Positions 1 to 23,960 of a stretch of DNA of 23,960 bases are shown one piece after another. How positions within the stretch are numbered: position 1 is the first letter of the stretch; each line of letters begins with the position of its first letter. The stretch is from a virus: positions 1 through 23,960 of IMG/VR virus record IMGVR_UViG_3300037502_001253; one strand, written 5' to 3'. The position numbers were made by a program, and so were the translations under genes. The notes under the pieces were generated by a model. That model had not been told where the DNA came from, did no database searches, and saw only the letters and a list, made by a program, of their open reading frames with translations.

Positions 1-420
1 GGTTGCGGCTGTGAGTAGTAGTTCGAATCGGAACTCCCAACAATAAGTATTAGCCTGTACGTTCGTTCCTGTTTGCGGATTGTATATGGTATTGCCCGTT
101 ACCTGCTGTGCGCCACGGGTAAACGGGGCTGTACTAAGCGAAGTAACCACATCACCACGTACATCTATAAGGTCTAATGCAGGGTAAGGCAACGGTGTGC
201 CTATACTGTTCGCCTGTGTCTGCACATAAACCGTGCACGTATCATTAAACAGCCGTTTGTGGGTGAACGTATTTTGCAGCATCCACGGTAGTTGTGTTGC
301 TGCTGCGCTGTACCCGTCAAATGGTTTGGTAGCATATAGCGGGAATGTAGGGTTATCTACTTTGTAGAACCGAAATTCGTTCGCCTTAATAAAGTCCGTT
401 ATGAGGTTAAATACTGCCAT
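1..420 (-). CDS. Tail protein, partial (C-terminus outside window)
   Basis: This open frame starts at the ATG at 420 and runs off the left edge, so only the first 140 residues are visible. It begins MAVFNLITDF and is rich in Thr, Asn, Gln and aromatic residues, with no signal peptide, membrane segment or catalytic motif that I can see. It begins one base after the stop of the 839-aa tail protein, which implies co-transcription and probably translational coupling. Its place downstream of the tape measure and a large tail-tip protein suggests a minor tail or baseplate component. I do not recognise the family, and the function is inferred only from position. Confidence 0.75.
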   Translation of the reverse strand, partial: MAVFNLITDFIKANEFRFYKVDNPTFPLYATKPFDGYSAAATQLPWMLQNTFTHKRLFNDTCTVYVQTQANSIGTPLPYPALDLIDVRGDVVTSLSTAPFTRGAQQVTGNTIYNPQTGTNVQANTYCWEFRFELLLTAAT

Positions 421-421
421 G

Positions 422-2941
422 TTATGCTTTTAATTGTGCGTCTGTTGTGTCGGGGTGAGCGATAAGTTCGAACTGTGTAGGCATTGAATTACCCGCAACC
501 TGTGTAACCTTGTAAATGAATCCTTTGTACTCCACGCCATCCCATGTAAAACTAATATATCCACGTGGATTTGTGTTGATTAGTGTGTACATATTTACAG
601 GATACTTACTTTCTATGCTAAATATGTATGGTCGGAAATACTTATCACCCAATGAACTAATCAGCACATCACCCACCTCTGTTATTCGCACCCCGTTTAG
701 GTTCTTTTCTATGCCGGGTAATTCAGTTGCAGGGGTTGACGGGTTGTTATACTGCTGTTGGTACTGTTTGCGGTAAGTAACAAAATCACTTGCGCCTTCC
801 ATACCATCGCATATAGTGCGAATGAACCTGCCTAAACGTAGTTTATTACTTGCAGGGGTTAATCCTGTGTTTATAGCCGTTTCTGGGTACTTTAAGCCGT
901 AGATATACGGAGTGGTGGCAGGGTTGGTACTTTGAGCCGTTGGGTAGTAAGCTAATGCAAGCGCATCGACTGTGAGCGCATCACCTGACGGGTCGTAAAC
1001 CGTTACTTCCTCTACAAGATTGTTCGTTATCTCAAATATCACCAAGTCATTAGAAGACGATGGCGAACTATCACGGCTGTTATTTTGCGCCCTTGCTTTC
1101 TCTATGTAGTACATTTCTGCATTACATTCGGTTACTTGCAGGTCTATGTCTTTCGGTGTTTTATTCAGCGGCACTTCATAACGCTGCTCGATGTTGAACG
1201 CATCGGTAGCGAAGTTCTTGTTTGTATCAGATTGCCCGAAACCACCGTTAATACGGTTACCCATTAATTCCGTGAATGGCTTTATAGTAAATCCTGATAC
1301 CGTTGTGCCTAAATCGAGTATCTCCGTGTCCTTATCGAACCAATACTCTAACGGCTCAATACGCATACCTAAATCAGATGTGATACCTAAACCACATGCG
1401 TACATCTTAAAGCAGATATTGAATAAATCGGATAGACTGATATTCATGTACGGATAGCCCTTAATATTACGAATAGCATTCTCCGATGTGAGCATAGTAA
1501 GGTATGGTATGCTATCGTAGTAATCTTCAAGGGATAGCCCCGCATTAGTCAGGAACGTACTGATTGCACTATATCCAGTGCCTTGTAATACAGGGAATCC
1601 ATACGGGTCTGTTTCGGTGCTGTCTATTACGTCCAAGATGTTGCTGAATACATTGAATAGGCGTTGCCCTACTATTATAGATTCGGGTAGTATCGCCCCG
1701 TCAACTGGGGAAGCTGTACCGCTATTGTAGGATGTTTCAACTGTAACGTACAGTTCCTTAAACGACACCTGCGAAACGTTTGTACTGCCGCTTATGCCTG
1801 ATATAACACCGTCATAAAGAATACCGATGCAATAGCATTTATTATAGTTTAATGTTACTGCCACTGTGTTTGTGAATGCAGGCGTAGGTGGTGTATAAGG
1901 CGAGCCACCTGCTGGTACTGTTATGTAGTACAACGAAGTGTATTGGTAGTTGCCGCCAGACATAACAGGCAAGTCATCGTCCCCGATTTCAAATAAGGCG
2001 ACTATTATTGCTTGGTCTTGAGTTATCGGGTTATTGTATGTAATGTCTCCATCAAATTCACCTGTTACGGTAAAGTTTGCGGTGATTGTAGGGCAATTCG
2101 GTAGTAAGTGTTTAAATATTCCCCTATTTAGCGTATAAGCCTGAATGTCATCCACTCCCTCAAAGTTCCTGTTATAGTTATACGCTTGGTTGTATTGAGG
2201 CAAAAAAGGCTGTAAAATGTCATTACCAATATAAGTAGTAGTGCCGTTATTTTGCGTAACGTTTACCTGACTCATAGCGGGAATCCAGTGCCGACCATCC
2301 GAAACACTACCTCTATTCCATCCGTACAATGTACCATTACGAGTTAATGGGGCTGCTCCCGATGCCGATGTTTGCCACTTTGCGCCCCAAAAAACCTTTA
2401 TCCCACCATGAACCAAAAAATCACTCCCTGCCGATATATAATCCCATGTGTCCGTATCGGGGTCATAATCCCAAAAAGGAATATTAAACTTACTTGATGC
2501 CTTTGATTTGAGCAGTTCGTACAGTTTACCATCCAATGTAGCAACCGAAACTATTTGTTTCTGCTTATTGTCGTTGTACGGGCTAAAGTCAATTTCTGAT
2601 TTGTAGAAAAGGTCGTAGCTGAATGTTTCGGAATCCAATAACCACACTTTAAGTACCGCAAACGCATTCACCCCGCCACTACCGAACATGATACTGTTGA
2701 TGATAGCCCGTCCGTCTGCTGTGAACTGCATAGTCTGTGACTGCGAACGAAACACCCCGAAATAGGTCATGTTACGCTCCCATGTAACGCCTGTATTCTC
2801 CCATCCTAACGGGTTAATGGTAAGATAGGTGAGCGTAGGCGTAGTGGCTACCGTCCACGTGTTATCGCTGTTTTTAGTAGCGGTGTAGTAGTTGTCCGAT
2901 GCGTCCTGAATCGTAAACCTTATTCTGCTTTGGTATGCCAT
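422..2941 (-). CDS. Large tail-tip / minor tail protein (839 aa)
   Basis: The protein is 839 residues long and starts MAYQSRIRFT. It is soluble-looking, rich in Tyr, Asn, Thr and Gly, and beta-type in composition, without a signal peptide or clear membrane helix. Its middle part (about residues 440-560) has the pattern DLFNICFKMYACGLGI followed by RIEPLEYWF, which I associate with central tail proteins of Bacteroidota phages that follow the tape measure gene. The start codon shares one base with the tape measure stop (TAATG), typical of coupled phage structural genes. The likely role is a distal tail, hub or baseplate component that joins the tail tube to receptor-binding proteins. The assignment rests on size, composition and order; no enzymatic domain was seen. 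Confidence 0.8.
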   Translation of the reverse strand: MAYQSRIRFTIQDASDNYYTATKNSDNTWTVATTPTLTYLTINPLGWENTGVTWERNMTYFGVFRSQSQTMQFTADGRAIINSIMFGSGGVNAFAVLKVWLLDSETFSYDLFYKSEIDFSPYNDNKQKQIVSVATLDGKLYELLKSKASSKFNIPFWDYDPDTDTWDYISAGSDFLVHGGIKVFWGAKWQTSASGAAPLTRNGTLYGWNRGSVSDGRHWIPAMSQVNVTQNNGTTTYIGNDILQPFLPQYNQAYNYNRNFEGVDDIQAYTLNRGIFKHLLPNCPTITANFTVTGEFDGDITYNNPITQDQAIIVALFEIGDDDLPVMSGGNYQYTSLYYITVPAGGSPYTPPTPAFTNTVAVTLNYNKCYCIGILYDGVISGISGSTNVSQVSFKELYVTVETSYNSGTASPVDGAILPESIIVGQRLFNVFSNILDVIDSTETDPYGFPVLQGTGYSAISTFLTNAGLSLEDYYDSIPYLTMLTSENAIRNIKGYPYMNISLSDLFNICFKMYACGLGITSDLGMRIEPLEYWFDKDTEILDLGTTVSGFTIKPFTELMGNRINGGFGQSDTNKNFATDAFNIEQRYEVPLNKTPKDIDLQVTECNAEMYYIEKARAQNNSRDSSPSSSNDLVIFEITNNLVEEVTVYDPSGDALTVDALALAYYPTAQSTNPATTPYIYGLKYPETAINTGLTPASNKLRLGRFIRTICDGMEGASDFVTYRKQYQQQYNNPSTPATELPGIEKNLNGVRITEVGDVLISSLGDKYFRPYIFSIESKYPVNMYTLINTNPRGYISFTWDGVEYKGFIYKVTQVAGNSMPTQFELIAHPDTTDAQLKA

Positions 2942-5900
2942 TATTTGCCTTGTAAGTTACGCTCCCGCCTCATTTCTTCGGCTATTGCATTCATGTTAAT
3001 ATTCGGTCTGTTTGCCCTTGCTATTTGCGCCCACGACAATGCTAACGCCTCGCCCGTTTCGCTGAATCCGTTGTTAATCGCTTCGATCCATTTGTATGGG
3101 TTGTCGTTTGCTGTACTATTCACACTACCGATACGATACCCGCCTGTTGCATCTACGTTTTTCAGGTACTTATCAATCGGTATAACCTTAGTGCCTGCTG
3201 ATTCATTGTACAGCGTTGACGTAGATGCAGACCAGTAAGGTGCTTTATTCGGTGGCGCAATCAATTCAGGCGCACCCCCATCACCCGCTATGAACGCACC
3301 GCCTTTGTGATAGTCTGTTCCTTCTTTGTAAGCGGGGATAGGTGCTGACGCAACCGATGCCAACTGTGCCGCTCCTGCTGCTGCAATCAGCGCAACTACG
3401 AATGGTGCCGCTGGACCCAACTTCAATGCACTTGCAATAGCTACGGCTGTGTTCTGAATGATAGACGCTATTGCTGCGGCTTTCTCAAACCTTGCCTGCT
3501 TTATTGCCGCCTCTTTCTTTTGCTGCTCAATTGCCGCCTCTTGTTCTGCTCGCTGCGAATTCAATTTAGCCACACGCTCTGCATATTCTTCCTCTGTTTT
3601 GCTTGTAGCATCTATGAGGTTCATTTGCAGGTCGTAGTTAGTCTGTATCGCCTCACGCTTACGGTCTAACATCGCCATTTCTGCCTCGTATTGCCTACGA
3701 TTAGCCGAAATAATCGCATCTGCTGCTTGGTTGGCAAGGTTAATAGATGCGTCATAAAACGCCTGTTGTTCTGATTCATCTGTAATGCCTAATGAAGTAG
3801 CCAAACCGTCTGTTAACCTGCCGCTTTTGCTTGCTCTGCCCTGCGACATTTGCGACTTTGCCTTTCTCGCTTGGTTGAGTTTCTTTTGTATCTCCAACTG
3901 CTTTTCAGCCGATAACGTCTGATTTTGAAGTAGTTTTTCGTATAGGTCTATATCGTCCTGTAACAACATTGCGCCCTCTGTTTTGCGTAGGTGCGCCATG
4001 CGTTTGTTGTATTCCTTTTGCGTAATTTCCTTGTTCTGCAATGCACGGTTAAGCAGTTCGGCATCTTTAAGAAACAGGTTTATTTGCAGTTCTTTTAGTT
4101 TCTCGTTGCGGAATTCTTCGGATTTAATCCACTTTTCGTTGTTGGAGTAAACGATATTTAGTATATCCTGCTTTGCTTTGGCTGTTTCTGCTGCTGTCTT
4201 AGCATCGAAGTCTTTATTTAGCTGGGATATACGAATCAATGCGGCATATTCGGCATCGTAGGTGTTCTGCAATGCCTGCCCCGTAGCTGTTTTGCGCTCT
4301 TGCTCTGCTTGTTTTATTTTTTCACGCTCTAATTCTACTTCCTTATTGCGCTGTTCTTCAAGTATCTGCAATACTGCTGCATTGTAGGCATTATAAGCGT
4401 TTAAGCGTTCTTCTAATGACTTGGTTTCGTCTTGGTAAATAGACTCGTTTTTATCACGGTTATTCTCTAATTCGGCTATGCCTGCATCGTACGCGGCTTT
4501 TAACGCCTCGTTGGTGGCTGTTGTTGTGCCTTTGGTGGTAGTCCCCTTACCTGTTTTTGTATCAATCAATTTAGCAGATGCAACAGTGTATTTATCTACC
4601 AGTTTTTCGTACTGTTTAATAGCTTCTTCCGATGCTGCAATAGAATCTTGTAATGCCTGTGTGCGTTCGTCTTGGTCGTAAATAAATGCCTGTGGCGCAC
4701 CACCTACGCCTGTTCCCATCATGGTTTTATCACGCATTCTACCTAATTCCGCCTCTGCCGCTATAATCTTTTCATATTCCTTGGTTATCTTATCGCCTAT
4801 TGCAGTAGCCATTGCACGGGCTGTAATGGCTTTATTCAGTTCGTACAGGGCATCGGTAATATCACCTGTCAACATCTTTTCCTTAGACAGATTACCCAAG
4901 TAAGCAGGGTACATCTCCTGCAATTGCTTAACTGCATTAGTGCGTATATCCATCGCCAATGCCGTATTCTTTGCGGTCTGTACCAATACCGCCACCCTCG
5001 ACTGTTCAGATGCAGCCGACTTTTGAGCCTGTTTATCAATCTCTTTCAGTTCGTCATTCAGTTTCTTTGTTGCATCGGTAGCGTCTTTCGTCTTGTTCTT
5101 GAATATGTCCAATTTCGTTGCAAGTATGGTAAATATACCTATGCCCAATGTGAGAATACCTGTCGGGCTGAATATGCTGCCTAACAAAGTTTTCCATATC
5201 GGGATAGTCTTAGCCCCAGACGCTTTTAATTCCTCATTGGCTACCTTCAACCGCTTAATTTCGTCAATCAGTATCGGTATGTTATTACTGATAGCCATGA
5301 TGCCAGTACCAAAACTATAAGCAAATGCAGGCGTTTCACGTAACAACTGTTGCATGGCAAATGCAGCTTGGTTGTATTGTCCGACTTGGCGTTGACCCTG
5401 CCCGACAGCCATTTCAACCTTTAACAGTTGTTCGTACATTACTTTGGCATTAGCTGCTGCGTCTTTGAATTCCTTACTATTTTCTCCTACTGCAAATGCA
5501 AGACGCTTCGCCTCCGCTGCTGTGGCATTGTACGCCCTTTTAGCTTGCTCGTACTCATTATTAAGCACGGCTAACGCCTTCGCCTCTCTCGCTGCCGCTT
5601 TCTCCGCTTCAGCTGCTGCTCTTTGCGCTAATTGCTCTTTCTTTGCCGCTGCTTTTTCTTCATCGGCAATCATTTTATTTAGTATCTTTTCTTCGACTGC
5701 CGCCCGTTTCTGCTGTGCTGCTATCGCTTTTGCGTTCGCCTTTTCTTCGGCTGCAATCATTCGGTTAAGTGCATCCTCTTCTTTCTTAACCCTCGCTTGT
5801 TGTGCCGCTATTGCCCGTTGTTCTGCTTTCTCCTTTGCCGCCGCCTGTTTCTCATAACCCGCTAACGCCTTAGCTACTGCCGCCTGCTCACGTACCTGCG

Positions 5901-6144
5901 CCCTATCAATTTCATCGGCAAAATCCCGTTGCGCCTTAGTCATCTTCTCGGTGGTTTCTTTGACCTTGTTCTGCAACTCATTGAGCGTGGCAAAGTCTTT
6001 TACCCCCTTAAATTCAACGGTGATTCCTTTGGCAACCTGTCCAAACTTTGTTATATTCTGTATCGCTGATTCTAAGCCCTCGTTCAGTTCCCGTAACTGC
6101 CGTTCCCCTTCAGGACTTATAATCTCACTTATGTTGTCTGCCAT
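2941..6144 (-). CDS. Tail tape measure protein (1067 aa)
   Basis: This is the longest gene in the window, as expected for the protein that sets tail length and occupies the tail lumen. Residues about 55-250 are an Ala/Lys/Glu-rich coiled coil. Residues about 275-345 contain hydrophobic stretches (GIMAISNNIPILIDEI, then LTLGIGIFTIL). A second coiled-coil-rich stretch follows. Near the C-terminus (about 890-925) is an Ala-rich hydrophobic helix, then the motif GTDYHKGGAFIAGDGGAPEL (about 938-957), which is widely seen near the C-terminus of tape measure proteins. The start overlaps the end of the upstream chaperone candidate by 20 bases, and the stop overlaps the next tail gene by one base. Residues 111-168 hold a 29-residue duplication. 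High confidence from length, motif and context. Confidence 0.95.
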   Translation of the reverse strand: MADNISEIISPEGERQLRELNEGLESAIQNITKFGQVAKGITVEFKGVKDFATLNELQNKVKETTEKMTKAQRDFADEIDRAQVREQAAVAKALAGYEKQAAAKEKAEQRAIAAQQARVKKEEDALNRMIAAEEKANAKAIAAQQKRAAVEEKILNKMIADEEKAAAKKEQLAQRAAAEAEKAAAREAKALAVLNNEYEQAKRAYNATAAEAKRLAFAVGENSKEFKDAAANAKVMYEQLLKVEMAVGQGQRQVGQYNQAAFAMQQLLRETPAFAYSFGTGIMAISNNIPILIDEIKRLKVANEELKASGAKTIPIWKTLLGSIFSPTGILTLGIGIFTILATKLDIFKNKTKDATDATKKLNDELKEIDKQAQKSAASEQSRVAVLVQTAKNTALAMDIRTNAVKQLQEMYPAYLGNLSKEKMLTGDITDALYELNKAITARAMATAIGDKITKEYEKIIAAEAELGRMRDKTMMGTGVGGAPQAFIYDQDERTQALQDSIAASEEAIKQYEKLVDKYTVASAKLIDTKTGKGTTTKGTTTATNEALKAAYDAGIAELENNRDKNESIYQDETKSLEERLNAYNAYNAAVLQILEEQRNKEVELEREKIKQAEQERKTATGQALQNTYDAEYAALIRISQLNKDFDAKTAAETAKAKQDILNIVYSNNEKWIKSEEFRNEKLKELQINLFLKDAELLNRALQNKEITQKEYNKRMAHLRKTEGAMLLQDDIDLYEKLLQNQTLSAEKQLEIQKKLNQARKAKSQMSQGRASKSGRLTDGLATSLGITDESEQQAFYDASINLANQAADAIISANRRQYEAEMAMLDRKREAIQTNYDLQMNLIDATSKTEEEYAERVAKLNSQRAEQEAAIEQQKKEAAIKQARFEKAAAIASIIQNTAVAIASALKLGPAAPFVVALIAAAGAAQLASVASAPIPAYKEGTDYHKGGAFIAGDGGAPELIAPPNKAPYWSASTSTLYNESAGTKVIPIDKYLKNVDATGGYRIGSVNSTANDNPYKWIEAINNGFSETGEALALSWAQIARANRPNINMNAIAEEMRRERNLQGK
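5641..5814 (-). repeat. 29-residue tandem duplication in tape measure coiled coil
   Basis: Residues 111-139 and 140-168 of the tape measure protein are two similar units. Each begins AIAAQQ, passes through an EE.ALNRMIA or EEKILNKMIA segment and ends EEKA.AK. The period of 29 residues is four heptads plus one, compatible with a continued coiled coil. Duplications of this kind are one known way tape measure proteins change length. Confidence 0.7.
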
Positions 6145-6862
6145 TTCTTTCTATTGTGTTTTTAAGCCTGCGAATACAGATTGCGTATAGTTCTGCGCTT
6201 ATTTCGGTTGTGTAGGAACTGCCCTCGTGTTTGTTGATGTCCAACAACATTTCTAAGTAGTCCTCACGGGTGGTCTTTCTGCCTTGCTTCGTTTTCTCTA
6301 ACTGCTTTAGTTCGTTCTGCAATTCTTCCAAACGCATTTCATTGCGCTTTTCGATTGTTCGCACGTAACCCATCTCTGTCTGATACGTATCGGCTGTGAA
6401 CTTGAACTTAGGGTATTCCTCACGTAGCAATTGCGCCACTTCTTCAAGGTATTTTAGCGACATTGCATGTAGCATGTAGTCTATGTACAACTGCCGCCAT
6501 TGTATGCCTAAAATAGCCGTTATTACTTCCATGTGACGGGTATATCCGTCATCCCCCAACATTCGGTAATAATCGTTTAGCACTCGCAGCCATGCAGCAT
6601 ATAACTCGGTTTCTGTTCCTTCGCCTAATACGGTGTAGTTTCCTTCGACTGCGCATGATATGAATTGATTTAGTGTTACGTCCTTACACGACTGTGCAAT
6701 ATTCGATGACTTCGAGACGTTGGCAGTCTTCGTGGTCGATGGTTCGCCACATGTAGCCGGGGTTGGCGTTCTTCGTGCGAATAAGCGCAAATGCAGAAAG
6801 TCCTCTGCTCTTTGCATCCATGTTCGCTTTTCGCTTGATTTCGGTGTATCGTGCATTGTCAA
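6125..6862 (-). CDS. Putative tail assembly chaperone before tape measure; start uncertain
   Basis: The open frame is 245 residues from its first ATG. The convincing part begins near VTLNQFISCAVEGNYTVLG (about residue 62) and continues as a helical, Trp/Tyr/Leu-rich protein ending RNGRQHK. It lies directly upstream of the tape measure gene and overlaps it by 20 bases, the position of tail assembly chaperones. The first 59 codons overlap the 71-aa gene 6684-6899 in another frame, and that gene looks genuine. No ATG, GTG or TTG occurs in this frame between the overlap and the conserved part. Either translation starts inside the neighbour, a rare start such as ATT near codon 53 is used, or the two frames are joined by a +1 or -2 frameshift. 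The family is not certain. Confidence 0.7.
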   Translation of the reverse strand: MTMHDTPKSSEKRTWMQRAEDFLHLRLFARRTPTPATCGEPSTTKTANVSKSSNIAQSCKDVTLNQFISCAVEGNYTVLGEGTETELYAAWLRVLNDYYRMLGDDGYTRHMEVITAILGIQWRQLYIDYMLHAMSLKYLEEVAQLLREEYPKFKFTADTYQTEMGYVRTIEKRNEMRLEELQNELKQLEKTKQGRKTTREDYLEMLLDINKHEGSSYTTEISAELYAICIRRLKNTIERNGRQHK

Positions 6863-6899
6863 TCTCTTGTTTGTTGGTACATGAAGAACATGCGCTCAT
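6684..6899 (-). CDS. Small cysteine-containing phage protein (71 aa)
   Basis: The 71-residue protein opens MSACSSC, giving a CxxC pair at C4/C7, and ends EVIEYCTVV. A basic helix (about residues 13-35) is followed by a short beta-like segment. It resembles small CxxC proteins I have seen in tail regions of Bacteroidota phages, but I cannot give a function. Its ATG overlaps the stop of the 65-aa gene upstream by four bases (ATGA), which supports it as a real, coupled gene. Its 3' part overlaps the long open frame 6125-6862, which lies +1 relative to it, so it may be the N-terminal half of a frameshifted product. Confidence 0.65.
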   Translation of the reverse strand: MSACSSCTNKQEIDNARYTEIKRKANMDAKSRGLSAFALIRTKNANPGYMWRTIDHEDCQRLEVIEYCTVV

Positions 6900-7093
6900 A
6901 AATTCAGTATTTGGTTACGCTCCAATGATAACTCAAATTCGTAGTGGCAACTTGTAGTAGTGCAATTAATCAATTCGTACATCACAGACCCAGCGTCAAC
7001 AATGATACACGTTATAATACGTGGTAGTTGTTCTTCTTCGGTTTTTAGATAAACCATTTGCCCTATCTCGAACTTGTTATCTATGACCATCAT
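6896..7093 (-). CDS. Small conserved Bacteroidota phage protein (65 aa)
   Basis: The protein reads MMVIDNKFEIGQMVYLKTEE, then QLPRIIT, a central beta segment, and HYEFELS before a short C-terminal tail. The pattern KF.IG..VYLKT...Q.PRI..., ending in Y.FE.S, is one I recognise from small proteins common in Bacteroidota phages and mobile elements. It has the look of a small SH3-like barrel, but its role is unknown. Two adjacent ATGs (7093 and 7090) are possible starts. A promoter-like TAAATTTG lies four bases before the first ATG. The stop overlaps the next gene by four bases. Confidence 0.75.
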   Translation of the reverse strand: MMVIDNKFEIGQMVYLKTEEEQLPRIITCIIVDAGSVMYELINCTTTSCHYEFELSLERNQILNL

Positions 7094-7097
7094 AAGC

Positions 7098-7105
7098 CAA
7101 ATTTA
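7098..7105 (-). promoter_or_regulatory. TAAATTTG -7-like element before the 65-aa gene
   Basis: On the minus strand this octamer fits the Bacteroidota -7 consensus TAnnTTTG and ends four bases before the ATG at 7093. No TTTG box is seen at 19-21 bp upstream, so it may be chance. If active, the transcript would be nearly leaderless. Confidence 0.3.
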
Positions 7106-7114
7106 CGCCAAAAA

Positions 7115-7528
7115 TCACAATTGTAACGCATCCTTTAGTTCCCGTACAAAACTATCCCGAATAATAAACCACGCCTGTTGTTTCCCCTCTGTCGTTAGCC
7201 CGTAGATAGTCGGACGTTTACCAGATACATACGGGCTGTAATCCACACGGCTGCTTATTTCGTACTGCTGCCCCTGTATAGTCAGTTCCATTTCACGCTG
7301 CAACCGTCCTGTACGGTAAATGTCCACAAATCCCCTTGATGGCTTACGCTTGGCATAGTCTGGGCTGTACGGTGGCAACGGATTTCCGTCCTTGCCAATA
7401 CCCTTGTCGTACAACTGCGAACGGTTAATGTCAAGTACCTGCTGCTCATTTGCTACCATAGCATCCCCAGCCGCTTTGATACGGTCAAACGCCTTTAGCC
7501 TGTCTAACATCTGTCGTACTGTTGCCAT
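7115..7528 (-). CDS. Putative tail completion / minor tail protein (137 aa)
   Basis: I place the start at MATVRQMLDRLK (ATG at 7528). The longer frame to 7588 would begin inside a GC-rich hairpin and encode an odd Ala/Pro-rich extension. The protein has an N-terminal helix, then QLYDKGIGKDGNPLPPYSPD and YAKRKPSRG. It continues to FVDIYRTGRLQREMEL and ends in a short helix. The pattern of a modified-residue linker, a TG.L..M.L strand and a final helix resembles tail completion proteins of the HK97 gp10 type and related Bacteroidota phage proteins. That resemblance is weak and by eye only. It is followed 21 bases later by the 65-aa gene. Confidence 0.7.
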   Translation of the reverse strand: MATVRQMLDRLKAFDRIKAAGDAMVANEQQVLDINRSQLYDKGIGKDGNPLPPYSPDYAKRKPSRGFVDIYRTGRLQREMELTIQGQQYEISSRVDYSPYVSGKRPTIYGLTTEGKQQAWFIIRDSFVRELKDALQL

Positions 7529-7544
7529 AAGAGTATTTAAAGGA

Positions 7545-7570
7545 AGGGCGGGAGCATATACCCCCGCCCT
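7545..7570 (-). terminator. GC-rich hairpin between tail genes
   Basis: A perfect 8-bp inverted repeat, AGGGCGGG at 7545-7552 and CCCGCCCT at 7563-7570, encloses a 10-base loop. On the minus strand it is followed by TTCCTTTAAA, a weak U-rich run. It lies 31 bases after the stop of the 76-aa gene and 17 bases before the next ATG. It could be a partial terminator that lowers expression of the distal tail genes relative to the tail tube, or an RNA processing or stability hairpin. Confidence 0.6.
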
Positions 7571-7600
7571 GTAACCAACACGAACCAAAAGAAAGCGAGG

Positions 7601-7831
7601 TTACTCTACGGGCTTTTCAGCCTTTGAAGCCTTTTTTGCGGGTGCTGCCTGTACAGGAACACACACACTATACACCGTTTTCAGCGATGACTCACGTTCA
7701 TGAGTGTGCTTAAACGGGTAGATATGCGATTCCGATACAAATGCAGCAACAAAGTCCGCTTCGGTGGCGTATGCCGCTACTGCTGCGACATTCCACTCCA
7801 TACCATCTACTTTAACTGTTGTCTTGCTCAT
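7601..7831 (-). CDS. Small protein following tail tube (76 aa)
   Basis: This 76-residue protein starts MSKTTVKVDG. It has a central segment with the pattern W...AVAAYATEADFVAAF, a basic HTHERESSLK stretch, and a Lys/Ala/Pro-rich C-terminal tail ending KKASKAEKPVE. It has no cysteine pair, signal peptide or membrane segment. It begins 11 bases after the tail tube stop and is followed by a GC-rich hairpin. Small proteins of this shape often follow the tail tube gene in Bacteroidota phages. A tail assembly role is possible, but I do not recognise a characterised family. Confidence 0.65.
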   Translation of the reverse strand: MSKTTVKVDGMEWNVAAVAAYATEADFVAAFVSESHIYPFKHTHERESSLKTVYSVCVPVQAAPAKKASKAEKPVE

Positions 7832-7842
7832 ATTCTACGCTA

Positions 7843-8811
7843 TTATGGGTGAGTATAAGTATAAACAGTTCCTTCCGATACCGCAGGGCAGAAATAAGGC
7901 GTAGCAAGCAACACCGATGGAACATTCAGGCGCACCGTTACCACGTCTAAGGAAGACAATGTAGATACAGTGAATACCATTTGATCGTTTGTGCTGTCGT
8001 ATGCCACACCTGACGGAGTAAGTGTTGACCCATTCTTGGTGAGCAACCACGCACCTGCCGCATCGAGTACAGTACCGAACTTAGCAAGCAATGACGCCTT
8101 AGCACCTATACCGTCTGTGTACACCTGTACTTTAATAGCAGTAGATGTGTTCGCCAGACCCTGTACTATCAGCGTGTCATACAGCAGTGAAGCCCAATCC
8201 TGTGGAGTAAGGTTAGCCTGCACCATTGCTGCGCTTTCGTTCAATTCAGCGTTGTTCTGAATAATCATATTCACGTTGAACTTAACAAGCGTGTCAACAG
8301 TAGCGGTCTTCATGTCCTGCATGTAGAATGAGAACAGAGATACACCACCAAGACCGCTTGCACCGTCTGCGTCTGTCTTAGATGTGCCGATAAGGTTACC
8401 TGCATCGTCAACCCATGCAAAATCGTATTGGTCTTGAGCTGTAAGACTGTACTGCTTCCACTTAGCAAACTGCGCAAATTGCAGGGTCATGTCCCACTGC
8501 CAGTTGTATGGCGGGAACTGTGTCGGAGTCAGGTAACCGTCTTTGTTTTCGGTCTTTACCGCCTCTGTATTGTCCTGCATCTGCGACAATATGCCCGACA
8601 GTTTCCAACGAAGCCCCGGAGTGTCGTTAGTCAGGCCGTCATAGATATAATCTTTCAGGGCTGCGTTATCGGTCAGCACCGAAGCAGGGATAACAGTTCC
8701 TTTAGGGAACATCAAAAAGTACTTGTAAATTGACGGCTGGAACGCACAGAAGAATTTACCTACGTTGCCCGATGTGCCGCAATTCGATAGATTTAGAATT
8801 GTAGTTGACAT
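7843..8811 (-). CDS. Putative major tail tube protein (322 aa)
   Basis: The 322-residue protein starts MSTTILNLSNCGTSGNVGK. It is acidic to neutral, beta-rich, and has no membrane segments. Residues 1-200 look like the tube domain, with the pattern PPYNWQWDMTLQFAQFAKWK in the middle. The C-terminal hundred residues (DGIGAKASLLAKF onward, with LTPSGVAYDS and TVSTL) resemble a small beta-sandwich appended domain of the kind seen on phage tail tubes. It lies between neck candidates and the tape measure block. No sheath gene is seen beside it, which fits a siphovirus. The call is by position, size and composition rather than a recognised motif. Confidence 0.7.
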   Translation of the reverse strand: MSTTILNLSNCGTSGNVGKFFCAFQPSIYKYFLMFPKGTVIPASVLTDNAALKDYIYDGLTNDTPGLRWKLSGILSQMQDNTEAVKTENKDGYLTPTQFPPYNWQWDMTLQFAQFAKWKQYSLTAQDQYDFAWVDDAGNLIGTSKTDADGASGLGGVSLFSFYMQDMKTATVDTLVKFNVNMIIQNNAELNESAAMVQANLTPQDWASLLYDTLIVQGLANTSTAIKVQVYTDGIGAKASLLAKFGTVLDAAGAWLLTKNGSTLTPSGVAYDSTNDQMVFTVSTLSSLDVVTVRLNVPSVLLATPYFCPAVSEGTVYTYTHP

Positions 8812-8824
8812 TTTTTAGTTGTTT

Positions 8825-9700
8825 TTAATTGTTTTCGTTATAAGTTATTAGTGCGCTGTCACCGTCATTGAAGCTATCAAACGTGAACGTCTGAGTAGAT
8901 GGATTGTACGGCATGTTGTCGATGTTGTTGTTATTGAGTATCACATTCGGGAACACGTATCGGTTCGCCAAGTGAGGTATCGTTAACGTAGAGCCAACGG
9001 GGTATTCCAACGGTATGCGAGTACCGTTTACTAATGTCTGATATTCATTCGGGTCGGGGTTGCTCTTGAAGTTAGCCCGTATGCATCCTGTCATTGCGTT
9101 GAAGTTTTGAGGTAGTATAGGCGGGGTGCAGTCACCGTACATATCGAGTCCCATTGATAGCGTACCGTCAATACGGAAGCATAGACGTGGTTGGTGCTGT
9201 TGGTTCGTAATCACAGCGTCTTTGAACGCCCCCGAATACTTGTTAACCACATTGTCCACATCCCTGCTAACGCTGTTCACGATAAACCCGAACGGAGCAG
9301 GAGTAAGCAGGTCGAGCACGTCACGTACTACCTGTTCATCCATCCTTTGCGGGTTCGTAACGGGTCGCACTTTGGCAAGGTTAACGAAGAAGTACAACGA
9401 TAGGTTATACGTGGTGCGTTCTACGTCAATCAGCATCGGGTCATTAAGTCCTACATAGAACAATGCCTGAATCTTATCGTTGTAGAACATGTCCTTTGAA
9501 TAGTCCTTACCTTGCTGATACCATTGCGGAACAAACCCATCGGCTACGCTGTTTCGGTACACCCTGCCATAAGCCTGCAACATATCACCAGTCATGCCAG
9601 ATGTACCCCACAACACATACAGACGCTCGTACAGGTAGGTAATTATCTTTCCTGTTGCATAGTCTATGCCTGTCGGGTATGGTACTACGTTTATGCTCAT
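8825..9700 (-). CDS. Head-tail connector / tail terminator candidate (291 aa)
   Basis: The 291-residue protein starts MSINVVPYPTGIDYATGKII. Segments such as YERLYVLWGTSG, TTYNLSLYFFVNLAKV and ERTTYN point to a mixed alpha/beta structural protein. The C-terminal third is Asn-rich and ends in IDNMPYNPSTQTFTF and a short acidic tail. Its ATG overlaps the stop of the 381-aa gene by four bases, and the tail tube gene starts 13 bases after its stop. In this position phages usually encode head completion or tail terminator proteins. I do not recognise a named family. Confidence 0.65.
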   Translation of the reverse strand: MSINVVPYPTGIDYATGKIITYLYERLYVLWGTSGMTGDMLQAYGRVYRNSVADGFVPQWYQQGKDYSKDMFYNDKIQALFYVGLNDPMLIDVERTTYNLSLYFFVNLAKVRPVTNPQRMDEQVVRDVLDLLTPAPFGFIVNSVSRDVDNVVNKYSGAFKDAVITNQQHQPRLCFRIDGTLSMGLDMYGDCTPPILPQNFNAMTGCIRANFKSNPDPNEYQTLVNGTRIPLEYPVGSTLTIPHLANRYVFPNVILNNNNIDNMPYNPSTQTFTFDSFNDGDSALITYNENN

Positions 9701-10842
9701 ATCTGATGTCCCCAGCGTGGATAAGTGATTGCCCTGCCGTCATTAACAGGTGGTATTGCGCTCATCGGTTGTTCCTTTGGGATAAACGTCTGTTTAACAC
9801 GTGCCACTTCCTGAATAATACGGTCTTTTAGTCCTTGCCTGTACGGTATGCCCTCGCCACCCCTAAGCCCCTCAATCTCGTTGTAAAGCGTTTCGTACAC
9901 TTCCCTATTAAATCGCTGCTCACCATTCACACGTAGGCTGTTCATCTCTATTTCTATGCATTTCTGCGCCATGATCATATCCTGCAACCTATCGAATGCG
10001 TGTGCATTACGGATAACGGTATTGGTATAATCACGATTGGTAGAAAATTCGAGGTTCAGCCCGTATGTACGGTAATTGCTGAAATACTGGTCACGTACAA
10101 AAGTCTTTTCAGCATAGTTTGAAGTCGCCTCAAAGCCCTGATACCCGATGAAATAAAACGTTTCCCACCAGTTCAGGTACACATCAACCGCCTTTGCCCC
10201 CTGCGCCTCTAACTCGTCCTGATAGTACCCGATGAATATTACACCGCCTTTGTAGTCGTTGTTTAAACGGGATAGAATAACATCGTCTAATACGGTTATC
10301 TCTTGGTTATACCCCTGTGTGACTTCTACTTCCTGTGTATATATTTCATCGAATTTCAGGTCATTGTAGATGTACAGCGTAACGGTACACGGAATGGACA
10401 TCATGAGTGCAATCGACTCCAAACGGGTAGCATAATCACCCTGCGGTAGTTTCACCTGCCATCCGCAAAACTTCCCCGCATTGTCAATAGTGCGATACTG
10501 CGTCCTGAACTGCTTTTCAAACAGTATCTTTGACGGTTCTACTATATCATTTGCACGGAATACCGATAACATGCTCTCTACCGCTACCTGCTGCTTTAAT
10601 GATAGCAAGTAGGCGTTATAGTTTTCGTCTGTTATCGTGCTGTCCTCTTGAGCGTCCCACAACCGAACGGGTGAACATGCGCTGTGTACGTAGTTGTAGT
10701 ACATGCCTGACGTACACTCCGTAACATCGCTATCGAGCACGGGGGTAAAGTCAGAAGAGGTAGGCTGTTGCCACCCCTTCCGACCCATAATGACAGGGAG
10801 CAATCGCTCCAAATCAAGCCCGTTTGTGTACCTTATCGGCAT
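9697..10842 (-). CDS. Structural protein, possible neck component (381 aa)
   Basis: The protein is 381 residues, starting MPIRYTNGLDLERLLPVIMG. Its middle has a probable beta-sandwich section (residues about 115-215, including KFCGWQVKLPQGDYATRLES and VTLYIYNDLKFDEIYT). It ends in a helical region rich in Glu and Arg and a C-terminal TYPRWGHQI. It is larger than usual connector proteins, so it may combine a connector with another domain. It begins seven bases after the stop of the signal-peptide protein upstream and overlaps the next gene by four bases (ATGA). A head-tail joining or capsid-associated role is inferred from order only. Confidence 0.6.
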   Translation of the reverse strand: MPIRYTNGLDLERLLPVIMGRKGWQQPTSSDFTPVLDSDVTECTSGMYYNYVHSACSPVRLWDAQEDSTITDENYNAYLLSLKQQVAVESMLSVFRANDIVEPSKILFEKQFRTQYRTIDNAGKFCGWQVKLPQGDYATRLESIALMMSIPCTVTLYIYNDLKFDEIYTQEVEVTQGYNQEITVLDDVILSRLNNDYKGGVIFIGYYQDELEAQGAKAVDVYLNWWETFYFIGYQGFEATSNYAEKTFVRDQYFSNYRTYGLNLEFSTNRDYTNTVIRNAHAFDRLQDMIMAQKCIEIEMNSLRVNGEQRFNREVYETLYNEIEGLRGGEGIPYRQGLKDRIIQEVARVKQTFIPKEQPMSAIPPVNDGRAITYPRWGHQI

Positions 10843-10849
10843 AGTTTGT

Positions 10850-11344
10850 TTAGTTTAACAGACCAACGTATTTAGCTGCGAGGTAGTAACTGCCACTCAA
10901 AATACTTGTTTGCGTACCACTTGTAATGGCACGTACACGCAAATACTTGAAGTTACATGTAGGTATAAGGAACTGATATGTAGTGTTCTTTACCGTACCT
11001 GTGTCAACAAGACCTACCGACCCTTCTACGTAGTTTTCCAACGTAGTCCAGTTGCCCGATGTAGCCGATGTTGCATCGTTGCTGCCCTGCACGATCATAG
11101 TACATGTTGTAGTACCTGTAATCTGTGTTACAATGTACTTCAACGCTACGGTTGACCATTGGTTGTGGTCATTGCGACCGTTCCAAAGGTATGCCGTGTC
11201 TGCACCGCTCAATGTGTCATTGCTGCCGATGTTCTTCACCGTACCCGCTGCTGTTACTTGGTTGAATGTGCCGCTACGATTGCTCTGTGCGTTTGCGAAC
11301 CCTGCGCAAAGAATGAATGCTATTGCTATTACTATATGTTTCAT
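10850..11344 (-). CDS. Capsid-region protein with an apparent Sec signal peptide (164 aa)
   Basis: The protein opens with a textbook signal peptide: MKH, a hydrophobic core IVIAIAFILCAGF, and a signal peptidase I site after ANA (residue 19). The mature part is Thr/Ser/Gly/Asn-rich and beta-type, with YLWNGRNDHNQWSTV and FKYLRVRAITSG. These resemble a jelly-roll surface or decoration domain. It lies 25 bases after the major capsid stop and before the 381-aa gene, where head decoration or fibre proteins are often found. No later Met could give a signal-free version of useful length. A particle protein that is exported is odd; it may be secreted, or the N-terminus may serve another purpose. Confidence 0.75.
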   Translation of the reverse strand: MKHIVIAIAFILCAGFANAQSNRSGTFNQVTAAGTVKNIGSNDTLSGADTAYLWNGRNDHNQWSTVALKYIVTQITGTTTCTMIVQGSNDATSATSGNWTTLENYVEGSVGLVDTGTVKNTTYQFLIPTCNFKYLRVRAITSGTQTSILSGSYYLAAKYVGLLN

Positions 11345-11369
11345 CTTTTCTATTTTATAGGGTTAACAA

Positions 11370-12422
11370 TTACATTTGAGCGAATGCGTAAACAACAGAT
11401 TCGTTCGCCGTGCTAAGTGGAGTGAGCGAGTTTGCAATGTCCACAGACACTTCAAATTCCATCTCATCATCCTGCGCAACACCGTTTTCAGACGATGTAT
11501 CAGCACGAAGCGAATAACCATGAATAGCGAATACAAGACCACCTGAATAGATACCGCCGGGGTTAGTGATCGGGTCAATGATTGAACCGTAACCACCGAG
11601 ATAGCTATTATAATCACCATGTCCGATACGGTTCTGCTTAGGAATCCACGGAACCATAGCGTATGTGCCGGGCTGCATAACGAGCGCAACGCCATTACCG
11701 TAACCTGAATATGCAAGTTCGATTGATGGGTTGATGTTCATGCCCGTGAACTGGAACATTGTGTTCTGAGCGTTACCTGCGCCCTGTGACTGCCAGAAAG
11801 CGGCGTTTACCTCTGTCTGATTGTCGTAGATAGCATTGAACGTACTCATGTTGTAGTAGTTCGAACGCATAACGGCTTTAGCAAGCTGTGTGAACTGCTT
11901 AGTATCGCCTGCCTGAATCTCATGGAAGTAATCAGATGAGTTCCATGTTACACGGCTACCAACAGGAGTGGACGTTTTAACCACTTGGTTACGGTTGGTA
12001 AGCAGGTAATCGATGGCATCTGTTTCGATAGCCTCATGAATGTTCAAGATACAGTTTTTCAGGTTCTGCGCCATTGCCTGATTGAAGCTGAATATGTTGG
12101 TGTCCATCTGCTTCAATGAGATAGAGAACGTATCGGAGTACGTAGTCCATGTGAAAGGCAGTTGCAAACTGTCGCCCCTTGCGCCTGTGTGCGTGGCAGA
12201 ACGTGCGCTGCCGGGTGTGCGCTGCTGACGAACCATAGAATAGCCATATACGGCACGGTCTTCACGGAGGCGAAGTTCCTCAACGTTCTTGACCATTACA
12301 TTTTTGTTTTGCAAACCGAGTTGCAGGGTAGGCAGCATCTTCTCCCTCATTTCCGCTTCTGTGAACGTTTCTATGAGGGTAGTTTGAGCCGCCACCAGAT
12401 TGGAGGGACTAAAATTAGCCAT
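11370..12422 (-). CDS. Major capsid protein (350 aa)
   Basis: The 350-residue protein starts MANFSPSNLVAAQTT. It has an early basic helical segment (KNVEELRLREDRAVYGY), then RGDSLQLPFTWTTYSDTFSI, a long helix of the kind seen in HK97-fold spines (NLKNCILNIHEAIETDAIDYLL), and a C-terminal beta domain. This composition and order suit a HK97-fold capsid protein of Bacteroidota phages. It has its own good promoter (12530-12562) and a structured 100-base leader, as expected for the most abundant virion protein. It is separated from the scaffold gene by a small island of two extra genes. No fused scaffold or protease domain is seen. Confidence 0.85.
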   Translation of the reverse strand: MANFSPSNLVAAQTTLIETFTEAEMREKMLPTLQLGLQNKNVMVKNVEELRLREDRAVYGYSMVRQQRTPGSARSATHTGARGDSLQLPFTWTTYSDTFSISLKQMDTNIFSFNQAMAQNLKNCILNIHEAIETDAIDYLLTNRNQVVKTSTPVGSRVTWNSSDYFHEIQAGDTKQFTQLAKAVMRSNYYNMSTFNAIYDNQTEVNAAFWQSQGAGNAQNTMFQFTGMNINPSIELAYSGYGNGVALVMQPGTYAMVPWIPKQNRIGHGDYNSYLGGYGSIIDPITNPGGIYSGGLVFAIHGYSLRADTSSENGVAQDDEMEFEVSVDIANSLTPLSTANESVVYAFAQM

Positions 12423-12524
12423 TGTTTTAAGTTATTTGGGAAAGATTATAAGCCCTGTAACTCGGGCGAATACTGTGCGCTGTAACCTGCGCTTAGACAA
12501 CTTGAAGCCTATATCTCGGCTTGC
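12423..12524 (-). promoter_or_regulatory. Structured 5' leader of capsid gene with three hairpins
   Basis: Between the capsid promoter and ATG the RNA can form three short hairpins in a row, each with an 8-base loop. They are AAGCC/GGCTT (12505-12522, loop GAGATATA), GCGC/GCGC (12477-12492, loop AGGTTACA) and GCCC/GGGC (12452-12467, loop GAGTTACA), loops given in minus-strand sense. Two loops share GTTACA. A role in mRNA stability, or a binding site for a translational regulator, is possible. Confidence 0.5.
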
Positions 12525-12529
12525 ACTTA

Positions 12530-12562
12530 CAAAGATAAAGTAAGTTGCACGATATTACCAAA
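12530..12562 (-). promoter_or_regulatory. Bacteroidota-type promoter for capsid operon
   Basis: On the minus strand TTTG at 12562-12559 is followed by a 21-base spacer and TATCTTTG at 12537-12530. This matches the Bacteroidota consensus TTTG, 19-21 bp, TAnnTTTG. It would start transcription about 100 bases before the capsid ATG. Confidence 0.75.
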
Positions 12563-12571
12563 AATATTTTT

Positions 12572-12579
12572 TACCTTTA
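12572..12579 (+). promoter_or_regulatory. TACCTTTA -7-like element before the plus-strand secreted protein
   Basis: The octamer differs from TAnnTTTG at one position and ends four bases before the ATG at 12584. A clear TTTG box at the right distance is missing. It lies back to back with the capsid promoter. Confidence 0.35.
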
Positions 12580-12583
12580 TACC

Positions 12584-12934
12584 ATGAGAAAGCAAATATT
12601 ATCATTGTGCCTGTTCGCTTCGGTCGGGGCAACCGCACAGACAACCGACTTCGAACGTAAACAATTAGAGAAACGCATGTCCGATATGGAGTATGCCGTA
12701 CAGAATGCAGGGCGTGAGCTGCGCAGGGCAAATAGCGGTTATAATACAGGTTTTATCCTGTCTGTTGTGGGTCTTGGTGTTGGGTTGTATGGGACTGCCT
12801 TAGAGAACGAGAAACGCCCTTACGTAATAGGTGCTGGGGCTGCATTGTTCGTAGGTGGTCAGGTGACTTTGGTTATATCGAATCGCCATATCCACTTTGC
12901 GGGTGTGGCATTGAAAGGAAAACCCCAACCGTAG
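12584..12934 (+). CDS. Secreted or membrane-associated accessory protein (116 aa)
   Basis: I take the ATG at 12584 because the protein then begins MRKQILSLCLFASVGATAQ, a classical signal peptide with cleavage after ATA or ATAQ. A heptad-like charged helix follows (residues about 22-50, ERKQLEKRMSDMEYAVQNAG). Then come two Gly-rich hydrophobic segments (about 55-73 and 80-99) and a short basic tail. Similar signal-plus-two-Gly-rich-helix proteins are encoded by Bacteroidota genomes, with no known function. The gene is the only plus-strand gene in the virion region. It sits between capsid and scaffold and ends inside a hairpin, so it looks like an accessory gene (moron). A role in superinfection exclusion, envelope change or lysis is possible but unproven. 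Confidence 0.75.
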   Translation: MRKQILSLCLFASVGATAQTTDFERKQLEKRMSDMEYAVQNAGRELRRANSGYNTGFILSVVGLGVGLYGTALENEKRPYVIGAGAALFVGGQVTLVISNRHIHFAGVALKGKPQP

Positions 12935-12948
12935 AAACGGTCAGGGTT
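12921..12948 (-). terminator. Hairpin at 3' end of the plus-strand accessory gene
   Basis: Arms AACCCCAACCGT (12921-12932) and ACGGTCAGGGTT (12937-12948) pair at 10 of 12 positions around an AGAA loop. The TTTTCC run follows only in the minus direction, so it best serves minus-strand transcripts, as a back-up to the hairpin at 12994-13015. The stop codon of the plus-strand gene is within its stem and loop. Confidence 0.55.
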
Positions 12949-12993
12949 AAACAAAATCACCACTTATTGAACGGTACGAAGGTACAACAAAAA

Positions 12994-13015
12994 AGCGAGT
13001 GTAGAAACACCCGCT
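12994..13015 (-). terminator. Intrinsic terminator after 94-aa gene
   Basis: On the minus strand AGCGGGTGT, loop TTCT, ACACTCGCT (8 of 9 pairs) is followed directly by six T residues. It is 30 bases after the stop of the 94-aa gene and would keep that transcript from running into the capsid operon. The opposite side also has an A-rich flank, so limited bidirectional action is possible. Confidence 0.8.
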
Positions 13016-13044
13016 CAAAAAACGTACTGATATGGAAAAATCGG

Positions 13045-13329
13045 TTAGTCCATCTCATGCACCACTAAGCGCATGTAGTCGGGGTGGTTGACCGGTAATC
13101 GTTTCGTTTCGGCTAAGTAGCTGACCACAACGCCTGCGCCCCACCTATCGGATAGTTCGTCTATTGCTTTTTGTCCTATGTGTATCATTCTGTCAATATA
13201 CCCTTGAACCGTATTTGGGAATTCGGGCATTTGAGACACCGAAGTAGTAATGCCTCCAAAAAACGGGTGCTGTGTCACCTCACTCACCACCTCGCATTGT
13301 TGCGTCTGTTCTGCGTTTGTGTGTTCCAT
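13045..13329 (-). CDS. Hypothetical protein in scaffold-capsid island (94 aa)
   Basis: The 94-residue protein starts MEHTNAEQTQQCEVV and ends MRLVVHEMD. Residues about 40-75 (VQGYIDRMIHIGQKAIDEL, DRWGAGVVVSYLAETKRLP) look helical and folded. There are no membrane segments or metal-binding motifs. It has its own promoter candidates upstream and a strong terminator downstream, so it is an independent unit between the scaffold and capsid genes. I do not recognise the family. The neighbouring plus-strand gene converges on it, and together they form an insertion between two genes that are normally adjacent. Confidence 0.65.
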   Translation of the reverse strand: MEHTNAEQTQQCEVVSEVTQHPFFGGITTSVSQMPEFPNTVQGYIDRMIHIGQKAIDELSDRWGAGVVVSYLAETKRLPVNHPDYMRLVVHEMD

Positions 13330-13345
13330 AAGTTATTGTTTGACG

Positions 13346-13377
13346 TAAATATACGGCATTTCTGATAATTCTACAAG
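13346..13377 (-). promoter_or_regulatory. Promoter candidate for 94-aa gene
   Basis: On the minus strand CTTG at 13377-13374, a 20-base spacer and TATATTTA at 13353-13346 approximate the Bacteroidota consensus, 16 bases before the ATG. A second -7-like octamer, TATATTTG at 13410-13403, lies just after the upstream terminator without a matching -33 box. Confidence 0.5.
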
Positions 13378-13415
13378 TGTTGTCGTTAGGTCGCACATGC
13401 CACAAATATACAAAA

Positions 13416-13443
13416 AAGCGGGACTACTTTATTCGTCCCGCTT
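13416..13443 (-). terminator. Strong intrinsic terminator after packaging/scaffold operon
   Basis: A perfect 9-bp stem, AAGCGGGAC (13416-13424) with GTCCCGCTT (13435-13443), has a 10-base loop and is followed on the minus strand by six T residues. It ends the transcript that carries terminase, portal, scaffold and the 12-codon ORF. This explains why the capsid gene downstream needs its own promoter. Confidence 0.9.
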
Positions 13444-13450
13444 AAAATGT

Positions 13451-13489
13451 TTAGCACATTTTGCCGCCTTTTTTCTTACCTTTTGCCAT
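13451..13489 (-). CDS. Tiny basic peptide ORF (12 aa)
   Basis: An ATG at 13489 opens a 12-codon frame, MAKGKKKGGKMC, closed by TAA. It is 12 bases after the scaffold stop and seven bases before the terminator stem. Half of its residues are Lys. It ends in Cys. If translated it could bind nucleic acid or the scaffold tail, but no function is known. A short A-rich stretch can encode such a peptide by chance, so the evidence is position, spacing and the clean start and stop. Confidence 0.4.
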   Translation of the reverse strand: MAKGKKKGGKMC

Positions 13490-13501
13490 ATAATTGTTGA
13501 T

Positions 13502-14305
13502 TTAATCCATCTCTACCGCTTGCCCCGCTTCTTTCAAGGCTTTCACCTGTGCTGCGAAATGCGACTGATACTCCATACCGTTCAAGTTGCCGTCCGGGTT
13601 GCTTTCCTTCCACGACTTTTCAATCTCTGAACGCTTAGTGCTAATTCCTCCTTTCGGTGGTGTGCCATTACCGCCACGTCCTTTCCTGCCGTCATCGGAT
13701 GGCGGTTGCTGCCCTGCCGGGGTCATCTTCTTTTCGCCCTCAAAGAATGCTTTGTATGCGTCCTGTGGCGTTAGATCGTTTTGCGTCCTTTCTTCACGCA
13801 CTCGCTCACCGTTACGATATGGCACATACTTACCATCCTCTTTCTTCAAGGTCAGACCGTTTGCCTTAGCGATTGCGGCAAGTTCGTTACGGGATAAACC
13901 ACCGTATTCAGCAGGAATTGCTTTAAACATTTCCGTTTCTACTTCGTACTGTGTGTAGCGCTCTTCCATTTCCTGCGCTTTCTTTTCGGCTGCTGTCAGG
14001 TTTTCCTGCAACTTCTTTACACGTCCGTCGGAGTCCTTTTGCGCTTCGTAGTGTGCTACAAGGTCAGATAGCCCTTTCCCCTTGAAATTAAGACCGTTTT
14101 CTTCTTTAAATTCCTTTATGCCTATCTCAAGCCCTGCTGTCTTACCTGCGTTGTATTTCTCGCTCTCAAATCGCTTTAAACCTTCATCGGTGAATACCTT
14201 TACTTTCGGTATGTCAATGCTCACTTCTTCGGCTGCATCGTATGCCTCTGCGAGGTCAACGCCTATCAGCTTGCCTAAACTTAAAATCTGTTCTTTGCTT
14301 ATCAT
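13502..14305 (-). CDS. Capsid scaffolding protein (267 aa)
   Basis: The 267-residue protein starts MISKEQILSLGKLIGV. Residues about 85-125 form a charged coiled coil (VKKLQENLTAAEKKAQEMEE). The region around 175-225 is low complexity (GEKKMTPAGQQPPSDDGRKG), and a helical C-terminus carries SHFAAQVKALKEAG. A coiled coil, a disordered Gly/Pro segment and a basic helical end are typical of scaffolds that bind capsid subunits and leave before DNA packaging. It lies downstream of portal, as usual. No protease motif is visible. It is followed by a tiny basic ORF and a strong terminator. Confidence 0.8.
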   Translation of the reverse strand: MISKEQILSLGKLIGVDLAEAYDAAEEVSIDIPKVKVFTDEGLKRFESEKYNAGKTAGLEIGIKEFKEENGLNFKGKGLSDLVAHYEAQKDSDGRVKKLQENLTAAEKKAQEMEERYTQYEVETEMFKAIPAEYGGLSRNELAAIAKANGLTLKKEDGKYVPYRNGERVREERTQNDLTPQDAYKAFFEGEKKMTPAGQQPPSDDGRKGRGGNGTPPKGGISTKRSEIEKSWKESNPDGNLNGMEYQSHFAAQVKALKEAGQAVEMD

Positions 14306-14322
14306 ATTGGTTGTCGTTTGGT

Positions 14323-14727
14323 TTAAAATACGAATTTGTCATCCCACCCACCGTTCAATTCGGTGTCACCGTTTGGAGTGCGTACAATGTGGTCAGGAAC
14401 GTTTGCCCCTACTTCAAGGTAGTAGAACTTAGTCGTGTGCCACTTGCTATTCATACGCGCAACTCGGTGCGCTTCCATAACGATGTTTTCGCTGGTCATG
14501 CCCTTTTTCTTGGCTACTTCAACAAACCTGCCCTCAAACCTGTCGAGCGACTTTGTGCCGCCTTTCTTGCTTAGAAACGCCTCTACTTCAAGTGTGTAGC
14601 GGTGGTATTTCTTCGCCTTTGTTGGGTCGGTGGTGGTAGCGGGTGACGGCGCTGGTACTGGTGCGTCTTGCACATCTTCAAACTGCTCCTGACTCAATTC
14701 AGGATTTTCTTTACGTGGTTTTGCCAT
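14323..14727 (-). CDS. Hypothetical head-region protein (134 aa)
   Basis: The 134-residue protein has a disordered, Pro/Ala/Thr-rich first third (PVPAPSPATTTDPTKAK). A folded basic middle follows (HRYTLEVEAFLSKKGG, FEGRFVEVAKKKGMTSENIV, MEAHRVARMNSKWHT). It ends TELNGGWDDKFVF. It lies between portal (11 bases) and scaffold (17 bases), so it belongs to the head operon. The basic core could contact DNA or the portal, but I recognise no family and have no direct functional evidence. Confidence 0.65.
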   Translation of the reverse strand: MAKPRKENPELSQEQFEDVQDAPVPAPSPATTTDPTKAKKYHRYTLEVEAFLSKKGGTKSLDRFEGRFVEVAKKKGMTSENIVMEAHRVARMNSKWHTTKFYYLEVGANVPDHIVRTPNGDTELNGGWDDKFVF

Positions 14728-14738
14728 ATTATTTGCTT

Positions 14739-16397
14739 TTAATTGGTTACTGGTGGTTGCGGTGGTACTGGTGGCGCTGCTTTCATCTTTTCATCTACAA
14801 ACGCATCTAATTGCGACTGTAAAGTTACGTAATTACTTGATATGTACCAATTTTCAGGTAACGACTCTATCCATTGTCCAAAGTACAGCTTTTTGTAGTA
14901 CTCTTTCGGGTCGGTAAATGCTTTCTGCGCCTCTTGTATCGTCATGAACGGTGCGGGGTCTAACTTGAACTCCATAGTCAGTTTTAACCTCATCATTTCA
15001 TCCCCGCTGTACTCACTATCTACCCATTGAAAATACATGTTTTTCAGGTAGCTGTAAGACATCTTTTCTTTGATAGCCTTTTGCAGCTTATCGGCTAATG
15101 CGTCTGGTGTTTCTATCAGATACCTACGCCCTAAGTTAATCTCACTACCACCGTATTCCTCACCGAACATGAACTCACCTACCATGTCCGTTATCCATCG
15201 CTCTACGTATTCGGCTGCATCGGAGAACTTACCCAACCTGTCATTAACCGGCTGTACGTCTATAAATCGCCCTGTCGCTGTCTCGTGGCTGCTATCCTCA
15301 ATCTGATGTGTTCCCCACATGCAGTAGTGAGCCGACTTATACTGCTCATCTACTGTGGCTTTCATTTCACGCCATGAGTCAACCGCAACCTCTACCACGC
15401 CACCGGGCTTATCTACTATCGGGTCGTTCTTGTCTTTCGGGTACGGCATGAGTATCATTTTACTCACATCGCGCTTGCTCTCCTTTCCTGTGCCATTACA
15501 TGACGGGCACGGATCACCCATTAACTTACCTGCACCGTTACATGTAGGGCAATTACCTGCATACTGCCATGACATCGGGAATCCGTGGTGTAATTCGTAC
15601 ATAACCACCTGCGATCGGCTGCGTAGTTGCTGGTCTGCAAGTGATATTACGTCATTGTATGCCGATGTATAACGTTGATGTACGTTGTCCCATACGTAAC
15701 CTGTTGTTATCGCAGGTACTTCACCAAAGTAATTCGGATATTCCTCTAACACAGTCGCTACTCCGCCGTTCCACCGTATAGTTCTGTCGTATTCGTCATC
15801 TATCACACGGAATAACTGATTGCCTGCGCTCATGCCTTCAAGGTTAGTCCCCTGATACTGGTCTTTGTCCAACTTAAACACCAAGTACTCAAATTCCCTG
15901 CCTTTTGGTTTCGGCATGTCCCATACGTCCTGAACGCAATAGTATGCAGGGTACGCTTCATCTTCACCAACCTCAATTAGGATAATTCCCATCGGGTCAT
16001 AGTCGGAAGCAGGTAACCAGAATGTTTCAATCCATTGTCGTAGTGAATAGTCTGATTTAATGTCGCTTAGATACTCTATAAACTCCTTCTTCTTGTTGTC
16101 GGGTAGTATGTAGTTCACACTGCCACCTTTAGCGTTGAATATCTTATCCACAGGTCTGCGAAGCCGTGCAAAGAAATCAGTATTAGGCGGGCTGTAAAGC
16201 TGCCTTAATTTCAGCAAACGGGGGTTCTCGTAGTAGTCAATCAGCGAAAGGTACTTATCGAGCTTTAAACCCGTCATGTGCATGGTCATCTTCTCTGAAT
16301 AGTCCTGACACTCTTTCACATACTTCTTATTCGGACGGTCACGGAGTACCGATGTAATCGACATTTCGCCCTGTGGAGCAGTAACGGGTAGTATCAT
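14739..16397 (-). CDS. Portal protein with DnaJ-like zinc motif (552 aa)
   Basis: I place the start at the ATG at 16397 (MILPVTAPQG). The frame is open to 16445, but that extension lies within the terminase 3' end and a promoter-like site. Length and place after large terminase fit the dodecameric portal through which DNA is packaged. Patterns such as YSPPNTDFFARLRRPVDKIF, DPMGIILIEVGEDE and HYCMWGTHQIEDSSHETATG suit Bacteroidota phage portals. Residues 283-304 hold two CxxCxGxG units (CPTCNGAG and CPSCNGTG; cysteines 283, 286, 297, 300), the zinc-binding repeat of DnaJ. The C-terminus is Pro-rich (PPVPPQPPVTN). The portal call is by position and resemblance; the zinc site is direct from the sequence. 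Confidence 0.85.
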   Translation of the reverse strand: MILPVTAPQGEMSITSVLRDRPNKKYVKECQDYSEKMTMHMTGLKLDKYLSLIDYYENPRLLKLRQLYSPPNTDFFARLRRPVDKIFNAKGGSVNYILPDNKKKEFIEYLSDIKSDYSLRQWIETFWLPASDYDPMGIILIEVGEDEAYPAYYCVQDVWDMPKPKGREFEYLVFKLDKDQYQGTNLEGMSAGNQLFRVIDDEYDRTIRWNGGVATVLEEYPNYFGEVPAITTGYVWDNVHQRYTSAYNDVISLADQQLRSRSQVVMYELHHGFPMSWQYAGNCPTCNGAGKLMGDPCPSCNGTGKESKRDVSKMILMPYPKDKNDPIVDKPGGVVEVAVDSWREMKATVDEQYKSAHYCMWGTHQIEDSSHETATGRFIDVQPVNDRLGKFSDAAEYVERWITDMVGEFMFGEEYGGSEINLGRRYLIETPDALADKLQKAIKEKMSYSYLKNMYFQWVDSEYSGDEMMRLKLTMEFKLDPAPFMTIQEAQKAFTDPKEYYKKLYFGQWIESLPENWYISSNYVTLQSQLDAFVDEKMKAAPPVPPQPPVTN

Positions 16398-16402
16398 AGT
16401 TG

Positions 16403-16410
16403 CAAATATA
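16403..16410 (-). promoter_or_regulatory. TATATTTG -7-like element before portal gene
   Basis: The octamer matches TAnnTTTG on the minus strand and ends five bases before the preferred portal ATG (16397). The nearest upstream TTG is about 17 bp away, shorter than the usual 19-21. It would give a nearly leaderless transcript. Confidence 0.35.
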
Positions 16411-16419
16411 ACATAATTA

Positions 16420-17892
16420 TCAATAATCAACCGCAACGGGTACACGGTTTCTGCCTCTTACCTTGTAATTGTTAAACTCATGTGCCAAGTACGAAGTTAT
16501 GAAATATCGTTTAGCATCTGAAAAGTGACCAATCGGCTCATAAGTACGCCCTGTTTCTTTGTCCTTCACTTTAGTCTTCAACATTGTCCCATCCTTATCC
16601 TCCTGAACCGTGGCGTAATCACGCATAGACACTTTACAATCGTCTGATACCTCTATGCTATACCCCTCATGCTCAAATTCGTATATGTCGTTTATAAACG
16701 CAGCCGATAACGCTACTTCGGGGTGCGAACGTGCGACGCGGTTATTCACTACATATCCCATATCCTGCAATACTTCAATGAATTTATCAAAGAACGATGA
16801 ACTATTGTAGTCAACTGTACTACGGCTATTCCCTGCGGGGTCGCCATACACATAAACCACATCTTTGTACCCTATACTACGCAACCATGCTGCAAGCCTA
16901 CGGGCTGACTTTGGGGCGTTGTTGTCAGGCGCAACACATGGCAACTCATGCACTTGTCGTATGCGTTTACCCATCGGCTGCCAAATAGACAAAGTAACGT
17001 AAGGGCTGGCATTCTGGTCACATGATACATGCAGCGTGTATTTATCCTCAATGAACATCGGACGCACATGCTTAGTTTCGTCAAATGCTTTCCAAAACTC
17101 ACCACCTGTACGCATTACTCCACGCTCACCATTTGCATATACCCTGTACATGTTCGGCTTATGTAATCGGCTGTGTTCAAATTCAGCAAGTGTATGCGTG
17201 TCGATAAATCCTGCCTTACCATCTGGTCTGCCTACAACCCAAAAGTTATCTCTGTATGTGGTCTTTATCCATACTGTATTGCCTGCTTTGTTTTTTCGAA
17301 TAAATGAATGTTCTGCATCAAGTGAGCTGTATGGTACACCTTCAACACTCAACGGCATATCCTGCCATTCGTCTATGTCTATGACGTTTTTATACTGCCA
17401 TAACTGGTCGCTTATCGGATTCCAGTCGTTTATAAACTTCTGATTCGGTCTGCCACGCAAACGTTTCTTCTGCTGATCCCATTGCTTTTCCGTAAACTGA
17501 TTCCACTCGTTGTTGTAGATAATACCGATGTCCTCAACGCCCTTAATATCCTCTTCATCTTCTAACCCTCTAAACCGAACAAATGACGTTGCGCCGTCGT
17601 TCTTAATCAGGTCTTGTTGGAATAGGTACTGTTCATCCAATGTTAACCCTTTTGCGGCTGCTTTAAAGGACTTGTAAACCGAATCAGGTATATCTACGTG
17701 GTAACGCCTGAATACCATAATTCCGTAGTCGTGTTCGTATGTGTCAGTAAGTAATGCCTGCGCAATCGTGTATGTCTTACCTGCTGATGAGCCACCCTCG
17801 ATGTAGATGTATCGGATAGTCGGGTCACGTAATGCGGCACGTAGATGCCAGAACAAAGGATTAAACAGTTTTCTACTGAATACGTATTGCAT
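16420..17892 (-). CDS. terL: Terminase large subunit (490 aa)
   Basis: This is the DNA-packaging motor, an N-terminal ATPase and C-terminal RNase H-like nuclease. Walker A is GGSSAGKT at residues 33-40. The Walker B region is IGIIYNNEW (122-130): the catalytic-type Glu129 is present, but the usual preceding acidic residue is Asn128. Nuclease-domain candidate aspartates occur in LHVSCDQNASPYVTL, VVYVYGDPAGNS and IGHFSDAKRYF. The repeat of aromatic and basic residues, as in KRLRGRPNQKFINDWNP, fits the Terminase_3/PBSX-type family. It starts two bases after the small-subunit stop and is followed by portal. The start at 17892 gives a normal family length. Confidence 0.95.
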   Translation of the reverse strand: MQYVFSRKLFNPLFWHLRAALRDPTIRYIYIEGGSSAGKTYTIAQALLTDTYEHDYGIMVFRRYHVDIPDSVYKSFKAAAKGLTLDEQYLFQQDLIKNDGATSFVRFRGLEDEEDIKGVEDIGIIYNNEWNQFTEKQWDQQKKRLRGRPNQKFINDWNPISDQLWQYKNVIDIDEWQDMPLSVEGVPYSSLDAEHSFIRKNKAGNTVWIKTTYRDNFWVVGRPDGKAGFIDTHTLAEFEHSRLHKPNMYRVYANGERGVMRTGGEFWKAFDETKHVRPMFIEDKYTLHVSCDQNASPYVTLSIWQPMGKRIRQVHELPCVAPDNNAPKSARRLAAWLRSIGYKDVVYVYGDPAGNSRSTVDYNSSSFFDKFIEVLQDMGYVVNNRVARSHPEVALSAAFINDIYEFEHEGYSIEVSDDCKVSMRDYATVQEDKDGTMLKTKVKDKETGRTYEPIGHFSDAKRYFITSYLAHEFNNYKVRGRNRVPVAVDY

Positions 17893-17894
17893 AG

Positions 17895-18383
17895 TTAGTC
17901 ATCAAACCCTACACGCTTAATGGTTATTTCGGTTTTCTGCTTGTTGTCCCGCTCAAAAATTCCTAGGTGCTTACCTAACTTTTCGAGTGCTGCAACCTTG
18001 TCATGAAACTTCACCTCACTCACTAAGTCGCCATCCGCTTTTAACGTGGTTTTTACGGCGCTTACAGCCGCTGTTTTGTTTGCGTCAAGGTGTTTTAACT
18101 CAAGTATGCTATTACCTCCATTAACGAAGTCCTGCACGTTATGGAATCCGATTTTAGCCAATTCAGCTATGACCATATCGGCTGTGACTTGGGTGCGCTG
18201 TTGCCTCTCTTGCATTAATTCTGCAATACGTTCTGATATGCTAACAATCGCTAATAACTGCGCACCCTTTACATTTGCTCCTTTTTCGCTGTAACCTGCC
18301 CTTATAGCCGCTTGCGCTCCGTTCAGGTCTTTCATGTATTCCTGACAGAACGCCTCATATTTCGGATTAGATAGTGCTGGCAT
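17895..18383 (-). CDS. terS: Terminase small subunit (162 aa)
   Basis: The small subunit recognises phage DNA for packaging. The N-terminus, MPALSNPKYEAFCQEYMKDL then NGAQAAIRAGYSEKGANVKG, is the classic helix-turn-helix segment of the Terminase_2 family. A central coiled region (SISERIAELMQERQQRTQV) serves oligomerisation. The C-terminus (about 120-162) is charged and likely contacts the large subunit, which starts two bases later. A TAACTTTG element lies seven bases before the ATG, and the plus-strand promoter region of the small-gene island lies divergently upstream. Confidence 0.9.
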   Translation of the reverse strand: MPALSNPKYEAFCQEYMKDLNGAQAAIRAGYSEKGANVKGAQLLAIVSISERIAELMQERQQRTQVTADMVIAELAKIGFHNVQDFVNGGNSILELKHLDANKTAAVSAVKTTLKADGDLVSEVKFHDKVAALEKLGKHLGIFERDNKQKTEITIKRVGFDD

Positions 18384-18390
18384 CTTACCC

Positions 18391-18398
18391 CAAAGTTA
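18391..18398 (-). promoter_or_regulatory. TAACTTTG -7-like element before small terminase
   Basis: This matches TAnnTTTG on the minus strand, seven bases before the ATG at 18383. No TTTG lies at 19-21 bp upstream. As a divergent partner to the plus-strand promoter at 18451 it is a reasonable late promoter candidate. Confidence 0.45.
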
Positions 18399-18450
18399 CA
18401 ACCAAATCCGATACGGCGATACGTTATGAAAAGAAATATCTGAGAATTAT

Positions 18451-18481
18451 TTTGTTAGTAATTAATTAGTGTGTAGCTTTG
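18451..18481 (+). promoter_or_regulatory. Near-perfect Bacteroidota promoter for small-gene island
   Basis: TTTG at 18451-18454, a 19-base AT-rich spacer, and TAGCTTTG at 18474-18481 fit the consensus exactly. It lies 20 bases before the ATG at 18502. It is one of the best promoter matches in the window, which suggests strong, host-polymerase-driven, probably early expression. Confidence 0.85.
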
Positions 18482-18501
18482 TGGAACAAAAACGGAAAGA
18501 T

Positions 18502-18744
18502 ATGAACACGAACAACGTACACCCAACAGTAGCAATCGAAACAGAGAAAAGGATTGCATTGGCTCAGAACCCTGAATTTATCGCTAAGTGCGTAGAAATC
18601 GCAAAACAGGCTGGCGTAACTGCAAAAGAATGGAACGCAAATAAAGTTTTAATACTTATGCTGTTTGCAAATAGGGCGGTACAGGCTGCTCAGGAAATGG
18701 GTCTTGATACATTCGGACAACCAAATACATCACTAAGTTTTTAA
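18502..18744 (+). CDS. Small helical protein, first gene of plus-strand island (80 aa)
   Basis: I take the ATG at 18502 (MNTNNVHPTVAIETEKRIAL). The upstream in-frame ATG at 18469 lies within the promoter and would not be transcribed. The protein is mostly helical: FIAKCVEIAKQAGVTAKEWN and then KVLILMLFANRAVQAAQEM, ending FGQPNTSLSF. No cysteine motif, signal or clear DNA-binding element is seen. It is the promoter-proximal gene of a four-gene plus-strand unit and so probably strongly and early expressed. Function unknown; small early phage proteins of this type often target host processes, but that is speculation. Confidence 0.75.
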   Translation: MNTNNVHPTVAIETEKRIALAQNPEFIAKCVEIAKQAGVTAKEWNANKVLILMLFANRAVQAAQEMGLDTFGQPNTSLSF

Positions 18745-18788
18745 CCACACGGGGCGCAGCATCCTACACTGCATAAAAACTAAACGAT

Positions 18789-18986
18789 ATGAAATCACTA
18801 CCAATTTTCGGAATTACATTCATCAGCAAAGATGGCACATTCAGTATGCAGCCGATTAAAGCTGCTACACCAGAAAAAGCAATTGAAAAGTTTATGCGCA
18901 AATTCCCTACGGCTACCGATACGGATTGCATCGAACTTGACTCACAATCAAAACTATTCAGGCTATGGAAGTCACAAGCAATCTAA
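18789..18986 (+). CDS. Small protein, second gene of plus-strand island (65 aa)
   Basis: The 65-residue protein starts MKSLPIFGITFISKDGTFSM, continues with a helix PEKAIEKFMRKFP and ends LFRLWKSQAI. A beta-hairpin, helix, strand layout is likely, and it is basic overall. It follows the 80-aa gene by 44 bases without a terminator. Its last 22 bases overlap the start of the 26-aa hydrophobic ORF. I do not recognise a family. The pattern F.ISKDG.....I.A.TPEKAIEKF resembles small proteins that handle stress or phage-host modulation only in a general way. Confidence 0.7.
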   Translation: MKSLPIFGITFISKDGTFSMQPIKAATPEKAIEKFMRKFPTATDTDCIELDSQSKLFRLWKSQAI

Positions 18987-19045
18987 AATCCATCCTCATC
19001 TTCCTCACGCTGCTGATTTTAGCGGCATTAATTCAGAACTACTAA
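18965..19045 (+). CDS. Single-pass membrane peptide (26 aa)
   Basis: An ATG at 18965 opens a 26-residue frame: MEVTSNLKS, then the hydrophobic segment ILIFLTLLILAALI, then QNY and TAA. It overlaps the upstream gene by 22 bases, and its stop shares a base with the next ATG (TAATG), the usual sign of coupled genes. A tiny one-helix membrane protein is the natural reading, comparable in size to holin-like or regulatory membrane peptides. The function is unknown, and the possibility of chance remains. Confidence 0.5.
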   Translation: MEVTSNLKSILIFLTLLILAALIQNY

Positions 19046-19242
19046 TGAAACAGAACAACCCCGTAGGTCGTCCGAAGAAAGGCAACGAAAAACGCTCCTG
19101 TTACGGTGCGTCCCTTGAACCCGCCACCGCTGAACAGGCACGGCTCATATTCGGCTCAGTCGGTAAGGCTGTGGAGTGGGCGGTTAAAATGGCGTATCGT
19201 CAAAATCCGTCCGTCTGTTCTGCATCCCCGCATGTGGATTAG
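19045..19242 (+). CDS. Putative small DNA-binding protein (AT-hook / RHH-like, 65 aa)
   Basis: The frame is taken from the ATG at 19045, MKQNNPVGRPKKGNEKRS. The GRPK tetrapeptide is an AT-hook-like minor-groove element. It is followed by YGASLEPATAEQARLIFGS and VGKAVEWAVKMAYRQ, which has the strand then two-helix layout of ribbon-helix-helix proteins. A repressor-like role for neighbouring promoters, for example the divergent terminase promoter or its own, is plausible. It is the last gene of the plus-strand unit. Its final 59 bases run antisense to the 3' end of the primase-helicase gene, whose acidic tail is encoded there. No terminator is visible between the two. Confidence 0.65.
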   Translation: MKQNNPVGRPKKGNEKRSCYGASLEPATAEQARLIFGSVGKAVEWAVKMAYRQNPSVCSASPHVD

Positions 19243-20938
19243 GCCATCCGTTACTTTGCTGTAGTGGCTCAGGTGGTGCGCTGCTTATTTCGGTGTACCT
19301 GCCTGAATAAACATCGTATGTAAACTCCGACATGCCTATTTTGCCATTAAAAAAGAAACGAACCTTTTGCACATACACGCTCACTTTGTTTGTAACCCTA
19401 TCACGGTACACGGTGAAACCATTATCCGTTTTGTTAAAGAAGTTAGCCGAACCGCTTATGTCGTACAGCGTAGGTATTTCAAAGTCCTTTGTCGCTGGGT
19501 TCTTCTTAATTTTGGTTGGGTGCACAACCATGAAAATGTGAATATCGTAATCCTTTGCAAAGTTGCATATCTCGGTCAGGCACAACGATATGTATTCTGT
19601 TTCCGTCATGTGTGCAGGTCTTTTGTGCTCGATGTAGTTGTACGGGTCAATGACAAGTGCCTTGATTCCGTAAGCCTTAACCAACTGCCTTGCCCGATTC
19701 AGTATGCCATCAAGCGACACATCCTCATTGCGTATCTTGAACCAAAAGAAATGGTCATGCAGAAAGTTCTTTGCGTAGTTAAACTCATCTACGCTCATTC
19801 TGCCCGCCTGCTTAAAGAACGGTTTGCCACTATACACCGATGAAAGATTAGCAGCATGGCGGGTCATTGGCTGATTCTCAAACGAACACACCCCGATTGA
19901 CCACCCATGACGTTCTGCTAATCGTATCAGCACTTGGTCAAGGAAAGCAGACTTACCGCTATTCGGCACACCCGTTATCATCGTAAGTTGCCCACCTGAA
20001 AAGTTAAGCAGGTTATCAAAGTCAGGATAGCCCGTAGTTACTCCACGTTCAAACCCGTTCTCATATACGTTATCCAACTCATACATAAAGTCCGATAACC
20101 TGTAAACCCCCTCAACTGGGAGTGCCTTTGCCCCCGATAAAACCTCACCTACTTTCTCCGTTCCGTACTTCACTAACACCTCATTCAGGTCTTTGCAGTC
20201 GTCAGGGTATCGCACCTCTCTGCAACGGGAACGGTCAAGCCTTCTTGATAATTCGTTTTTAAGGGCTATTCCTGCCTCGTCATTGTCAGTTGCTATGATT
20301 ACCTCATCCGCTTCGTTAAATGCCCACCATGAGGCGTTTAAGTAGTCTAAACGCTGATTTCCTTTCGTTGCACCATTAGGAACTGAACAAACTGCGCTAA
20401 ATCCTGCCTCATATGCGCTCATTGCGTCTATTTCTCCCTCTGTTATGATAACCCGTTTCTGCCCCGCAACAGCATCTATGTTAAAAAGTATTAATTCGGC
20501 ATCTTTGGTCAGCTTGAAGTTCTTCCGTGCGTCCCTGTATTTCACGTTGACCCATGCACCGTTACGGATATACGGGAACAGTATGCAGTTCGATTCGGCA
20601 TTGAGCTGCGGCATCCACTCTTTCTTTTCTGTTATGTGGAAATGCTTTAATGTAACCTCGTTTATGCCTCTTGACTTGAAGTAGCTGATAGTCTTAGCTG
20701 ATAGTGGCAGGCTGACAGTAGGCGGCACAACGTACACTTTCTCCTGCTTTTCGTACAGCCCACCTGTGAACCCGCAATTGTGGCAATTCCAGATACCCTT
20801 GTCGATGTTAACCGATAAGTCCTTACTGTTTCGGTTTTCGGGTTTCCGATTGTGCGGGGTACATGACGGGCAGATCGTTTTGATGTTGCCCGTAGCCCCT
20901 GAGGGTATTTTTATGCCGATTTGTTCAAATGTGCGCAT
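19184..20938 (-). CDS. Primase-helicase (584 aa)
   Basis: This is a two-domain replication protein that makes RNA primers and unwinds DNA at the fork. The N-terminus has a zinc site CPSC...CHNC (cysteines 23, 26, 52, 55). A Toprim core has ITEGEIDAM (Glu168) and ATDNDEAG (Asp218, Asp220). The RecA-like helicase has Walker A GVPNSGKS (323-330) and Walker B ALVIDPYN (Asp431), followed by HPTKIKKN. The architecture is like T7 gp4. The final residues DFDDTPF resemble the acidic tip of SSB proteins. Its ATG overlaps the stop of the initiator gene by one base, and its 3' end overlaps the opposing 65-aa gene by 59 bases. Confidence 0.93.
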   Translation of the reverse strand: MRTFEQIGIKIPSGATGNIKTICPSCTPHNRKPENRNSKDLSVNIDKGIWNCHNCGFTGGLYEKQEKVYVVPPTVSLPLSAKTISYFKSRGINEVTLKHFHITEKKEWMPQLNAESNCILFPYIRNGAWVNVKYRDARKNFKLTKDAELILFNIDAVAGQKRVIITEGEIDAMSAYEAGFSAVCSVPNGATKGNQRLDYLNASWWAFNEADEVIIATDNDEAGIALKNELSRRLDRSRCREVRYPDDCKDLNEVLVKYGTEKVGEVLSGAKALPVEGVYRLSDFMYELDNVYENGFERGVTTGYPDFDNLLNFSGGQLTMITGVPNSGKSAFLDQVLIRLAERHGWSIGVCSFENQPMTRHAANLSSVYSGKPFFKQAGRMSVDEFNYAKNFLHDHFFWFKIRNEDVSLDGILNRARQLVKAYGIKALVIDPYNYIEHKRPAHMTETEYISLCLTEICNFAKDYDIHIFMVVHPTKIKKNPATKDFEIPTLYDISGSANFFNKTDNGFTVYRDRVTNKVSVYVQKVRFFFNGKIGMSEFTYDVYSGRYTEISSAPPEPLQQSNGWPNPHAGMQNRRTDFDDTPF

Positions 20939-21630
20939 CAGAAAACCATTTTAGTTGTGGGTGGTGTAAGTGTAGCGGGTTGGTCGTTCCAACATTTGCC
21001 GTTCAGGTATGTAAGTGGGTTCTTTCGGAACTTTATCTCTGGGGTCGATTCAAGGTAAGCGGGTAGGGTTCGTTTGATTGCTTCGATTTCATCCCGCTTT
21101 AGGGTCTTGAACTTCTTAAAGCATTTTTCACGGTCAACCTTCTTGCCGTATGCGTCCCAAAAAAACGGAAATTGCGCAATAGAGTATTCTTTATCTTCTT
21201 TATCTTCTTTATCATTATTGTTTGGGGGTAGTGTGCGTTTACTGTGCGTAGTAGTGTGCGTTTCCTGTGCGGTGTCGTCTGCGGGGTAGTGTGCGGTGTC
21301 GTCTGCGTTTACCATTCCGTTATAACTATCATATTTACAGACAGTTATCCGTGTACTAACCGTGACGTTTTCGATGGTAATCATACGGTCTTTTTCGAGC
21401 ATACGGAAGAACGAAGCGACTGTCTTTTTTGTCGTTTTCCACTCCGATGCCCATGTATCAAGGCTTTTGACGGACTGCCCTCTTGCGCAATCTATCAGCT
21501 TTCCCTTGATAAATACGCGATTTTTTGCGTGATTTACGCAAAGTAAGATGTCAATCCACCATTGAAGCCGCTTAGGGTCTGACCATATCCAATGAGATTT
21601 TATTTGCCTGTGTAGTCGAATCCAAGACAT
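20938..21630 (-). CDS. Replication initiator / helicase loader (230 aa)
   Basis: The N-terminus MSWIRLHRQIKSHWIWSDPK, then ARGQSVKSLDTWASEWKTTK and KTVASFFRMLEKDRMITIE, is the winged-helix layout common to phage initiators of the DnaD/lambda-O-like group. A low-complexity linker follows (residues about 105-147, with ADDTAHYP/ADDTAQET and DKEDKEDKE). The C-terminal domain has the pattern FWDAYGKKVDREKCFKKFKT, LKRDEIEAIKRTLPAYLES and NPLTYLNGKCW, known from phage replication proteins that load helicase. The primase-helicase gene overlaps its stop, in keeping with partnership. The DNA coding the linker carries regularly spaced short repeats that may be the origin. Confidence 0.85.
   Translation of the reverse strand: MSWIRLHRQIKSHWIWSDPKRLQWWIDILLCVNHAKNRVFIKGKLIDCARGQSVKSLDTWASEWKTTKKTVASFFRMLEKDRMITIENVTVSTRITVCKYDSYNGMVNADDTAHYPADDTAQETHTTTHSKRTLPPNNNDKEDKEDKEYSIAQFPFFWDAYGKKVDREKCFKKFKTLKRDEIEAIKRTLPAYLESTPEIKFRKNPLTYLNGKCWNDQPATLTPPTTKMVF
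21186..21307. other. Candidate replication origin: phased iterons plus AT-rich tract inside initiator gene
   Basis: TGTGCG (or TCTGCG) occurs at 21232, 21243, 21255, 21266, 21278, 21290 and 21302, spaced 11, 12, 11, 12, 12 and 12 bases, about one helical turn. Within this is an 18-bp perfect direct repeat (21266-21283 and 21290-21307) and a 13-bp repeat (21228-21240 and 21251-21263). Next to it is an AT-rich tract with three 9-bp TTTATCTTC-type repeats (21190-21216). The layout, iterons then an AT-rich segment inside the initiator's own linker, matches the lambda O/ori design. That it acts as an origin is inferred. Confidence 0.65.
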
Positions 21631-21634
21631 AAAT

Positions 21635-21826
21635 TTATATTTGATTAGGAGATAAACGATAAAATACCAGTTCGTAATCGGATGTGTAATGAAGGTCGTA
21701 ATCGAACCCGACTATCAGATTTTCAGGTATGGGGTCGATATGCAGCGTTAATACCATTTCAGGCGACAACCTGAATATGAGGCAGTCAATAACGAATAAT
21801 AGTTCTGCATTGTAAACTGTGTGCAT
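21635..21826 (-). CDS. Small hypothetical protein before initiator (63 aa)
   Basis: The 63-residue protein starts MHTVYNAELLFVIDCL and continues with PEMVLTLHIDPIPENLIVGFDYDLHYTSDY. It is acidic, with alternating hydrophobic residues that suggest a beta-type fold. It begins at the end of a U-tract that closes the structured leader RNA, and it ends four bases before the ATG of the initiator gene. That makes it the first gene of the replication transcript and places its start codon under the control of the leader. I do not recognise the family. Confidence 0.55.
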   Translation of the reverse strand: MHTVYNAELLFVIDCLIFRLSPEMVLTLHIDPIPENLIVGFDYDLHYTSDYELVFYRLSPNQI

Positions 21827-21837
21827 AAAATTAAAAA

Positions 21838-21949
21838 TCCCACAAGGGATTGACGGGTAGTAGCGGCGAACTGTTTTACGGTTGCCTCCGTCAGCCCCTT
21901 GTGGGCTAAAAATGTCGTTAAATCATCTGGGCTACTACCTCCAAACGTT
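21838..21949 (-). ncRNA. Structured leader RNA with attenuator-like and pseudoknot pairings
   Basis: Read on the minus strand, CCCACAAGGG (21905-21896) pairs perfectly with CCCTTGTGGG (21848-21839), followed by ATTTTTAATTTT and then the ATG at 21826. Inside it TGACGG/CCGTCA (21893-21888 and 21856-21851) and an imperfect GGCAAC/GTTCGCC hairpin can form. An alternative hairpin AGCCC/GGGCT (21907-21903 and 21897-21893) would break the outer stem. GGTAGTAGC (21939-21931) is complementary to GCTACTACC (21864-21856) in the interior loop. Competing stems, a U-tract and a pseudoknot are what an attenuator or riboswitch-like leader would show. I recognise no known RNA family. Confidence 0.6.
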
Positions 21950-21955
21950 ACCCTA

Positions 21956-21963
21956 CAAAGATA
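21956..21963 (-). promoter_or_regulatory. TATCTTTG promoter element for replication transcript
   Basis: TATCTTTG on the minus strand is identical to the capsid promoter's -7 box, and both are followed by TA. A convincing -33 TTTG is not present. It overlaps the stop of the 56-aa gene and would begin a leader of about 120 bases ahead of the 63-aa gene, initiator and primase-helicase. Confidence 0.55.
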
Positions 21964-22134
21964 CTAATTAAGCATGAAAACAGGAATTTTTTTTAGTGGT
22001 TTATAATACGGTAATTTCTGCAAAATACCAAATGTACAATTCCGTGCGTGTTTCTCATAAATCAGGCATGCAAGGTATTCACCGTTGCGCCTGCAATAGT
22101 CGTGAAGTGCTGCTAACTCGAATGGGTTGGTCAT
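21964..22134 (-). CDS. Small hypothetical protein after nuclease gene (56 aa)
   Basis: An ATG at 22134, one base after the nuclease stop (TGATATG), opens a 56-residue frame ending at TAG. It starts MTNPFELAALHDYCRRNGEY and continues LACLIYEKHARN. The N-terminal two thirds look helical and folded. The C-terminal part is basic and partly encoded by a run of A residues. It has three cysteines but no CxxC pair. The tight spacing to the gene upstream and the sensible composition support it as real. Its stop codon abuts the promoter element that follows. Function unknown. Confidence 0.55.
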   Translation of the reverse strand: MTNPFELAALHDYCRRNGEYLACLIYEKHARNCTFGILQKLPYYKPLKKIPVFMLN

Positions 22135-22135
22135 A

Positions 22136-22750
22136 TCAGAATAGTTCTAAGTCAGGCAACACCATAACGGAGTTATCCCACCAGTGAAAGAATGTTTCCA
22201 TGTCTATTGCGTACAAGTGAAGTGCGCCTGCTTTTTGTTGTACTTTCCTGTATTTCTCTTGTGCGTCACTTACTTTATCTTTCGTGTATTTGTTCTTTAC
22301 TTCTATTGCTAATTTCCTGCCTCTAAATGTCCCGCTTATGTCTGCCGTTCCGACTGTGCCAGATGTTTTTATTCTTATAAACTTTCCATCTTTCTCTATC
22401 ACCCTACCCTCCATCATAATTCTTTCGGCTGCGCCTCCATTCCATTTAATTATTTCTACTATGGCATCGCTTATATCGTTCGTATTGGTAAAATCCTTCG
22501 GTATTTCTTTCGGTATAGAATGCCCGTCTGCTATGACAGTAGCGTGAACTCTGTTGTAATATTTTATACGCTCTTGAGAATATCGCTCTTTAACCCATTT
22601 AGGCACGGGTAGTAGTTTAGCCTTAGGTTTGCGTTTTACGGGTTTCTTTCGTGATGTAGCGGCTGTTATCAGGTCGAATAACTCTTTACTTGCTGCAAGT
22701 TGTTCGGGGCTGAATTGCGCTAACATTTGCTCTTTAGTCTGTTGATTCAT
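22136..22750 (-). CDS. VRR-NUC domain nuclease (204 aa)
   Basis: The C-terminal half has the VRR-NUC pattern: GTADISGTFRGRKLAIEVKN, with Asp137, Glu150 and Lys152 as the catalytic-type residues, then Gln164 in SDAQEKYRKVQQKAGA and a final strand LHLYAIDMETFF. A preceding helix, ISDAIVEIIKWNGGAAERI, also fits the domain. Such enzymes cut branched DNA or act in recombination and repair. The N-terminal 60 residues are a basic, Lys/Pro-rich extension (RKKPVKRKPKAKLLPVPKW) that probably binds DNA. It sits between the ssDNA-binding protein and the replication operon, consistent with replication or recombination. The exact substrate cannot be told from the sequence. Confidence 0.85.
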   Translation of the reverse strand: MNQQTKEQMLAQFSPEQLAASKELFDLITAATSRKKPVKRKPKAKLLPVPKWVKERYSQERIKYYNRVHATVIADGHSIPKEIPKDFTNTNDISDAIVEIIKWNGGAAERIMMEGRVIEKDGKFIRIKTSGTVGTADISGTFRGRKLAIEVKNKYTKDKVSDAQEKYRKVQQKAGALHLYAIDMETFFHWWDNSVMVLPDLELF

Positions 22751-22763
22751 AAGATAAGTTTAA

Positions 22764-22785
22764 GCGCAGCATTACGGTGCTGCGC
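22764..22785 (-). terminator. Hairpin between ssDNA-binding protein and nuclease genes
   Basis: A perfect 8-bp stem, GCGCAGCA (22764-22771) with TGCTGCGC (22778-22785), has a 6-base loop. On the minus strand it is followed by TTAAACTTATCTT, a weak U-rich region, and then the nuclease ATG. It could be a leaky terminator or an RNA-stabilising hairpin that favours expression of the upstream ssDNA-binding protein. Confidence 0.5.
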
Positions 22786-22795
22786 AGGGTTAATG

Positions 22796-23227
22796 CTAAA
22801 AAGGAAGCTCATCGCTGCCCTCTTTCATTGGTTTTGAGAATGGGTCGCCAGTTGCATATCCTGTACCGCCATTAGTTGTATGGTCAGCACTATATACAGG
22901 TATTCCATCATTTACAGGCTGCGCGTTGTTTGCCTCTACGTCTATCTTATACACCTCTACATTCATAAAGAACCGTTCTACATTGTCTTTCATGTACTTC
23001 ACCCCTCGCAGATTACAATGAGCCGTTACCGTCTGCCCTTGTTTCAGGCTATCCATGAACCCGATAATAGTGTCACGTTTGCCGAGTATCGGTATGTACT
23101 GGCTGTACGTTTGCCCGTTGTACTGTTCGTCAACCTGAATAACGATTTGGCGTTCCTTGTAGGTCTTGCCGTTGTGGTCTTTCGATGTTGTTGAGCCTAT
23201 CGCATAGACCGTTCCTTTTACTTCCAT
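22796..23227 (-). CDS. OB-fold single-stranded DNA-binding protein (143 aa)
   Basis: The protein begins MEVKGTVYAIGSTTSKDHNG and continues KTYKERQIVIQVDEQYNGQT, YIPILGKRDTIIGFMDSLKQ and GQTVTAHCNLRG. This is the strand pattern of the OB-fold family DUF3127, which is common in Bacteroidota and used as an SSB by their phages. A flexible Gly/Asn/Thr-rich linker (about 105-130) leads to an acidic, hydrophobic tip, SDELPF, the SSB-type tail that recruits replication proteins. It lies upstream of the nuclease and replication genes, where a phage ssDNA-binding protein is expected. The fold is from family knowledge; the tail is seen directly. Confidence 0.85.
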   Translation of the reverse strand: MEVKGTVYAIGSTTSKDHNGKTYKERQIVIQVDEQYNGQTYSQYIPILGKRDTIIGFMDSLKQGQTVTAHCNLRGVKYMKDNVERFFMNVEVYKIDVEANNAQPVNDGIPVYSADHTTNGGTGYATGDPFSKPMKEGSDELPF

Positions 23228-23245
23228 TGTTGTTGTTTTGTGCCG

Positions 23246-23476
23246 TTAGGCGGTTATGAATGTTTGATGAATAATAGTTGAATGCACTAAGTTCCTACTT
23301 GATATAGTGCAATACTCGCCCAGATGAAATAGCAGGAACTTATCCGCATTTATGGTCGGGAATGATTGCTGTATCTCTGTCGGTTGCAGGTTGTTAGTGC
23401 GGATAAATTCACGCAGTTGCTCGTTGGTGTCAAATTCGATTACACCGTTAGTCTTGATAATGTCCTGTAAGTTCAT
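23246..23476 (-). CDS. Small hypothetical early protein (76 aa)
   Basis: The 76-residue protein starts MNLQDIIKTNGVIEFDTNEQ. The first half is charged and helical (LREFIRTNNLQPTEIQQSF). The second half is mixed (NADKFLLFHLGEYCTISSRN) and ends HQTFITA. No signal, membrane or metal-binding motif is visible. It overlaps the end of the 103-aa gene by 29 bases and is followed after 18 bases by the ssDNA-binding protein gene. Position suggests an accessory gene of the early region. I do not recognise the family. Confidence 0.55.
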   Translation of the reverse strand: MNLQDIIKTNGVIEFDTNEQLREFIRTNNLQPTEIQQSFPTINADKFLLFHLGEYCTISSRNLVHSTIIHQTFITA

Positions 23477-23759
23477 AAATTAGTTGGTCTATTGTTGTTT
23501 CTGATAAACTATTGTCATACGGCACAAAATCGCTCGCTATGTGCCAAAATATGCCATCTTTAGCGTCTGCGATTACATAGCACCTGTCACACGCTAATCC
23601 GCTGTTTTCGCTTACGTACTGCCCGATATGCAACAGTATCACCCCGCACCGACACATACTGATTCGCATTGCTAATAGCGTGTAAATATCGCCTCTTCTG
23701 TAACAACCGTCAGGGTGGTTGTTGATTGCTATAACTTGTTTGTTGATGGTGAACATCAT
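23448..23759 (-). CDS. Small zinc-ribbon-like protein (103 aa)
   Basis: The 103-residue protein starts MMFTINKQVIAINNHPDGCY and has a CRC pair (C36, C38) and a CDRC pair (C57, C60) spaced as a zinc ribbon. GIFWHIASDFVPYD follows. The layout of a P..CY..G..Y.L start, a CxC...CxxC centre and a W..S.F.P end is one I have seen in small proteins of Bacteroidota phages, with no assigned role. The start overlaps the stop of the 60-aa gene by four bases (ATGA). Its last 29 bases overlap the 76-aa gene. Confidence 0.65.
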   Translation of the reverse strand: MMFTINKQVIAINNHPDGCYRRGDIYTLLAMRISMCRCGVILLHIGQYVSENSGLACDRCYVIADAKDGIFWHIASDFVPYDNSLSETTIDQLIYELTGHYQD

Positions 23760-23938
23760 ACCGATTCCATTGAGTGTTCTTGCAATATTGCGGTTATTTC
23801 TGCGATGTTCTTAACGGGTGCGATGAAGTCCATGTGTAGTGCGATGTCGTGTAGCCTGTCCGAGTTGATGTCGTCATATATGGATTCCCAACTTGCAGCG
23901 TTACCCCGAACCATTAGGTCATTACGCATCGCTTTCAT
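23756..23938 (-). CDS. Small hypothetical early protein (60 aa)
   Basis: The frame gives 60 residues, MKAMRNDLMVRGNAASWESI and then YDDINSDRLHDIALHMDFIA, ending QEHSMESV. It is mainly helical and acidic. Starts at residue 1, 4 or 9 are all possible. The first two overlap a possible end of another gene at the right edge of the window. Its stop overlaps the 103-aa gene by four bases, so the two are probably co-translated. No function can be offered. Confidence 0.5.
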   Translation of the reverse strand: MKAMRNDLMVRGNAASWESIYDDINSDRLHDIALHMDFIAPVKNIAEITAILQEHSMESV

Positions 23939-23960
23939 CTGATTGTGGCTGTTGTTGATG
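23922..23960 (-). CDS. Possible 3' end of a gene entering from the right edge
   Basis: In one minus-strand frame the last 39 bases read HQQQPQSDESDA and a TAA stop. The polar, acidic ending is gene-like, and the stop falls next to start codons of the 60-aa gene, as in the other tightly packed genes here. Too little is in the window to be sure. Confidence 0.3.
   Translation of the reverse strand, partial: HQQQPQSDESDA

Follow-up and report, generated by a model that had tools for sequence, protein, structure and literature searches.

The window that we analysed, a stretch of 23,960 nucleotides, carries on its minus strand a gene (20938–21630) for a protein of 230 residues. The product matched PHROG 2514 (DnaD-like helicase loader, E = 2.9e-28) and PHROG 270 (replication initiation protein, E = 2.9e-14), and a tblastn search with it found gp38 of phage SPP1 (29.6% identity over residues 2–133, E = 1e-11) together with many further phage initiators. 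We therefore assigned the gene to the gp38-type (DnaD-like) replication initiators. Pfam gave only sub-threshold chance matches for this protein, and its sequence, when searched against solved structures, had just weak matches to winged-helix proteins, the best at E = 0.012. The following gene (19184–20938, minus strand) has an overlap of one base with the initiator gene and encodes a primase-helicase with Toprim and DnaB_C domains (PHROG 239, E = 1.2e-102).

An AlphaFold2 model of the initiator, built from 34 sequences, has a confident N-terminal domain (residues ∼1–105, codons at 21316–21630), a disordered linker (residues 108–143) and a less certain helical C-terminal domain. The N-terminal domain matched winged-helix structures, and CRP-type proteins and the N-terminal domains of plasmid Rep proteins were found with similar Z values, so that the fold alone picks no family for the initiator. 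The model, the structure matches and the Toprim/DnaB_C domains bear out the earlier note, made from the sequence of this window, which had described a winged-helix-type initiator followed by a primase-helicase. The codons of the linker, 21202–21309, match almost exactly the repeat array and most of the AT-rich tract described below.

Upstream of the initiator gene, we observed a strong hairpin, CCCACAAGGG...CCCTTGTGGG, at 21838–21907 (folding z near −4 for either strand, and a run of T on the minus one), which resembles an intrinsic terminator; its stem sequence was absent from bases 1–40000 of the contig of the closest relative, L003. The 20-mers common to the window and the L003 contig lie mostly in the replication region (19–22 kb), with few elsewhere, a distribution that is expected from the exchange of modules between phages. 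A DUF3127/phage SSB-like gene is present at 22796–23227, and Bacteroidota genomes figure prominently among the initiator's cellular relatives; these two observations suggest that the host belongs to the Bacteroidota. Scanning the window with Rfam and for tRNA genes gave no matches.

Within the linker codons, the hexamer TSTGCG starts at 21232, 21243, 21255, 21266, 21278, 21290 and 21302, which confirms the seven hexamers, with steps of 11, 12, 11, 12, 12 and 12 bp, reported in the earlier note. On the coding (minus) strand, the array (21232–21307) reads as seven CGCA[CG]A cores with steps of 12, 12, 12, 11, 12 and 11 bp along the gene. TSTGCG is not enriched over the whole window (33 occurrences against 27 expected), and the signal is one of clustering and spacing rather than of hexamer abundance. 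We then recoded the linker synonymously, keeping the peptide fixed and using the codon usage of the initiator gene itself. A chain of seven CGCA[CG]A cores at 11–12 bp appeared in none of 20,000 recodings, the longest chain having five and occurring once. As the hexamer had been picked after inspection of the data, we also used a self-match statistic independent of that choice: the best frame-breaking self-match of the linker scored 18, and 5,000 recodings reached at most 14. In L003, the closest relative, all seven cores are identical. The description of the repeats as helically phased, with one site per turn, is loose and is not supported in the strict sense. The mean step of 11.67 bp corresponds to ∼1.11 helical turns, giving a drift of ∼40 degrees per successive site, and steps in the family are 11 or 12 bp.

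An AT-rich tract (21187–21223, minus strand), a candidate unwinding element, lies directly beside the hexamers. It has three exact copies of the 9-mer TTCTTTATC at 21187–21213 (GATAAAGAA on the coding strand), in agreement with the three 9-bp repeats noticed earlier. Between the array and the AT-rich repeats, at 21209–21223 (minus strand), is the word AAACAATAATGATAA, hereafter the junction word.

We looked for the same layout among the relatives of the initiator, using 319 family members from viral and genome collections, reduced to 215 by removal of near-duplicates, with 400 synonymous recodings per member and significance at p < 0.01. Frame-breaking repeats were significant in the linkers of 146 of the 215 members, at lags of 11 (106 members), 22 (19), 23 (20) and 20 bp (1), against 1/215 for the winged-helix region and 5/201 for the C-terminal region as controls. 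Repeats that stay in frame, mainly of 12 bp, were significant in 34 members, either kind was found in 166/215, and 49/215, about a quarter, had no significant linker repeat by the recoding test. Some of the family scans used peptide patterns of the AT-rich linker and are thus biased toward members carrying it; when just the two scans restricted to winged-helix motifs were counted, 75 of 117 members were positive. In the 155 arrays having at least four copies, 420 of 648 steps were of 11 bp, 198 of 12 bp and 17 of 10 bp, and steps of 13 bp were also rare. Several linkers, L047, L077, L086 and L120 among them, have purely 12-bp in-frame arrays in which the peptide and the DNA both repeat, and these may show a route by which arrays expand.

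Next, we compared synonymous codon differences in 15 related pairs, as the earlier note had proposed for the linker. Differences were depleted in the array (18/318) and in the AT-rich tract (7/198) relative to the N-terminal domain (246/1306), with stratified z of −6.2 and −5.9, respectively, the p-values being approximate because some pairs share sequences. Between the window and its closest relative, two of the 35 nucleotide changes fell within the array and none in the hexamers. Tandem expansion by replication slippage, in an unconstrained linker whose peptide tolerates anything, would suit the disorder predicted by AlphaFold2 and the pure 12-bp in-frame arrays of some relatives, which resemble such expansions. 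However, the steps that dominate the family are the frame-breaking ones of 11 bp, with 10- and 13-bp steps rare; an unconstrained linker should vary more than the array does at synonymous sites; and the equivalent repeats of SPP1 are bound by gp38 (PMC6316719). We therefore consider slippage very improbable. The earlier note's claim that selection acts on the spacing of the DNA and not on a repeated peptide is supported by the recoding test, the family repeats and the synonymous depletion.

Similarity of the iterons between family members followed that of the N-terminal domain (partial rho 0.27) and not that of the C-terminal domain (0.03), and 89% of the pairs sharing iterons had no detectable similarity in the C-terminal domain. 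Hence, it is probably the winged helix that recognises the repeats, in line with the predicted fold.

The AT-rich tract also shows codon choices beyond its composition. Across the family its mean GC content was 0.23, against 0.40 in the N-terminal domain. Lysine before asparagine was encoded by AAG in 230/262 cases in the tract and in 95/268 elsewhere in the same genes, and asparagine before codons starting with G used AAT in 97% against 58%. Keeping the Lys-Asn context constant controlled for avoidance of A-runs in the AAG comparison. Plain AT-richness was rejected as the source of this bias, as the preference for AAG runs in the opposite direction. A first test, on GC3 of the tract pooled over amino acids, was not significant because Lys on the one hand and Asn/Asp/Glu on the other trended in opposite directions and masked each other.

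Of the 215 linkers, 55 had the junction word as ACAAACAA[GTC]AATG, where shuffles gave 0.1 on average, and 79 had ACAAACAA, where shuffles gave 14.7. The junction word, (C)ACAAACAAKAATG, was observed in all three reading frames (for example TNKND, HKQEC and QTIMNN), one of which holds most of the occurrences, and its form AAACAACAATGATAA also stands in intergenic DNA, apparently that of SPP1 oriR; AAACAATAATGATAA of the window matches it. Selection of the peptide itself, for instance as a flexible spacer with a constant length or as repeats to which a protein binds, with the DNA pattern merely following, would agree with the uniformly hydrophilic linkers, whose AT-rich part usually consists of N, D, K and E residues. 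On the other hand, synonymous recodings that preserve the peptide lose the repeats, the 11-bp steps shift successive repeats between frames, the junction word is kept while its peptides differ, and the origin-coded linker of the pSK41 Rep protein is dispensable in trans (PMC5703833). Thus, we give peptide selection next to no weight.

For plasmid Rep proteins, binding to specific repeats of the unwinding element in its single-stranded form has been shown (PMC4081077), and this analogy suggests a similar role for the junction word, which may be a strand-opening signal apart from the repeats. A broader proposal is that (C)ACAAACAAKAATGWWAA serves all initiators of this class as a conserved signal for strand opening, recognised at the level of DNA, perhaps in single-stranded form, and common to phages with unrelated iterons, so that a second, general recognition code would stand beside the phage-specific iteron code. 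We hold this tentatively, at slightly less than even odds. By occurring across frames, the junction word makes it possible to test directly if these initiators recognise a particular sequence of the unwinding element, in the manner of plasmid Rep proteins (PMC4081077).

Taking these observations together, the segment is very probably (about 0.9) a phage replication origin similar in kind to SPP1 gp38/oriL, contained in the linker codons of the phage's own initiator gene. An origin candidate within the gene beside an AT-rich unwinding region, as the earlier note had it, is by far the best reading in the light of the recoding test, the synonymous depletion and the published work on SPP1. Starting from the observed repeats, their conservation as DNA, the homology and the order of the genes, we propose a course of initiation in which binding, unwinding and helicase loading are modelled on SPP1 and the plasmid Rep proteins. 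Several initiator molecules would line up on the DNA, each repeat of 11–12 bp being occupied by a single winged-helix domain, and the resulting nucleoprotein filament would open the neighbouring AT-rich tract (21187–21223). The C-terminal domain of the initiator would then recruit the primase-helicase, the product of the gene directly downstream, and once this is loaded theta replication would begin. The linker peptide would be largely a by-product of its DNA.

GC skew, also proposed earlier as a check, was only weakly consistent with an origin at this place. Over the window, which is a fragment, the cumulative minimum at 20826 is near the array, but the curve falls and then merely flattens there, and in the L003 contig (bases 1–40000) the minimum at 39332 is ∼1.5 kb off the array of that contig. 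For these reasons, the skew does not discriminate.

These results narrow the likely position of the origin to ∼120 bp in an uncultured phage, whose host is probably one of the Bacteroidota. They also suggest that the origins of a very large family of phage initiators could be read from the sequence, as a winged-helix domain followed by frame-breaking repeats of 11–12 bp. What may be new in this description is the regularity across the family and the recurrence of the junction word in different frames; the available literature did not settle whether they had been described before.

We compared this arrangement with other systems in which an origin is embedded in an initiator gene. The earlier note had taken it for an independent version of the lambda design, which is unsupported, as the initiator is homologous to SPP1 gp38 (E = 1e-11) and belongs to a large family with a common layout. 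In lambda, the iterons lie within the initiator gene, beside an AT-rich region, and are longer, with a period of ∼18–20 bp against 11–12 bp in the window. The initiator had no match to the lambda-O family among Pfam or PHROGs; the working principle is alike, and a common family is not indicated by these matches. The embedded origin of lambda was noted also in a study of phage 80-alpha (PMC5499656), whose ORF20 was reported to be a homologue of G38P with 26% identity. The authors of that study inferred an embedded origin in 80-alpha because deletion of ORF20 was not complemented in trans (PMC5499656). Unlike the initiator of the window, ORF20 is paired with a DnaC-like loader.

The Rep protein of plasmid pSK41 has a DnaD-like structure, and its N-terminal domain binds boxes in the centre of its own rep gene (PMC5703833), the origin coding for the linker here as well. 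Structures of RepA_N N-terminal domains match the initiator model over 87–90 residues (4pql, 4pt7 and 5kbj, with Z of 8.7, 8.4 and 7.7), values tied with those of CRP-type winged helices and not above generic ones. No RepA_N domain was matched in the initiator by Pfam at E up to 1. Moreover, pSK41 is a plasmid replicon with four Rep boxes, whereas the window has seven hexamers and is from a phage.

The closest counterpart is SPP1, whose oriL, situated within gene 38, has direct repeats to which gp38 binds beside an AT-rich unwinding element, and supports theta replication in vitro (PMC6316719, PMC3485210). In an IMG/VR record of 44,010 bp that we took to be SPP1, the repeats of gene 38 are at 35938, within the published oriL clone (35801–36151; PMC5615212) if the numbering is identical, and the gene 38 linker (L004) has a frame-breaking repeat at lag 11 (p = 0.007). 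A second stretch of this record (L338, bases 1–12000), at ∼4878–4953 between two genes, has 82% identity to oriL, with gaps of one base, and keeps the repeats and AAACAACAATGATAA outside any initiator gene, without coding. By its similarity, and from the description in PMC6316719, this stretch is likely the published oriR. A role in stalling forks has been proposed for gp38 when it is bound at oriR (PMC3485210), and binding by the gene's own product would also suit an operator in the window, acting in self-repression or as a fork block with the origin elsewhere. Against this, the array lies deep within the gene and adjoins a conserved AT-rich junction element, as in the proven oriL, and the L003 record, unlike SPP1 with its second origin, had no comparable second array, only isolated CGCA pairs (the window being a fragment). 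An operator is therefore very improbable, and we retain the origin in the initiator gene. Its differences from SPP1 are in the repeat word (AAACGAC/AAAAGAC in SPP1, CGCA[CG]A in the window), in the dissimilar C-terminal part, and in the partners, a separate helicase loader gp39 and helicase gp40 in SPP1 and a primase-helicase in the window. The two share a homologous N-terminal domain, linker codons that carry repeats of ∼11 bp and, after these, an AT-rich tract (with AAACAACAATGATAA in SPP1), and replication genes downstream. With this homology, repeats inside the gene that go beyond the needs of the peptide and a neighbouring AT-rich tract, the module in the window is of the same kind as SPP1 gp38/oriL.

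Follow-up and report, generated by a model that had tools for sequence, protein, structure and literature searches.

The window is the whole stretch of viral DNA that we analyzed, 23,960 nucleotides (IMG/VR record IMGVR_UViG_3300037502_001253, positions 1 to 23,960). On its minus strand a replication operon, with a 63-aa ORF and the genes of a replication initiator and a primase-helicase, is headed by a structured leader of about 120 bases. Genes for a 204-aa ORF and an SSB-like protein lie on the other side of the leader (Table 1). Its first hairpin, P1, is joined by a linker to a terminator-like helix, T, with P3 as the upper part of T and P4 further in. The P1 loop holds a strand, X-5', complementary to another, X-3', that sits inside T, and the pairing of these two strands (helix X) makes a pseudoknot that crosses T. 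The preliminary description of this DNA had already pointed out a perfect 10-bp outer stem (CCCACAAGGG with CCCTTGTGGG), a U-tract (TTTTTAATTTT) just ahead of the start codon and an upstream GGTAGTAGC able to pair with an interior GCTACTACC. All three are present, and the last pairing covaries among relatives. Folded as a single sequence, the leader of the window gave an energy z value of -3.25 against 200 dinucleotide shuffles, 2 of which were equally stable.

Table 1. Features of the leader and of the genes around it in the window, in the direction of transcription
Feature	Position	Strand	Remarks
SSB-like protein (DUF3127, phrog_4932)	22796-23227	-	acidic tail ending DELPF
204-aa ORF	22136-22750	-	weak endonuclease match, phrog_93, 5.2e-05
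Promoter box TATCTTTG	21956..21963	-	TAnnTTTG, Bacteroidetes-type -7 box; predicted transcript start near 21949
P1 5' strand CGTTTGG	21941..21947	-	conserved 5-bp core 21945-21941
X-5' GGTAGTAGC, inside P1 loop	21931..21939	-	complementarity to X-3' and covariation
P1 3' strand CCAGATG	21924..21930	-	covariation
Competing local hairpin AGCCC/GGGCT	21907-21903/21897-21893	-	weak covariation; predicted in window nascent RNA
T (outer stem) 5' arm CCCACAAGGG	21896..21905	-	covariation of the T/P3 helix
P3 5' strand TGACGG, upper part of T	21888..21893	-	folding and covariation
P4 5' strand GGC	21884..21886	-	covariation
P4 3' strand GCC	21865..21867	-	covariation
X-3' GCTACTACC, between P4-3' and P3-3'	21856..21864	-	complementarity and covariation
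P3 3' strand CCGTCA	21851..21856	-	folding and covariation
T 3' arm CCCTTGTGGG	21839..21848	-	folding and covariation
U-tract TTTTTAATTTT, foot of T	21827..21837	-	followed by ATG at 21826
63-aa ORF, directly 3' of the U-tract	21635..21826	-	without family match
Replication initiator, DnaD-like helicase loader	20938..21630	-	PHROG 2514, 2.9e-28
DNA primase-helicase	19184..20938	-	PHROG 239, 1.2e-102; Toprim and DnaB_C

The closest relative (L036) carries a primase 97% identical to that of the window. Homology between the two breaks at window position 21949 and resumes at 21648, and the insert between the breakpoints in L036 holds another gene behind another leader, built on the same plan, whose loop CTGCCA goes with TGGCAG. 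Leader and first gene (window 21648-21949, L036 3096-3689) are exchanged as a cassette between these phages. Elsewhere, a single 62-kb contig (IMGVR_UViG_3300037493_001386, loci L164 and L167) carries two initiators, each behind its own leader and with different X.

Relatives and covariation of the leader

A search of IMG/VR with a pattern containing both X strands gave 34 loci. Two of them, L008 and L022, have no such structure and were dropped as chance matches before anything was counted; the remaining 32 have homologues of the leader, those of L011 and L024 being divergent (L024 was missed by the filter and added by hand). The alignment A2 was built without L011 and L003. Among 17 relatives, with the window left aside, 96.4% of the cells pair, 16 of the 33 pairs show two-sided changes and none of 500 shuffles matches the covariation score. 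The covariance model made from these 17 (R1) scores the window at 77.3 bits (E 7e-17); L003, likewise outside the model, reaches 76.9 bits. R1 also detects elements that precede related primases and differ in X (L047, L042-L044, L049).

Since the first search had demanded the X sequence itself, loci were fetched again by the replication initiator protein only. This gave 102 loci, of which 7 with short or partial upstream regions were left out, and the element was found upstream of the initiator in 89 of the 95 searched; L147, L222, L223, L224, L225 and L228 gave no match. Two of the 89 elements were cut off (L138 and L152) and were not used, and the 87 complete ones represent 67 distinct sequences (group A, to which the window belongs). 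The P1 loop is complementary to X-3' in all 67. We aligned 65 of them with the window and L003 (alignment A4, 67 sequences): 95.0% of the cells pair and 25 of 33 pairs show two-sided changes, while 0 of 500 column shuffles reach any of the whole-structure values and structures slid along the alignment fall to 32-48% paired. By helix, two-sided changes appear at 5/5 pairs of P1 (100% paired), 12/16 of T/P3 (91.7% paired), 2/3 of P4 and 6/9 of X. Twenty different 9-mers occupy X. Of its 603 cells none is one-sided, and the 16 that are unpaired all belong to the terminal pair; X has no G-U cells, whereas P1 and T do have G-U pairs. The preliminary description had staked its reading of a structured 5' leader with a pseudoknot heading the replication operon on covariation of the named stems. 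This is clearly found, strongly for the outer stem, P1 and the pseudoknot, so the leader reading survives. Two other ideas were rejected on the same material. A local hairpin of the window, AATCCC-TTGT-GGGATT, is absent from A4 as a conserved terminator, and a coding function of the group A leader finds no conserved internal ORF (the one open frame of the window leader is without ATG and is lost in relatives).

PMC7366714 gives TAnnTTTG as the Bacteroidetes -7 consensus. The number of such boxes in the window is unremarkable (20 found, 21.7 expected), and what is conserved is the position ahead of P1. Among 59 distinct upstream regions, 36 have an exact box at most 20 nt upstream of P1 (background 1.5%) and 58 have one when a single mismatch is allowed (background 18%), the sole miss (L034) having been scored on the wrong strand. 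Relatives are also U-rich at the end of the stem, the first three U positions of the count in groups A and B being imposed by the search expression.

We have examined also 80 relatives of the primase. Upstream regions of 78 loci were taken (L038 and L115 were left out), and 68 with at least 700 bases upstream were evaluated with a strict descriptor, which required a hairpin loop able to pair with a strand within a stem that has a U-tract as its tail and an ATG nearby. It matched 46 of the 68 loci, while the shuffled controls gave 8 matches in 340 regions and the reverse strands 2 in 68. A looser core of X crossing T was found in 9 of the 22 misses and 1 of 110 shuffles, although for L082 and L093, both among the nine, P5 was what the test reported, not X; both descriptors were written and tuned after examples had been seen. 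A permissive descriptor did not discriminate (799 real and 585 shuffled matches). Nothing useful came from blastn of the leaders against the phages collection, and the leader pattern had no match in the genome contigs collection, where the primase search gave one locus, in a Peregrinibacteria MAG.

The same topology appears ahead of more distant primases in 26 loci with 23 distinct elements (group B, alignment A3). P1, X, P2, P3 and P4 follow in the order of group A, with two-sided changes at 4/8 pairs of X, 6/7 of P2 and 4/5 of P3, 97.0% of cells paired and no shuffle out of 500 reaching the covariation score, the P3 and P4 columns having been identified on A3 itself. In an extra helix, P5, the bases just before an internal AUG pair with the P4 loop through varied sequences (the script assigned P5 of L109 wrongly). 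An internal ORF is uninterrupted in each of 18 distinct elements, the other two frames having 43 and 38 stops; among shuffled sequences, 30% are open. In 24 of the 26 loci (for example L111:3149-3284) this ORF shares its frame with the following gene, and the first protein of group B may start inside the RNA structure.

Cultured phages carry the arrangement too. X crosses T before the replication genes in five of the ten loci from the phages collection (L116-L121, L124-L127), all five from cultured Bacteroidetes phages: Cellulophaga phi10:1, phi19:1 and phi19:3, Tenacibaculum JQ and Flavobacterium elemoA. The leaders of phi10:1 and phi19:1 are near-identical. Only the three Cellulophaga phages were flagged by the core test of the script, and JQ and elemoA were recognised from the list of helices and the reading of the folds. 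X crossing T was not seen in phage PJN03, in Riemerella phage CRP19 or in three faecal scaffolds (one of these, L119, has almost no upstream sequence). With more than 100 relatives, the RNA is not the orphan that it had been called.

The Rfam scan proposed beforehand was run with Rfam 15, and at the gathering threshold no family matches the element, whether in the window or at 17 other loci; the best match below threshold in the window was CRISPR-DR25 (21 bits, cut-off 36). The only families matched in those loci were tRNA, in L121 and L037, and abiF RNA (RF03085, 42.4 bits), at L230:7273-7308 on the plus strand. L230 is one of nine contigs (L230-L238) in which an ordinary terminator-like hairpin has its upper stem and loop made of a 20-mer, TTCAGAGGTAGTAGCCTGAA (near 8477 in L230). 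Some 50-65 nt upstream of it lies GCTACTACC, the same X pair in reversed order. These phages appear to use another type of promoter, and the X pair there would be chance or convergent use.

Predicted folding order and proposed control of the operon

Comparison of the relatives shows P1, X, T/P3 and P4, their order, where the promoter lies, that a U-tract follows the foot of T and that the leader is linked with replication operons. The succession of promoter, leader, intrinsic-terminator-like end and first gene is that of an attenuator, as far as sequence and covariation tell. With nearly as much confidence as doubt, we tentatively propose that the leader attenuates transcription of the replication operon under pseudoknot control, X favouring read-through and T termination. 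From the structure we infer T as the terminating state and X as the anti-terminating one. RNA polymerase would begin at the TAnnTTTG promoter and synthesize P1 and later X-3'; X would pair first and oppose the closure of T for as long as it persists, the 3' arm of T and the U-tract emerging only after X-3'. With X held, the initiator and primase-helicase genes would be reached by read-through; with X absent or displaced, T would close and transcription would end after about 120 nt.

The folding predictions, taken with the order of synthesis, put X early and T late. Calculated with a pseudoknot-free program, which cannot show X and T together and makes them exclusive by construction, nascent RNAs ending at X-3' form X with a mean probability of 0.90 in group A (above 0.5 in 63/67) and 0.77 in group B (above 0.5 in 21/23). 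With the same pseudoknot-free folding of full-length leaders, T exceeds 0.5 in 61/67 elements of group A and in 23/23 of group B, and X is not formed. X and T have no strand in common, so a pseudoknot holding both is geometrically thinkable and X need not prevent T; their mutual exclusion is what the model supposes. The preliminary description had placed the exclusive folds elsewhere, in a competition between the outer stem and the AGCCC/GGGCT hairpin. Exclusive states do appear in the predictions, as X in nascent and T in full-length RNA. The hairpin is present in the window, where it holds the 5' arm of T in the nascent fold, but it is weakly conserved among relatives (74.6% of cells paired and 2 two-sided pairs; 63.7% of cells for a 6-bp version in a smaller alignment) and was rejected as the main switch. 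A conserved antiterminator hairpin sharing strands with T was not found. The interior of T, at about 45-65 nt, is long, unlike textbook terminators, and this counts against the attenuator.

The main rival is control of translation, to which we give a minor but real chance. The knotted fold at the ribosome entry site would block initiation of the first gene until opened, and the U-tract would be a ribosome-binding stretch. Over 44 distinct elements the stem ends 8-20 nt from the AUG in group A and 7-18 nt in group B, with one group A outlier that reads -1 (its AUG apparently spans the start of the U-tract). So narrow a spacing, 7-20 nt in all but 1 of 44, means that translation control may matter, and P5 with the open internal ORF of group B speaks on the same side. 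Group A, however, has no conserved ORF of this kind, and in the cultured phages the U-tract is still at the foot of T with the AUG 23-48 nt away (distances read by eye). Since the U-tract stays with T at either distance, it looks like the tail of a terminator rather than a ribosome-binding stretch, termination itself being presumed from this signature.

The changing pseudoknot helix

Helix X combines strict pairing with fast change. Its inner five positions differ by 0.465 per site between sequence pairs, against 0.305 elsewhere (all nine X-5' positions give 0.316, near the rest of the element), and apart from the terminal pair every change is matched by the partner. Between L206 and L204 just 0.9% of the other columns differ, yet two X pairs do, and their first-gene products are 97% identical; with L128 and L130 counted as well, X differs between elements whose first-gene products are 97-99% identical. 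Conversely, one X type accompanies ten different first-gene starts. The type of X being thus uncoupled from the first gene, an operator read by the initiator was rejected, and the independent variation argues for pairing specificity instead. A helix so strictly paired and so quick to change suggests a function in recognition, not a passive fold, and for this reason the balance of X and T would most likely be shifted by a trans-acting RNA that pairs with X-3' or with the P1 loop.

One step further, and doubtful at present, is the idea that X is a code of self and non-self, an RNA copy-control and incompatibility system of phages. Under such a code the terminated leader RNA would use its P1 loop or X-3' to pair with nascent leaders of the same X; this would break the X helix, allow T to form and turn the replication genes off as genome copies accumulate or when a like phage superinfects. 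It would account for the faster change of X, its strictly paired double changes and its independence from the first gene. Plasmid copy-control RNAs change much like this X: according to PMC10724649, the RNAI molecules of IncK1 and IncK2 differ by five nucleotides and yet are compatible. If true, the code would be comparable to plasmid incompatibility groups, in phages.

The terminated RNA might also be the main product, as the preliminary description had allowed. The promoter would mainly yield a trans-acting small RNA of about 120 nt, the operon being served by read-through or by another promoter. A promoter at one end, a terminator-like end at the other, a self-contained fold and an X that varies as a recognition sequence would all fit, but the element heads the replication operon in the loci examined and keeps its narrow spacing to the AUG. 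We find this quite unlikely; with an attenuator, a terminated non-coding RNA would be a by-product. Improbable, too, is regulation of the operon by a phage protein bound to the pseudoknot, with the SSB-like protein as a candidate. It is encoded next door and the case resembles T4 gp32 acting on its own leader, but the sequence of X and the first gene vary independently and recognition would have to be of structure only. That X-5' and X-3' act in DNA, as inverted operator or origin sites of a DNA-binding protein, is very improbable: an inverted repeat with no G-U cells is expected of two operator copies, but X occupies the loop of the covarying P1 stem, the adjacent helices do have G-U pairs, and X and first gene go their own ways as described. 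We give hardly any credence to the small-molecule riboswitch mentioned in the preliminary description, in spite of the compact pseudoknotted leader and its terminator-like end, for groups A and B and the cultured phages share the topology with no common sequence core and no Rfam riboswitch matches.

Significance and comparison with known leaders

In searches of open-licence PMC papers we recognised no description of the element, and taken as a cis-regulatory leader of attenuator type, with its unusual fold of a pseudoknot crossing a terminator, it is apparently undescribed. If the attenuator reading holds, a pseudoknot helix crossing a terminator helix is a switch design unlike that of shared-strand antiterminators, and the strictly paired yet fast-changing pseudoknot is an unusual evolutionary pattern in itself. 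To our knowledge, little is known about the timing of replication in Bacteroidetes phages. The leader may decide whether the replication genes are read, and because it is compact, widely shared and present in cultured phages, it makes this timing testable.

In the lambda 6S/tR' and HK022 put leaders, transcription of a phage operon needs either an antiterminator protein or an RNA polymerase that is modified directly. They are likewise promoter-proximal leaders with a terminator at the head of a phage operon, although neither structure nor sequence is related. The T4 gene 32 leader has a 5' pseudoknot with a short first loop through which the gene product regulates itself. It resembles our element as a 5' pseudoknot, also with a short first loop, in the leader of phage replication genes, but T4 lacks the terminator helix and its regulator is the gene's own product, whereas the first genes behind the phage leaders vary. 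In plasmids of the pT181 type a countertranscript attenuates transcription ahead of the replication initiator. Attenuation at that same place is what we propose for the phages, with the difference that the alternative structure would be a pseudoknot helix and not an antiterminator of shared strands.

Close in design, too, is the rep leader of ColIb-P9 and the IncI complex, in which a switch between a loop and a downstream strand, forming a pseudoknot, controls the replication initiator. There an antisense RNA acts against the hairpin, as a countertranscript does in pT181, and the phage leader is not known to have one. The plasmid leader peptide that enables the pseudoknot has no counterpart in group A, the window included, an open internal ORF being present in group B only. 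As in the plasmids, the loop of a 5' hairpin of the phage leader pairs with a strand ahead of the initiator gene. Small changes in the loop set specificity in the plasmid system, as with the RNAI of IncK1 and IncK2 (PMC10724649). What sets the phage element apart is that its X lies inside a terminator-like helix and that its carriers are phages of Bacteroidetes.
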